The notes under the pieces were generated by a model. The model ran no database searches and was not told where the DNA came from. It was given only the letters and a program-made list of their open reading frames with translations. This document shows positions 1-53,120 of a DNA stretch of 53,120 nt, piece by piece. The stretch's first letter is position 1, and each line of letters opens with the position of its first letter. Source of the DNA: Butyrivibrio sp. (GTDB lineage Bacteria; Bacillota; Clostridia; Lachnospirales; Lachnospiraceae); contig JAFZQT010000133.1 of the NCBI GenBank assembly GCA_017620235.1, forward strand, positions 1 through 53,120, read 5' to 3'. Made by a program: the position numbers and the translations under genes.

Positions 1-157
1 CTCTTGTAGTCTTGGATTATTACCAACGGTCAGGTCAGTAACATTCCAACTTTACTTGAGGTATTCTTTTTAGGTCAATCCCTGTTTAAATCATACAGGA
101 AGCTTTCTATTCACATCTGATTTTTCTTTTTCATGTTATTTTCCTGTAATCTCATTG

Positions 158-1903
158 TTAATCCTTGAAAGGATGAAGCTGCAACTTTTGTTTATTATAT
201 TTACGCTCAAGCTCTTCACCCATAACATCATATTCTTTTTCAGTCAATTTACGTGCATTACCATCTTTATTGGCATAGTAGCAACGGCTTCCTACATTAT
301 CATCAGAATAATCCGCGTACGAAGAAATACACTCTAAAAATTGCAATTCTCCTTTACTGTATCTATAAAATCCTTTATCCATTGTTGAACCACTACCAAA
401 CTCATTTTCTATAGTTCCATCTTCGCAAATGTAGTATCTGTTTCTGCAACTTCCCTTGAAGACATGTAAAAGTTTTCTATTCCGAATAGTAAACAAATCG
501 CATATATAATCATCACCACGCCATATATCAAGCTTAACATCCGGATCTCCTGTGCCCAAAAGAAGCTCATCCACTCCGTCACCATCAATATCCTTTTGCA
601 AATACCACATATTTTCTGCATTAGGATCATCTTTAACATAATAAGACAGCCCCTCTGAAAGTCCCAGATCCCATTTATCTACAATGTCATAGAGCTCTTC
701 CAACGATTCTTCTTTCATATTTGACTTTAAGCTTTCAACAAACTCCTCATACAAGCTATAATCAATTTCAGTCGTTTCCTGCTTTTCTTCTATTTCTTCA
801 TTTTCAAGCTTTTTTATGAATTCATCAAAACTAAGTGAACCGGAAAGATCTTCATAATCAAGGGAACTATAACCATCAACTAATTTTTTGAGTTCATCAT
901 CGCTCATTTCATGATCTGACCAGTTTTCATACCATGTTTCATATGCTATATAAAAATCCGGAGAACTCATCTCCCATTCTTCGGCAGTAATTTCACCATC
1001 TCCATCAAAATCTTTGATGTAACATTCATAATAGGCAACACTATCACCCGGTTCAAATCCTTCAAGCACCGGCATATACTCTTTGCAATAAGTTGCATTC
1101 GAACTTTTAACCAAATTTCGGATAATGCTTTTTCCGGGAGAATACGCATGCTCATACTCATCATCTACAAATCCCCTCAAATTGTATAACAGAAATCTGT
1201 GCGCATACCCTCCTTCATAGTAAAATACTACATTAGTTCTGGATGAACTTATCACAAATTCAAACGGCGCTTTACCGTCTATATCAACAAGATCGTACTT
1301 TGCATCTTTATATTCCGGCCCCAATAACCTTGCAATAGCAGTATAGGCTTCTTTGTAATCACCGGCTTTGTATTTCCAGTTATCCGCATCAAACATCCCA
1401 TATACTTCATCTGATATTGTGTATCCGGGCGACCACTTATCAAGTAAAGCTTCTATTCTTTTCATAGGGAAATCCTCATCTAACGTCCCCAGAATAACAT
1501 CTCCCACATCACTCCATCCGGAAAATACATCGTAATGATATTCAGAAGTAGATTCATACAGAAGAATTTTGGTTTCATCCCCTGAATCACCGATCAGAGC
1601 AATATCTTTTATCCCGTCACCATTAAAATCAAAGCAATCAATATCGGTTACTCTATCCAAATAGCGATATGTATTTATAGTTTCTTTAACTTCATTGTCT
1701 TTAATGATGTCAATAAAGGTATAATTACTTTTCTTACCGTAAGCCTCAAAAACATCATTATAAACACAAATCTGAGCATTGCCCTGATTTTGAACAAGCT
1801 CAGATTCCATTTCAGCCAACTTATTATCTTTAGCTCCACACCCTATAACTGTCAGTGTCAGAGCAGATAATACTGCAATAACTGCTATTATTTTATTCTT
1901 CAT
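158..1903 (-). CDS. Lipoprotein with EF-hand/VCBS-like calcium motifs
   Basis: I predict a 581-residue surface lipoprotein of unknown function. The ATG at 1903 is preferred over an upstream TTG because it begins a type II signal peptide (KK, hydrophobic core, lipobox TVIGC, lipidated Cys22). Three Asp-rich loops of dockerin/EF-hand or FG-GAP type are visible: DFNGDG near residue 92, DFDGDGEITAEEW near 298 and DIDGDGVDELLLG near 438. The last about 200 residues are clearly related to the C terminus of the lipoprotein at 6080-7780 (shared YSLY, SLEELYD, DIDGDGVDELLLG, KLLHVFKG and CRNRY blocks), while the N-terminal parts differ. It lies downstream of the importer genes, 155 bases after the fecE-type stop, so it may be cotranscribed or separate. 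Calcium binding is inferred from the loops. No enzymatic motif was recognised. Confidence 0.85.
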   Translation of the reverse strand: MKNKIIAVIAVLSALTLTVIGCGAKDNKLAEMESELVQNQGNAQICVYNDVFEAYGKKSNYTFIDIIKDNEVKETINTYRYLDRVTDIDCFDFNGDGIKDIALIGDSGDETKILLYESTSEYHYDVFSGWSDVGDVILGTLDEDFPMKRIEALLDKWSPGYTISDEVYGMFDADNWKYKAGDYKEAYTAIARLLGPEYKDAKYDLVDIDGKAPFEFVISSSRTNVVFYYEGGYAHRFLLYNLRGFVDDEYEHAYSPGKSIIRNLVKSSNATYCKEYMPVLEGFEPGDSVAYYECYIKDFDGDGEITAEEWEMSSPDFYIAYETWYENWSDHEMSDDELKKLVDGYSSLDYEDLSGSLSFDEFIKKLENEEIEEKQETTEIDYSLYEEFVESLKSNMKEESLEELYDIVDKWDLGLSEGLSYYVKDDPNAENMWYLQKDIDGDGVDELLLGTGDPDVKLDIWRGDDYICDLFTIRNRKLLHVFKGSCRNRYYICEDGTIENEFGSGSTMDKGFYRYSKGELQFLECISSYADYSDDNVGSRCYYANKDGNARKLTEKEYDVMGEELERKYNKQKLQLHPFKD

Positions 1904-2058
1904 GGTGACCTCTTGTTTTATTTCTAGCAACAATATTATGATGGTAGATATATTAAAAAATCTTTAAATCCCTATTTCTTTTATCCCCATAAAAAATTAC
2001 TTGCGTACACATTAATTAAATCTCACTTTAATATCATTGGTTATTAAAGAAACTCCTG

Positions 2059-2829
2059 CTATTTCCAAAATAACAACTGCTTTTTCATGTATAACTTTAC
2101 ATCCATCCCGTATATTTCCTGAAGTTCATCGCCGTCAAGAAAATTCTCTTTTGCCCTCTCGGAAACTATCTGTCCTTCCTTCATAAATATGAACTCATCG
2201 CCAATCTCAATTGCCGAGTTAATATCATGAAAAACAGCGATAAGCGTGTGACCGCTGTCTTTTTTCCACTCTTTCAAAAAAGATTCCAACTCCGCTCTGT
2301 ATTTAAGGTCAAGATGATTGGTAGGCTCATCAAGCACGATTATTGGCGTCATCTGAGCCATTGTCCGCGCAAGAAGCATCCTCTGCATCTGTCCGCCCGA
2401 AAGACTGCTGATCTGACGATCCTTAAGTTCTTTAAGCCCGTTCTTTTCTATACACTCGGAAACTATCTCTCTGTCTCTTTTGCTCGGAATTCCAAGGAAA
2501 TTATCAGCATAGAGATATCTTCCGAGCATCACAGCTTCCTCAACCGTATAAGAAAAATAGATCTGCGAAATCTGACTCAGCATGGCAATACAGGATGCGA
2601 TCTCTTTACGTTTAAGCTTAGAAACCTGCTTGTCACCAAGCGTTATGCTGCCCTGATACGGAAGCATGCCTGAAATCGCCCTCAGCAAAGTTGTCTTGCC
2701 ACAGCCGTTTGCCCCTAGAATGCAATAACTCTTTCCCTCTTCAATCTCCAGATTTATTCCTTTCAGCACAGGATTATCGGAAGGTGTCCTGCCGTAACCG
2801 CACACGACGTTTTCACAGCGTATCAGCAT
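2059..2829 (-). CDS. FecE/BtuD-type ABC transporter ATP-binding protein
   Basis: This is the cytoplasmic ATPase of a metal-chelate or corrinoid importer, 256 residues, normal for the family. Walker A is GANGCGKTT (39-47), the signature LSGGQMQR lies at 143-150, Walker B PIIVLDEPTNHLD begins at 162, and the switch His is H201 in VFHD. It starts three bases after the stop of the FecCD permease, so the two are almost certainly translated from one message and assemble as the importer core. Substrate cannot be read from the ATPase. Siderophore-iron, heme or cobalamin are the usual possibilities. Confidence 0.93.
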   Translation of the reverse strand: MLIRCENVVCGYGRTPSDNPVLKGINLEIEEGKSYCILGANGCGKTTLLRAISGMLPYQGSITLGDKQVSKLKRKEIASCIAMLSQISQIYFSYTVEEAVMLGRYLYADNFLGIPSKRDREIVSECIEKNGLKELKDRQISSLSGGQMQRMLLARTMAQMTPIIVLDEPTNHLDLKYRAELESFLKEWKKDSGHTLIAVFHDINSAIEIGDEFIFMKEGQIVSERAKENFLDGDELQEIYGMDVKLYMKKQLLFWK

Positions 2830-2832
2830 AAC

Positions 2833-3858
2833 TCAATCCCTCCCCTTGAAATAAATCCACACAAACACAGGAACTCCGATCATTGCAGTGACCGCACCGA
2901 CAGGAATTTCTCTCGGCGCCATGATCGTCCTCGACACCATGTCAGCAAGCGCCATAAATACGCCACCGAGAAGCATCGACATCGGAAGAACCACGCTGTG
3001 TTTTGATCCAAATATTTTTCTTACTATCTGAGGAACCGTAAGGTCGACAAATCCGATAATCCCTGAGAAGCACACAGCCGCTCCGGTAAGAAATGAAGCT
3101 ATCGCAAGAAGCATTGTCTTTTTCCTCTTAATATCAACACCTATGCTCATCGCAGGCTCTTCGCCGAAAGTCATGATATCAAGTTCTCTGTGGAAAAAAA
3201 TCAGCAAAAAGCCGCCAATCAAAGTACATACGCAAAGCGCAGCAACATGAACCCATCTCTTTCCGGAAAAAGAGCCCATCTGCCACATTATAAGCCTCTG
3301 CACATGCTCACTGGACATAGTGCTTAGTATCGTGAGCATCGCATTTACAAAGAGCGAAAAGACCATACCGAAAAGTATCAACGTGTTGTTGTGCATATTC
3401 CTGTCAATCTTTGCAGCAAAAGCTATCACGAGAAACACTGTCAAAAGCCCCGCGCCAAAGCCTGCTGCCGGAAGAAGAAAATAGCCGAATATGCTCCCCG
3501 CTGCGCCTGTTATGATGACGATCGCAGCACCAAGAGACGCTCCCGCCGAAACGCCCATGGTATATGAAGATGCCAACGGATTTTGCAAAACCGCCTGCAT
3601 TACAGCTCCGCTAAGTGACAGAGCCGCTCCCGCAAAAAATGCACAGAATACCCTCGGCATCCTGATATCCCACAAAATTGAAACATTCGATACGTTTGCG
3701 GCATCAGAAAGCTGTTTTCCAAAAAGCTTATAAGAAATAATCTCTGCCATTTCTCCCGCGGAAAGCAGCACACTTCCCGCGCAGATACACAATGCCAGAG
3801 ATAATACAGTTATCACTATGATAAAAAATATTCTTCTTATCTGTTTATTTTTACTCAT
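2833..3858 (-). CDS. FecCD/BtuC-family ABC importer permease
   Basis: This polytopic membrane protein of 341 residues has the length and sequence pattern of the FecCD family. Visible family blocks are RMPRVFCAFFAGAALSLSGA near residue 48, QAVLQNPLAS near 68, and TGAAVCFSGIIGFVDLTVPQIVR in the C-terminal third, which forms the coupling region to the ATPase. About ten hydrophobic segments are present. The start ATG is three bases after the stop of the binding protein, and the stop is followed after three bases by the ATPase start. The gene order binding protein, permease, ATPase is typical of type II importers. Confidence 0.93.
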   Translation of the reverse strand: MSKNKQIRRIFFIIVITVLSLALCICAGSVLLSAGEMAEIISYKLFGKQLSDAANVSNVSILWDIRMPRVFCAFFAGAALSLSGAVMQAVLQNPLASSYTMGVSAGASLGAAIVIITGAAGSIFGYFLLPAAGFGAGLLTVFLVIAFAAKIDRNMHNNTLILFGMVFSLFVNAMLTILSTMSSEHVQRLIMWQMGSFSGKRWVHVAALCVCTLIGGFLLIFFHRELDIMTFGEEPAMSIGVDIKRKKTMLLAIASFLTGAAVCFSGIIGFVDLTVPQIVRKIFGSKHSVVLPMSMLLGGVFMALADMVSRTIMAPREIPVGAVTAMIGVPVFVWIYFKGRD

Positions 3859-3861
3859 ATT

Positions 3862-4929
3862 TTACGCCGCAGGCTTTTCTTCTTTTGCGTTGTCATTTGC
3901 AAAAGGATCTTCAAGATCCTTGTAAACTTCGGGATATATATCTTTTGCCATCTCTATCATGGCACTAACTACGTGATGATTTGGTCTGTTCACCGTATCA
4001 TTATCGATTTGATAAACAGCCTTGTCCTTGATAGCTGTTACATTCTCCCAGCCGCTCATTCCAAGAAGTACGTTTATAACGTCATCTGTATACATGTCTG
4101 CCGTAAGTATGACCTGTGGATTCATGGCAACAGCTGCTTCCTCTGTAAGTGCAGGCCAGTTATCCTTTTCTTTTCCCGCAATATTCTCAGCACCTATGAG
4201 CTCAATCATCTCCGTTACATATGTGCCTGAACCGGCGGTGTAGATTGTCGGTGAATCAGCTGATGGTGTAAAGAGCTCGAAAAGAACTGTCTTCTTCTGA
4301 TCGTCACTTATATTCTTTGCCGCATCTTTTATCTTGCTGATGGTATCGTCCATTGAAGCCACAATCTTTTTTGCCTCATCATTCTTGGAAACAATGTCTC
4401 CGATGAAAAGAATATCCTCTTTAATATCAGCTATGCTCGCGCTGCTTGGAATATCGCAAACGCAGATTCCCGCTTCTTTTACTGAAGCAAATACATCCTC
4501 GCCGTGACTTGCGCTCATTCCTGTTGTGAAAACAACATCGGCGTTCAAAGAAACAATCTTCTCCTGATCCGGTGTCATCATATCAAACTGAGGTATATCA
4601 GCTTTAAGATCGGCAGCGTAGCTTTCAAAAGAATATGTGTCGCAGGCGATTATCTTGTCACCAAGTCCCAGATCAATAAGGATCTGCGTTGTTGAAGGCG
4701 CCATCGATATAATAGTCTCAACATTCTCAGGAACAGTAATGGGATTGCCGCTTCTGTCTGTCTTTCCCTCCTGAGCTACTTCCGATGTGCTTGCCGCTGC
4801 ACTTTCTGCTGAATTTGCTTCTGTGCCTGCTGCCGTGCCGGCATCTTTACCGTCGCTATTGGCACAACCAAAAATTCCGGTGCACAACATTGTTAGCACC
4901 AGTGCCATTTCCAAAAATCTCTTTTTCAT
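3862..4929 (-). CDS. FecB/BtuF-type substrate-binding lipoprotein
   Basis: This is the extracytoplasmic binding protein of the importer, 355 residues. The ATG at 4929 is chosen because GGAGAGGGG lies just upstream and the protein then starts with a lipoprotein signal peptide (lipobox IFGC, Cys22). The TroA/BtuF-like fold is indicated by ISMAPSTTQILIDLGLGDKI and LNADVVFTTG in lobe 1, a long linking helix near KKIVASMDDTISKIKDA, and AGSGTYVTEMIELIGAENI and NPQVILTADMY in lobe 2. The phrase pattern resembles corrinoid or siderophore binders, but the ligand is not decided by sequence. It is first in the operon, directly behind a TTGACT/TAAAAT promoter with a large dyad at its start site. Confidence 0.9.
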   Translation of the reverse strand: MKKRFLEMALVLTMLCTGIFGCANSDGKDAGTAAGTEANSAESAAASTSEVAQEGKTDRSGNPITVPENVETIISMAPSTTQILIDLGLGDKIIACDTYSFESYAADLKADIPQFDMMTPDQEKIVSLNADVVFTTGMSASHGEDVFASVKEAGICVCDIPSSASIADIKEDILFIGDIVSKNDEAKKIVASMDDTISKIKDAAKNISDDQKKTVLFELFTPSADSPTIYTAGSGTYVTEMIELIGAENIAGKEKDNWPALTEEAAVAMNPQVILTADMYTDDVINVLLGMSGWENVTAIKDKAVYQIDNDTVNRPNHHVVSAMIEMAKDIYPEVYKDLEDPFANDNAKEEKPAA

Positions 4930-4950
4930 AATATCCCCTCTCCATGCAGT

Positions 4951-4987
4951 AATATTGGTGCCAAAAGTAACTTTTGACACCAATATT
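4951..4987. promoter_or_regulatory. 18-bp dyad at the importer promoter
   Basis: Arms 4951-4968 and 4970-4987 are inverted copies with one mismatch, centred on a single base. The core reads GGTGCCAAAAGT and ACTTTTGACACC. It begins at the -10 box and ends 22 bases before the binding-protein start codon, which suits an operator or a 5' leader hairpin. No T-run follows on the minus strand, so a terminator for the GH5 gene is less likely. A close copy stands at 42430-42455 in the same position relative to another promoter. Confidence 0.75.
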
Positions 4988-5012
4988 TTATAGTCAATAT
5001 ATGATTAGTCAA
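4985..5012 (-). promoter_or_regulatory. Promoter of the importer operon
   Basis: Read on the minus strand, TTGACT (5012-5007) and TAAAAT (4990-4985) are separated by 16 bases. The site lies just after the GH5 stop codon and about 55 bases upstream of the binding-protein start. Confidence 0.6.
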
Positions 5013-5015
5013 TAA

Positions 5016-6044
5016 TTAAAGAAGCTTTAATAGCTTGTCAATAACGCCCTTCATGCGCTCATCGGAAAGTCCAAAGTCCATCTCTTTGTACGTCCACGCC
5101 GCGCGTCCGATTCCGTACTTATCAAAACATCCGCAGATGTCCTTGTACCACTTAAGTGCATCCTCGGGAGCTGCCTTATCGATAACTCCGTACTCTCCGC
5201 AGTAAAGCATGACATTTCGCTCATTCGCTATCTTAACTGCCTCCGCGAGATAATCATCAAAGAACTTTGCGCTTATAAGCTCCTGCTTATCATAAGCTGA
5301 CATGTCGCCAGTAATATGGTCAAGCTCTCTGTCATTATTCTCAATATATGTTCCATACGAAGCGTCGTAGGGCATCCTGAAGTCATTATTCATCTTCTCG
5401 ATCCAGTGGGCACCCTGATGTGTGAAAATAAGAGGCTCGTAGCAGTGGAAATTATATACAACGTTCTCATCATAAGGAGCCGCAAGGTCTTTAAGCGCCT
5501 CTATACTGTTGTTGTAATATCCTCCGACAAGAATCTTTACCTTCGGTGCAATCTTCCTGATCCTTCTGATACACTCGTATGAAATATCGTTCCATTTATC
5601 GCAATACTCTTTTTTGGTAACTTCGTTGAGAAGCTCAAATGCAAGCATATCCGAGTTCTTGCCAAATCTCTGAGCGAACTGCTCCCAGAGCTTATAAAAC
5701 CTATCCTGATATTTTGGATTGTCAAAAAATCCTGATTCGTTCTCACCATCATCAAAGCTGTAGCCAAATGTCTTATGAAGATCGAGAACTACATTAAGAC
5801 CAAGCTTCTTACACGTCTCGATTGCCCTCTGTATATAGTCAAAACCGCTCTCTATATAGTTTCCGGCGTCATCTTCGACAAGCTCGTAGTCGACAGGAAT
5901 CCTGATATGATCAAGCCCCCATGACTTTATTACTTTAAAATCATCTTCGGTAATGAAATTGTCGTATCTTTCCTTAGTGTGATCGCACTGAGAAAGCCAT
6001 CCACCAAGGTTTATGCCGTGCATGTAGCCTTTGAATTTTTTCAT
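5016..6044 (-). CDS. Glycoside hydrolase family 5 enzyme, cytoplasmic
   Basis: This 342-residue protein is a GH5 clan-A (beta/alpha)8 glycosidase. The family signature residues can be placed: R48 in DHIRIP, H90 in DLHK, the acid/base E141 in FELLNE, H200 and Y202 in FHCYE, and the nucleophile E284 in YCGEYG. It begins KFKGYMHGINLGGWL with no signal peptide, anchor or carbohydrate-binding module, so it probably acts inside the cell on short oligosaccharides (beta-glucan, mannan or xylan type; the exact substrate is unknown). GGAGG precedes the ATG. It follows the lipoprotein at 6080-7780 by 35 bases and is probably cotranscribed with it. Confidence 0.9.
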   Translation of the reverse strand: MKKFKGYMHGINLGGWLSQCDHTKERYDNFITEDDFKVIKSWGLDHIRIPVDYELVEDDAGNYIESGFDYIQRAIETCKKLGLNVVLDLHKTFGYSFDDGENESGFFDNPKYQDRFYKLWEQFAQRFGKNSDMLAFELLNEVTKKEYCDKWNDISYECIRRIRKIAPKVKILVGGYYNNSIEALKDLAAPYDENVVYNFHCYEPLIFTHQGAHWIEKMNNDFRMPYDASYGTYIENNDRELDHITGDMSAYDKQELISAKFFDDYLAEAVKIANERNVMLYCGEYGVIDKAAPEDALKWYKDICGCFDKYGIGRAAWTYKEMDFGLSDERMKGVIDKLLKLL

Positions 6045-6079
6045 ATCGATTAACCTCCACTTCGTATATCATACCATAG

Positions 6080-7780
6080 CTATTCAGCAAATGGTGTAAA
6101 GTTGATCTTCTTATACGGATACTTTTCAAAGAATTCCATTTCGTAATCTTTCTCAGAATTGGTTATATCATATGTCTTTCCTTCACTTTCGTAGTAAATT
6201 CCCTTGCCGTTATCCCAATCAACTCCTTCAATTAGTTGCATCTCTCCTTTGCTGTATCTGAAAAATTCATGAGCATTACTAGCTGCTCCACCGGAACCTT
6301 CATTTGCTATAATTCCATTTCCGCAAAGAAAATATCGATTTCTGCACCATCCCTTAAAAACATGCAAAAGCTTTCCGTCACGAATAGTGAACATATCATA
6401 TATTTCATCAGGCCATACATCAAACCATTCTTGTTTATACTCAGGAGCATCAGTATTGTATTTTCCCAAAAGCAGCTCATCTACTCCATCGCCATCAATG
6501 TCCTCTTGCAAATACCCTGCTTTATCAGACGGAGAAGAATCATAAACATAATAATATAGTTCAGATGAAAGCCCCCTTTTATCTGCAAAATCATAGAGCT
6601 CTTCCAATGAATCTTTTTTCATATCAGTCTTTAATCTGTTTATCAGATCATCATACAAGCTATAATCAACTTCAGTTGCTTCTTGTTTTTCTTCATTTAT
6701 AGCCAAGGTATAATCAAGATTATCCATCCATATCTCTATTCCGTCTTTTATTTCCGCTGTCAGTCCCGCTTCGTTTTCTCTTTTCGATATAATTTCATCA
6801 AACGCATCCTTTGTATAAAGTTTAAGCCCCTTTTTATCAAAATATTCTTTTAATCTATAAGCCGCTTTATACATGTCGGGGTTGGCAATATCTACATTAA
6901 CGTCGTAAATGTAGTGATCTAATGAATTGCGATTTTCAAAATAATGTATAAACAAATGTCCTGTCACACTTCCGCAATAGATATCATCTGTCGCATCATC
7001 AGTATCATTTACATCTATCTGCGTGATCACATATTCATCCGGCAACATCATTCTCTCAGTAAATTTATCATATCGATTCGTATCTTCTGCAATATCGATG
7101 TTGTCTCCGTTATATATAATAGGCTCACTCCTGCAATCATCTCTTTTTTCATACCGTGTACAAATATAATGATATTTCCCCTCAGCATCTATGTAATCTA
7201 TACGGCATTTGTCACTAATAATATCTTCCCGACTTATTACATAACCATACTCTGTTGCATTACTGCAAGAACTAATGTAATTTTCCTCCACATTGTTTGC
7301 GTATACAGTCTTTAGCTGTCCGCCAATTTCTTTGATTATCAGACATTCCGTCCATTCACTTGCTCCCCTCATGCCTATTTCCAGCACAAGTTCCTCATTT
7401 CCGTCTTTTCCGCAATCAATATATGCATATTCAACACCTTGAAACGTTACGTAAAATTCATCAACAGAGTTACATGAGTCAACAACCGCCTTAATAGTCT
7501 CCGATAATGTAAGCTCTTTGCCCTCTTCTTTTTTCAAAGAAAAATGCTTACCTACATCTGCACTGCAATCCAAGTAGACTTTCTCTTCATCTTTCAGGAA
7601 ACGCTCGTATATTTCGGCATGTTCCTTGTTTTCTTCCTCCGTCCCCATATCTTCTTGAGATATTTCCTCGGCGCTTGAAAATACCTCCGCTTCATCTTTA
7701 ACAGGCTCTGTATTTTTGCCCGAGCACGCTGTCATTATAAAAAGACATAATGAAATTGATAGTATGCTTTGTATCTTCAT
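6080..7780 (-). CDS. Lipoprotein, paralogue of 158-1903 in its C-terminal domain
   Basis: This is a predicted 566-residue lipoprotein with a signal peptide ending in lipobox MTAC (Cys19). Residues about 369-566 match the C-terminal domain of the lipoprotein at 158-1903: VDYSLYDD, SLEELYDFADK, DIDGDGVDELLLG at 427-439, GKLLHVFKGWCRNRYF and FFRYSKGEMQLIEG. The N-terminal 360 residues are unrelated by eye to the paralogue and contain a second possible Asp-loop, YIDCGKDGNEELVLEIG near 120. No catalytic motif was recognised. The GH5 gene follows after 35 bases. A role in binding or sensing a surface ligand is only an inference from the lipid anchor and Asp-loops. Confidence 0.85.
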   Translation of the reverse strand: MKIQSILSISLCLFIMTACSGKNTEPVKDEAEVFSSAEEISQEDMGTEEENKEHAEIYERFLKDEEKVYLDCSADVGKHFSLKKEEGKELTLSETIKAVVDSCNSVDEFYVTFQGVEYAYIDCGKDGNEELVLEIGMRGASEWTECLIIKEIGGQLKTVYANNVEENYISSCSNATEYGYVISREDIISDKCRIDYIDAEGKYHYICTRYEKRDDCRSEPIIYNGDNIDIAEDTNRYDKFTERMMLPDEYVITQIDVNDTDDATDDIYCGSVTGHLFIHYFENRNSLDHYIYDVNVDIANPDMYKAAYRLKEYFDKKGLKLYTKDAFDEIISKRENEAGLTAEIKDGIEIWMDNLDYTLAINEEKQEATEVDYSLYDDLINRLKTDMKKDSLEELYDFADKRGLSSELYYYVYDSSPSDKAGYLQEDIDGDGVDELLLGKYNTDAPEYKQEWFDVWPDEIYDMFTIRDGKLLHVFKGWCRNRYFLCGNGIIANEGSGGAASNAHEFFRYSKGEMQLIEGVDWDNGKGIYYESEGKTYDITNSEKDYEMEFFEKYPYKKINFTPFAE

Positions 7781-7832
7781 CTTGTTCTTTCAGGGATTCC
7801 TTTCCGGTTATCTGTATCAGCAAACATAATAT

Positions 7833-7875
7833 TAGCTGCCTATATCTTATACATTAGATAAGATACAGACAGCTA
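7833..7875 (-). terminator. Hairpin between lipoprotein genes
   Basis: Arms 7833-7849 and 7859-7875 pair over 17 bases. The two mismatches on the plus strand become G-U pairs on the minus strand, which indicates a minus-strand transcript. It lies 32 bases after the stop of the gene at 7907-8656. There is no real T-run, so it may be a weak terminator or a processing hairpin. Confidence 0.5.
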
Positions 7876-7906
7876 AACACTTAACGCATAGTAAAATTCT
7901 ATATTT

Positions 7907-8656
7907 TTATTTCTTCAGAATTTTATTTGATTTTATTACAATATCATCTCCGGATTTTTCAAATGTAATGACTCTGTCCGGCTGTTTAGACTCTTCATCA
8001 AAACTTTCATTACCCGGATGGAATGTAAGTTCATAAAGATTGCCACTTTTTGTTCCGGAAACAAATTTTCCCTCAGCCAAAGGTGTATCCTGTCCCCATG
8101 GATTATCAGAAATTAAGAAAACATCATATTTTTCATTGTACTCCCACCTAGGTACATCTTTTGCGTCAACTTTAACATCAAGCCCTGTTTTCTTTTTGAT
8201 GAATTTTGTGAGATTTTCATTTTTTACTACCCAAGGTTCCATTGGATCCTCTTCGACATAACCAAATATTTCTTTTCTCTCTTCATCACTAAGTTTTTCT
8301 TCCATCAATCCGTTCGGATAGCCTATAACCTCATCCCACTTGATTTCTTCAGGACTGTTGTATTCCGGATAAAGGAATCCAAAATTTAAATCCATGACGT
8401 TAAAAAGCTTCGTAAACTCTTCGAGTTCGGCATCTGACACTGCTTCACCTTCTACTGTAGTTTCAGCACTCGTTTCTGTAGATGCAGTATCATCCGCAGT
8501 TTCCGCATCATCAGAATCATTTTCGGCTGTTGCAGCAACTGTAGCAACGTCCTCCTGTGTTTCTGACTTATCAGAATCAAAATTAATAGAAACTGATGAA
8601 CAACCTGTCACAACCAAAGCAGTTGCAAGTATCAATAATACTTTTTTAGTTTTCAT
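7907..8656 (-). CDS. Lipoprotein of unknown function
   Basis: I do not recognise the family of this 249-residue protein. It starts with a clear lipoprotein signal peptide (lipobox VVTGC, Cys19), followed by an acidic, Ser/Thr/Asp/Glu-rich linker to about residue 75. A globular domain of about 170 residues comes next, with blocks such as FNVMDLNFGFLYPEYNSP, IKKKTGLDVKVDAKDVPRW and a C-terminal LYELTFHP region. GGAGGAG precedes the ATG. It lies 36 bases after the 506-residue lipoprotein gene and is probably in the same transcript. The linker composition suggests a wall-spanning stalk. Confidence 0.75.
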   Translation of the reverse strand: MKTKKVLLILATALVVTGCSSVSINFDSDKSETQEDVATVAATAENDSDDAETADDTASTETSAETTVEGEAVSDAELEEFTKLFNVMDLNFGFLYPEYNSPEEIKWDEVIGYPNGLMEEKLSDEERKEIFGYVEEDPMEPWVVKNENLTKFIKKKTGLDVKVDAKDVPRWEYNEKYDVFLISDNPWGQDTPLAEGKFVSGTKSGNLYELTFHPGNESFDEESKQPDRVITFEKSGDDIVIKSNKILKK

Positions 8657-8692
8657 TTTACTCCTCCTTTTATTGCATAACCCCTTTATCGT

Positions 8693-10213
8693 TCAATCCC
8701 CTATATAATTGGAATGAACTGAATGTCTCTTTGCTATTGTATCATTATTACCATATACTATGGTGTACGCTTTATCTGTACTTGAATCAAAATCAAAATA
8801 CAGAGTGAATTTATCAAATTTGTACTTAAGACCGTATCCCTGAGTAAATTTGTATGTCTCTGAAGGATTTCCGTACGCAGCTATTATCTTATCTTTTGAA
8901 TCCCCGACACCTACATTGCGGGATGTCTTTGCTCCCTGTTTGTAAATGCAAAGGTCATAAGAAAGTTCTTCCCCATTATTAACAAAAGTGTATAAGTTTA
9001 CATTTCCGGAATCATATACATATCTGGGTTCATCAGCGGTAGATGTATCTTTCTTTTCACACTGTCCCAAGTTAGCCATAATTGTTGATGCTCCATCAAG
9101 AATAGAAAGTTTCTTGCCGTTGTACATGATCTCGCTTTCAGAAACGCTACCGGTATCCTTAGCTGCAGTTGCTGCAGGTGCCGGTGCAGGTGTAGTTGTT
9201 GCCTGAGTATTATTTGCCGGTGCAGGTGCGGGTGTAGTTGTTGCCGGTGTAGTATTAGCCGGAGTTGTTGTAGCCTGAGCGGTATTAGCTGTTGAATTAG
9301 ATGTAGCAGTCTTTGAGCCACCGGATACAACTATATTCTGAGTTGATTCTTTGATATCTTTTTTAACAGGATACATCTTTGACAAAGTATCATCATTATC
9401 GTAACAGAAACTTGTTACGGTATCATTATTGGTATTGAAATAAAAATATAGAGAGCAAGAATTATATGTTACTTTAATACCATAATCTTTATTTAAGCTA
9501 AATGACTCTTTCTGTTTAAAACCTTTGTATGCCATATTAACTTCTGCAAGTGTAGAGCCTACACCTATACCTCGTGAAGTTTTAATATCTTTTCTTCCAC
9601 TGATGGCAATACCTACCGGAAGTTCTTTTCCATCTTTGATACCGGTAATGAAAAGTATTCTTCCGGAATCATAAACATAATAAGGCTGCTCCGGACAGGA
9701 TGTGTTTCTGCTCTGATACTGGCCAAGATTAGACATTATCGTATCTGTGTCGCTCATAACAGAAATAACTTTCCCGTTATATACAAAATCATTTTCACCA
9801 GGTCTGGCAGTAACTTCCGCCTGTGTCTGTGTTTCTGCAACATTTCCTGTTGAAGCAGCTAATGTAGATGTTGCTGTTGCTGCCGCATCAGGTATAGACG
9901 TTGCTGTTGTTGCAATTGTTGTGTCAGATGAAACTGCTGTTGCAGATGCCTCAACGGACGTTCCTGTTGCTGCCGATGATGCAGCTGTTGATGCATCTAT
10001 TGACGAATCTACGCTTGATGAATCAGAAGAATCATCTTCCGAAGCTACCATTGCCTCTCTTGCTGCCTCTCTGAGTTCTGCCTCTGTCAATTCCATTGTG
10101 CTGCTTCCTGTTGAAGCGTCTGAGGATGATCCCGCACATCCCATAAGTGAAAGCATCATAGACGAAGCCAATAAAATGGCTATCATTCCCCTTAAATTTT
10201 TTTCTTTCTTCAT
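8693..10213 (-). CDS. Lipoprotein with duplicated domain and TTP/PA linker
   Basis: This 506-residue lipoprotein (lipobox LMGC, Cys26) has an Ala/Ser/Thr-rich stalk to about residue 135. Two copies of a domain of about 140 residues follow, at 142-283 and 361-500. Both share a YNGK start, TIM-NLGQ, YVYDSG, KTSR-GVG and a closing TLYFDF/SLYFYF-type strand followed by an NNDT block. The spacer between them is a low-complexity TTTPAPAPANNTQ repeat. The GIGVGS element resembles small secreted domains of the BamE/SmpA sort, but I cannot assign a family. Function is unknown; a surface adhesin or inhibitor is possible. GGAGGAG precedes the ATG. Confidence 0.8.
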   Translation of the reverse strand: MKKEKNLRGMIAILLASSMMLSLMGCAGSSSDASTGSSTMELTEAELREAAREAMVASEDDSSDSSSVDSSIDASTAASSAATGTSVEASATAVSSDTTIATTATSIPDAAATATSTLAASTGNVAETQTQAEVTARPGENDFVYNGKVISVMSDTDTIMSNLGQYQSRNTSCPEQPYYVYDSGRILFITGIKDGKELPVGIAISGRKDIKTSRGIGVGSTLAEVNMAYKGFKQKESFSLNKDYGIKVTYNSCSLYFYFNTNNDTVTSFCYDNDDTLSKMYPVKKDIKESTQNIVVSGGSKTATSNSTANTAQATTTPANTTPATTTPAPAPANNTQATTTPAPAPAATAAKDTGSVSESEIMYNGKKLSILDGASTIMANLGQCEKKDTSTADEPRYVYDSGNVNLYTFVNNGEELSYDLCIYKQGAKTSRNVGVGDSKDKIIAAYGNPSETYKFTQGYGLKYKFDKFTLYFDFDSSTDKAYTIVYGNNDTIAKRHSVHSNYIGD

Positions 10214-10333
10214 AGAACTCCTCCATCATAATTCTATCTATGATAGTATGCATTACATTAAATAAATTTCGCTTTTATTTTATTATGAAATTGTGTATTT
10301 TGTGTGTTTAAAATGAGGCTTGCCAGTTTAGTA

Positions 10334-10807
10334 TCATTCTTTATACTTTTTAGTCCACTCATACTCAAAGAATCCTTCTGAATTAACCTCTCGCAGAAAA
10401 ACGGTTATTGTCTGTGCCTTTCCTGTGTCAATATCATCAATTATCCAGTAACCGTCTTCTGAAACAAAGCACTCATCATCATCATTATACTCAAGCGAAG
10501 GATCCTTCTTTTCCAGTTCTTCCATGTCGCTCCCTACTCCAATTCCATTAGGTAGCTTACCTGTGTATTCATTTTCAAAGCTTATTTCAAACAGCACGCC
10601 TTCGACAAAGCTCATTGATAATGATTTTTCTATTGTGATGTAAATCCAGGGAACAGGTGGTGTGCAATCCTTATTACTATCCATAGTCTGATTAAATGGT
10701 ATTTTATTATTCTTTAAGTATGCTCTGACTTTTTGCAAGCTCATGCCAAGTTTAATAGTGTCTGTTCCCACATAAGGAACGATCGTTTCATTTAGCAGTT
10801 CAATCAT
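10334..10807 (-). CDS. Putative immunity protein of the orphan toxin
   Basis: This small acidic protein of 157 residues has no signal peptide. Its ATG overlaps the TGA of the preceding toxin-like gene in an ATGA arrangement, which is the usual coupling of an immunity gene to its toxin. It carries a GIGVGSDMEELEKKDPSLEY block and an acidic NDDDECF stretch, and is predicted to be soluble and alpha/beta. The neighbouring protein is strongly basic, so charge complementarity fits a neutralising partner. The immunity role is inferred from context and size. I cannot name a family. Confidence 0.65.
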   Translation of the reverse strand: MIELLNETIVPYVGTDTIKLGMSLQKVRAYLKNNKIPFNQTMDSNKDCTPPVPWIYITIEKSLSMSFVEGVLFEISFENEYTGKLPNGIGVGSDMEELEKKDPSLEYNDDDECFVSEDGYWIIDDIDTGKAQTITVFLREVNSEGFFEYEWTKKYKE

Positions 10808-11259
10808 TTTTTCTTCCTCCTAGCAAAGTAGATAGTTGCCTTTTCTTTACTATCGGTCTTGTATCCTTCTTTTTTTGATACTATTTTATATTTCCCTCCA
10901 TCATTTGTACTCACTTTCACATATGGTACTTCACCATGCCTTTTGGATTTAGGCGATACCTGCACAGCAGTTACATTTCTTACTTTAGAGGGGTTCTTGA
11001 CATCAATTCTGATAGCTTTTGAGTCCTTGTTTTTGGATCTGTGAACATTGACCTCATATCCTTGCTTTTCCAATTCCTTTTTAATTCTTGAAACAGATTT
11101 TCCCAAAAAGAACTCTCTGTGACCTTCAAAACTTCCTTTAGATATATGCCCGCCTTTCTCGAAAACACGTGCTGCAAAGAATTGGAGATTAATTTTTGTG
11201 AGCGTGAGATTTCTTGTCCCTTTGGTAGCACCAAATCCTCCATAAAATCCTGCCCCCAT
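10804..11259 (-). CDS. Orphan polymorphic-toxin C-terminal cassette
   Basis: This is a basic protein of 151 residues. The ATG at 11259 has GGAAGGGG eight bases upstream and is preferred over an in-frame GTG at 11268. The N terminus is Gly-rich (GAGFYGGFGATKG) and is followed by NLQFFA, a motif I associate with detached toxin cassettes and phage-derived proteins in Firmicutes. The rest (residues about 35-151) has HISKGSFEGHREFFLG, RIKKELEKQGYEVNVHRS, VQVSPKSKRHGEVPYVKVST and a Lys/Arg-rich tail, like small nuclease-type toxin domains. There is no secretion signal or delivery module, so it is an orphan cassette. The catalytic activity is unknown. Confidence 0.65.
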   Translation of the reverse strand: MGAGFYGGFGATKGTRNLTLTKINLQFFAARVFEKGGHISKGSFEGHREFFLGKSVSRIKKELEKQGYEVNVHRSKNKDSKAIRIDVKNPSKVRNVTAVQVSPKSKRHGEVPYVKVSTNDGGKYKIVSKKEGYKTDSKEKATIYFARRKKK

Positions 11260-11264
11260 AAGAA

Positions 11265-11924
11265 TCACCCCTTCCCTCTTGTTACAGCAAAATCGCTGTC
11301 AAAGTGAAGTATCTCTATCCCCTGATTCTTATATTTTCCGAATATCGCATCTGGGGCAGCTCCATAAACTACAATTCTTTGAGGTTCTAGTCTTTTTATT
11401 ATCTGTTCCAATCCGTCAACAAAGAATTTTCTGTCATCAATCAGTTTTATACAACCATGGGAACCTACAGCAATACATGAATGCCTTGGAACTCCAAAAC
11501 AGCAAGCATCATAAGTACGATGGTCTCCAAACCTAACATTAACTATGACTTTTATTCCATTATCCTGAAGCCACCTGCCTATAGCTCTATTTCTATAGAT
11601 GTTCCAAAATTGCATCACAAGAGGCATATCCCTATACAAACTAAAATCAGGGCTAATTACTCCAGCAAACCTTTTCAAGATAGGCAGGTACTTTTTGGGA
11701 TTGTTCCAAACTCTTTCAAAGGTAGCATCATCCTCATAAAAATGTACCCAACACGCATAATCTTTGGAACTGACCGCTTTAGAAAACGGGATTAGTTTTT
11801 GAGGAACATAGTCTCCCTCAGTTATTTCAGGTATTTCAAGAAAACCCTGATAAGTAGCTTTCTCGACTAAGAAAGCACGGAAAACATCACGGCACCCAGG
11901 CCGCATAGCATTGATTTGAGACAT
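11265..11924 (-). CDS. DUF4417 domain protein
   Basis: This 219-residue protein has the DUF4417 pattern: WVHFYEDDATFERVWNNPKKY, GVISPDFSLYRDMPLVMQFWN, YRNRAIGRWLQDNG, VNVRFGD, AVGSHGCIK and a closing IVVYGAAPDAIF block. Family members are common in prophages and other mobile DNA. The biochemical role is not established to my knowledge. AGGAGG precedes the ATG. Its stop codon lies five bases before the toxin ATG and overlaps the alternative GTG, so the toxin and immunity genes are translated behind it. It is the first gene of this three-gene operon, which is read away from the small plus-strand unit at 12013-12093. Confidence 0.88.
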   Translation of the reverse strand: MSQINAMRPGCRDVFRAFLVEKATYQGFLEIPEITEGDYVPQKLIPFSKAVSSKDYACWVHFYEDDATFERVWNNPKKYLPILKRFAGVISPDFSLYRDMPLVMQFWNIYRNRAIGRWLQDNGIKVIVNVRFGDHRTYDACCFGVPRHSCIAVGSHGCIKLIDDRKFFVDGLEQIIKRLEPQRIVVYGAAPDAIFGKYKNQGIEILHFDSDFAVTRGKG

Positions 11925-11931
11925 AAAAGCC

Positions 11932-12050
11932 TCCTTTCTGCTCGCTTAGAGCAAAACAAACTTTGAGCAACATTTATTTGCCCTCGCAGAAAGGATATGT
12001 TATACTTATCAGACAACGAATCGGATATGTATATACGTATCCTTGCGAGG
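11932..12050 (-). promoter_or_regulatory. Leader of DUF4417 with alternative pairings
   Basis: Read on the minus strand, TCCTTTCTGC (11995-11986) is complementary to GCAGAAAGGA (11941-11932), which contains the ribosome site of the DUF4417 gene. The same upstream segment can instead pair with 12050-12035 (CCTCGCAAGGATACGT). The two helices exclude each other. This may be an RNA switch, or simply overlapping operator-like repeats in a divergent promoter region. Confidence 0.4.
11978..12006 (+). promoter_or_regulatory. Promoter of the small plus-strand RNA
   Basis: TTGCCC (11978-11983) and TATACT (12001-12006) are spaced by 17 bases, with a predicted start near 12013. The nearest plus-strand feature downstream is the hairpin terminator at 12051-12093, and no plus-strand gene lies between them. 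Confidence 0.6.
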
Positions 12051-12093
12051 AAACGCATGGTTGATTGCTGGAACAATCTGCTATGCGTTTTTT
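12013..12093 (+). ncRNA. Candidate small RNA of about 81 nt
   Basis: The unit has a promoter, two hairpins and a terminator but no useful open frame. The first hairpin pairs GGATATGTA (12023-12031) with TACGTATCC (12034-12042). The second is a 17-bp stem, 12051-12067 with 12074-12090, closed by a CTGGAA loop and followed by six T. Its imperfect pairs are G-U on the plus strand but A-C on the minus strand, so the plus strand is the transcribed one. It lies between the RloB-like gene and DUF4417, antisense to the leader of the latter. It could be an independent regulator or an antisense RNA to the toxin operon. I recognise no known RNA family. Confidence 0.6.
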
Positions 12094-12112
12094 CTATGAC
12101 CATAAACGATAC

Positions 12113-12364
12113 TTAGTGTTTTATGTTTTCTTCCATAAACAGCACCTCATCTCCTATGCTAATTCTTATTTCATTACTTCTCATATATTTCTTTATTGCA
12201 TTTTCAAGTTTTTTCCCCGTCAGTCCGGTAACCAGAACCCTTATAGCCTTTTCACTCGTATTAATTCCAAAATACTCTGCAGCACAATTTGTTGTAACAT
12301 TCTTATCAGACGTAATAATCAGCATGACTTTCTTACATTTCTTAGGACTTGTGTTATATCTCAA
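12113..12364 (-). CDS. Short RloB-like protein
   Basis: This 83-residue protein starts with TTG at 12364, overlapping the stop of the RloA-like gene as TTGA, with AGGAG seven bases upstream. The segment KVMLIITSDKNVTTNCAAEYFG lines up with the start of RloB/Toprim-like domains (consensus of the type ILIVCEGEKTEPNYF). The acidic Glu pair expected there is replaced by SDK, and the protein ends after about 80 residues where RloB proteins are usually near 200. It is thus either a remnant or a minimal divergent partner of the ATPase. The link to RloB is by eye and moderate in strength. Confidence 0.65.
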   Translation of the reverse strand: MRYNTSPKKCKKVMLIITSDKNVTTNCAAEYFGINTSEKAIRVLVTGLTGKKLENAIKKYMRSNEIRISIGDEVLFMEENIKH

Positions 12365-13632
12365 ATGATATCTCCTGTTTGAATGTCCGGAACAGCTCCA
12401 TAACGTCCCAACAAATATCCTTTTTCGATATTCTCTCCCTTTCTAACTGAATAGTTATCCAAAGAATACATAATGGACTCAGCTGTCTTTTTATCTTTCT
12501 GAACTAAATAGATCTGATCACGTCTAAAAATGTTTAAGCTTAAAAGCGATGTATCATGAGTGGTTACAATAAGCTGTGCTCCTTTCTTGTTAATTTCCTC
12601 ATTCCTAAATAAATCAATGATGAACTTTACCACCGCAGGATGTAGACTCTTATCGACCTCATCAATTACAATAGTCTTTCCTTCATCCAACACACGTTTT
12701 AATAATGGTGAAAAATTGAATAGCATTTGCGTACCTTGTGATTCTTCTGCCAATGCAAGAGTATAAACATTCTTATTGCCACTATTCTCATCTATTACTT
12801 CATGAAATGTTCTAACCTCTAATTGAGTCTGTTCTTGTGGCTGTATAAACTGACCGTCAATCAAAATTCCCGGCATCAAAGGCATCAAATTGGGATTGAT
12901 AGGTATTTTCTTTACCTGGACATCAATTTTCGAGATGTTTATATCCGCTTCGCCCATTATCTTTTCAGCAAAATTAATATAATCCTTTGACTCTTCACCT
13001 TGGTAGCTCATTATGGAATCCTGAGTTAGCACATTCAAATCTGTATATGTATCTATTCCACTACTAAGCCATTCCAACGGTACCTTCGTGCTTTGTGCAT
13101 TCCACATAGTTGCCGTTGCAATAAAAAATTTGTTTGGAGTATTCATTTGAGTCAAAGGAAGCAGCGAATTCTTCTCGCGAACTGTAAACTCAAAGGTTCC
13201 GTCCTCTTTTCTCTCGAATATTTTTGTTGGCTTCCTTGAGCCAAACCTAAATAAGTACTCTTCATGAATTTTAATATTATCGGCAGAAAAGCCATATATA
13301 TATTTCTTGTTATCAGCAGCAATAAATTGGAATTCAAACCTACTCGGTTTCCCTGCACTCTCAGCCGAGAACTTAAATGGAACTATACCCAATTGTTGAT
13401 TAACCTGCCTTGTATTAGAAGTTCTAATCAGAATAAGCGCATGTGTCATTGCCTTGAATAGATTTGTTTTACCTGCTGCATTCGCTCCAAATGTCGATAT
13501 CACTTTAAGAGCTTTATAATCACCCTTTTTATTTATATTCTCTTGATGCTCTCTGTCTTTTGATGGTTCCAGCCTTAGAGTTGCTTTCTCTCTAAAAGAC
13601 ATAAAATTTTCAACCGAAAACTGTAACAGCAT
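12361..13632 (-). CDS. RloA-like AAA ATPase (AAA_15/AAA_21 type)
   Basis: This 423-residue SMC/OLD-like ATPase is of the kind found in phage-defence pairs. The start LLQFSVENFMSFREKATLRLE is the typical RecF-like beta hairpin. Walker A is GANAAGKT (49-56), a signature-like EESQGTQ lies at 296-302, Walker B IVIDEVD at 321-327, and the switch His is in THD at 358-360. The middle part carries the insert usual for this class. Downstream is a short RloB-like gene with overlapping stop and start. A consensus promoter precedes it. Its role as an abortive-infection ATPase is inferred from family knowledge. Confidence 0.85.
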   Translation of the reverse strand: MLLQFSVENFMSFREKATLRLEPSKDREHQENINKKGDYKALKVISTFGANAAGKTNLFKAMTHALILIRTSNTRQVNQQLGIVPFKFSAESAGKPSRFEFQFIAADNKKYIYGFSADNIKIHEEYLFRFGSRKPTKIFERKEDGTFEFTVREKNSLLPLTQMNTPNKFFIATATMWNAQSTKVPLEWLSSGIDTYTDLNVLTQDSIMSYQGEESKDYINFAEKIMGEADINISKIDVQVKKIPINPNLMPLMPGILIDGQFIQPQEQTQLEVRTFHEVIDENSGNKNVYTLALAEESQGTQMLFNFSPLLKRVLDEGKTIVIDEVDKSLHPAVVKFIIDLFRNEEINKKGAQLIVTTHDTSLLSLNIFRRDQIYLVQKDKKTAESIMYSLDNYSVRKGENIEKGYLLGRYGAVPDIQTGDII

Positions 13633-13689
13633 AGCTTCTCCTCATCTGCTTGCTTCCCCATTTATTTTAATATCCCACTCCTAGTTATC

Positions 13690-13717
13690 ATTATATATAA
13701 ATATGTCAGATTGTCAA
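13690..13717 (-). promoter_or_regulatory. Consensus promoter of the RloA-like gene
   Basis: On the minus strand, TTGACA (13717-13712) and TATAAT (13695-13690) match consensus exactly, with a 16-base spacer. The leader to the ATG at 13632 is about 50 bases. The rest of the 13633-13942 gap holds an inverted ACATATAAAT repeat, AT-rich DNA and the terminator of the next operon. Confidence 0.75.
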
Positions 13718-13865
13718 ACATATAAATTGCTTTTTTGAACTTTTTTGTCAAATTGTGCATTTATATGTCTCGTAATATTCAAAGAGATCTTTCTATTTCT
13801 ATAAAACATTTCTATAAACTCATACTTCTAATGCACACTTTAAATGTTACAGGAAGCTATGCTAT

Positions 13866-13910
13866 AAAAAAACATGTTCCCAGAGACCACTTTTGTCCTC
13901 TGGGAACATG
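13866..13910 (-). terminator. Terminator of the MMPL/lipoprotein operon
   Basis: A 13-bp perfect stem (13873-13885 with 13898-13910, CATGTTCCCAGAG type) is followed on the minus strand by seven T. It lies 32 bases after the stop of the gene ending at 13943. Confidence 0.9.
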
Positions 13911-13942
13911 CACCATGTTTTAGCATTTACAATCCAGCACTC

Positions 13943-16768
13943 TCACGCATTGTCAGATTTGATTCCATCTGTCTTGATGATGAACTTCACGCTGCTGTCG
14001 GTATCGTCGGAAGCGCCGCCGAATGTGCTGTAGTTCTGACCGGCTTTCTCAATAGCTGAAATTCTGTCGGAGAACTCAGAAAGGTCGCCGTCAAATGCCT
14101 CGTAGATCTTCTTGATTCCTTCCTCGTCGAACTTAACGACTCCGTCCACAAGCTCCTGAACACCGTCATCAAGCTTACCTGTGCCGTCGTACAACTTGCC
14201 TACGCCGTCGTAAAGTTCTCCGGCTCCGTCGTCAAGTTTACCTGCGCCTTCGTTGAGCTTGCTTGCACCATCGTAGAGTTTGAAAGCACCGTCAACAATA
14301 GTCTTGTTGTTGTCTGTTAATTTATCGGCACCTTTGCGAAGCTCTGTTGAACCGTCTTTGAGCTTGCCAAGTCCCTGATCAAGCTGAACTGTTCCGCCGT
14401 AGATTTTCTCTATACCTGCTGCCAGCTGCGCATTTCCGTTTGCAAGCTGGTCGGCACCCGCAACAAGTGCATCAAGCTGAGAGATCTTCTGAAGCATTGC
14501 AGGATCCAGATTTATAAGGTTATCAAGATGTGCCTGCTTGATGAATGTAAGAACAGCCTTAGTCTGAGCAAGATATCCAGAATATGCCGCGATCATAGTT
14601 GTCTGCTGTGATGCCTGCTGCATAACCTCTGCTTTTGTTCTATTGATTATCTCTTGAGTATTCGCATCAATATACTCCTTAGCCAGTTTTTTTGCTGCTT
14701 CAGCAACAGCCGCATTAAACTCCTCCTCGGTATTATATACGTTCTGATTGGAATTCTGCGAACCACCCGAACTATTATTTGAGCCTGATCCATTAGTATT
14801 TCCCAGCATCATGCTTGTTTCCAAATAGTTACGCATATTATTGCTATTCTCAGTATTTACATTGGCGTCTCCAATATTTAGATTTACATCAGTATTTCCA
14901 TTTTCTACGCTGCCACTTCCGGCACCATCTCCACTGCCACCGTTGTTTCCGTCATTATTTCCGGTTGTTCCTGCACTTCCGCTTCCCGAACCATCTCCGC
15001 CGGCACCGTTACCGCTGTTTCCGTTATCTCCACCGGCGTCATTGTTTCCGGTATTTCCATCATTTCCTGCGCCGCCGTTGTTTCCATCATTTCCTGCTAC
15101 TCCGGTACTTCCGCTTCCATTGTTTCCGGTATTACCGCTTTCATCACCCTGACCATTATCAGGCTCCGAACCATCACCGGAATCATCATTAGGGTTAAGA
15201 AGCTCACCGCCACCGGCAGTCAGAACCACCATTGCCTCGTAAGTCACAGGTGCTACCGATCCGGGATTTGCTGTCTGAAGAGCAGGCTTTCCTACTGCAA
15301 TTATCGCATCAAGTGTAGCCTTATCAACGCCGAGTGTTTGGCATGCTATAGCTCCCTGTGTGGGATCTCCGCTGCCAAGAAGATAAGACTGTGTTGCAAG
15401 ATAAGCATTCTTTACATTGCTAAGCTGTGCCGAAGCGGTCATAAGGCTTGAAAGAGATGTTGCCATCTGAGCCATCTGCTTTATTCCGCCATTCATTGTC
15501 TCAGTGCCCTGTGCAAGTGCCTTGGCATTATCAACAAGATTTGCATCTTCCATACCCTGTCTGAGTGCAGCCGAACCGTTCTTTGCCGATTCAAGTCCCT
15601 CTTCCAGAGCCGCTGTTCCGTTTCTTAAATCATGTGTACCGTTTGTATATTTAACAAGTCCGTCGTAGAACTCCTTTGTTCCGTCACTAAGTTTCCCTGT
15701 ACCGTCTTTTAATTCTTTCGTTCCGTCTTTAAATTCCCTGGTTCCGTCGTAAAGATCGGATACACCGTCTTTAAGTTCTCCTGTTCCTTTCTTGAGCTCT
15801 TTTGAACCGTCAACAAGAGAATCGGAGCCATCATTTAATTTATTCATATCATCCTTCAGATCATCGATCTTATCTGAATTTGAAAGATCTGACATTCCAA
15901 AATCCGCAAGTACATCAGAGCTTGCCATTGTCATAGTCATGCCAAGTTCAAAGTCTGTGGTATCCGCTGTAATCTCAAAACTGTTGCTGAGTTTTTTCTC
16001 AAGTTCCTCATCATCAAGCTCATCCCACTTATCTTCCGATATATCAAGACTCTCTTTTAATCCCGGAACCGCAACACCCATGACGATATAATTTCCGCCG
16101 TCTGAGATAACTTTTCCGTTTGAGATCTCAACGTTTGAAAACTTATCGCCGTCAAGGATCATGCCGGACATCATTACAAAAGGAGTGAATACATCAATCT
16201 CTTTTCCATCGACGTCAACCTTCTGCTTATCGGTGTTCTCGTACTCAAAGCGGATAGTGACTTTTCCGCTCTTTCCCGCAAGTTCCTCGGGCTGTATCTC
16301 TTTTCCGTCAAGGCTGTAAGTGATCTTCATATTTACAGGAAGCTTTTTATCCGTAACTCCCTGATAGTAAATGTCAGATCCTTTTGCCTGCCAGGTCAGC
16401 GTTCCGTCGCTGTTTTCCTTGAACGTCTCATCGCCCTTTACATTTACAATGTCCTTAAGCTCTGTCTTATCTGCAAGTTCTGCCGAAGCACCGGCGTTTT
16501 TGAGCCATTCGCTTACGATGACATCATTTGCTGCGCCGCTTGCATTTGCGGAAACATACACCGTTTCAACCTTTCCGGCATCATCAGAGGATCCGATGCT
16601 CTTTGACATTGTGTTTGAAAGAGTATCCTCTTCGCTGTTATCCGAAGCCTCAATATTCGCAGCATCTACTGCGCTATCTTTTTCTTTTGCACCACAGGCA
16701 ACCGTCATGATCGCAAGCATCGTTGCCAGGGCAAGTGATAATGATTTAATTAGTTTTTTCCTGATCAT
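13943..16768 (-). CDS. YhgE/Pip-like lipoprotein partner of MMPL exporter
   Basis: This 941-residue lipoprotein (lipobox TVAC, Cys25) has a globular N-terminal region to about 300. A long run of DG-containing heptad-like repeats follows (LKDG, LYDG, FKDG; about 310-405), then a helical segment and a Gly/Asn/Asp/Ser-rich low-complexity linker (about 525-690). A second heptad-repeat block lies near 770-890. Such DG-repeat stalks are characteristic of the YhgE/Pip superfamily, which accompanies MMPL or ABC exporters in Firmicutes. It starts ten bases after the MMPL stop, so the two form one operon and probably one envelope-spanning complex. The usual C-terminal membrane domain of YhgE is absent here, and the lipid anchor replaces it. 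Confidence 0.8.
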   Translation of the reverse strand: MIRKKLIKSLSLALATMLAIMTVACGAKEKDSAVDAANIEASDNSEEDTLSNTMSKSIGSSDDAGKVETVYVSANASGAANDVIVSEWLKNAGASAELADKTELKDIVNVKGDETFKENSDGTLTWQAKGSDIYYQGVTDKKLPVNMKITYSLDGKEIQPEELAGKSGKVTIRFEYENTDKQKVDVDGKEIDVFTPFVMMSGMILDGDKFSNVEISNGKVISDGGNYIVMGVAVPGLKESLDISEDKWDELDDEELEKKLSNSFEITADTTDFELGMTMTMASSDVLADFGMSDLSNSDKIDDLKDDMNKLNDGSDSLVDGSKELKKGTGELKDGVSDLYDGTREFKDGTKELKDGTGKLSDGTKEFYDGLVKYTNGTHDLRNGTAALEEGLESAKNGSAALRQGMEDANLVDNAKALAQGTETMNGGIKQMAQMATSLSSLMTASAQLSNVKNAYLATQSYLLGSGDPTQGAIACQTLGVDKATLDAIIAVGKPALQTANPGSVAPVTYEAMVVLTAGGGELLNPNDDSGDGSEPDNGQGDESGNTGNNGSGSTGVAGNDGNNGGAGNDGNTGNNDAGGDNGNSGNGAGGDGSGSGSAGTTGNNDGNNGGSGDGAGSGSVENGNTDVNLNIGDANVNTENSNNMRNYLETSMMLGNTNGSGSNNSSGGSQNSNQNVYNTEEEFNAAVAEAAKKLAKEYIDANTQEIINRTKAEVMQQASQQTTMIAAYSGYLAQTKAVLTFIKQAHLDNLINLDPAMLQKISQLDALVAGADQLANGNAQLAAGIEKIYGGTVQLDQGLGKLKDGSTELRKGADKLTDNNKTIVDGAFKLYDGASKLNEGAGKLDDGAGELYDGVGKLYDGTGKLDDGVQELVDGVVKFDEEGIKKIYEAFDGDLSEFSDRISAIEKAGQNYSTFGGASDDTDSSVKFIIKTDGIKSDNA

Positions 16769-16778
16769 AATTCTATCC

Positions 16779-18887
16779 TCACGCTATTTTATTAACACAA
16801 TCCGAAATATCCTCTTGTGATCTCGTATCGGGATTCACTCCCAATGTAGTCTTTATTATTATCTTGTCGAATATCATGTACATCGCAGGAAGCACCAGCA
16901 AAACCGTAAACATACTGATGATCGCGCCCCTCGACATAAGGTTACAAAGAGATCCGATCATATCTATGCTGGATATAAGTCCAACTCCAAATGTTGCGGC
17001 AAAAAAGCTGAGTGCACTCACAACTACAGATTTCATGCAGGTTGTAAGCGTAATGAGCGTAGCTTCTTTTTTGTCATGCCCCGCATTTCGCTCCGACAGA
17101 TACCTCGTAGTCATCAAAATCGCATAGTCAACCGTAGCTCCGAGCTGGATGGTTCCTATAACAACCGACGATATAAAAGGAATGACCGTTCCCGTGTAAT
17201 AAGGAATTCCCATGTTTACAAATATCGCAAACTCTATCACCGCAACCAGAATAAACGGAAGCGACAAAGACTTAAGAACCAGTGCGATTATGATAAACAC
17301 AAATCCGATTGAAACCGCATTTACAACCTTGAAATCGTGATCCGTTATATCGATCAGATCCTTGGTACACGGCGATTCTCCGACAACCATTGCCTTCTTG
17401 TCATACCCTTTTACTATGCGCTGAACTTCATCTATCTGCGCGTTTATCTCGTTTGAAGCGACCTTGTAATCCGTGGTCAAAAGAACTACTTTCCACTCGT
17501 CGCTTTCGAGTGCGTCGAAGTACTCATCCGGAATGAACTCCTTCGGAAACGCAGGTCCGAGTATTGAATCAGTCCCAAGTACGGAAATGATACCGTCGGT
17601 ATTCTTGAGCTCTTTTAACATCTTATTCATAGTCGCGCTGTCCAGATTCTTATCAACAAGAATCATGTATGCGGAGTTCATATCAAACTTCTCATCGATC
17701 TTCTGAGCGCCCTGAATACTTCCAAGCTTGTCAGGAAGCGTATCCGTCAGGTTGTAGTAAACTTTCGTGCGGTCGTTTCCGTACACTGCCGGGAATATAA
17801 GCGCCAAGAATATGATAAAGAAGATAAGATAATGCTTTGCCACAAACTGTGGTATTCTTACGAATTCGGGCAAAAGAGGTTTATGCTTCGTCTTCCTGAT
17901 CGCCTTGTCAAAAATAAGGATCATACTCGGCAATATTGTGACGCATCCGATAACACCGAATATCACGCCCTTAGCCATTACGATTCCCAGATCCATTCCA
18001 AGGGTAAATGTCATAAAGCAAAGCGCCAAAAATCCTGCGATCGATGTGATCGAACTTCCGACAACGGATTTGAATGTCGCTGCTATCGCATTTGCCATCG
18101 CCTCATTTCTGTTGTCCTCTTTCTCAAGTTCTTCCTGATAGCTGTGCCACAGGAATATCGAGTAATCCATGGTGACGCCAAGCTGCAATACTGCACTGAG
18201 TGCCTGTGTTATAAAAGAAATCTCTCCGTTAAATACATTGGTTCCCATGTTGTAGACTATCGCCATTCCTATGCTCAGAAGGAAAAACACCGGAATAAGA
18301 TAGGAATCCATTGTAATCGAGAGAACTATCACCGCAAGCACAACCGCCATTACAACATACATCGGTGTTTCAGTCATTGTAAGGCTCTTCATATCTGCAA
18401 CTATCGCGCTCATTCCACTCATGAAACACTGCTCATTTGAAACCTTCCTGATATCTTCAATAGCTTTTAAAGTTGTATCAGCCGATGTTCCGTCATCAAA
18501 TACAACGAACATCATCGTCGCGTCGCCGCTATTAAATGCATCGTATATGTCGCTCGGAAGCATCGTCATTGGAATCGAAAGATCCATCAGCGAGTCGTAC
18601 CAGAGCACGTTCTCTACATGATCCACGTTCTCGATCTTTGCTTTCAGAGCCGCAACATCTTTTTCCTCCATGCCTTCTGTGACATACAGGACAAAAGATC
18701 CTGTTCCAAACTGATCGAGCAGTATATCCTGCCCTTTCATGGTCTCGATATCTTTGGGAAGATATGACAGAATGTCATAATTAACTCTTGTGTTTATATA
18801 TCCAATTGCCGCCGGGATAAGAAGCCCAATTGCAAGCAAGAGTATCAGATATCTTAATTTGACAATTATGTGAGAAATCTTTTTCAT
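16779..18887 (-). CDS. MMPL/HAE3-type RND superfamily exporter
   Basis: This 702-residue integral membrane transporter has the two-fold RND layout. One helix near 13-29 is followed by an extracytoplasmic domain to about 165 and a bundle of five to six helices to about 340. The pattern then repeats, with a soluble domain near 375-530 and helices to about 690. Typical blocks are QLGVTMDYSIFLWHSYQEE and QLGATVDYAILMTTRYLSE after helix 4 of each half, where the conserved Asp for proton relay sits. GGAG precedes the ATG. Expression is probably controlled by TetR (20665-21267) through two dyads at its promoter. The substrate is unknown; lipids or hydrophobic drugs are usual for the family. Confidence 0.92.
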   Translation of the reverse strand: MKKISHIIVKLRYLILLLAIGLLIPAAIGYINTRVNYDILSYLPKDIETMKGQDILLDQFGTGSFVLYVTEGMEEKDVAALKAKIENVDHVENVLWYDSLMDLSIPMTMLPSDIYDAFNSGDATMMFVVFDDGTSADTTLKAIEDIRKVSNEQCFMSGMSAIVADMKSLTMTETPMYVVMAVVLAVIVLSITMDSYLIPVFFLLSIGMAIVYNMGTNVFNGEISFITQALSAVLQLGVTMDYSIFLWHSYQEELEKEDNRNEAMANAIAATFKSVVGSSITSIAGFLALCFMTFTLGMDLGIVMAKGVIFGVIGCVTILPSMILIFDKAIRKTKHKPLLPEFVRIPQFVAKHYLIFFIIFLALIFPAVYGNDRTKVYYNLTDTLPDKLGSIQGAQKIDEKFDMNSAYMILVDKNLDSATMNKMLKELKNTDGIISVLGTDSILGPAFPKEFIPDEYFDALESDEWKVVLLTTDYKVASNEINAQIDEVQRIVKGYDKKAMVVGESPCTKDLIDITDHDFKVVNAVSIGFVFIIIALVLKSLSLPFILVAVIEFAIFVNMGIPYYTGTVIPFISSVVIGTIQLGATVDYAILMTTRYLSERNAGHDKKEATLITLTTCMKSVVVSALSFFAATFGVGLISSIDMIGSLCNLMSRGAIISMFTVLLVLPAMYMIFDKIIIKTTLGVNPDTRSQEDISDCVNKIA

Positions 18888-18904
18888 ACTTTTACTCCAT
18901 TGAA

Positions 18905-18960
18905 ATTATTGACTACTGGTCATTTATGGTATATCACTTTTCTGACCGATAGTCAATAAT
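18905..18960. promoter_or_regulatory. Two TetR-type operator dyads
   Basis: TGACTACTGGTCA (in 18905-18922) and TGACCGATAGTCA (in 18943-18960) are each TGAC-N5-GTCA palindromes, and together they form an 18-bp inverted repeat with two mismatches. One covers the -35 box and the other lies just after the start site of the MMPL operon. The nearby TetR protein is the obvious candidate ligand. Confidence 0.75.
18928..18956 (-). promoter_or_regulatory. Promoter of the MMPL operon
   Basis: Minus-strand TTGACT (18956-18951) and TATACC (18933-18928) are spaced by 17 bases. The -35 box is inside the distal TGAC-N5-GTCA dyad. Confidence 0.65.
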
Positions 18961-19027
18961 TTTAGAAAAGAAGATTTCTCAGTTTTTATTATCTTTCGCT
19001 TACTCCTTTCAATTTCTCTATTGAACG

Positions 19028-19077
19028 CAAAAATCCCCTTTTAATAACCGATTGAACTGCCTGATTATCAAAAGAGG
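19028..19077 (-). terminator. Terminator of the MATE gene
   Basis: A 15-bp stem (19063-19077 with 19035-19049) includes three pairs that are G-U only on the minus strand. It is followed by ATTTTTG. It separates the MATE gene from the MMPL operon. Confidence 0.8.
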
Positions 19078-19161
19078 AATTATATGATTTGCTTGCGTTA
19101 GCTATTGCTAACACCCATCATTCTATTATATTCAATTTTCTATGTCAATAAATTGACTTTT

Positions 19162-20505
19162 TTATTTCATTTTTTTCTTATACCAGATGTATCTCATCCA
19201 CGCAGTCAGACCGCTCATAGACCACACTATTCCTACCGACCACCAGATTCCCCAAAGACCTATCGCCGCGATCTGCGTCAGAAGAACCGGAACAATAAAT
19301 CTTCCGATAACCTCAACTATGCCGTTAAGCAGGGCAAAAAAGGAATCTCCGAGACCATTCAGCACGCCTCTTACCACATAAATAATTCCGAGCATAACAT
19401 AGAAAAAGCTCGTAATTCTGAGCGCCATGGCTCCCATCTCTATAACCGCCTCATCCTCTACAAATATCCTGATAATTGCTTCGCCGAAAAACTGCATTAT
19501 CGGAAGCATCGAGGCCGAAAAGATTGCCATGAGCATCAGGCTCTTTTTATATCCTGCCGTGATACGGTCATTTTTTCTCGCACCATAGTTCTGTCCCGTA
19601 AAAGTAGAAAGCGCGGCTCCAAGCGTCTGATACGGCTGATGAATAATCTGCTCGATCCTGCTTGTTGCGGTAAATGCGGCAACTGCTACTTTTCCAAAAG
19701 AATTGACCACTCTCTGGAGCGCCATACATGAAATGGCGATCAGTGAAAACTGGAGAGACAGAGGAACTCCGAGCCTTATAACTCTTAATGAAATATCTCT
19801 GTCATACTTAAGGTCTTCACGCGAAAACTTGAAATATTCATTTCTTTTCACAGCATATATAAGACAGCTTATGCCCGAAACAAGCTGCGCAATTGCAGTC
19901 GCAACGCCTGCTCCGACAACGCTCATATGAAATACATACACGAAAAGTATGTCCAGGCCCGTATTCAGAACGCACGAAAAGATAAGGAAATAAAGCGGAG
20001 TTTTGGAATCTCCGAGCGCCCTAAGCATGGAAGAAGCATAATTGTACAGCGAAACAAAGACTATTCCGACGCACATGATTCTCATATATGCAACTGCATC
20101 TGCCATTATTTCCGCAGGCGTATTGAGCATATTCAAAATAGGGCGCGACAAAAGAAAGGCAATTATGCCGACAACGATTGGAAATACCATCATGATATAT
20201 CCTGTATTTACGATGCAGCTCTTAACTTTCCCCGCATCACCGTTTCCAAAAAACTGCGATGTTATGATTCCGCCGCCGCTTCCGATTCCGTTACACAGGG
20301 CAAAAAACAAGAAAGTCACCGAACCTGTCGCTCCAATTGCCGCCAAGGCATCTGCACCGACAAATTGTCCCACAATAACCGAATCCACCAGATTGTACAA
20401 CTGCTGGAATAGATTTCCGATAAGCATCGGTATAGAAAATTGTATTATCAAAGAAACCGGACTTCCCTCGGTCATATTAAGTACTGATGATCTCTGCTGC
20501 TTCAT
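19162..20505 (-). CDS. MATE-family multidrug/organic ion exporter
   Basis: This polytopic protein of 447 residues has about twelve hydrophobic segments in two similar halves, as in MATE (NorM/DinF) transporters. Family blocks include PMLIGNLFQQLYNLVDSVIV with GADALAAIGATGS after it, and in the second half NYGARKNDRI. The ATG at 20505 is preceded by AAGGAAG and is preferred to an upstream TTG. It has its own terminator. The substrate cannot be told. The divergent TetR gene 160 bases away may control it, although no TGAC-N5-GTCA site was seen in the shared region. Confidence 0.92.
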   Translation of the reverse strand: MKQQRSSVLNMTEGSPVSLIIQFSIPMLIGNLFQQLYNLVDSVIVGQFVGADALAAIGATGSVTFLFFALCNGIGSGGGIITSQFFGNGDAGKVKSCIVNTGYIMMVFPIVVGIIAFLLSRPILNMLNTPAEIMADAVAYMRIMCVGIVFVSLYNYASSMLRALGDSKTPLYFLIFSCVLNTGLDILFVYVFHMSVVGAGVATAIAQLVSGISCLIYAVKRNEYFKFSREDLKYDRDISLRVIRLGVPLSLQFSLIAISCMALQRVVNSFGKVAVAAFTATSRIEQIIHQPYQTLGAALSTFTGQNYGARKNDRITAGYKKSLMLMAIFSASMLPIMQFFGEAIIRIFVEDEAVIEMGAMALRITSFFYVMLGIIYVVRGVLNGLGDSFFALLNGIVEVIGRFIVPVLLTQIAAIGLWGIWWSVGIVWSMSGLTAWMRYIWYKKKMK

Positions 20506-20664
20506 TTTTCGCACTTCCTTATCATTTCTAATCGACAAGAAGTAATTATATGCTGAAATTTCTATGCCTGCCTACTAATTTCTGTTATGTAACATCTCAT
20601 TTTTTGTCTTAAAAATTTTTCTTAATTTGTGATATATTAAATCTGAAAAGAGAAAGGTGGAAAA

Positions 20665-21267
20665 ATGGGAAAAGCAGACCAAAACAAAAAAGCGAAACTG
20701 GAGAGGTTATTGAACACTTCCTTTGAGCTTTTTACTTCAAAGGGACTAAACAAGACATCCATATCGGATATTGTAGAAAGAGCGGGGGTCGCAAAGGGGA
20801 CTTTCTACCTATACTTCAAAGATAAGTATGATATCCGTAACCGGCTTATCGCGCACAAATCAAGCCAGCTGTTTATGCAGGCTCACGAAGCACTTAGCCG
20901 GGAAAACATCACAAAATTTGATGACAAGATAATCTTTATAACAAATTATGTCTTAGACGCTCTTGCAGCCAACAAGGGACTTCTTTCCTTCATCTACAAG
21001 GACCTTAGCTGGGCAGTGTTCAAAAAAGCTCTCACCTCAAACGTAGGTAGTACAGACGTAGATTTCGTCGCAATCTACAACAACATGCTCGAAGAATCAG
21101 GTCATAAGTTCAGAGATCCTGAAGTCATGCTCTTTATCATCATAGAGCTTGTAGGCTCCACGGGTTACAGTGCGATCATGTTCAACGATCCAATCTCATT
21201 GGACGCACTAAAGCCGCATCTCGAGCAGACTATAAGAAGCATCGTACAGAATTATATTGAGGAATGA
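20665..21267 (+). CDS. TetR/AcrR-family transcriptional regulator
   Basis: This 200-residue regulator has a TetR N-terminal helix-turn-helix at about 15-60 (SFELFTSKGLNKTSISDIVE, AGVAKGTFYLYFKDKYDI) and an all-helical C-terminal ligand domain. It is one of the few plus-strand genes and is divergent from the MATE gene. The dyads at the MMPL promoter about 1.7 kb away have the form expected for a TetR dimer, so it most likely represses the MMPL/lipoprotein operon. AGGTGG precedes the ATG. The ligand is unknown. Confidence 0.93.
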   Translation: MGKADQNKKAKLERLLNTSFELFTSKGLNKTSISDIVERAGVAKGTFYLYFKDKYDIRNRLIAHKSSQLFMQAHEALSRENITKFDDKIIFITNYVLDALAANKGLLSFIYKDLSWAVFKKALTSNVGSTDVDFVAIYNNMLEESGHKFRDPEVMLFIIIELVGSTGYSAIMFNDPISLDALKPHLEQTIRSIVQNYIEE

Positions 21268-21337
21268 TAGTAAAAAAGGGAGCTGTCGCACTAAGTGCGT
21301 AATATATCGGATGTGTTTCATCTCTTAGGAAACAATA

Positions 21338-21600
21338 ATGTATGACTTTTTTGCGATGTTTTGCTCTATACGGTCATACATCTCATGTATTACACCCACT
21401 TCGAAGACAGCAATGTATGACTTTTTTGCGATGTTTTGCTCTATAAAGTCATACATCTCATGTATTACACACTCTTCGGAGACAGCAATGTATGACTTTT
21501 TTGCGATGTTTTGCTCTATAAAGTCATACATCTCATGTATTACACACTCTTCGAAGACAGCAATGTATGACTTTTTAAAGCATTTCTGCGCAATAAAGTC
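21338..21600. repeat. 75-bp tandem hairpin array (three and a half units)
   Basis: Units begin at 21338, 21413, 21488 and 21563, exactly 75 bases apart. Each holds a 12-bp stem (ATGTATGACTTT with AAAGTCATACAT) round a T-rich loop, and a spacer with ATGTATTACAC. Units 2 and 3 are almost identical, unit 1 has two stem changes, and unit 4 has a replaced loop but keeps most of the stem. Because 75 is divisible by three, both strands stay open and show 25-residue repeats, but no ribosome site or family similarity supports coding. The whole 21268-21708 gap is filled by this array and the flanking terminator arms. Confidence 0.9.
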
Positions 21601-21632
21601 ATACTCCCCATATACTTTCTACAAAGTTAGAT

Positions 21633-21690
21633 GGGCTGCCGCTTTAGATGAATCCTCCTAAGTAATCATCTAAAACGACAGCCCTTTTTT
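21633..21690. terminator. Terminator between tetR and nagA
   Basis: Arms 21633-21651 and 21666-21684 (TCATCTAAAACGACAGCCC) pair over 19 bases with two G-U pairs on the minus strand. Six T follow on the plus strand. The distal arm is also complementary to AAAAAAGGGAGCTGTCG at 21273-21289, just after the tetR stop, so the 75-bp array lies in the loop of a larger split terminator. It can serve the plus-strand tetR and possibly nagA. Confidence 0.8.
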
Positions 21691-21708
21691 ATCTTGTAAC
21701 CCAATAAT

Positions 21709-22872
21709 CTATTTAATCTTCTGCCCTCTTACAATCACAACCTTCACATCAAGTGTCTCTTTATCGAGAAGCACCAGATCTGCGTACTTGCACGGAGTGA
21801 TAGAGCCCGTAACATCATAGCAGCCTGCTGCCTTGGCGGGAGTTACGGTTGCAGAATATACCGCATCTTCAAGAGGAATTCCGGCTTCTTTAACTGCATA
21901 TTTAAGACATCCCATGAGATTCGTCACAGAACCTGCAATTGTGCCATCATGAAGGCGCGCTTCGTTTCCTCTTACTGAAACAGCCTGCTTCCCGAGCTCA
22001 TACTCACCGTCATCAAGACCTGTTGCCATCATAGAATCGCTAATAAGCGCTATCCACTCTCGTCCAAAGAGTTTAAATGCAGTCCTTATCGCTGGCGCCG
22101 CCACATGAACACCATCGCAAATAAGCTCAGCGATCACGTTGTCATTCTCCGCAGCAGCCGCTATCGGTCCGGGATTTCTGTGATGAAGAGGTGCCATTGC
22201 ATTAAACAGATGCGTGATATGACAGGCTCCGCTTTCAAAAGCTCGTTTTGCGGTATCGTAATCTGCGTCCGTATGTGCTATAGAAACTCTGCACTTCTTT
22301 GAAATCTCTTTTATGAAATCCATCGAAGGAGTATCTTCTTCGGGTGCAATATCGCAGATCCTAATGCATCCTTCTGATGCCTCATAGAGCCTGTTAAACA
22401 TATCTACATCAGGCTTTTTGATATACTTTGTATTCTGCGCTCCGCACTTCTTTGCCGATACAAACGGACCTTCCAGATTTATTCCATGAAGATAAGAGAG
22501 CCCTGCTTGTGCAATCTCTCTTCTATACTCAGAGGCGACCTTCATTATCTTTTCAAGCTCATCTTCTGCAAGCGACATTGTTGCAGGAACAACCGTAGTT
22601 ATGCCATTCTTCGCTTCATAGGCAAGAATCCTGGAAATCGACTCTGCTGTTCCATCGCAGAAATCCACTCCATCACAACCATGCAGGTGAATATCCACAA
22701 GCCCCGGAATTGCATAGCAATTCCCCGCATTTATCACCTCACCATCAATGCATTTCGCATCTCGGCAATCAACGCTTTTACAGTCGTCTGTAAAATACTC
22801 ACCATCAATATATATGTCTTTCTCAGTAAACCTGCCATCTTCCGTAAATACAGATGCACCTTTAATAATCAT
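21709..22872 (-). CDS. nagA: N-acetylglucosamine-6-phosphate deacetylase
   Basis: The enzyme removes acetate from GlcNAc-6-phosphate in amino-sugar catabolism and cell-wall recycling. It is 387 residues long, normal for the family. The ATG at 22872 (GGAG eight bases upstream) is preferred to GTG codons just before it. Amidohydrolase features are H62 and H64 in DIHLHG, metal-binding E134 in NLEGPF, H200 in SIAH, H221 in HLFNAM, ICDGVH near 251 and catalytic D279 in LISDS. No nagB or transporter gene is adjacent, so substrate supply must come from elsewhere. Confidence 0.95.
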   Translation of the reverse strand: MIIKGASVFTEDGRFTEKDIYIDGEYFTDDCKSVDCRDAKCIDGEVINAGNCYAIPGLVDIHLHGCDGVDFCDGTAESISRILAYEAKNGITTVVPATMSLAEDELEKIMKVASEYRREIAQAGLSYLHGINLEGPFVSAKKCGAQNTKYIKKPDVDMFNRLYEASEGCIRICDIAPEEDTPSMDFIKEISKKCRVSIAHTDADYDTAKRAFESGACHITHLFNAMAPLHHRNPGPIAAAAENDNVIAELICDGVHVAAPAIRTAFKLFGREWIALISDSMMATGLDDGEYELGKQAVSVRGNEARLHDGTIAGSVTNLMGCLKYAVKEAGIPLEDAVYSATVTPAKAAGCYDVTGSITPCKYADLVLLDKETLDVKVVIVRGQKIK

Positions 22873-22926
22873 ACACACCACTCCGGCTATTCATCATACT
22901 TTAAAACAAATCTAGCAAACTCCATT

Positions 22927-23979
22927 TCATATACTAACAACAAAACTCTTATATCCGTTTGCAACATCTTCCATATATTCAAGCTTCCCATTATGAAGCT
23001 CTGTTATTTTTTTTGCTACCGAAAGCCCCAATCCGCTTCCTCCGTTTTTTCCTTTTCTGTAAGGTTCAAAAATATGATCTTTCAGTTCTTCATCTAAAAA
23101 CGGACCGTTGTCGGCAAAATTAACTTCAACTCTCTCGCCTGTTTGAGTCATTGAAACATTGATAACTGTACTCTCAGGATTATGTCTGACAGAATTGTTT
23201 AATATATTTCCAAAAACGCGGTGCATCTGCTTGTAATCATATTTACATATTACCTTGTCCGGAATATCTAAATTCAAGACAAGATTCTTTTCTTCGAATC
23301 TGTAAAACATATCTGCAAGAATTTCTCTAAGAAGCGCTGCAATGTTACCTTCTTCAGGAAAAATCTTATAGCTTGTACTTCCACATTTGGCATATTCAAG
23401 CATATCTTCAAGTTGTACATTCGCAGCTTTTATCTGCTGTTCTATTATGGTCAGATAGTGCTTACAATCCTCATCCGAGATATTTTCTTCCTTCAATAAT
23501 TTTGCATACCCCATAACCATCGTCATCGGAGTCTTAAGATCATGGGCTATTCCTGCGTAAAGCTGCCTGTTTTGCTCATCATTTTTTTCTCTGATCATAC
23601 GAGCTTCTTTTAATCCCGCAACCATATTGTTGAAAGCTTCTTCCATCTCGCCAAACTCAAAGCGATCCTTTACTTCCATCCTGACATCATAATCGCCGGT
23701 GCTAACCTTATTCATGTTATCTGCTATTTTTCCGACAGGATCTGAAATAAATTTCTTTGCGATATGGGAAATCACAAAAAAAATAAGCACAATAAAAACA
23801 ACACTCGCGATAGTGGTCTGAAACTGAAGCTCAGCTCCAATCCCTTCTTTGCCAACTAAGCCATCCAGAAAGCCCTGTATAAAATCCCTTATCCTGTTCA
23901 AAAAAAGCATTAACAGAATAACAATCGCAATCAAAATTCTAAGAAATGCCTGAAGTTTCCTGTTATAATCTTTTTTCAT
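22927..23979 (-). CDS. Sensor histidine kinase
   Basis: This 350-residue membrane kinase has two helices (about 11-28 and 55-72) with a very short extracellular loop, then HAMP (73-125), HisKA with phospho-acceptor H146 in GIAHDLKTP, and an ATPase domain with NSVRHN, DNGP and GKNGGSGLGLSVAKK. The small loop suggests intramembrane sensing rather than a periplasmic ligand domain. Its ATG overlaps the stop of the response regulator gene by four bases. The CPBP protease upstream in the operon may take part in the signal or be its partner. Confidence 0.93.
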   Translation of the reverse strand: MKKDYNRKLQAFLRILIAIVILLMLFLNRIRDFIQGFLDGLVGKEGIGAELQFQTTIASVVFIVLIFFVISHIAKKFISDPVGKIADNMNKVSTGDYDVRMEVKDRFEFGEMEEAFNNMVAGLKEARMIREKNDEQNRQLYAGIAHDLKTPMTMVMGYAKLLKEENISDEDCKHYLTIIEQQIKAANVQLEDMLEYAKCGSTSYKIFPEEGNIAALLREILADMFYRFEEKNLVLNLDIPDKVICKYDYKQMHRVFGNILNNSVRHNPESTVINVSMTQTGERVEVNFADNGPFLDEELKDHIFEPYRKGKNGGSGLGLSVAKKITELHNGKLEYMEDVANGYKSFVVSI

Positions 23980-24668
23980 TTTTCTTCCATCCGATATCCC
24001 AGTCCCCTGATAGTATGAATATACTCCACTCCGTCATCCGATATCTTGCTTCTTAGCTTACTTATCGCAACCATTATGCTGTTGTCATCAGGAAATTTAT
24101 CGCTATCCCAAGCCGCCTCGTAAAGTTGATCTTTGGTAAGCACATGTCCGACATTACTCATAAAGTACTCGATCATACGGTATTCCAGTGCTGTCAGTTC
24201 AATAGCTTCACCGTTTTTATATAATCTCTTTAAAGTGACATCCAGCTTTAAGCCACCACATACAAGCTCCTTAGTACTGCACTGCTTGTCATATCCATAA
24301 CATCTTCGAAGTGTAGATAATACTCTTGCCGACATTTCCATGGGATCAAAAGGTTTTACTATATAATCGTCAGCTCCTATATTGAGTCCCCTTATCCTAT
24401 CCAAAACATCACCCTTGGCTGTTAAGAAAAGAACCGGAACATGGCTCTTTTGCCTGATCTTTTCAACAAATTCATAGCCGTCCATTACAGGCATCATTAC
24501 GTCAGTTATTATCAGGTCAAAACTTCCTGCGTTAAACATCTCATAGGCTTTGTTTCCATCATATGCCTCACTTACTTCCATACCATGCATATCAAGGCAA
24601 GCTTTGAGAAGCCCCGCTATCTGAGGCTCATCATCAACCACAAGTACTTTGTATTTTTCTTTTTCCAA
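23976..24668 (-). CDS. OmpR/PhoB-family response regulator, TTG start
   Basis: This 230-residue regulator has a receiver domain (acidic pair D12-D13, phospho-acceptor D56 in ITDVMMP, Lys in YIVKPF near 105) and a winged-helix DNA-binding domain from about 130. The only start that keeps the receiver intact is TTG at 24668, with AAGGAAG eight bases upstream. The gene overlaps the end of the CPBP protease gene by 35 bases and the start of the kinase gene by four, so the three are translationally linked. Confidence 0.93.
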   Translation of the reverse strand: MEKEKYKVLVVDDEPQIAGLLKACLDMHGMEVSEAYDGNKAYEMFNAGSFDLIITDVMMPVMDGYEFVEKIRQKSHVPVLFLTAKGDVLDRIRGLNIGADDYIVKPFDPMEMSARVLSTLRRCYGYDKQCSTKELVCGGLKLDVTLKRLYKNGEAIELTALEYRMIEYFMSNVGHVLTKDQLYEAAWDSDKFPDDNSIMVAISKLRSKISDDGVEYIHTIRGLGYRMEEK

Positions 24669-25428
24669 CTTCCATTCTTCCTTTAATCAGTATTATTGTA
24701 ACCACAAGAACTGCCATCAGAAGTACAGGCAACGTAAATATGTCATATCCGTTCAGATTATAGAAAAGATGTACACCATTCCTATTCAAAGCATTAACGA
24801 TATTTGCAAATAAATTTAGCGTCATATGCGCACATATGCTATACATAATATTACCACTATGCTCATATATCAGTGTCAAAAAAATTCCTGCATAAAAAGT
24901 AGAAAAAAAGCCCTGAAGATTGTACCCGTGAAGCATTGCAAATATCAGTGATGTAATAATCAATGCAGCCGGTATTTTTATTTTTTCTCTGGCATAACCA
25001 TACAAACCTTTCCTGATAAAATATTCCTCTACCACAGGCGCTATCAGGATCACTGTTATATAATCAAACAATGTTTTTTCAGGTGAAACATCATCAGCTA
25101 TAGGAAAAATCCCATTAAGAAAAAGACCGAGAAAAGAATCTGCAAGTATCGGAACAATACAAACGGCTAGTACAGAAGCTGCAAGCATCTTGAAAAAGTT
25201 TTTTTCTCTTCTTAAATCCAAATCACCGGATGTTCTGTTTACATGTGAAAACCAACACGCAAACAGAGCAGCAAAAGCTGTACCGAAAGTCGCACTGTAG
25301 TGCATAATTTGATCTTCGGATAAAGGAAGTCGTCCTTCACCCAATATCTGAAATCCTATAGTTCCAATAAACATGATCAAAAAATGCAAAAAAATCACTC
25401 CAATTACCGAAAGTATCCTCTTTATCAT
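24634..25428 (-). CDS. CPBP-family intramembrane metalloprotease
   Basis: This 264-residue membrane protein is of the CAAX-protease and bacteriocin-processing family. The motifs are in place: EEYFIRKGL with E134-E135 and R139, FAMLHG with H167, and HMTLN with H201 and N205. Six to eight hydrophobic segments are present. The ATG at 25428 has AAAGGAGAG upstream and is preferred to an earlier start. In Firmicutes such proteins give immunity to bacteriocins or process peptides. Here it is the first gene of an operon with a two-component system, which suggests a peptide-sensing or self-protection role (inference). Confidence 0.9.
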   Translation of the reverse strand: MIKRILSVIGVIFLHFLIMFIGTIGFQILGEGRLPLSEDQIMHYSATFGTAFAALFACWFSHVNRTSGDLDLRREKNFFKMLAASVLAVCIVPILADSFLGLFLNGIFPIADDVSPEKTLFDYITVILIAPVVEEYFIRKGLYGYAREKIKIPAALIITSLIFAMLHGYNLQGFFSTFYAGIFLTLIYEHSGNIMYSICAHMTLNLFANIVNALNRNGVHLFYNLNGYDIFTLPVLLMAVLVVTIILIKGRMEVGKRKIQSTCG

Positions 25429-25523
25429 TAGTTTTTTCTCTCCTTTGGATTTGATAAAACCATGATAAATCAAATACATTTCCATAAATTGAAGTGAATC
25501 TTAATGCAACCTTAATTCCGCTT

Positions 25524-28500
25524 TTATCCCACTATCTTCTTCATCAGCGCTGTATATTTCTTATCATATCCATATTTATCCCCGTACAGCAGCGCCTTCA
25601 TAAGGATCGAATGAGCTTCCTTGTCTTTTCTGCACACTGCGACCGCGCTGTAATATTTCTTAAGATACTCATGAATATCCTTGTTATCGCGATCAACGTT
25701 CACGATGTATAAGGCAAGTAGCGTCTCAAAGCTGACAAACCGCTTATCATCTGCAAAGTCGGCTTTCCTCATAACGCCCAGATCATCGCCGCTTCCAATC
25801 AATGCGTTGGAACTGATAACAGCTTCGAATGCAAGTATATTTTCAAAAGAGCCGTCATCCTCATACCACCTCGGAACAGGAACTTTCTTGTTCGCGTTCC
25901 TTATCAGATTTATGTAATGGCACTGCTCTCTGATATACAGACTGTTGTACTTCTCGGAATTGGAATACCTGGTATTCGGGAACATGCTGTAATATTTGAG
26001 CACACTCTCCGGCTCCGTATGACCATCCCATATCTTCGCAAGATCGGAAGTCCTGCCAAGCTGGAACGAATCAGAAATCGTACCTACAAGCTTTCCGCCT
26101 GTGTTTCGCCCATCATACATATGGTCACTTATAAAAAGAACTCTCTCATCAAAGATCTTATACTCCGGATTGTAAGAATCCATTATCTTCTTCCAGTAAT
26201 TATAGAAATCAAGAAGCGTCGAATTCTTAAAAACATGCCCCGTTTCCATCTTTACGCAGTACTTTGTCTTCACCATTTTAAGCGCCGTACTGTTAAGACT
26301 CTGCATCATATTTATATCGTTTATGTCTTCATCCCTTGAATCATCGATGTGAACGCTGACTCTCGGAAGCTTTTTCTTTTCTACAAAACAGATCTTGTCA
26401 CATAACTTCTTAATATGCGAAGGGACCGTCTCGTCATCCCACGTTCCAAGAATGATCGTTGCCTCCGGAAAAAATCTCTTTATCGAGTAAAGACATGCTA
26501 TCGTGTTTAACTCCTCAGATACATCAACTTTTCCCGTGACCAAAAATGTCAGCTCGTCAGCCTTAACATCCGTCAAAACATCCGCGAACTCTTCCGTGAC
26601 CGTATTCTTATAATTTCTTACAACACTGCTCCACTTAAGGATATTGAAATAATCAGGACTTACCTTGTATCTCTTTTTATAATTCATTCCAAGATAAGCA
26701 AGTTCTCTTTTAACAACAATTTTGTCGAGCGTTCCGTATCTCCTGCAAAGTCTTAACCAGTCGCCGTAACCCACGTTGTACTTATAAGCCGCTGAATTAT
26801 TGATGTAGAGCGCCTTTGGAAGCACAACCTTGCTTATAGGGAACTCTGCGCACACGAAATTATTTGCAAGGAATTTCTCATACTCCCTGCGGATCTGCGC
26901 AGAATCATCCATCACATTCATAAGTCCGACAAACTCAGAAACAACCGGAGAAAAACTATTCACATAAAAACTGTACGTGATATACTGCTCCGGCGTGAGA
27001 TTACATCTGTACTCGCTCTTATAATCTCTTTTCCCAACATCCTTGTACAGGTCTGCCGAAAAGAGTCTTAAAAGGTCGCTTCTAAGCCCCATATACCACC
27101 AGTCGGAAATGCCAAAATTGAGCACACCGCTCTTTGAAGTCGAGAGCGCCTCAACCATTATCCTTCTTGAAACGACAGACTCCGTGGTGACGTACTTTGA
27201 AACTCTATTGTAGATCTCAAGAAAATCCGATCCCGTAAGTATCATGTCACTTCGCATCTTGATGCAATACTTTCTGGTGCACGCTTCGATTCCCGCGCGG
27301 CTCGACACTATCTCCCTGTTTACGTTATTCCTCTGCTCATGCGGATATTTTCTGATAAACCCGCACGTGCCCGGATCCTTGCTCTTTACAACAATATCCG
27401 CGTTGATGCCTTTCGTATCCTCATCGTCAAAAACCGACAGAATAATCTCCGCATACGGAAGGTGTTTTCTTATGCTACGCACCGTCTCGATAGTCGTATC
27501 TCTCACCATTCCCTGAACGACAACGCTAATATCCTTACTGTCTATGATTTCGCTATAATAGTCAACAGCGTATTTCTTATCGAATTCTCTTTTCCCAATC
27601 CTGTTAAATACGCAGTTCAATCTGCGATGTACCGGCCGGAAAAAAGCTCTAACATACTTGAATGAAGCGCATCTGCGGATAAGCTTTTTAAGATAATACC
27701 CGGGTATATCCGAAAGATTTTTTACAAAAACATGCGATAAATACTTCAGATACTCCTTGGCATCATTGCAGCAATAAAAGGCATAAAGCCGCTCCCAATC
27801 CTCGTGCGTATAGCAGTTCTGCGGCACAGCATCCTTCCTGTAGATGCTGTTTTCAAGAGTTTTAAGACCAATGCTCTCGTTACTTAAGATTATTAGATTC
27901 GCCGCAAAAGTCGCCTCACTCCTGTCTATATCTTCCCTGCTGTATTTTTCCAGATCATCAGGTGCCTTGAAGCTCACGCATTTACTTACAAGATTCATCC
28001 ACAGATACGATTCTGCGTCGTACCTGAACGTCGATACGGAATTATTTGGATAATACTTCCACATCATGTATGCTTCATCTTCTTTGGAAAATAATGGAAC
28101 ATCAAAAAGCCTCACCAGATCCTTCGTATATCCGAAAAAGAAAATATCGGAAGGATGGTAAGCTCTTTTTAAATCCGAAAAAATGTACCGCGGATTTCTC
28201 GAATAGAGCTCGCAGCATATCACCTTGTGCTCAAAAATCTTGTATTCGGTACATTCTTTGTTATATATATTAAAATATTCTTTGAAGCCGTCACCGCACA
28301 GATAAAAATCTGTACGCAGTTTCAGCGCATAGACAGTCTTAGCTTTTAAAAGACCTTGATAAGTTGAAACTATCTGTCTGTTAATGTTGTTCTTTGGCGA
28401 AAACGGCACATTGAGTTCATCAAATCCGCCCGGATCTTCGCTAAAGACAACCTCATCAAATTCAAGCCCTTCTACATCGGTTCCTTCCCATGTAGACAAT

Positions 28501-28628
28501 ATAATATATGCTCCCGGGAGCTCTTGCCTTATGCTTTTTAAGCATATCGGCGTTTTTTCCCCATCTACGGCTCCCTGTACAATAACTGTAATATCTTTAT
28601 TATCAACTAATCCCATGTCCCTTACCAA
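25524..28628 (-). CDS. Triple-domain WavE-like glycosyltransferase
   Basis: This 1034-residue cytoplasmic protein is built from three homologous units at about 11-300, 365-660 and 690-1000. Each starts with a strand of WavE/LPS-synthesis type (DITVIVQGAVDG, DISVVVQGMV, ELTFLVTGKV), followed by SIR or SIKR, PxAxIILSxW/F and a D(P)G step. Units 1 and 2 have the presumed nucleotide-sugar motif KLRTD (103-107) and KMRSD (457-461). Unit 3 has KMETG instead and may be non-catalytic. The start is uncertain: TTG at 28628 has GAGG ten bases upstream, while ATG at 28616 has a poorly spaced site. It follows the nucleotidyltransferase by 12 bases. It probably adds sugars to a surface polymer. Confidence 0.85.
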   Translation of the reverse strand: MVRDMGLVDNKDITVIVQGAVDGEKTPICLKSIRQELPGAYIILSTWEGTDVEGLEFDEVVFSEDPGGFDELNVPFSPKNNINRQIVSTYQGLLKAKTVYALKLRTDFYLCGDGFKEYFNIYNKECTEYKIFEHKVICCELYSRNPRYIFSDLKRAYHPSDIFFFGYTKDLVRLFDVPLFSKEDEAYMMWKYYPNNSVSTFRYDAESYLWMNLVSKCVSFKAPDDLEKYSREDIDRSEATFAANLIILSNESIGLKTLENSIYRKDAVPQNCYTHEDWERLYAFYCCNDAKEYLKYLSHVFVKNLSDIPGYYLKKLIRRCASFKYVRAFFRPVHRRLNCVFNRIGKREFDKKYAVDYYSEIIDSKDISVVVQGMVRDTTIETVRSIRKHLPYAEIILSVFDDEDTKGINADIVVKSKDPGTCGFIRKYPHEQRNNVNREIVSSRAGIEACTRKYCIKMRSDMILTGSDFLEIYNRVSKYVTTESVVSRRIMVEALSTSKSGVLNFGISDWWYMGLRSDLLRLFSADLYKDVGKRDYKSEYRCNLTPEQYITYSFYVNSFSPVVSEFVGLMNVMDDSAQIRREYEKFLANNFVCAEFPISKVVLPKALYINNSAAYKYNVGYGDWLRLCRRYGTLDKIVVKRELAYLGMNYKKRYKVSPDYFNILKWSSVVRNYKNTVTEEFADVLTDVKADELTFLVTGKVDVSEELNTIACLYSIKRFFPEATIILGTWDDETVPSHIKKLCDKICFVEKKKLPRVSVHIDDSRDEDINDINMMQSLNSTALKMVKTKYCVKMETGHVFKNSTLLDFYNYWKKIMDSYNPEYKIFDERVLFISDHMYDGRNTGGKLVGTISDSFQLGRTSDLAKIWDGHTEPESVLKYYSMFPNTRYSNSEKYNSLYIREQCHYINLIRNANKKVPVPRWYEDDGSFENILAFEAVISSNALIGSGDDLGVMRKADFADDKRFVSFETLLALYIVNVDRDNKDIHEYLKKYYSAVAVCRKDKEAHSILMKALLYGDKYGYDKKYTALMKKIVG

Positions 28629-28640
28629 TCATTGGTTACC

Positions 28641-29372
28641 TCAAAAGAAATCTGTACACAGATCAAGCTGCATGCAGGCACTCATACCTTCAGTCCCCCC
28701 GAATCCATGCGTATCTGCTCCAACATTGCAGAAACTGATTCTCATTCCGTCATTAATCATCTCGTTATATACAGGAGCGACGCTAAACTCGTTGTTTTCC
28801 CTAACGTTATTTGCGATCATCCTGTAAGCATATTTAACAAAATCTGAACCCCTTTTAAAATTGTAGATTCCAACGATGGCTTCGTTTGACATATCCTCTT
28901 TTTCCCTGACGAATGTAACCTGTCCGTTTTCATCATATTTGACATAGCTCCACTTGGGCTGATTGGCAGGTGTCGTCATTATGAGTCCGTCAAAATCCCT
29001 CATCTCATCAAGGTACGCATCAATATTTGTATCAACGATCTGATCGCAACTTGCTATCATAAGCTCATCGTCATTATCTATAAGTTCCTCTGCGAGAAGC
29101 GCCGTGCAGGCATCTCCTTCGGTTAATACATCAGTAGCTATTATCTTGCAATCGGGTGCTATTTCTCTTAGAATCCTATCAAGTTCAAACCTATCTATAT
29201 GATCCTCCTGACAAACAAATATTAATCTATGTTCGCATTTAGGTCTGATATTTTGTGTCACATACTCGATCATCGGATGACCGAATATATCGGTAAGTGG
29301 CTTTGGAGTTTCATAAAAAGACTCCGCATATCTGTTACCGCCACCAACCATGGGTATTACTATATTAAGCAT
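28641..29372 (-). CDS. Sugar-1-phosphate nucleotidyltransferase-like protein
   Basis: This 243-residue protein has the fold of NTP_transferase enzymes that activate sugars for polymer synthesis. Visible are the N-terminal loop VIPMVGGGNRYAESF, in place of the canonical GxGTR loop, KPLTDIFGHPMIEYV, and the metal-binding region ASCDQIVD near residue 112. The degenerate loop (GGGNRYAE) is seen in a subgroup linked to capsule and LPS clusters. AAGGAAG precedes the ATG. It lies between the GT4 gene and the WavE-like gene and is probably in one operon with both. Confidence 0.85.
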   Translation of the reverse strand: MLNIVIPMVGGGNRYAESFYETPKPLTDIFGHPMIEYVTQNIRPKCEHRLIFVCQEDHIDRFELDRILREIAPDCKIIATDVLTEGDACTALLAEELIDNDDELMIASCDQIVDTNIDAYLDEMRDFDGLIMTTPANQPKWSYVKYDENGQVTFVREKEDMSNEAIVGIYNFKRGSDFVKYAYRMIANNVRENNEFSVAPVYNEMINDGMRISFCNVGADTHGFGGTEGMSACMQLDLCTDFF

Positions 29373-29403
29373 TGACTCTTCCTTCGTTAGTATTTATATC
29401 TTT

Positions 29404-30477
29404 TCACATCTCCGATGCTGCATCCCGATATACTTTTTTCATGCGTCTGCTACTGTCCTCCCATGTATTTCCGGGAGCTTCAGCCTCAATCGGATCATCG
29501 ACAAGTCTGCAAATGCCCTCATAGATGTCTTCTTCATCATAAGGGTCAAAATATATTGCTCTATTGCCGAGTTCTTCATGTGCATGAGCAGTATCTGCCA
29601 CAGCCACCGGTCTTCCGCAATTAAGCGCCTCAATAGGCGATATCCCCGTGCCCTCTACAAATGCCGGACAAACATAACCTTCCGATTCATTTATAAGCGC
29701 CGCAAGATCAAGTTTGTCCCTGCATCCTGCAAAGATCAACTCTTCTTCATACTCCTCAAATTCTTCATACAGATCGTCGTAAAGATCATCCTTCCCCGCG
29801 ATCACAAGGCGGATATTTGTATCCCACCTGTCTTTATACATGATGAACGCATCTATGAGCCTTAAGATGCTTTTTTCTGACTGAGTATCACCGACACACA
29901 ACAAAAACGGTGAATACCCAATGTCATATTTTCCCCTTACATCAAGCTCATCAAGTTCGTCATCATACATAATCCTGAACTCAGATGAAACTGCATTTCC
30001 TACAACTTCAATCTTCTTCTGCGAAACATCATATGTATTCGCAATGTCACGTCTGCTAACATTAGAGAGTGTGACAACTCTGTCCGCATGCTTTGCGCAA
30101 AACGGGATCATTAACTTGTTCTTCAGATACTCGACCTTATTAACACTATTCTTTTCATGTTCAAAAGAAATATCGTTTATGGTACATACCACAGGACATG
30201 GACTGTTAAAAGGCACGTAGTGCAAAGTGTGAAGAACATCCAAATCGTATTTATAACAAAAACTTGTCAGTTCAAAAAAATTCCTTGTAAAAGCGTTGCT
30301 GCTCCTAAACGGAACAACTTTAAATTTCCCCATATATTCTGATATATCAGCATCTTTTTCAACAAAAAGATAGTACACGTCCCCCTTGTCAGGCTTAAGA
30401 GCGTCTAATATCCCCCTATAGAAGCTCTCATCCTCGCTCGACTCTCCGAGCATATGTGCATCTATTCCTACTTTCAT
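29404..30477 (-). CDS. GT4-family glycosyltransferase
   Basis: This is a GT-B glycosyltransferase of 357 residues. The ATG at 30477 (AAAGGTGA upstream) is preferred to a GTG at 30489. The N-terminal lobe begins KVGIDAHMLGE. The C-terminal donor lobe has SPFLLCVGDTQSEKSILRLI, LVIAGK near 225, and the signature EGYVCPAFVEGTGISPIEALNCGRPVA with the EX7E glutamates. It is first in the polysaccharide gene set 30477-25524, facing the structured RNA upstream. The acceptor is unknown. Confidence 0.92.
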   Translation of the reverse strand: MKVGIDAHMLGESSEDESFYRGILDALKPDKGDVYYLFVEKDADISEYMGKFKVVPFRSSNAFTRNFFELTSFCYKYDLDVLHTLHYVPFNSPCPVVCTINDISFEHEKNSVNKVEYLKNKLMIPFCAKHADRVVTLSNVSRRDIANTYDVSQKKIEVVGNAVSSEFRIMYDDELDELDVRGKYDIGYSPFLLCVGDTQSEKSILRLIDAFIMYKDRWDTNIRLVIAGKDDLYDDLYEEFEEYEEELIFAGCRDKLDLAALINESEGYVCPAFVEGTGISPIEALNCGRPVAVADTAHAHEELGNRAIYFDPYDEEDIYEGICRLVDDPIEAEAPGNTWEDSSRRMKKVYRDAASEM

Positions 30478-30549
30478 CTTATATATCACCTTTGTTTGAT
30501 TGTTTTATATTGATCATTTTTTATTTCAAAAAATGTTAAGTAAATTGAA

Positions 30550-30780
30550 TGACTTGGCAAGACCCGCACCGTAAGCTGTAAATGTGGTATTGTGCTTATA
30601 CAATTAGTTAGATCTCAAATTTTTGCTTTCACAGGCTTCCATTGTTTAACCATAAGGTTTAAGGATTGTCCAAAAAATTCTTACGGTGCGACACTTCTGC
30701 TTGCCCAGTCGTGTCCGTCGAGGTATAAAAACTCGTTCCCCCCAAGTTTTTACTCTATATTTGAAATACCACATTACAAG
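30550..30780 (-). ncRNA. Large pseudoknotted RNA, possibly raiA class
   Basis: In the minus-strand reading, AATGTGGTATT (30775-30765) pairs with AATACCACATT (30591-30581), closing the structure. GCACCGTAAG (30689-30680) pairs with CTTACGGTGC (30575-30566) beyond that helix, so the two cross as a pseudoknot. A hairpin TAAAAACT/AGTTTTTA carries a loop with GGGGGGAACG. GACAC/GTGTC forms another hairpin whose loop GGCAAG (30705-30700) can pair with CTTGCC (30561-30556), a further crossing helix. The block CCTCGACGGACACGACTG looks like a conserved RNA core. Size, G-rich loops and pseudoknots recall the raiA motif, but I cannot confirm this from memory. Neither ends nor promoter are clear. No open frame fits. 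Confidence 0.7.
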
Positions 30781-31015
30781 TGTAAAAAAATTTTCTCTCT
30801 TTCCTCTGTGAAGCTCTCTGATACTCTCTTTTATAAGCTGTTATTCTTAATGTTTGTGTAACTTTTTAAAAAATTCATACACCTGTGAGCAAATATATGC
30901 AAATATTCAGTTTTACTGGTATATTGGCTTTTCTCTATAATCAGATTATATACAATATCCGTCATATTTGCAACATTTGTTTTAACGTTTATGTACTTTT
31001 TCTTCAATTTTTCTC

Positions 31016-31053
31016 AAAAAAAATTCCGGAAAGGCGCATGGTCTCTCCGGAAT
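31016..31053 (-). terminator. Terminator of the DUF4874/DUF4832 gene
   Basis: ATTCCGGA (31023-31030) and TCCGGAAT (31046-31053) form a stem, followed on the minus strand by eight T. It lies 18 bases after the stop at 31071. The stretch 30792-31015 before it is AT-rich, and I see nothing definite in it. Confidence 0.85.
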
Positions 31054-31070
31054 CTGCATAAAACAATTTG

Positions 31071-32705
31071 TTAACCAACTAATTTGAATTCAGAACCGCT
31101 CTTGCTGTTTCCGCCTGAAACCTTGATTGTACCGATCTTGTTGGCACGAATGCCGTCGTTGAAGCAGTCAGGGTTGGCAAAACGGATACCTGTCTTTGCA
31201 GAAGCTTCCTGTGTGTTTCTATTGCTTCTGATCCTGATATAAACATCCCAATTTCCGGAAGAGATGTCTGAAGGAACAGAGAATGTCCACTTGTAGCTCT
31301 TGGTAGCAAGAGATGTAAGGTCGTTTGCATTGAATGAATCAACGTTTGCAACATATGTCTTGTCACCATTCTTAAGGATTACTTCTGTACTCTTCTTTGT
31401 AAGGAAGTTACCAAATCCGAGGTTCTTCATAGAACCGCTCATTGTAAATGTTCCGTCTTTGCTTACCTCAGAAGCAAGCTTAGACTCTTTTACAAGAATT
31501 CTGTATCCCATATGGTCACGCATAAACTTTCTGTATGAGTGTCCAATATAAGGTGTAACATCTGATGCATCAAGTCCCTTAACAAGATCTGACTTAGATA
31601 CATCAACATGGTTAAGTTCGCTGATAAGTACCTCATCCTCACTGTTGATGTTGTGGAGGTATGAAAGGTGTGTTCTGTAAAGCTCTGACATCAATGCTGA
31701 TCCGTTATAGATCGGTGAACCATGTGACTTTAATGTATCACGGTCAACATAAGCGCACTCACCGCCGTAAGGAACCTCTGTAAGCTTCTCGAGCATATCT
31801 ATACCCTTATCACGAGTGATATAAGGCCATTCATTCTCTTCACCGAATGTTCCGTAATCGGTGGATGTTCCAAGATATCCGTCGTTATACATACCAAGCC
31901 TTGGATTAAGCTTAAGGCTTCCGTTTGCAACTGCCTCATTGAAGCCTGCTGCATTATCGGCATATCCATAATATCCCATGAGATGCTTGGGAGCTCTTAC
32001 AAGTACCTTGATGCTTGGATCAAGCTTATTGAGCCATCTGTCGATTATTGCATTTGAGAACTGAGGATCCAAATCATTGCATTTATCAATGTCATACATT
32101 GATGAGTGCATCTCGCCCCAAGGTCCGAACATACCACATTCAACAGCAAGGACTACGTCCTTATTCTTGTTAATTACTTCACTTAGCTGCTTAATGTGCT
32201 GACGGATAAGCTCTGTATTGTGATATACGGTAGAATCACCCTCTTTTGTTAAACCGGGCTCATTTCCTACTGTCTTATCGCTTGCATAAGAAAATCTCAA
32301 AACAAGTGATGTTCCATTCTTTCTTGCATTTGAAAGTGTATTCTCAAATGCTTTAAGGAAATTCGGATGCTCTGTCAGGTTCTTATTTCCACCGCATCCG
32401 TTTGAAGCATTATAACCATCTTTGGTGAAACTGTTTCCACTTGAGAAATATCTGAGATCGTACATGATACTGTACATTCCGCCCTTGGGATTAAGTACCG
32501 GACATGAAGAGCTGTCAACCTTAACCCATGTATAAGGACATCTTCCTCTTTCAATGTTATCGGCAAGTTCTGCCCCTGTATCTTCAAGACGGATCGTAGA
32601 TCCAAGTGATTCAGCTTTAACATTTACAGTTCCTGCCTGGAATGTTCCGATGAGCATACCAAATGCAAGAACAAAACTTAATAATCTTGACTTATTCTTA
32701 ATCAT
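31071..32705 (-). CDS. Secreted DUF4874/DUF4832 protein
   Basis: This exported protein of 544 residues has a signal peptide (KNKSRLLSFVLAFGMLIGTF, then AGTVNVKAES). The ATG at 32705 (GGGG six bases upstream) is preferred over an ATG two codons earlier. An N-terminal DUF4874-like barrel domain (about 40-250) shows ERGRCPYTW, YDLRYF, LRFSYASD, CGMFGPWGEMH and DRWLNKLDPSIKVLVRAP. The later half matches DUF4832 (DYGTFGEENEWPYIT, GGECAYVDRD, ISELNHVD) and ends in a beta-rich region. Such proteins often sit in polysaccharide loci and have a glycosidase-like fold. Enzymatic activity has not been shown to my knowledge. The GT genes nearby make a role with surface glycans plausible. Confidence 0.85.
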   Translation of the reverse strand: MIKNKSRLLSFVLAFGMLIGTFQAGTVNVKAESLGSTIRLEDTGAELADNIERGRCPYTWVKVDSSSCPVLNPKGGMYSIMYDLRYFSSGNSFTKDGYNASNGCGGNKNLTEHPNFLKAFENTLSNARKNGTSLVLRFSYASDKTVGNEPGLTKEGDSTVYHNTELIRQHIKQLSEVINKNKDVVLAVECGMFGPWGEMHSSMYDIDKCNDLDPQFSNAIIDRWLNKLDPSIKVLVRAPKHLMGYYGYADNAAGFNEAVANGSLKLNPRLGMYNDGYLGTSTDYGTFGEENEWPYITRDKGIDMLEKLTEVPYGGECAYVDRDTLKSHGSPIYNGSALMSELYRTHLSYLHNINSEDEVLISELNHVDVSKSDLVKGLDASDVTPYIGHSYRKFMRDHMGYRILVKESKLASEVSKDGTFTMSGSMKNLGFGNFLTKKSTEVILKNGDKTYVANVDSFNANDLTSLATKSYKWTFSVPSDISSGNWDVYIRIRSNRNTQEASAKTGIRFANPDCFNDGIRANKIGTIKVSGGNSKSGSEFKLVG

Positions 32706-32962
32706 AATCATCCCCTTTAATATTACATTTTATCTAAACAACTATGTGTCATTTCCCAACATTACATATGTTTCAGTGCTTCATACCAATGAATTATATC
32801 TGACAACGCGCCCAATTGCAACAAACACTTTAACAAATATTTTCATATTTTTTTGTGTACTATTAACCGCCGCAATGCGCACGGTTGTGGCTTTTCATCT
32901 TAACTATATCGTTTAAGCAAAAAATTTTTTATATTGTTTTTACTCAAATATGGTGCAATTTT

Positions 32963-32992
32963 TTGTCGTATCTGTTATGATGTATATATAAT
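32963..32992 (+). promoter_or_regulatory. Promoter of the XRE regulator gene
   Basis: TTGTCG (32963-32968) and TATAAT (32987-32992) are spaced by 18 bases, about 67 bases before the start codon. The remaining gap 32706-32962 is AT-rich and otherwise shows nothing firm. Confidence 0.5.
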
Positions 32993-33059
32993 GTTACATG
33001 TTTGTTACGTTTATACTTCGATATAATTAAAGAAAAACGCCATAAAAGGAGGGGTTGCA

Positions 33060-33389
33060 ATGAAATCTGTATGTGAAGTATATAATAATAATTTTGGAAT
33101 CCGTCTTTCAAAATTAAGAATGCAAAAGGGAGTTTCGGCTCGCGACATGAGCCTTTCTATAGGACAGAACGCCGGTTACATCAATTGTATAGAAAATGGC
33201 AGATCGCTTCCTTCAATGAAAAACTTTTTCCTGATCTGCGATTACCTTGGTATCACACCAAATGATTATTTCAATTACCAAACTTCTTTTCCTAAAAAGT
33301 TAAGCAGCGCGGTAGATAACCTGTGTCATCTGGATGACGACAAACTATCTCACATCTCGTCAGTCATTGAATATATGGTAGCTAATTAA
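33060..33389 (+). CDS. XRE-family helix-turn-helix regulator
   Basis: This small DNA-binding protein of 109 residues has a Cro/C1-type HTH at about 14-70: RLSKLRMQKGVSARDMSLSIG, then GYINCIENGRSLPSMKNFFLICDYLGITPNDYF. The remaining 35 residues are probably a short helical tail for dimerisation. AGGAGGGG precedes the ATG. It stands alone on the plus strand between a secreted protein and glycogen phosphorylase and is closed by a strong terminator. The target is unknown; the divergent DUF4874/DUF4832 gene is the nearest candidate. Confidence 0.9.
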   Translation: MKSVCEVYNNNFGIRLSKLRMQKGVSARDMSLSIGQNAGYINCIENGRSLPSMKNFFLICDYLGITPNDYFNYQTSFPKKLSSAVDNLCHLDDDKLSHISSVIEYMVAN

Positions 33390-33430
33390 GTCACTCCAAA
33401 TGTAACGCTTTTTGGAGGATTATGGGGAAT

Positions 33431-33463
33431 AAAAAGGTCTGTGCACTACGCACAGACCTTTTT
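33431..33463. terminator. Bidirectional terminator
   Basis: AAAAAGGTCTGTGC (33431-33444) and GCACAGACCTTTTT (33450-33463) form a perfect 14-bp stem with a five-base loop and T-runs on both strands. It ends both the XRE gene and glycogen phosphorylase. Confidence 0.95.
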
Positions 33464-33525
33464 GAGTTGTTATCACAGAGCTTCGCACATCAGAGGGGGC
33501 AGCTCTGAATTCACTACCTCATAAA

Positions 33526-35832
33526 TCAGCATTTCCAGATGTCTCTGTTGTACTCTTCTATTGTTCTATCGGATGAGAAGAAGCCTGCCTTTGCAATATT
33601 TACAAGCATCATCTGTCTCCATCTGTCTCTGTCTTCATATGCCTCAAAGATCTCATCTTTTTTCTTGATATAGCTCTCGAGGTCAAGGAGAGTCATGAAC
33701 CAGTCTTTATTAATGAGCTCGTTGTAGAGTCTCTCAAGATTCTCTTTATGTCCGATCTTCAAGCACTTCTTGCTGACGATGAAATCAACAGCTTCTTTTA
33801 TCACAGGACTCTTTTCGTAATAGTCCTTAGAAACATAATCTGCTTTTTTGTAATGTTTGATGACTTCGTCCGCACTCGCCCCAAAGATAAATATATTATC
33901 ATCTCCGACAAGTTCGTGGATCTCAACGTTTGCGCCGTCATCAGTTCCAAGTGTCACGGATCCGTTCAACATAAATTTCATGTTACCTGTTCCCGAAGCC
34001 TCTTTTGAAGCAAGCGAGATCTGTTCAGAAACGTCACACGCCGGTATAAGCTTCTCGGCATATGTAACATTGTAGTTCTGCGCCATAACGACTTTCATAT
34101 ATTTATTTACATCCTTGTCGTTATTGATTATCTCCTGCAAAACAAGAATGAGATGTATTATATCCTTCGCAATAACATATGCAGGAGCCGCTTTTGCTCC
34201 AAATATAAATGTTATAGGTCTCTTAGGCTTTTTTCCGCCCTTTATCTCAAGATACTTGTGTATTATGTAAAGAGCGTTCATCTGCTGCCTCTTGTACTCG
34301 TGAAGCCTCTTTACCTGGATATCAAATATAGAGTCGGGATCGATCACGATGTTCTCATGCTCTTTGACATACGCAGCAAGCTCTTTTTTCTTGAGCATCT
34401 TTATCTCTTCGATCTTTTCGAGAGTTATCTGGTCATCCTTGTATTCAAGGAGTTTCTCGAGCTTAGTCGCATCCTTCTTATAACCGTCTCCAATGACATC
34501 CGAAAGGAAATCTGAAAGCAGATGATTACATGAAAGCAGCCATCTTCTGAAAGTTATTCCGTTCGTCTTATTGTTGAACTTCTCAGGATATATCTTATAA
34601 AAATCTTTAAGCTCACTGTTCTTAAGTATCTCGGTATGTATAGCCGCAACGCCGTTCACTGAGAATCCGTAATGGATGTCGATGAACGCCATGTGGACTT
34701 TCTTTTCTTTATCAATGATCTGAACCTTAGGGCTCTTGATCTTTGCTCGTATTCTCTTATCAAGTTCCTTGATGTACGGAACAAGCTGAGGAACTACTTT
34801 CTCAAGATACTCAAGAGGCCATGTTTCAAGCGCCTCGGCAAGAATAGTGTGGTTTGTATAAGCGCACGTCTTACTTACAACGCTTATCGCCTCATCAATG
34901 TTAAACGCCTTCTCCTCAACAAGTATTCTCACAAGCTCAGGAATGATCATCGTAGGATGTGTATCATTGATCTGAATTACCGCATGGTTATGAAGCTCAT
35001 GAAGATCATACTGGCGCTCTTTTTGCTCTCTCAAGATCAAATGTGCCGCATTTGATACCAGGAAGTACTCCTGATAGATTCTGAGGAGATTTCCCGCCTC
35101 ATCCGAATCATCCGGATAGAGGAAAAGAGTGAGATTATTCTTTGTCTTGGTCTTATTGAAATTTATGCCCTCTTTTACAAGGCTCTCATCAACAGACTCA
35201 ATATCAAAGAGTCTCAGCTTATTGACACCTGATCTGTATCCCACGATATTCATGTTATAAAGGCGTGATACCACTTTCTTTTTGCCAAAAAATATATCGA
35301 AGGTCGTATCGGTCTTCTCAAGCCAGCTGTTCTTTTCAATCCAGTCATTCTTCTCTTCAACCTGAAGGTTATCTTTGAAAACCTGTTTAAAGAGACCGAA
35401 GTGATAATTGAGTCCTATTCCTTCTCCCGCAAGTCCGAGAGTTGCAATAGAATCAAGGAAACACGCAGCAAGTCTTCCAAGGCCGCCGTTTCCAAGAGAC
35501 GGCTCGGGTTCATATTCTTCAATCTTAGAAAGATCCTTGCCGTTTTTAGCCATGATATCTTTTATTCTGTCATAAACGCGTAAATTTATGAGATTGTTGG
35601 AAAGAAGTTTTCCAATCAAAAATTCCATAGAAATGTAATAGATTTTTTTCTCGCCGTTGTTTACCTCAGTAACATCCATCAAGCGACTTGTCATTTCCAA
35701 AAGCACATAATAAGCTTCACGATCTGTGCAGTCTTTCAAAGCCTTGCCAAACTGATCTTTTGCAATCCCTTCAAGCTGCTCCTCAAGATTAAGAATCAGT
35801 ACATCTCGCTGCATATTGGTATGCTTAGACAT
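33526..35832 (-). CDS. glgP: Glycogen/starch (maltodextrin) phosphorylase
   Basis: This GT35 enzyme releases glucose-1-phosphate from alpha-1,4-glucans. It is 768 residues, normal for clostridial forms. Family blocks are [19 protein letters not shown] (near 110-128), [15 protein letters not shown] (289-303), [15 protein letters not shown] (325-339) and NGITFRRWL. The cofactor site [14 protein letters not shown] carries the pyridoxal-phosphate lysine K619. AAGGAGA precedes the ATG. No glycogen synthase or branching enzyme gene is adjacent. PPi-phosphofructokinase lies 3 kb upstream but in a separate unit. Confidence 0.96.
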
Positions 35833-35913
35833 ATTGTTATCTCCTTATCATATAATTCAAAAATTTTATCTGTGAAGTTTTTTACCCTTCTATCTTACCC
35901 CTAAAACACAGAA

Positions 35914-35946
35914 AAGGCTACCGGCGCTAAATGTACCGATAGCCTT
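35914..35946 (-). terminator. Terminator of the repetitive charged protein
   Basis: AAGGCTACCGG (35914-35924) and CCGATAGCCTT (35936-35946) form an 11-bp stem with one G-U pair on the minus strand. It is followed there by TTTTCTGTGTTTT. Confidence 0.75.
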
Positions 35947-35978
35947 CAATAAGTTCATATATTCTATTGCTTTAGATA

Positions 35979-38273
35979 TCAGCGATCAATTGCCTTTGTT
36001 CCCTTATGTCTCTTGATTCTGATACCGCTTCCGCCCTTGATTGTCTCTTTTACAAAAGAGTTTACGATAGCAATATAACCTGATCTGTTGTCTCTTGTGT
36101 AATTATCTTCGAATGATGCAAACTCCTCGTCTTCATAAACAAGAGCAACTGCCTTACCCTGTACGGTCTTCATGATGATAGTTTCCTTTGATCCTGCCCA
36201 TACATAGGTGTAATCATAATCTTCGCCATCAAGGAAGTTCTGCATATCCTTTGTGATTCCGTCAATGGCATCGTCTATGCTCATGATAGCAGGTGACAAA
36301 TCTGTATTATCAGCAGAAGATGTCAAAGCATCTACCTCTGCGTCAAGTGCAGCATCAAGGTCATCTTCAACAGGTGTAGTTACAGATGCTGATACAGGTG
36401 TTGCTACAGGCTCAACCTTTTTCTTCTCTTCTTCAAAAACAGGTGCATCATCAAAAGCAAGTCTGTCTTCTTCAGCTGCAGCAGAAATCATTGCATCCAT
36501 ATCCAATGTATCTGTCTTCTCAGGTGAAGCCTTATATGTATCGCTAAACTTTCTTACCTTATCTGTATCTCTGGCTACAGGTTCACTGCTTACAGAAAGC
36601 GACTCAAATGAATCGATACGTCCCTCAGACTTAAATACATCATCACGCATATCTGATTTGAACATATCATCGCGCTTCTCTGCTCTGATCGCATCATCGC
36701 GTCTGTCAGAAGCAAATCTATCCTCGTGTCTGTCTGCGCTGAACTTATCTTCGCGCATGTCTGAACTAAATCTATCTTCACGTCTGTCTGATCCGAATCT
36801 ATCCTCGCGTCTGTCTGATCCGAATCTATCCTCGCGTCTGTCCGATCCAAATCTGTCTTCGCGTCTGTCTGATCCAAATCTGTCTTCGCGTCTGTCTGAT
36901 CTGAAAGCATCTCTGTCGTCTGCATCGCTGCTGACTGAAAGAGACTCAAATGCATCATTTCTCATCTCAGATCCCATTGCATCCATACCCAATGAATCAG
37001 TATGTGCTGCGGAAACCTTGATCGGATAATCAGAATTAAATGCGAGATCCTGCTCTTCAGATCTCATCGCATCCATATTTGCTCTTGCACGTGTTGTATA
37101 AGCTCTGGGCTCGCGATCTGCGTCGTCCATCTTTATCTCATCGCTGAATCTTCTGCCTGATCCCAAATCTGAAGACTTAGAATCAAATCCAAGCTCATCA
37201 GATCTAAGTGTATCGCTGAACTTCTCAGCCTTCTTTTCTGCAAAAGGCTTAACTGTATAATCAGACTCTTCTGCTTTGATCGCATCCTCATATACTCTGT
37301 CAGGTCTTGCTGCAGAAGGCTTAACTGTGTAGTCAAATTCTTCTACTTTTATCTCATCATCAAATCTTCTGTCAATTCTTGTAGCAGAAGGATCTGTTGT
37401 CTTACCAAACTCTTCCATTCTTATCTGGTCGTCAAATCTTCTGTCGATTCTTACTCCGGAAGATTTTTCTGTTCTGTCAAATCCTTCAACTCTTATTTCA
37501 TCATCAAATCTTCTGCCAACTCGTGGCTCTGAAGGCTTAGCAGCTGCTCTGCTAAACTCTTCTATCTTGATCTCATCGTCATAACTTGGATTTTCGTCGA
37601 AATCAAAGTCGTCCTCTTCTATATCTTCATCAAGTGCAGGTTCTTCCATGCGCTCAACATTAGGAGTAACCGATATATCAGATCTCTCCTCTTTAAAAGT
37701 TTCCTTTGCGGATTTATTTATTTCATCTGAGAACTTAACAGTATCCTTGGGCTTATCTTCCTTTGCCGCATTCTGAGCTGCCATCTCTTTTTCTTTTGCA
37801 AGAAATTCACCAATATAATCGGGCATCTCTTCTGTCTTATTCTCTTCCTCAACTTCTACTTCGCTGCTATCGATCGGGATATCAAATACATTTTCGGGCA
37901 TTTCAGCTTTTATTGCAGCCATCATGGCATCAATATCAGACAAGTTAACATCCTCTACGGGTGTATCAAATGTTGTATCCGTTTTTTTCAAAGACGCATC
38001 TTCCATATAATCACCACCTGACATATTTGGCATTGCTTTACTGATATTTACGATTTCAGCTCCCTCCGAACGGTTCTCAAGTCTGTCTGTATTCATTTGC
38101 GTTCCTCCTTTGGAAGCATCTTTATTATTTATTTCTACATCCCTCTGGGATGATGAAAACGTTTCCGGTTCAAAATCATCTTCGTCCTTCATGTTTGCAA
38201 GAAGGCCGTCAACAAAAACAGTTGACATATCCTGTTCGTTTAAATAGTCCTTATTTCTCCTCATGCCGTCCAT
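35979..38273 (-). CDS. Highly repetitive charged protein of unknown function
   Basis: I do not recognise this 764-residue cytoplasmic-looking protein. The ATG at 38273 has AAAGGAG seven bases upstream. The chain is acidic and apparently disordered, with two repeat systems. The first is blocks of about 30 residues with RRFDDEIRVEEFD (about 225-390). The second is nine-residue units SDRREDRFG (about 457-545), five of them nearly identical. The last 110 residues look folded (IMSIDDAIDGITKDMQNFLD, YTYVWAGSKETIIMKT, NRSGYIAIVNSFVKETIKGGSGIRIKR). There is no signal peptide or membrane segment. A scaffold or nucleoid or cytoskeletal linker role would suit the shape but is not supported by any motif. 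Confidence 0.8.
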   Translation of the reverse strand: MDGMRRNKDYLNEQDMSTVFVDGLLANMKDEDDFEPETFSSSQRDVEINNKDASKGGTQMNTDRLENRSEGAEIVNISKAMPNMSGGDYMEDASLKKTDTTFDTPVEDVNLSDIDAMMAAIKAEMPENVFDIPIDSSEVEVEEENKTEEMPDYIGEFLAKEKEMAAQNAAKEDKPKDTVKFSDEINKSAKETFKEERSDISVTPNVERMEEPALDEDIEEDDFDFDENPSYDDEIKIEEFSRAAAKPSEPRVGRRFDDEIRVEGFDRTEKSSGVRIDRRFDDQIRMEEFGKTTDPSATRIDRRFDDEIKVEEFDYTVKPSAARPDRVYEDAIKAEESDYTVKPFAEKKAEKFSDTLRSDELGFDSKSSDLGSGRRFSDEIKMDDADREPRAYTTRARANMDAMRSEEQDLAFNSDYPIKVSAAHTDSLGMDAMGSEMRNDAFESLSVSSDADDRDAFRSDRREDRFGSDRREDRFGSDRREDRFGSDRREDRFGSDRREDRFSSDMREDKFSADRHEDRFASDRRDDAIRAEKRDDMFKSDMRDDVFKSEGRIDSFESLSVSSEPVARDTDKVRKFSDTYKASPEKTDTLDMDAMISAAAEEDRLAFDDAPVFEEEKKKVEPVATPVSASVTTPVEDDLDAALDAEVDALTSSADNTDLSPAIMSIDDAIDGITKDMQNFLDGEDYDYTYVWAGSKETIIMKTVQGKAVALVYEDEEFASFEDNYTRDNRSGYIAIVNSFVKETIKGGSGIRIKRHKGTKAIDR
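36640..36905. repeat. 27-bp in-gene tandem repeat
   Basis: About ten 27-bp units encode SDRREDRFG-like nonapeptides. The five copies nearest 36905 are almost identical, and those toward 36640 are increasingly degenerate. The period is a multiple of three, so copy changes leave the reading frame intact. Confidence 0.9.
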
Positions 38274-38569
38274 GTCTCGTCTCCTTTCGAGCGTCATATA
38301 TCAAACGAAATTTTACCCCGTTTAAATATATTATCATTTATTTCTGTTAGATTTTACAGTAAATTTTCTATAAATTCTTGCTTATCGCGTATTCATTATT
38401 AGAAAGTTTTTGTGCAAAATCTTCCCCATATCAGCATATTACACGGATATTAATATTACAACAACAAAACATTAACATTCTAACATGAACTTCCATATAA
38501 ATCAATGTTAAAACGTTAATGTCTTATTTTATGGGCTTTTCAGCCTAAATATTCAGTTATAATCATTTT

Positions 38570-39838
38570 TTATAACGCTTCTTTTATAACAAGATGTCTT
38601 GGAAGTCCGCCTGCCATAATAGGTGTTACTTCGCCAAATATAAGCGGACGTGCATATTTCTCAAACTGCTCTGTGAGCCCGCATCCATCGGGTGTGATCC
38701 ACTCATCGGGAACCATCTTCTCGTAATTTGCTATCGAATGGATGTCGTAAGTTCCGTAAGAGCACATGTAAGGACATTCACTGCTCCAGCCGTTGTCAGT
38801 TCCATCGCTCTGATACATCATTCTCTTCATAATGATCATCTTGCCGGTCTCGCCTGCATTTGCCGCATTAACTGCTTCAAATCCGCACTGGTAAGCCTCT
38901 CTCACATCTGTAAGTGAAGCCATATGTGATGCTGCTCTCTGAAGTGTGCTGAGCTCTACGGTTCTTGTACGAAGTCCCAGTTCTGAAGAAAGTTTATCAG
39001 AAAGAACTTTGCATGCAGCACTCATCTGCTTGTGTCCGAAAGCATCGGTTGCAACATTTCCTCCAAGCTCACATACATAGGTTCCGTCGGCAAGCTTGAT
39101 TCCCTCTGAAATAGCGATAAGAATAGGTTTCTTCTTATCAGAGAGTTCTTTCATATGTTTCATGAAAGCATCCATATCAAACGGCTTTTCGGGAAGATAA
39201 ATGGCATCGGGGCCTGTACAGTCATCTGCTTTTGAAAGAGCTGCTGCTGCAGCAAGCCATCCGGCGTTTCTTCCCATTATCTCAACTATCACGGTAGCAG
39301 GATTTCTTGTATCTGCTGCCTGATTGTCACGAATAAGCTCTTTTACACTGGTTGCGATGTACTTCGCTGCCGATCCAAAGCCCGGGCAATGGTCCGTAAC
39401 AGGAAGATCGTTGTCGATTGTCTTTGGAATTCCTATAAAACGCTGGGTCTTGCCATGATCTTTTGCATAGTCAGACAACTGCATTATAGTGTCCATAGAG
39501 TCATTGCCACCAACATAGAACAATTTATCAATATTGTTCTTTTCAAGAACATCAAAGATCTTCTTGTAATCCGTATCGTCTTTTGAAGCATCTGATAACT
39601 TGTATCTGCAAGTGCCAAGTACAGAAGCAGGTGTTCTCTTAAGAAGTTCAACATTGGTCGGATCTGACAGATACTTGTCCAGATCGATAATGTTTCCATT
39701 CACGAGTCCCTCGATACCGTGTAACATTCCAAAAACTTTTTGTGCTCCAAGTTCTTTTGCCCTGACGTAAGCCCCTGCAACAGAAGCGTTGATCGCAGCT
39801 GTAGGCCCGCCAGACTGTCCGATTATGACGTTATTCAT
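38570..39838 (-). CDS. Pyrophosphate-dependent 6-phosphofructokinase
   Basis: The enzyme phosphorylates fructose-6-phosphate in glycolysis, reversibly if pyrophosphate is the donor. It is 422 residues. The phosphate-binding loop is IGQSGGPTAAIN (6-17). The donor-specificity positions read GGNDS (D113, where ATP enzymes have Gly) and PKTIDND (K139, where ATP enzymes have Gly), both of the pyrophosphate type. EIMGRNAGWLA binds the sugar phosphate. GGGAGG precedes the ATG. It stands alone between AT-rich gaps. The 38274-38569 gap holds only weak hairpins and an ACATTAAC/GTTAATGT inverted repeat. Confidence 0.92.
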   Translation of the reverse strand: MNNVIIGQSGGPTAAINASVAGAYVRAKELGAQKVFGMLHGIEGLVNGNIIDLDKYLSDPTNVELLKRTPASVLGTCRYKLSDASKDDTDYKKIFDVLEKNNIDKLFYVGGNDSMDTIMQLSDYAKDHGKTQRFIGIPKTIDNDLPVTDHCPGFGSAAKYIATSVKELIRDNQAADTRNPATVIVEIMGRNAGWLAAAAALSKADDCTGPDAIYLPEKPFDMDAFMKHMKELSDKKKPILIAISEGIKLADGTYVCELGGNVATDAFGHKQMSAACKVLSDKLSSELGLRTRTVELSTLQRAASHMASLTDVREAYQCGFEAVNAANAGETGKMIIMKRMMYQSDGTDNGWSSECPYMCSYGTYDIHSIANYEKMVPDEWITPDGCGLTEQFEKYARPLIFGEVTPIMAGGLPRHLVIKEAL

Positions 39839-39914
39839 GGTTCCCTCCCAACTTATTATAAATTTTTATAATAATGATAGCCTCAAAACCACAAAAAGAA
39901 CAAGTCTTGACTTT

Positions 39915-41180
39915 TTATCGTCTCTCTTTAGCTACCATTCCCATCAAAATAAAGAACATAGGCGTTGCGCAAACCATTGAAAAATTAGCGAACGCATATA
40001 TCATATATGAAATAACAGCTATAAAAGCTATTTCTCTATCTTTTTTACCAAGTCCTGTCTGTAAAAAGCGCTCTACCACGCGGAAGATCACATATAAATA
40101 AGCCATAAGTCCCATGATTCCAGTACATACAAGATAATCAAGGTACTCACTGTGCGCGGAAGTAAGCGCCAAGCCGTTGAAACGTGCATTAAACTCGCCC
40201 ATTGCTTCAGGATGCGCCTCAAAATATTCGTTAAGCGCATACATGAATCTGTTAGGTCCGACACCTATGAGCTTTTTATCAAAAGGCAAGCTTCCATACA
40301 GGTCAAAAGAAAGCTTCCAGATATATCCTCTTCCGTTTGCAAGATCGCCGTTTCTGCTGATAAGAAGTACGCATACCAGATAAACCAGCATCACTCCGAC
40401 AACGATCCAGGGAACAAATTTGACATCTACTATCTTGCGATCCGGCAAAAACTTTCTCTTAAACGCGAACATAACCGCTATCAGCGCAGATATGAGCATC
40501 ATCGTTGTGCCACATGAAATGATCGCAAAAATCACAAGCACGATATATAAACCGTAGAGTAATCTCTCCATTTTGTCTTTTGTCATAAAAACCATATATA
40601 CTGCGATCGGTATGATAACAGCCATATATTCACTGTACCATCCATAGTTTCCGAACGTTGAGACATAGAGCCCGTTCTGCGGATCTCCACCGTTTGAAAA
40701 CATTGAAAGCGGATCGAATCCCATTCTGTTCATGATCGCAAGAATCGTCGGAAGCACAGATGAAGCCACAATTATGTGCATTACCCAATTATTATAAAAA
40801 TAATATCTGGAGATAAAGAAAAACGACAGGATCATAAGGCATATAGCAAGCGCCCCCATGCCAAAGCCCGGCACTCCATACATAGACTCTTTTACAGACT
40901 TCGAAATAAGTGCCGATATCAAAACCAATCCACCGAATACTGCCATAGCAATATCAACTTCGGAAAATGTCCTCTTCCTCAAACTTTCATCATTTATCTT
41001 TTGAAGATCTTCTATTACAGAAGTAATAACATAAAGAATAAGAGTAACCCCACACAAAAACAGATAAGCATCTGTCTTGTGCACGCTGATATTGTCGTAG
41101 GTTCCTTTATTGTAGATCGGTATTACAAAAAATACCGAAAGCACATAAAAAAGTGCGACATAGTTCTTATATTTTTTCAT
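39915..41180 (-). CDS. O-antigen ligase/Wzy-like polytopic membrane protein
   Basis: This 421-residue protein has about ten to twelve hydrophobic segments and a Wzy_C-type pattern. The pattern includes a long external loop with LIGVGPNRFMYAL, YFEAHPEAMGEFNARFNGLALTSAHSEYLDYLV near 315-345, and the AHSEYLDYLVCTGIMGL motif seen in O-antigen ligases and exopolysaccharide polymerases. The conserved His in AHSE is the likely functional residue. The ATG at 41180 is preferred to an upstream TTG. It probably joins or polymerises sugar chains at the membrane outer face, perhaps for the surface polymer made by the genes at 25-30 kb, although it is not adjacent to them. Confidence 0.85.
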   Translation of the reverse strand: MKKYKNYVALFYVLSVFFVIPIYNKGTYDNISVHKTDAYLFLCGVTLILYVITSVIEDLQKINDESLRKRTFSEVDIAMAVFGGLVLISALISKSVKESMYGVPGFGMGALAICLMILSFFFISRYYFYNNWVMHIIVASSVLPTILAIMNRMGFDPLSMFSNGGDPQNGLYVSTFGNYGWYSEYMAVIIPIAVYMVFMTKDKMERLLYGLYIVLVIFAIISCGTTMMLISALIAVMFAFKRKFLPDRKIVDVKFVPWIVVGVMLVYLVCVLLISRNGDLANGRGYIWKLSFDLYGSLPFDKKLIGVGPNRFMYALNEYFEAHPEAMGEFNARFNGLALTSAHSEYLDYLVCTGIMGLMAYLYVIFRVVERFLQTGLGKKDREIAFIAVISYMIYAFANFSMVCATPMFFILMGMVAKERR

Positions 41181-41230
41181 AATTAACCCCAAAAAATCAT
41201 ATTTTTCCCCGTCATAATAAATATGAAAAT

Positions 41231-41260
41231 AGGTCTCGCATCATGTTCGAGGCGGGACCT
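41231..41260 (-). terminator. Terminator of the secreted Ser/Asp-rich protein
   Basis: AGGTCTCGC (41231-41239) and GCGGGACCT (41252-41260) form a nine-bp stem with one imperfect pair. It is followed on the minus strand by ATTTTCATATTTATT. It lies about 175 bases after the stop at 41436; the DNA between shows no other feature. Confidence 0.6.
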
Positions 41261-41435
41261 AACATTTAGCTAGTATATAGTTTTACACAACTATCCGTGC
41301 TTTACAACCATATATTAACGTTCAACAGTATATAAACTACGAAAATTTAAATTTTGCGCATCTATTACTATCCACATGGCGTCAAATCTTATACCATGTA
41401 ACATTGGGGCAAAAAACGTTGTTCTTTGGCCGAAA

Positions 41436-42389
41436 TTATCTTGATGATTCAGTTGATGCGCTGTCAGAAGCCTTATCTGATGTCTTATTTGAAGTCTTGT
41501 CAGAAGCGCCTGTTGACGCACTGTCTGATGCCTTATCAGAAGCGTCTGTTGATGCACTGTCTGATGCTTTATCTGAAGTTGTATCAGATGCACCTGTTGA
41601 TGCGCTGTCTGTAGCACTGTCTGATTTCTTCTTTTCTGTCCTTGATGTAGTTCTGTCTGTTTTGTTAGAAGTCTTGTCAGTAGCATTTGCTGCTTTATCA
41701 GCAGTTTCCTCAGTTGCCTGTACGGGAACACTTCCTGCAGGACTCTTTACTACCGCATACATTACATTTGAAGATGCGGCCTGATCTACCTTTGCAGTAA
41801 CTACGCTTGCATTGGTACTGGTATTATTGAATATCTTATATGCTCCGCCTGCATAAACTGCAACGATGGAGTAGTCCATGCCTGCCGTCTGGAAGCTTGC
41901 AGGGATTCCGATACTGATCGTACCTGCTGTTCCTTCGGTACTGCTTGTAAACTTACCTCCTGCCATCTTTCCGTAAAAAACATTTATACAAGGACCAACC
42001 GTTCCGCTAAATGAAGACGCAACACTGCTTGCAACCGCAACAGCTGCTTTACTCTTTGTCGCATCGGTATCCGCAACCTTTACAAAAGATCCTGTTCCGG
42101 GAACAGAAGGTGTAAGTGCCACACCCTGAACTTTCTTTGCAAAATAATAACCGTCAACTGCTGACTTCACGCCTGCAACAGTCTTATTTGTGGGAGCCGT
42201 AGCCTCCTTTATCATATTTTCAACTTCTGCCTGAAGCTTTTTCTGTCTAGCCTCTTCAGCACGTTCTTCTTCACTCGGTCCGTCTTCTTCTGCCGAAACT
42301 GCGGCAATTGCCTCAGTAACCGGTGCCATGAAGATCGCACCCATCAAACCTGCAACTACAACGTACTTTATAAGCTTTCTAAATTCCAT
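41436..42389 (-). CDS. Secreted protein with Ser/Asp/Ala/Thr repeat tail
   Basis: This exported protein of 317 residues has a signal peptide (EFRKLIKYVVVAGLMGAIF, then APVTEAIA) and a charged region. A globular middle part follows (about 55-230; VKSAVDGYYFAKKVQGVAL, TISIGIPASFQTAGMDYSIVAVYAGGAYKIFNNTS). The tail of about 70 residues is made of SDSAS-TGASD-KASD units. There is no LPXTG, lipobox or surface-layer motif. GGAGGG precedes the ATG. The dyad at 42430-42455 stands just upstream. Function is unknown; a wall-associated or matrix protein is likely from composition. Confidence 0.8.
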   Translation of the reverse strand: MEFRKLIKYVVVAGLMGAIFMAPVTEAIAAVSAEEDGPSEEERAEEARQKKLQAEVENMIKEATAPTNKTVAGVKSAVDGYYFAKKVQGVALTPSVPGTGSFVKVADTDATKSKAAVAVASSVASSFSGTVGPCINVFYGKMAGGKFTSSTEGTAGTISIGIPASFQTAGMDYSIVAVYAGGAYKIFNNTSTNASVVTAKVDQAASSNVMYAVVKSPAGSVPVQATEETADKAANATDKTSNKTDRTTSRTEKKKSDSATDSASTGASDTTSDKASDSASTDASDKASDSASTGASDKTSNKTSDKASDSASTESSR

Positions 42390-42429
42390 TTTATTATCCC
42401 TCCTTAATTCACGATAATAAAATGATGTA

Positions 42430-42455
42430 GATGTCAAAAGTGAATTTTTGACACC
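42430..42455. promoter_or_regulatory. Second copy of the GTGTCAAAAGT dyad
   Basis: GATGTCAAAA (42430-42439) and TTTTTGACACC (42445-42455) form a dyad almost identical in sequence to 4957-4981. The copies differ by one base in spacer length. On the minus strand it follows a TATTAT-like -10 box and precedes the start codon of the secreted protein by about 40 bases. Confidence 0.7.
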
Positions 42456-42586
42456 GTATAATATATTTGTATTTTAGATGCTACTCTCCTAAAAACTTTT
42501 TTCAATTCTTTAGAAAGATTATTTAGAATGATTTTAGATGCAGTATTTGAAAGTTTATTATTTATTTAGGAACTCTTTATTTTTTT

Positions 42587-43195
42587 GAAGCCTCACGCGC
42601 CATGGCAAAGCCCGTCTACAGTAGTTTTTCTGCTCATCTCAAAACATTATATTGAGCGCGGGATTGGATAAACATATGATGCGCTTCAAAACTCACATAT
42701 GCACCAAAGAATTTTCTGTCTGTTCATCGCAGATGATTTTTATAACCTCGTCCGTTTTTCTTGAGGTCAAAGATCACTTTCCTGCATGCGGAGAAAAATG
42801 TTTGAAGCAGGACGCTTCTTAGTGTTCTCAGGTCATGGTCATTGTCCGCAAAGCGGACTACCACAACAAATATAAAACGCGACTTTTCGAACTCGCATGA
42901 GCTCGGAAAGTCGCGCTTTTATTTGTTGTAGGTGCATATGCACCGCATGACCATGACCAATATAGAGTATATGAGCGTCCTGCAAGTTCTTTTCGGAGCA
43001 TGCATACGAGGAAAGTGATCTGACCTTTAGAAAAACAAGAGGTTTTAACGAATCTGCATGAACAGACAAAAATTCTAAGGTGCACATGCTCAGACAGATT
43101 TCGCGCATCATATATCCAATCCTACGCTCAATATAATTTCGATGAAATGCAGAAAAACTACTGTAGACGGGCTCTGCCATAGTGCGTGAGGCTTC
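42587..43195. repeat. 609-bp imperfect inverted repeat (giant hairpin)
   Basis: Two arms of about 300 bases, starting GAAGCCTCACGC at 42587 and ending with its complement at 43195, match end to end. The outer 47 bases agree at 44 positions. Inward the match is roughly three quarters by eye with small insertions. The centre (about 42863-42927) is a strong hairpin with ACAACAAA/TTTGTTGT and AAAGTCGCG blocks. The right arm on the minus strand stays open for 113 codons from 43180, but the left arm is full of stops and the differences ignore codon phase. It begins six bases after the ABC permease stop and fills most of the 42390-43201 gap. Confidence 0.9.
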
Positions 43196-43201
43196 ATTTC
43201 C

Positions 43202-45829
43202 TCAAACCTCTGCCAATCTCAGTCTTTCGATGACAGTTTCCTTCATAGCTCTCTTGTACACAATATAAGGAATAATCAGCATTACAAGACTCATAAACGG
43301 AATAACTGCGACAATGGGTAAAAGCGTAAACTTATACGAAAAGAACCACAATTCTTCCTCCAAAGGTCTTATCATCGCTACAGAAGCAATCCCGCTCAGT
43401 ATAAGTCCAAGTATCAAAGACAATGCTCCATAGATCACTCCTTCTATACATACGCTTTTTTTCTGAATATCCTTGGTCATCCCGACCGCTTCAAGCATCG
43501 CCAGTTCCAGTCTTCTTGATATTATCGAAGTGACAAAGGTGTTTATGAAGTTAAGGATTCCGATAAGCGCAAGTATCGTTGTCAGTAATCCTCCGACTGT
43601 TTTAAACAATCTTGTCATAGATTCAAACTCTTTTCTAATTACAGCTCTTGATGAATACGTCAGGGACGGTTCAACATTTTGGGTATAGTTTTGCATCCAT
43701 TCTTCTATCACAGGCTCAGCCTCATCCGTGGTATCAAAAAGAGTTCTCATAGGAGATCTGTCTCCAAAGAAATCAAGGAACTCTTCTGAGGGAAGCACAT
43801 ATGCCACATCCATATCCACGTAATACTGTATTCTCATGGCTTGCGGAATATTAGCAGTTGCCATAACCTCATATTCACGGACTTCGCCATTGTTATTGTT
43901 TACCCGGATTGTCTCTCCCGGAAGAAAATAAGGAAAATAACCACCTATATTATCGTTGCCATTATCATATTCGTTTACAATAATGTATTTCCCTGTTCTG
44001 AACTTTTCTTCATCATATTCCCCATGGATAAATTGCAGATTACGGATAGCATAGTCGTCCATTCCATATATCTTCGCAATTGTAGCACCATCCATCGACA
44101 TCTTACCGGACTCATCACTGACAGAAAGCATATCCCTCATCCATGAATCTACCATATCATTTTCCAGAAGCCGCTCACTGAATCTTTTATAATCCCTGTC
44201 ATTAAATTCCTGATAGCTGTACTGCTCGGCATATATATTTCCTTTATCAAGGATTCCCTCTTGCTTTTGCAGCTCTGATAGGAATGTAGCAGTAATACCG
44301 TCATAAATTTTTTCAGCAACCGCTAGATTATCTGTAGTCGCATCAGTTACGGAAAAGTCCGTATTTATTAAATGCTCTACATATTTGTTTTCATCAAAAC
44401 CTATAAGCATGGTGTATACAATGCTAAGTACCGTCAAAGAAAGAGCTAAAGACAGCACCACAAAAAAGCATCTCTTCTTTTCTCTGAAAACATTTCTGAA
44501 CGCAAAACGTGTAGCATTAAAAGTTCCCGATCTCTTTGGACTCTTTTTGCTAAATCCGGCATTTTCCGAGTAATGGACCGCTTCGATCGGAGACGCCTTT
44601 GAAGCCATACTTGCTGCTCTTCTAACCGAGAAACGCACTGTGATATAAGAAAAGATCGCAGAAAACAAAAGTATCCAAACATTTACAACAACTTTGGAAT
44701 TTACATTTTCGGAAAAAATCATGTTTCCCATAAAAAACGGAAGAAGCATACTTCCTGCGATCACTCCGCCTATAATTCCTACAACAATTCCTGGTACGGA
44801 ATGGTATATCGCCTGCCATTTCACAATTCTTTTAAGCTGTTTACCGCTTGTGCCAACTGTTTTTAACAGCCCGTACGAGCGAATGTCCGTGTAGACATTG
44901 ATTCTATATATGTTATTGATGATAAGATAGCCAGATAAAAAGATTGTAAGTAGCATCGCAACAACAAATGCAACTGTGCCAAGATTCATGGCTGAACCCA
45001 CACTTCCCCAGTTAATACCCGTTTGTGTATTTGCAGGAAGCCCGTCTCTTTCTATTGCCTTATCAATCTGATATTGGAAAAATAACGGGAAGTAGAAATC
45101 AACCTCGGCATCAATCCTTCCGTAAATATCTTCATAACTCTTTGGTTCGCTATTTTCATAGTAAGATTCCACCGGAGTAGGAGCGAACTTTTCCTGAAAT
45201 TCTTTTGACACCACTATCATTTGAGCCATAGAGACGAGGTCTCCGGTATGCACTCCCACTACAACGAAGTCTTTGGTCTCCGCTTCGTTTTTTCCTTCAA
45301 TTTTGAGAGAAAGATTTTTTCCCAAAAGATTCTCATAGTCTTCTTTGGAATCAGCCTTCATGCCAAAAGCCTGTAAAACCAGGCTGCTCACTGAAATTTC
45401 ATTTTCCTTTTCGGGAAGGCGCCCTGCTTCCGGATAACAGAAGCTTGTTTTTGCACTAACTTCGTCGTAGTAATCAATCTCAGCACTCAGTTTGCTTAGC
45501 TCGTCGTTTACCGCATATCCGACATGTATAGATTCAGAAACACTCTTAAGCTTCTTGTCCGAAGCAAGACGATCATACTCTTCTTCAGTAAGATACTTTA
45601 CCCCCGCGTTACAAGACGATCCGATCTGTCTGTTCGTGGAATCCTGTATTTTTGCTATGATGCTCCCGCTAAGGGTAAAAAGTGTCGCGAACATAAACGT
45701 ACACAGCGCGATTGAAAGAATCACCACAAGGCTTTTTCCAGGATTCGCCCTAACGGTTTTATAAGCAAGATTGCGGATCACTTTTCCGTTTTTGACCCTA
45801 GGTCCGTTTACTCTTTTTTCTTTTTCCAT
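43202..45829 (-). CDS. FtsX/MacB-family ABC transporter permease
   Basis: This is a large permease of 875 residues with ten helices expected. An N-terminal helix (about 28-50) is followed by an extracytoplasmic domain, a first FtsX block of three helices (about 280-410; IYRINVYTDIRSYGLLKTVG), a linker, a further helix near 450 and a second extracytoplasmic domain. A second FtsX block follows (about 735-865; SRRLELAMLEAVGMTKDIQ). The layout is that of peptide-resistance and envelope-stress permeases. The ATG at 45829 lies two bases after the ATPase stop, with AGAGG upstream. The two-component genes at 47885-49457 probably control or sense through this transporter. Confidence 0.92.
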   Translation of the reverse strand: MEKEKRVNGPRVKNGKVIRNLAYKTVRANPGKSLVVILSIALCTFMFATLFTLSGSIIAKIQDSTNRQIGSSCNAGVKYLTEEEYDRLASDKKLKSVSESIHVGYAVNDELSKLSAEIDYYDEVSAKTSFCYPEAGRLPEKENEISVSSLVLQAFGMKADSKEDYENLLGKNLSLKIEGKNEAETKDFVVVGVHTGDLVSMAQMIVVSKEFQEKFAPTPVESYYENSEPKSYEDIYGRIDAEVDFYFPLFFQYQIDKAIERDGLPANTQTGINWGSVGSAMNLGTVAFVVAMLLTIFLSGYLIINNIYRINVYTDIRSYGLLKTVGTSGKQLKRIVKWQAIYHSVPGIVVGIIGGVIAGSMLLPFFMGNMIFSENVNSKVVVNVWILLFSAIFSYITVRFSVRRAASMASKASPIEAVHYSENAGFSKKSPKRSGTFNATRFAFRNVFREKKRCFFVVLSLALSLTVLSIVYTMLIGFDENKYVEHLINTDFSVTDATTDNLAVAEKIYDGITATFLSELQKQEGILDKGNIYAEQYSYQEFNDRDYKRFSERLLENDMVDSWMRDMLSVSDESGKMSMDGATIAKIYGMDDYAIRNLQFIHGEYDEEKFRTGKYIIVNEYDNGNDNIGGYFPYFLPGETIRVNNNNGEVREYEVMATANIPQAMRIQYYVDMDVAYVLPSEEFLDFFGDRSPMRTLFDTTDEAEPVIEEWMQNYTQNVEPSLTYSSRAVIRKEFESMTRLFKTVGGLLTTILALIGILNFINTFVTSIISRRLELAMLEAVGMTKDIQKKSVCIEGVIYGALSLILGLILSGIASVAMIRPLEEELWFFSYKFTLLPIVAVIPFMSLVMLIIPYIVYKRAMKETVIERLRLAEV

Positions 45830-45831
45830 GC

Positions 45832-46506
45832 TCACACCTCTTTGCCCGCGATAAGACCGTCTTCAATCCTGATGATCCTGTCCGCCATCTGTGCGATTTC
45901 TTCGTTGTGGGTGATAACAATGATAGTCTGCGAAAAGCGCTCACTCATCACCTTCAGAAGTCCCATAACGTCCTGACTTGTCTTGGAATCGAGATTCCCC
46001 GTAGGCTCATCGGCCAAAATGACCTGTGGTGCGGATGAAAGCGCTCTCGCAATTGCAACTCGTTGCTGCTGCCCGCCGGAAAGCTGATTTGGATAGGAAT
46101 TTCTTTTATCCGACAATCCAAGGGTATCAATGATATTATCGACAAACTCTTTATCCGGCGTATTCCCGTCGAGTTCTATGGGAAGTACGATGTTCTCGTA
46201 AACCGAGAGAACGGGAACGAGGTTAAAAGACTGGAAGACAAATCCTATCTTCCTTCTCCTGAATATAGTGAGTTCTTCATCTTTCAATGTAAAAATGTCT
46301 TTTCCGTCAATCGAGACTGTTCCCGAGGTCGGACGATCCAGCCCTCCGAGCATATGTAAAAGAGTTGATTTGCCGCTTCCCGATGTTCCGACGATCGCGA
46401 TAAACTCACCTTTTTCAACGGATAGGCTCACACCTTTAAGCGCTTCAACCGCCGTATCGCCGCTTCCGTATGTTTTCTTTAAGTCTGTTACATGTAATAT
46501 CTGCAT
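45832..46506 (-). CDS. LolD/MacB-type ABC transporter ATPase
   Basis: This ATPase of 224 residues has Walker A GTSGSGKST (about 37-45), LSGGQQQRVAIARAL (about 138-152), Walker B VILADEPTGNLD and switch His in VITHNEE. The sequence type is that of MacB/LolD/BceA proteins that work with FtsX-domain permeases by mechanotransmission. The ATG at 46506 (AGGAG upstream) is preferred to a GTG. It directly precedes the permease gene and lies 31 bases after the ABC-2-like membrane gene. Confidence 0.94.
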   Translation of the reverse strand: MQILHVTDLKKTYGSGDTAVEALKGVSLSVEKGEFIAIVGTSGSGKSTLLHMLGGLDRPTSGTVSIDGKDIFTLKDEELTIFRRRKIGFVFQSFNLVPVLSVYENIVLPIELDGNTPDKEFVDNIIDTLGLSDKRNSYPNQLSGGQQQRVAIARALSSAPQVILADEPTGNLDSKTSQDVMGLLKVMSERFSQTIIVITHNEEIAQMADRIIRIEDGLIAGKEV

Positions 46507-46537
46507 TTTTAACTCCTTTTCCACTTTATTGGAATGT

Positions 46538-47698
46538 CTAATGTCTTTTTTGATAAATAAAATATCCGCTCAGGATAAACACAACGGATAGCGTTATATA
46601 CAAGATAGGGGCAGTTTGTAACGCCGTCAGATAAAAGCCATTCCACCCTATCAGTCTGTATTCATAAAGCGCCGGTTCAGATATCATATTCACAGGCGAT
46701 AGCAGGCATGAAAGCTGGGAAAGCAACCTATTGCTGTATGATAATTGACCGGAGCTTACGAACAATACCAGAAAGCAACCAAAAACAGCCCCTGCCGCTG
46801 CCAAAGAGTTTTTGAACCAAGCCGACAAAAAGCACGTAACCGCAGTTAACAACATGCTCGTTGCCATGGATATAATTAACTGCCAAACAATAAACTGTCC
46901 TATTGTCATGGAATATGGTGTCAGAGGGAAAAGATCTTGTATCACAGCGTCCCATCCAGCCATTCCCCATCGGATACAATATGTCGATATGGCCGCTATC
47001 ATTAAAATCATATTGAGAAAAAAAGTAAAGATGGTGGCGGCAACTATCTTAGCCCAATAGGTATCACGCCATCCTCTGATAGCACATCTGATAAGCGGAT
47101 CGGTTTTATCTTTTACTTCTCCGGCAAAAATCTGACTCAGCAGTAAAACAGTCACAAACAGCATTACTATCGGAACTGCTACCATAATGTGATAAAGCCC
47201 CTCTATCTCATTTGTATAATTCCAAATAAACGGCTTACTTACAGTGTCTTCCTGCTTCTCCCAGTACTCTTTTTCTCCGGATGAAAGATTCATCAAGTTC
47301 ATCTTTTCGCATATAGCGTTTTCTCTTTCTTGATAAACCAATTCCGCATCATACTCGGTAAGCGGCTTACCATAATCAACAGCTTGCCTTAGCCACCCCG
47401 TAAGCCCCATATATGTACAATTTGTTTCATTGAAACACTCATACGGCTGCCCAAGTTTGTATGCTGCTTCCGCCGTCTCTGCGATCAGAGCATCATCTAT
47501 CTGTCTTCCGTCAATTGAATGTTGAAGAGGTCGTGTCTTTATATCAAAATCATCCATTTGTCCTATCTGAGAAAGCACTTGCATGATCAAATAAGTTGCA
47601 AGAACAACGAGCAAGATTTGTGTAGAACGAAGCATCAGAATTTTTCTGAACTCGTAAAAAAGAAGTGTGCCAAATTGCCTGCTTTTATGTAGTTTCAT
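46538..47698 (-). CDS. ABC-2-type membrane protein
   Basis: This 386-residue membrane protein has one N-terminal helix (about 22-40), an external region of about 120 residues, and then five or six helices from about 165 to the end. This is the pattern of ABC-2 permeases of the bacteriocin-immunity or Na-export type (VAVPIVMLFVTVLLLSQIFAGEVKDKTDPLIRCA is typical of the second-helix region). The ATG at 47698 has GGGGGAG upstream. It lies upstream of the ATPase and FtsX-type permease, so it may share the ATPase or be an accessory. A terminator separates it from the kinase gene. Confidence 0.82.
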   Translation of the reverse strand: MKLHKSRQFGTLLFYEFRKILMLRSTQILLVVLATYLIMQVLSQIGQMDDFDIKTRPLQHSIDGRQIDDALIAETAEAAYKLGQPYECFNETNCTYMGLTGWLRQAVDYGKPLTEYDAELVYQERENAICEKMNLMNLSSGEKEYWEKQEDTVSKPFIWNYTNEIEGLYHIMVAVPIVMLFVTVLLLSQIFAGEVKDKTDPLIRCAIRGWRDTYWAKIVAATIFTFFLNMILMIAAISTYCIRWGMAGWDAVIQDLFPLTPYSMTIGQFIVWQLIISMATSMLLTAVTCFLSAWFKNSLAAAGAVFGCFLVLFVSSGQLSYSNRLLSQLSCLLSPVNMISEPALYEYRLIGWNGFYLTALQTAPILYITLSVVFILSGYFIYQKRH

Positions 47699-47842
47699 TG
47701 TTTTTCTCCCCCAACGAGCTGTCTGAATTATGATGTATTTCACTGCAAACAATTATCACACACGATTCTTTCCAGAATCTTTCCGTGCAGTATTCAATTC
47801 TTACAGTTCTGACATAATTGCTTGATGAAATATGCGTTTGGG

Positions 47843-47881
47843 AAAAAATATAGGGAAACGCTGAATAAAACAGCATTTCCC
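47843..47881 (-). terminator. Terminator of the two-component operon
   Basis: GGGAAACGCTG (47853-47863) and CAGCATTTCCC (47871-47881) form an 11-bp stem with one G-U pair on the minus strand. TATATTTTTT follows. It lies four bases after the kinase stop, so the ABC genes need their own promoter or read-through. Confidence 0.85.
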
Positions 47882-47884
47882 CAA

Positions 47885-48787
47885 TTACTTCTTTGGTAAA
47901 AATACAGAAAACGTAGAGCCGGCTTCCGGTTTAGAAGTTAGTTTTATGTAACCACCCTCTTCTGAGATTATCTCCCGCGCAAGGTGCAGACCGATTCCTA
48001 CACCCTCTTTTTGCTTAACGGCGTTACCACGATAGAAGCGCTTGAAGACTTTTGCATGCTCTTCTTCGGGGATTCCGATTCCGGTATCTTTGATATCTAT
48101 CCGAATAAACATTTCATACGGAACAACACTTACCTTGATGCTGCCCTTATCGGTGTATTTGACTGCGTTATCAACTATGTTTGCGATTGCCTCATGTGTC
48201 CACTTTTCATCGATCACAGCTTTTGCATCGGTCTTGTCGGCTTTGAGTTCCAAGCCCTTAGCCTCTGCTTTTTCCTTAAACTGATGGACAATTCCATTGA
48301 TCATTGGTTCCAGAGGTGTTTCTTTTGGTTCCAAAGCAAGAATCCCGTTCTCAAGCCTGGACAGCTTAACGAGGCTGTCTATAAGAAACCTGAGTTTCTC
48401 TGCCTGCTCATGGATTGCCTTTGCATTAGATTGGTCAATATCCGAAAGCTCTGCGTTTTCCAATAATTCACTATACAGTATCAGATTTGCAATGGGAGTC
48501 TTGGTCTGATGCGATATATCAGAAATCAGCGACTTTATCTTGTCGCGCTCATTTTCTATGTTTTTCGCCGATAAAGATGAAGAGCTCAAGAAGCCTGAAA
48601 GTTCCGCTTCAAGTTTAGATAACCTTCCCTCATCAAAGCTCTCCGAAGAAAAATTGCCGTTCATCGCAGCCCTAAGCATTTTTTCTATAGAATCAATGAT
48701 CCTTTCAGTGCGTATTCTTTCGGTAACTGCGATGATACACGCTGTCAGGATCAAAACGATGCCAATAATTAGTATTATATTATCCAT
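47885..48787 (-). CDS. Sensor histidine kinase, single membrane helix
   Basis: This 300-residue kinase has one N-terminal helix (about 4-21) and no extracellular sensor domain. A coiled linker leads to a HisKA domain with H93 in ISDISHQTKTP, then an ATPase domain with VDNAVKYT, DTGIGIPEE, FYRGNAVKQKEGVGIGLHLA and GSTFSVFLP. Kinases lacking a sensor domain often read the state of a neighbouring ABC transporter, which fits the ABC genes downstream. The ATG overlaps the regulator gene by eight bases. Confidence 0.93.
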   Translation of the reverse strand: MDNIILIIGIVLILTACIIAVTERIRTERIIDSIEKMLRAAMNGNFSSESFDEGRLSKLEAELSGFLSSSSLSAKNIENERDKIKSLISDISHQTKTPIANLILYSELLENAELSDIDQSNAKAIHEQAEKLRFLIDSLVKLSRLENGILALEPKETPLEPMINGIVHQFKEKAEAKGLELKADKTDAKAVIDEKWTHEAIANIVDNAVKYTDKGSIKVSVVPYEMFIRIDIKDTGIGIPEEEHAKVFKRFYRGNAVKQKEGVGIGLHLAREIISEEGGYIKLTSKPEAGSTFSVFLPKK

Positions 48788-49457
48788 TCTGTTTCACCCA
48801 ACTGTAGCCGATTCCGTATATTGTCTTAATCTTATCCTGTGCCGAAAGCTTGTCCCTGAGCCTTTTTACGGTAACAGACAGAGTGTTCTCGTCAACATAT
48901 TCCGCATCACCTGTCCATAGTCTGTCTATCAGAACTTCTCTTTTCACAGTCATGCCCGCATTGTCGGTAAGGATTCTCAAAAGCCTTTGTTCTGTCTTGG
49001 ACAGCTCTACTATCTGCGAATTTGCAGAAAAGATCATGTTCTTATAGTCAAAGACAAATGTTTCATCCACATATTTGCCATTATCATCAATTGGCTGAGC
49101 TTTTCTAAGCTGTGTATTCACCCTTGCGCGCAGCACTGCGAGCGAAAACGGCTTTGTTATATAATCATCGGCGCCCTGCTCAAGGCCTGTAACAATATCT
49201 TTGTCCGTATCATTTGCGGTAAGAAGGATAACAGGAAGTTTCGGACTGCTACACTTGATTTCTTTAAGCAGATCAAGACCGCTCCCGTCCGGAAGATTTA
49301 TATCCAATATCACGAGCGTGACCATCCCAAGCGCCAGCTGCTCACGTGCTCCTTGGATACTTTCGCATGACACTATCTGCCTGTCTATTTCTTTCAACGC
49401 CTGACACAATCCGCTGTTAAGTGTAGAGTCATCTTCGACGATCAAAATCTGTTCCAA
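48780..49457 (-). CDS. OmpR-family response regulator, TTG start
   Basis: This 225-residue regulator has a receiver domain (E8-D9-D10, phospho-acceptor D52 in LDINLPDG, Lys in YITKPFSL near 101) and a winged-helix output domain from about 128 (TEQRLLRILTDNAG, LWTGD, VTVKRLRDKLS). The start is TTG at 49457, with AAGGGAG seven bases upstream. It is first in the operon and divergent from the lipoprotein at 49573. It probably regulates the ABC genes 43202-47698. Confidence 0.93.
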   Translation of the reverse strand: MEQILIVEDDSTLNSGLCQALKEIDRQIVSCESIQGAREQLALGMVTLVILDINLPDGSGLDLLKEIKCSSPKLPVILLTANDTDKDIVTGLEQGADDYITKPFSLAVLRARVNTQLRKAQPIDDNGKYVDETFVFDYKNMIFSANSQIVELSKTEQRLLRILTDNAGMTVKREVLIDRLWTGDAEYVDENTLSVTVKRLRDKLSAQDKIKTIYGIGYSWVKQNG

Positions 49458-49572
49458 ACTTTTTCTCCCTTGAGATGTTTATTTATAAAACATTTTGATT
49501 GAATGAACTTCAAAGAATAGATTATCATATGTGTATGGCATATTTCTACGCCGACTACGAGGAGATGTTTGT

Positions 49573-50028
49573 ATGAAGATGAAAATGCTTTTGCCGATAT
49601 TGGCGTTAAGTATACTTGTTGTGGGATGTGAAAAGAAAAATGATGTTGAGATAACCGGTGCGCCGTCTGCGGTAGAAGCTCAATCAGCGTCAGAGGAGGA
49701 AAGCACTTTGGGAGATTCAAGTGAATCCGGCGCCAAGGTGCTTACCGATGAGCAGGCGCGTGATGCGGTGTGGAAGTATATCTGTACTGAGGAAAATCCG
49801 AGTCTGGAAGAGTATGACGGAGAGGCTTCCGTTTATTGTTGTGTCAGCTCTGAGGAAGGTGCAGATGAAATTAGGATCGATTTTAGATCATACACAGGTT
49901 CGCACGAGTATTTTTACATCGATCGTTCCACGGGAGATACGCATTCTACGCAGTATGTTCCCGGAATAATTGATGAAGAAGAGGACACGGGCTTATCCAT
50001 AAACATGTGGGATTATGTAGAAAAATAG
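49573..50028 (+). CDS. Small lipoprotein of unknown function
   Basis: This 151-residue lipoprotein has lipobox VVGC (Cys19). The ATG at 49573 is preceded by GAGGAG at eight bases and starts the signal peptide, so upstream in-frame starts are rejected. After an acidic Ser-rich spacer comes a domain of about 95 residues (LTDEQARDAVWKYICTEENP, EIRIDFRSYTGSHEYFYIDRSTGDTH), which resembles small PepSY-like or YpeB-like repeats. The family is not certain. It is divergent from the response regulator gene and may belong to its regulon (inference). Confidence 0.78.
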   Translation: MKMKMLLPILALSILVVGCEKKNDVEITGAPSAVEAQSASEEESTLGDSSESGAKVLTDEQARDAVWKYICTEENPSLEEYDGEASVYCCVSSEEGADEIRIDFRSYTGSHEYFYIDRSTGDTHSTQYVPGIIDEEEDTGLSINMWDYVEK

Positions 50029-50122
50029 GTAAGGATAAAGGGGCTGTCACACTCCAGGTGGTTTATTTGTCATACCCTAAACTCTTTTTCTATCCGCTAC
50101 CTCTCTGTTTCAAACTCATGCC

Positions 50123-50815
50123 TTAGTAGCTACACTCCGTAGTAGAGCCTTCGCGAAATTTATAAGCATATATAGTGAAATTATCTTTTGAAGTTTTTTC
50201 CAATCTCTTATAACTCTCCTTATCAACCTTAAGATAATCACTATAATTTTGTAGCTCACCCAGACTCGGATAGCTAAGAAGAATATAGATAATCCTATTA
50301 TTTTCCTTATCAACAAGCGCGTATTCGTAACCGCCGCAATATCCATCGCTTGTTATATATGCCGGATAATTATACATAGTATCGTCATATTTGATTTCTT
50401 GTATTTTATGCTCTTCTTTACCACGCCAGACGTCCTTCAGATCATAACTTATACCTGAAATGCGTTCCACTTCTTCAGAAAAATCAGCTTCTTCGTAGCA
50501 CGCCTCAAGTATTATATATCCATAAGAACTAATCATATCTGATTTAATATTCGAAATAAAATCTCCCTTTGTAACTTTTGAAAGACTGTCCGGAAAAATC
50601 AAAAATACTGAATCCATATCAGCATAATTATCTTTTACAATTTGGGATTTATCATAATTCTCAATACCCGTTGTCTCTTCATGGGGTTTTATAGAATCAG
50701 CTACTGCGATTCCACCAACCATCAATGCCGCAATGATGAATCTAACACTTATCACGATAAGTACAATAGCTATCACTATTTTCCACTTAGATAATCTTAT
50801 TTTCTTTAAATCCAT
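50123..50815 (-). CDS. Membrane-anchored protein of unknown function
   Basis: I do not recognise the family of this 230-residue protein. It has one N-terminal helix (about 12-40) and a C-terminal extracytoplasmic domain with blocks such as VFLIFPDSLSKVTKGDFISNI, YYNYPAYIT-like strands and YALVDKENNRIIYILLSYPS. The positive residues before the helix place the C-terminal part outside. GGAG precedes the ATG and overlaps the end of the small gene at 50819, so the two are coupled. It converges with the lipoprotein at 49573-50028; the 94 bases between them show no clear terminator. Confidence 0.72.
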   Translation of the reverse strand: MDLKKIRLSKWKIVIAIVLIVISVRFIIAALMVGGIAVADSIKPHEETTGIENYDKSQIVKDNYADMDSVFLIFPDSLSKVTKGDFISNIKSDMISSYGYIILEACYEEADFSEEVERISGISYDLKDVWRGKEEHKIQEIKYDDTMYNYPAYITSDGYCGGYEYALVDKENNRIIYILLSYPSLGELQNYSDYLKVDKESYKRLEKTSKDNFTIYAYKFREGSTTECSY

Positions 50816-50818
50816 GGA

Positions 50819-50998
50819 TTACTCCTTTTCCTTATGGTACTCTCTCCAGAGATTTGCGAACGCTACCCCTGTCACACCTCCAATGAATCCACTTATCTTG
50901 CTATCTATGTGTAATATATTGCAGATAGAAATAAGGACTAATATTACAATCAAAAAACACCCCAGAATAGTAAAATATCTTTTTTGTTCTTCATACAC
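50819..50998 (-). CDS. Small two-helix membrane protein, start uncertain
   Basis: The protein has 59 residues if it starts at the GTG at 50998, or 67 to 81 if ATG codons at 51022 or 51061 are used. None has a well-spaced ribosome site: AAGGGAG lies only one base before the GTG. The recognisable part is YFTILGCFLIVILVLISICN, then a second hydrophobic stretch ISGFIGGVTGVAFANLW and a charged end. It stands between a truncated regulator gene and the membrane protein at 50123. Function is unknown. Confidence 0.5.
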   Translation of the reverse strand: MYEEQKRYFTILGCFLIVILVLISICNILHIDSKISGFIGGVTGVAFANLWREYHKEKE

Positions 50999-51016
50999 GC
51001 TCCCTTCGTTGTTAAA

Positions 51017-51044
51017 TATCATAAGAAAGCATTTTCTTATGATA
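51017..51044. promoter_or_regulatory. 12-bp perfect palindrome
   Basis: TATCATAAGAAA (51017-51028) and TTTCTTATGATA (51033-51044) form a perfect stem with a four-base loop. It overlaps the end of the truncated regulator frame and precedes the small membrane gene. It may be an operator or a leader hairpin. Confidence 0.55.
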
Positions 51045-51132
51045 CAAAAAAGGAGTTGCATAAACCGATTATTTCATCGTGCAACTCTTTATCATCATCA
51101 CAGATTGCAATATTGAATGTACCTATATTCAT
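51037..51132 (-). pseudogene. Truncated LytTR-type response regulator
   Basis: A 31-codon frame begins with ATG at 51132, with GGGG eight bases upstream. It reads NIAICDDDKELHDEIIGLCN near its start, the N terminus typical of AgrA/LytTR receiver domains, with the DDD acidic cluster. It stops with TAA in the palindrome at 51017-51044, after the first helix. No continuation of the receiver was found downstream. It is probably a deletion remnant. A hairpin GAGTTGCA/TGCAACTC followed by six T (minus strand) lies inside it and could stop transcription. Confidence 0.65.
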
Positions 51133-51267
51133 CTCATAAGCCCCTATAATCAAGTAAATAGCTACATACACAAAAAATTATAACATATACCATCGTACTA
51201 TTGCATAATAATTCACACTTATACATTCTATAACACCGCAAAAGTGTTTATACGGCATTTTCTGTAT

Positions 51268-51346
51268 ATAAATCGCCAAAAGTGATTATAAAAAGAAAAC
51301 TTTGGCGATTTATAGAGCAATATGAGTGCATAAATCGCCAAAGTTT
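51268..51346. repeat. Three alternating TTTGGCGATTTAT motifs, with terminator
   Basis: ATAAATCGCCAAA occurs at 51268-51280 and, extended to ATAAATCGCCAAAGTTT, at 51330-51346. The inverse AAACTTTGGCGATTTAT lies at 51297-51313. The middle copy can pair with either neighbour, 17 bp perfectly with the right one and 13 bp with the left one. On the minus strand the right-hand hairpin is followed by TTTTCTTTTT and lies 49 bases after the exporter stop, so it works as its terminator. The rest of the 51133-51394 gap is AT-rich without other features. Confidence 0.85.
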
Positions 51347-51394
51347 ATTTTTCAAGTAACCTTAACCTCTATTCAATTCGACCTTCAATTCACT

Positions 51395-53120
51395 TCACTC
51401 AAACTGCATCCTATAGTACTTCTCATACAATCCGCCGGTCTTTAGAAGTTCCTTGTGGGTTCCGCGTTCTTCTATGCCGTTACTTCCAAGAACGATAATC
51501 TCGTCGGCGCCAAGGATTGTGGAAAGTCTGTGGGCAATCGTTATCGTTGTTCTTCCAACTGAGAGCTTTTCCAGGCTGTCCTGAACGTATCTCTCGCTCT
51601 CGTTGTCGAGTGCACTCGTTGCCTCGTCGAGAATAAGTATCGGAGGGTTCTTAAGGAACACTCTTGCGATGGCAATTCGCTGTTTCTGACCACCTGACAG
51701 TCTTGCTCCTCTTTCACCGACAAGTGTGTCAAATCCATCTGACATGGTGTTTATAAAGCCCGTAAGGTCTGCTTTTTCAGCAGCTTCCCTTATCTCATCC
51801 ATTGTGGCATCAGGCTTTCCGTATGCTATGTTCTCGCGAACCGTGCCATTAAAGAGATACACGTCCTGTTGCACAATTCCTATAAAAGATCTGAGCGATC
51901 TCTGTGTTACGTCACGAATGTCAACTCCGTCTATTTTAACGCTTCCGCCCGTTACATCGTAGAATCTTGGAAGCAGTGAACAAAGCGTTGTCTTTCCGCC
52001 GCCTGAAGGGCCTACAATGGCAATATTTTTGCCCTTATCAACATGTAGACTGATGTGGTCAAGAACACTGTCTTCCTCACCGTAGGCAAAAGAAACATCC
52101 TCATAATCGATAACGCCCTCAACGTGTGTAAGCTCTTTTGCCCCATCCTTATCAACAATCTCGGGCTGTGTCTCCATAACCTCGCAGAATCTTCCAAAAC
52201 CCGCAAGACCTTTCTGGAGCTGCTCCGTAAACTCAACAAGTACATTGACCGGATTGATGAATATGTTGATGTATAGCGCGTAGATTGCCATATCTTCAAC
52301 CGTCATCTGTCCTTTGGCGATAAATACGCCGCCGGCCACAATAACAGTTACAAACAACAGTCCCTCAAAGAAGTTATTTCCCGAATGGAAAAGCGCCATC
52401 TGCTTGTAATTGTCCTTCTTTGACTCAAGGAAAGCGAGGTTACTTTTGTCGAATTTCTTTTCCTCAATCTCCTCTCCGGTAAAGGACTTCACGACCTTGA
52501 TCCCGCCGAGCGTATCCTGAAGGGATGAGTTGATGCCGGCAACCTTCTTCCTGTTATCAGCAAATGTAGCTCTCATCTTCCTGTTGCGGCTTACGGAGAA
52601 TACTGCCATAACGAGCACAACTGACACAAGGCACAGCGTCATGGGCACATTTATGCGCATCAGAAGTATGAAAGAACCGACTATTTTTACAAAAGAGATA
52701 AATATATTCTCGGGGCCGTGGTGTGCAAGCTCGGATATGTCGAATAGATCCGATACCAGCTTACTCATCATCTCGCCCGTATTGTGTGTGTCATAATATG
52801 AAAAAGAAAATGCTTCAAACCTCTCAAAGAGCTCTTTTCGCATGCCGGACTCCATCTTGGCGCCCATCATGTGTCCCCAGTAGGTCACGTACCACCTGCA
52901 CAGGAATCTGATAAAATATAAGACAAGCAACATTAGTCCGATAATCCAGATTCTTTTCATTATTATCTCAGGTTCTTCAAGAAACAGTGTCTCTCTTAGT
53001 ATCCTTATGAACTGTGGAAAAACGAGATCTATTACCGAAAGAACCGTTGCGCAGAACAAGTCAAACAGGAATACTCCGATATATGGTTTGTAATATGGTA
53101 TAAATTTCTTGATAAGATCC
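51395..53120 (-). CDS. ABC exporter (fused permease-ATPase), 5' end beyond window
   Basis: This is a half-transporter of the MdlB/MsbA type. The frame stays open to the window edge (KKFIPYYKPYIGVFLFD precedes an internal TTG at 53059), so the true start lies outside. At least 574 residues are present. The membrane domain with six helices is followed by an ATPase domain with Walker A GPSGGGKTT, Q-loop, LSGGQKQR, Walker B ILILDEATSALD and HRLST. Such proteins usually work as heterodimers, and a partner gene may lie just beyond the window. The substrate is unknown (lipid, peptide or drug). Confidence 0.95.
   Translation of the reverse strand, partial: DLIKKFIPYYKPYIGVFLFDLFCATVLSVIDLVFPQFIRILRETLFLEEPEIIMKRIWIIGLMLLVLYFIRFLCRWYVTYWGHMMGAKMESGMRKELFERFEAFSFSYYDTHNTGEMMSKLVSDLFDISELAHHGPENIFISFVKIVGSFILLMRINVPMTLCLVSVVLVMAVFSVSRNRKMRATFADNRKKVAGINSSLQDTLGGIKVVKSFTGEEIEEKKFDKSNLAFLESKKDNYKQMALFHSGNNFFEGLLFVTVIVAGGVFIAKGQMTVEDMAIYALYINIFINPVNVLVEFTEQLQKGLAGFGRFCEVMETQPEIVDKDGAKELTHVEGVIDYEDVSFAYGEEDSVLDHISLHVDKGKNIAIVGPSGGGKTTLCSLLPRFYDVTGGSVKIDGVDIRDVTQRSLRSFIGIVQQDVYLFNGTVRENIAYGKPDATMDEIREAAEKADLTGFINTMSDGFDTLVGERGARLSGGQKQRIAIARVFLKNPPILILDEATSALDNESERYVQDSLEKLSVGRTTITIAHRLSTILGADEIIVLGSNGIEERGTHKELLKTGGLYEKYYRMQFE

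Follow-up and report, generated by a model that had tools for sequence, protein, structure and literature searches.

The window analysed here, a 53,120-nucleotide stretch of Butyrivibrio sp. DNA, contains one member of a repeat family that is probably a non-autonomous fold-back transposable element of the MITE type, approximately 550-900 bp in length, whose two arms seem to be kept paired by copying. The initial annotation of this DNA had offered several readings of the element, and the one naming a palindromic mobile element is supported by dispersed copies, by two empty orthologous sites, and by the IS4-type ends and target duplications of some relatives.

The near-palindrome extends from position 42586 to 43196, and alignment of arm against arm gives 73% identity over 646 columns. 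Orientation is set by fixed differences between the arms, such that arm A lies to the left and arm B to the right. The outer stem (arm A, 42586-42633; arm B, 43149-43196), described beforehand as nearly perfect over 47 bases, comprises 48 nt with 94% complementarity in a repeat search, and more paired blocks follow inward, including a conserved arm stem at 42646-42670 in arm A (the ATTATATTG block) and 43113-43137 in arm B. The outer stem varies greatly between copies and is matched inside each copy; its arm A tip, GAAGCCTCAC, if it is an IS4-type end at all, is a degenerate one. Closer to the centre, on the plus strand, are the arm A head neck GGTCATGGTCAT (42831-42842) and a small local hairpin A (GTCCGCAAAGCGGAC; 42844-42858). 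These are followed by a central apex hairpin (42874-42919), which by eye resembles a terminator with a T-rich tail on both strands, and then, again on the plus strand, by a small local hairpin B (GGTGCATATGCACC; 42931-42944) that co-varies inside arm B among copies and by the arm B head neck ATGACCATGACC (42947-42958). The RNA fold energies of -334.4 kcal/mol (plus strand) and -354.1 kcal/mol (minus strand) compare with shuffled means of -152.4 and -160.3 kcal/mol (z = -29.3 and -30.0, with 0 of 20 shuffles as good on each strand), and the capacity of this inverted repeat of about 600 bases to fold into a giant hairpin is therefore real. Next to it lies an FtsX-like ABC permease gene on the minus strand (43202-45835), whose stop at 43202 is separated from the element by 6 bp, the gap originally reported. 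The element carries no transposase gene of its own.

The genome of the window (G000) has four copies of the element, this one counted, at 84-87% identity; each matches on both strands (eight rows), and a chance local inversion-duplication, the outcome that the initial annotation had named as refuting it, is thus excluded. The search of relatives proposed there likewise uncovered a repeat family. A DNA search matched 8 genomes in an initial set of 61 and 12 among 79 Butyrivibrio genomes, and a covariance model of the head, built from 18 copies and applied to the best 33 candidates per genome (so that copies may be missed), finds matches in 34 of the 79 at E <= 0.01. Because palindromes score on both strands, the match rows (26 in G361 and 25 in G014, for example) overcount places. 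In a family-level set of 397 genomes, with the best six candidates of each scored, nine match, two of which are Butyrivibrio; among the other seven, only G304 has convincing full-length matches (E down to 1e-7), the remainder being partial or weak. A DNA search of 299 family-level genomes (best two candidates each) returned, outside the element's own genome, only a 30-base match. Plasmids and phages searched by DNA similarity, and viral contigs searched with one exact pattern, gave no match, and the titles and abstract openings surveyed in the literature contain no description of this Butyrivibrio family. Copies turned alike align end to end (13 in one alignment) and show fixed differences between arm A and arm B. 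At one locus (L075, G035:C27:59625-60969), two giant hairpins lie no more than 1.4 kb apart in opposite orientation. In the orthologs L086 and L089 (G027 and G028), arm A and its flank are nearly identical and arm B and its flank differ, a pattern that suggests recombination with a breakpoint inside the element.

The termini of related copies are variants of RAAACTTCCCACACC, and such AAAACTTCCCACACC-like ends also occur on a complete insertion sequence (IS). In G386, AAAACTTCCCACACC and AAAACTTCCCATACC flank a 1.57-kb IS encoding a 457-aa transposase of the IS4 family (NF049925 in NCBIfam, scoring 545.9 bits where the cut-off is 250; Pfam DDE_5 and DDE_Tnp_1), in which the YREK signature is present as YGKRWQIEVFFKTCK. 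For the IS4 subgroup ISPepr1, De Palmenaer et al. (2008, PMC2266710) give ends of the form YT-AA-YTT---A, repeats of 7-8 bp and AT-rich targets. The G386 IS ends, CTAAAACTTCCCA, fit this consensus, and TTATTTA stands on both sides of the IS as a perfect 7-bp repeat. On the strength of its ends, repeats and YREK/DDE features, rather than a transposase tree, we regard this IS4-family IS as ISPepr1-like. Relatives of its transposase occur at E <= 1e-10 in 13 of 79 genomes and are full-length or nearly so in G386, G011, G007, G028 and G365; none was found at this threshold in G000 or G398, both incomplete assemblies (G000 is 86% complete). No likeness between the interior of the element and that of the IS was noticed by eye.

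When AAAACTTCCCACACC was searched with up to one mismatch, 34 of 79 genomes matched, as against 22 for the reversed control, and single one-mismatch matches are therefore weak evidence on their own. Some genomes exceed the control by a wide count: 28 places versus 2 in G398, 11 versus 0 in G035 and 9 versus 0 in G376. The copies in G398 look recent. Nineteen ends among its 28 places were inspected. Sixteen of them are no more than 100 bp from the end of a contig, and the inner sequences are of two recurrent types, one A-like and one B-like, which suggests recent amplification. Many contigs of G398 (L150-L169 except L163) and of G386 (L171-L173) stop inside element copies or near IS ends, so that counts of copies in draft genomes are lower bounds.

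Target duplications were examined in 14 giant copies; L070, L075-L077, L081, L085, L086 and L088-L090 were excluded as partial or as having lost or unclear ends. Perfect 7-of-7 duplications flank L074 (TAAGATA), L082 (TTTCTTA) and L087 (TCACTTA), the last with one end shifted by a base. Counting the IS, 4 of 15 own pairs show such a duplication compared with none of 210 cross pairs, one of which reaches 6 of 7. The other 11 of these 14 AAAACTT-lineage copies, the window copy included, match at 0-3 of 7 positions and show no target duplication. The boundaries in this test follow the ISPepr1 consensus and were moved after the data had been seen; in a first version they lay 2 bp further in, with a length of 9-11 bp. 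Both versions choose the same three copies, and no cross pair (182 and 210 pairs, respectively) equals these. Outside the 14-copy test, L088 and L090 show no flush repeat. A loose scan for 9-bp repeats over wide zones was dropped since it gave many chance matches.

Two copies can be compared with orthologous sites that do not carry the element, as expected of a MITE; the rearranged locus of the window copy yielded no empty site. At the position of the C76 copy, G033 and G016 have the flanks joined with neither the element nor a palindrome, and in G035 a terminator-like hairpin takes the place that the element occupies in G000. The flanks of the C50 copy occur without the element in G016, G033 and G370, and G035 has a different sequence there. 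In G000, the C50 copy is situated between a stop codon and an intact terminator.

A second kind of end is attached to the same giant hairpin in G031 and partly in G361. These copies end in GTTACCATTCACAGT, which has 12 matches in G031 versus none for the control. Among giant copies of this lineage, 8-of-8 repeats flank L342 and L343 and a 7-of-8 repeat flanks L307, with partial matches at L274 (6/8) and L358 (4/8); eight other elements with GTTACCATTCACAGT ends include five with 8/8, two with 7/8 and one with 3/8. Only two of 156 cross pairs match comparably (one 8/8, one 7/8), and both concern L343 and L357, which the printed flanks identify as the same locus in two species. A hint of the helper for the GTTACCATTCACAGT lineage is a truncated IS4-type transposase next to an end of this type, which scores 51.6 bits for NF033592, short of the cut-off of 115. 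Most copies in G361, G360, G014 and G022 have neither end motif. Given two kinds of end and many copies with neither, the core seems to be older than its ends, and the ends seem to have been exchanged. Palindromes of about 35-65 bp with either type of end were also seen in several Butyrivibrio genomes (L163, L174, L176, L177, L178, L188, L189, L348 and L357); these are perhaps deletion remnants or micro-MITEs, and some may be plain terminators. G019, G368 and G377 contain elements of 143-147 bp (L351, L352, L353 and L359) that end in GTTACTATTCACAGT and are flanked by perfect 8-bp duplications.

The head of the core is conserved beyond what plain decay of a MITE would leave. Specifically, in 18 aligned copies the neck always reads TCATGGTCA on the arm A side and TGACCATG on the arm B side; the 18 were chosen from 20 inspected (L082 has no TCATGGTCA in arm A, and L089 was set aside as an ortholog of L086). 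Because the copies were cut out by the neck motif with up to one mismatch, this constancy is partly a matter of choice. Small hairpin A varies in sequence and stays a hairpin (GTCCGCAAAGCGGAC, GCTCGCAAAGCGAGC and CTTGCGTAGCAAG), as does small hairpin B (GGTGC..GCACC, GGCGC..GCGCC and GTTGC..GCAAC), and the apex hairpin, which has the looks of a bidirectional terminator, is conserved and co-varying. The three hairpins on a single neck form a cloverleaf-like head. A binding factor, or a need for the folded form, would predict such a head; junk DNA would not predict the TCATGGTCA neck, and its constancy accordingly counts against the MITE reading. We also entertain, tentatively and as an idea with the odds against it, that the conserved core forms an independent module: folded single-stranded DNA made of a rod and a cloverleaf head with the TCATGGTCA neck and exchangeable small hairpins, which would be recognised by a factor, spread on different IS4-type ends and preserve its fold because it is copied through its hairpin form.

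Element copies are concentrated at gene ends. A gene 3' end lies within 40 bp of the element end at 22 of 24 loci in a first set and at 23 of 31 in a second. Copies lie between convergent genes at 14 of 24 loci, versus 14 of 159 neighbouring pairs from these loci (p 1e-7), and at 14 of 31 in the second set, versus 9 of 83 background pairs (p 1e-4). Depletion between divergent genes is non-significant in both (0/24 versus 21/159 background pairs, p 0.08; 1/31, p 0.44). These neighbour statistics are based on mechanical ORFs rather than annotation. For the second set, 10 of 40 loci were excluded beforehand for contig ends or weak or partial palindromes (L285, L289, L290, L294, L296, L304, L306 and L308-L310) and L342 was added; the excluded L290 sits between divergent ORFs.

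Such siting, reproduced in two sets of loci, together with the conserved and co-varying apex, is what would be expected if the host retained the element as a bidirectional terminator or 3'-end element, in which convergent transcripts each enter an arm and stop at the apex. We regard this function as unlikely. Orthologous sites exist without the element, and at one of them the gene's own terminator is intact alongside; a simple terminator scan did not call the apex hairpin; and the same 3'-end siting would also follow if insertions survived there neutrally or if the target were AT-rich. Targets such as TTTCTTA and TCACTTA include the stop-codon-like TAA or TTA, which, combined with harmlessness of insertion at these places, can explain the location of a mobile element at gene ends.

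Pairing between the arms has been maintained to an unusual degree. The consensus fold of 13 copies has 217 pairs. Both sides have changed in 70 of these, as against a mean of 32 after shuffling and 12-22 in slid versions; 96.9% of cells pair, compared with 35.5-43.2% in slid versions. This is a strongly positive outcome for the test suggested at the outset, that substitutions should affect both arms with pairing kept. The two-sided changes are clustered (38 versus 23.5 expected, 0/2000; inner part alone, 12 versus 7.4, 49/2000), and this clustering is partly shared ancestry.

Strong covariation of this kind, the conserved internal-loop sequences, the covarying local hairpins of the head and a fold z-score near -30 on both strands would all suit a large rod-shaped structured RNA gene, transcribed from one strand with its pairing under selection. 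The details of the substitutions argue against such a gene. Were one strand transcribed, G-U should be favoured over A-C on it, and this is not the case: isolated stem mismatches in 20 copies comprise 26 G-U and 29 A-C, and long-range pairs among the 202 common to the folds of both strands comprise 36 G-U and 31 A-C cells (p 0.63), or 29 versus 30 distinct types (p 1.0). A fold derived from one strand alone favours that strand (66 versus 31 cells for plus, with the mirror image for minus), and since each strand is favoured only on its own fold, a single-strand G-U count is circular. The better-folding strand is also inconsistent, being one strand in 12 of 19 copies and the other in 7. Furthermore, indels are mirrored between the arms, clearly in L068, L080 and L078 and approximately in L073 and L079. 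Rfam gave no match to the window copy at gathering scores, and permissive matches fall far below them (best 24.2 bits against a cut-off of 70). In view of the missing strand bias and Rfam match, the covariation does not show an RNA, and the folded RNA reading of the initial annotation loses most of its appeal. A selected rod RNA was our own starting interpretation; it was abandoned because of the G-U versus A-C counts, the both-strand fold test and the mirrored indels, and we now consider it improbable, weakened as it is by the strand test.

The absence of a G-U preference on either strand, together with some mirrored indels, instead suggests that template switching, in which DNA is copied from one arm to the other, keeps the pairing, rather than selection acting on an RNA. 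Template switching at hairpins has been described as a source of multibase compensatory changes by Monttinen and Loytynoja (2022, PMC8794818). DNA-level copying from arm to arm predicts that outer stems should resemble each other more within a copy than between copies, and in 12 copies (L075 excluded) their identity is 88% within and 65% between. For the inner arms of the same copies the values are 74% within and 88% between. Arms folded singly (34 arms from 17 copies) show little consensus fold besides the apex hairpin. Length differences with no mirror in L069, L070 and L075 count against the arm-copying explanation.

A further alternative, as improbable as the RNA gene, concerns the origin of the ends. 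The core could insert by a mechanism of its own into small palindromes (IS4-type mini-elements or terminators), in which case the IS ends, duplications and outer stems would be derived from the target. At one locus, G001 has a 47-bp mini-palindrome and G031 a 793-bp element with ends in common, and the outer stem of the G031 element holds an inverted copy of the middle of the mini-element. Tiny palindromes with the same ends are common, and the terminator-like hairpin at the C76 site of G035 is compatible with a palindromic target. However, the 47-bp form is more simply explained as a remnant produced by deletion between 6-bp CAGTTT direct repeats, and insertion into a mini-palindrome is less likely than deletion for this pair, the reverse polarity being possible. 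The core and ends also recur together in L307 and L342 (G031) and in contig C151 (G398), and at the C76 site neither G033 nor G016 has a palindrome. Finally, a tail-to-tail duplicated small gene with one decayed copy is almost certainly not the explanation, since the 113-aa ORF in arm B of the window copy has no Pfam match, the ORFs in other copies, where there are any, vary in position and strand with none common to the copies, an informal look saw no conserved reading frame with synonymous bias across copies, and the arm differences include, as the initial annotation had observed, indels that break codon phase.

Under the favoured interpretation of a mobile fold-back element, an IS4-type transposase acting in trans would have cut and pasted the element, and its arrival at stop codons and between convergent genes would reflect AT-rich targets containing TAA or TTA, along with low harm. 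The palindrome would extrude as a hairpin during replication, allowing one arm to template the other by template switching or quasi-palindrome correction. Judging from the substitution pattern, substitutions and some indels would in this way appear in both arms. Outer stems would then drift fast yet together, and differences between the inner arms would survive in the form of internal loops. Besides the constant neck and the unmirrored length differences, several results weigh against this interpretation: the 11 giant copies that have no target duplication, the partial matches at L274 and L358, the many copies with neither end motif, the lack of a transposase relative at E <= 1e-10 in G000 and G398, the apex hairpin that the terminator scan did not call, and the non-significant depletion between divergent genes.

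The window copy is probably old and immobile, given its degenerate ends, the lack of a visible target duplication (2 of 7 positions) and the failure to find such a transposase in the genome (86% complete). By eye, its tips GAAGCCTCAC resemble GAAACTTCCC at 7 of 10 positions. In the window genome the element lies at a junction of a rearranged block (42590|43209; other end 49458): in G033, G035 and G370, block 43209-49458 has the opposite orientation with respect to the sequence left of 42590, an arrangement that the split contigs of G016 also fit. The block beside the element consists of ABC and two-component genes and is turned round with respect to three related species (L374, L377 and L378). 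Beyond 49459 the window does not resemble what the relatives have on the far side of their permease, and a look at the far end of the inverted block (49380-50000) found no element copy, so the rearrangement may be more than a simple inversion. On the other side of the element, about 30-50 bases at 42417-42465, upstream of the gene at 41436-42437, recur at 79-97% identity in several Butyrivibrio genomes, with seven listed places in G398; this sequence could be another small repeat or a regulatory motif.

With many copies in one genus, this family offers a natural test of long-palindrome survival and pairing in bacterial chromosomes. It also carries a warning, in that textbook covariation can be produced in DNA where no RNA has a function, even when as many as 70 pairs have changed on both sides; comparing G-U with A-C mismatches on each strand and looking for mirrored indels both help to separate DNA-level copying from RNA selection. 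The family probably breaks assemblies, since these ends are where contigs of G398 and G386 stop, and it may influence the ends of genes throughout Butyrivibrio.

REP, ERIC and YAPL/RU-2 are short, dispersed, palindromic repeats found in intergenic regions of bacteria. The Butyrivibrio element shares their dispersed, intergenic and palindromic character, but these repeats are far shorter. Another comparison is with IS-derived bacterial MITEs such as RUP, a 107-bp element with IS630-Spn1 as its suspected helper (PMC2229807). Like these, the Butyrivibrio element is gene-less, intergenic and multi-copy, with IS-type terminal inverted repeats and short target duplications. Unlike RUP, it forms one near-palindrome of about 550-900 bp with arms of about 300 bp, its arms evolve in concert, and one core is joined to two kinds of IS-type end. 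The likeness to the ISPepr1 subgroup (PMC2266710) comprises YT-AA-YTT---A ends, 7-8 bp repeats and AT-rich targets, with a candidate helper in G386; in contrast to ISPepr1, the element has no transposase gene and an interior that is unrelated to the IS by eye. Similar to the template-switched stems presented in PMC8794818, its arms show multibase compensatory changes at the DNA level for which G-U intermediates are unneeded. That study concerns RNA genes with short stems, whereas here each copy of a mobile element has about 200 pairs.
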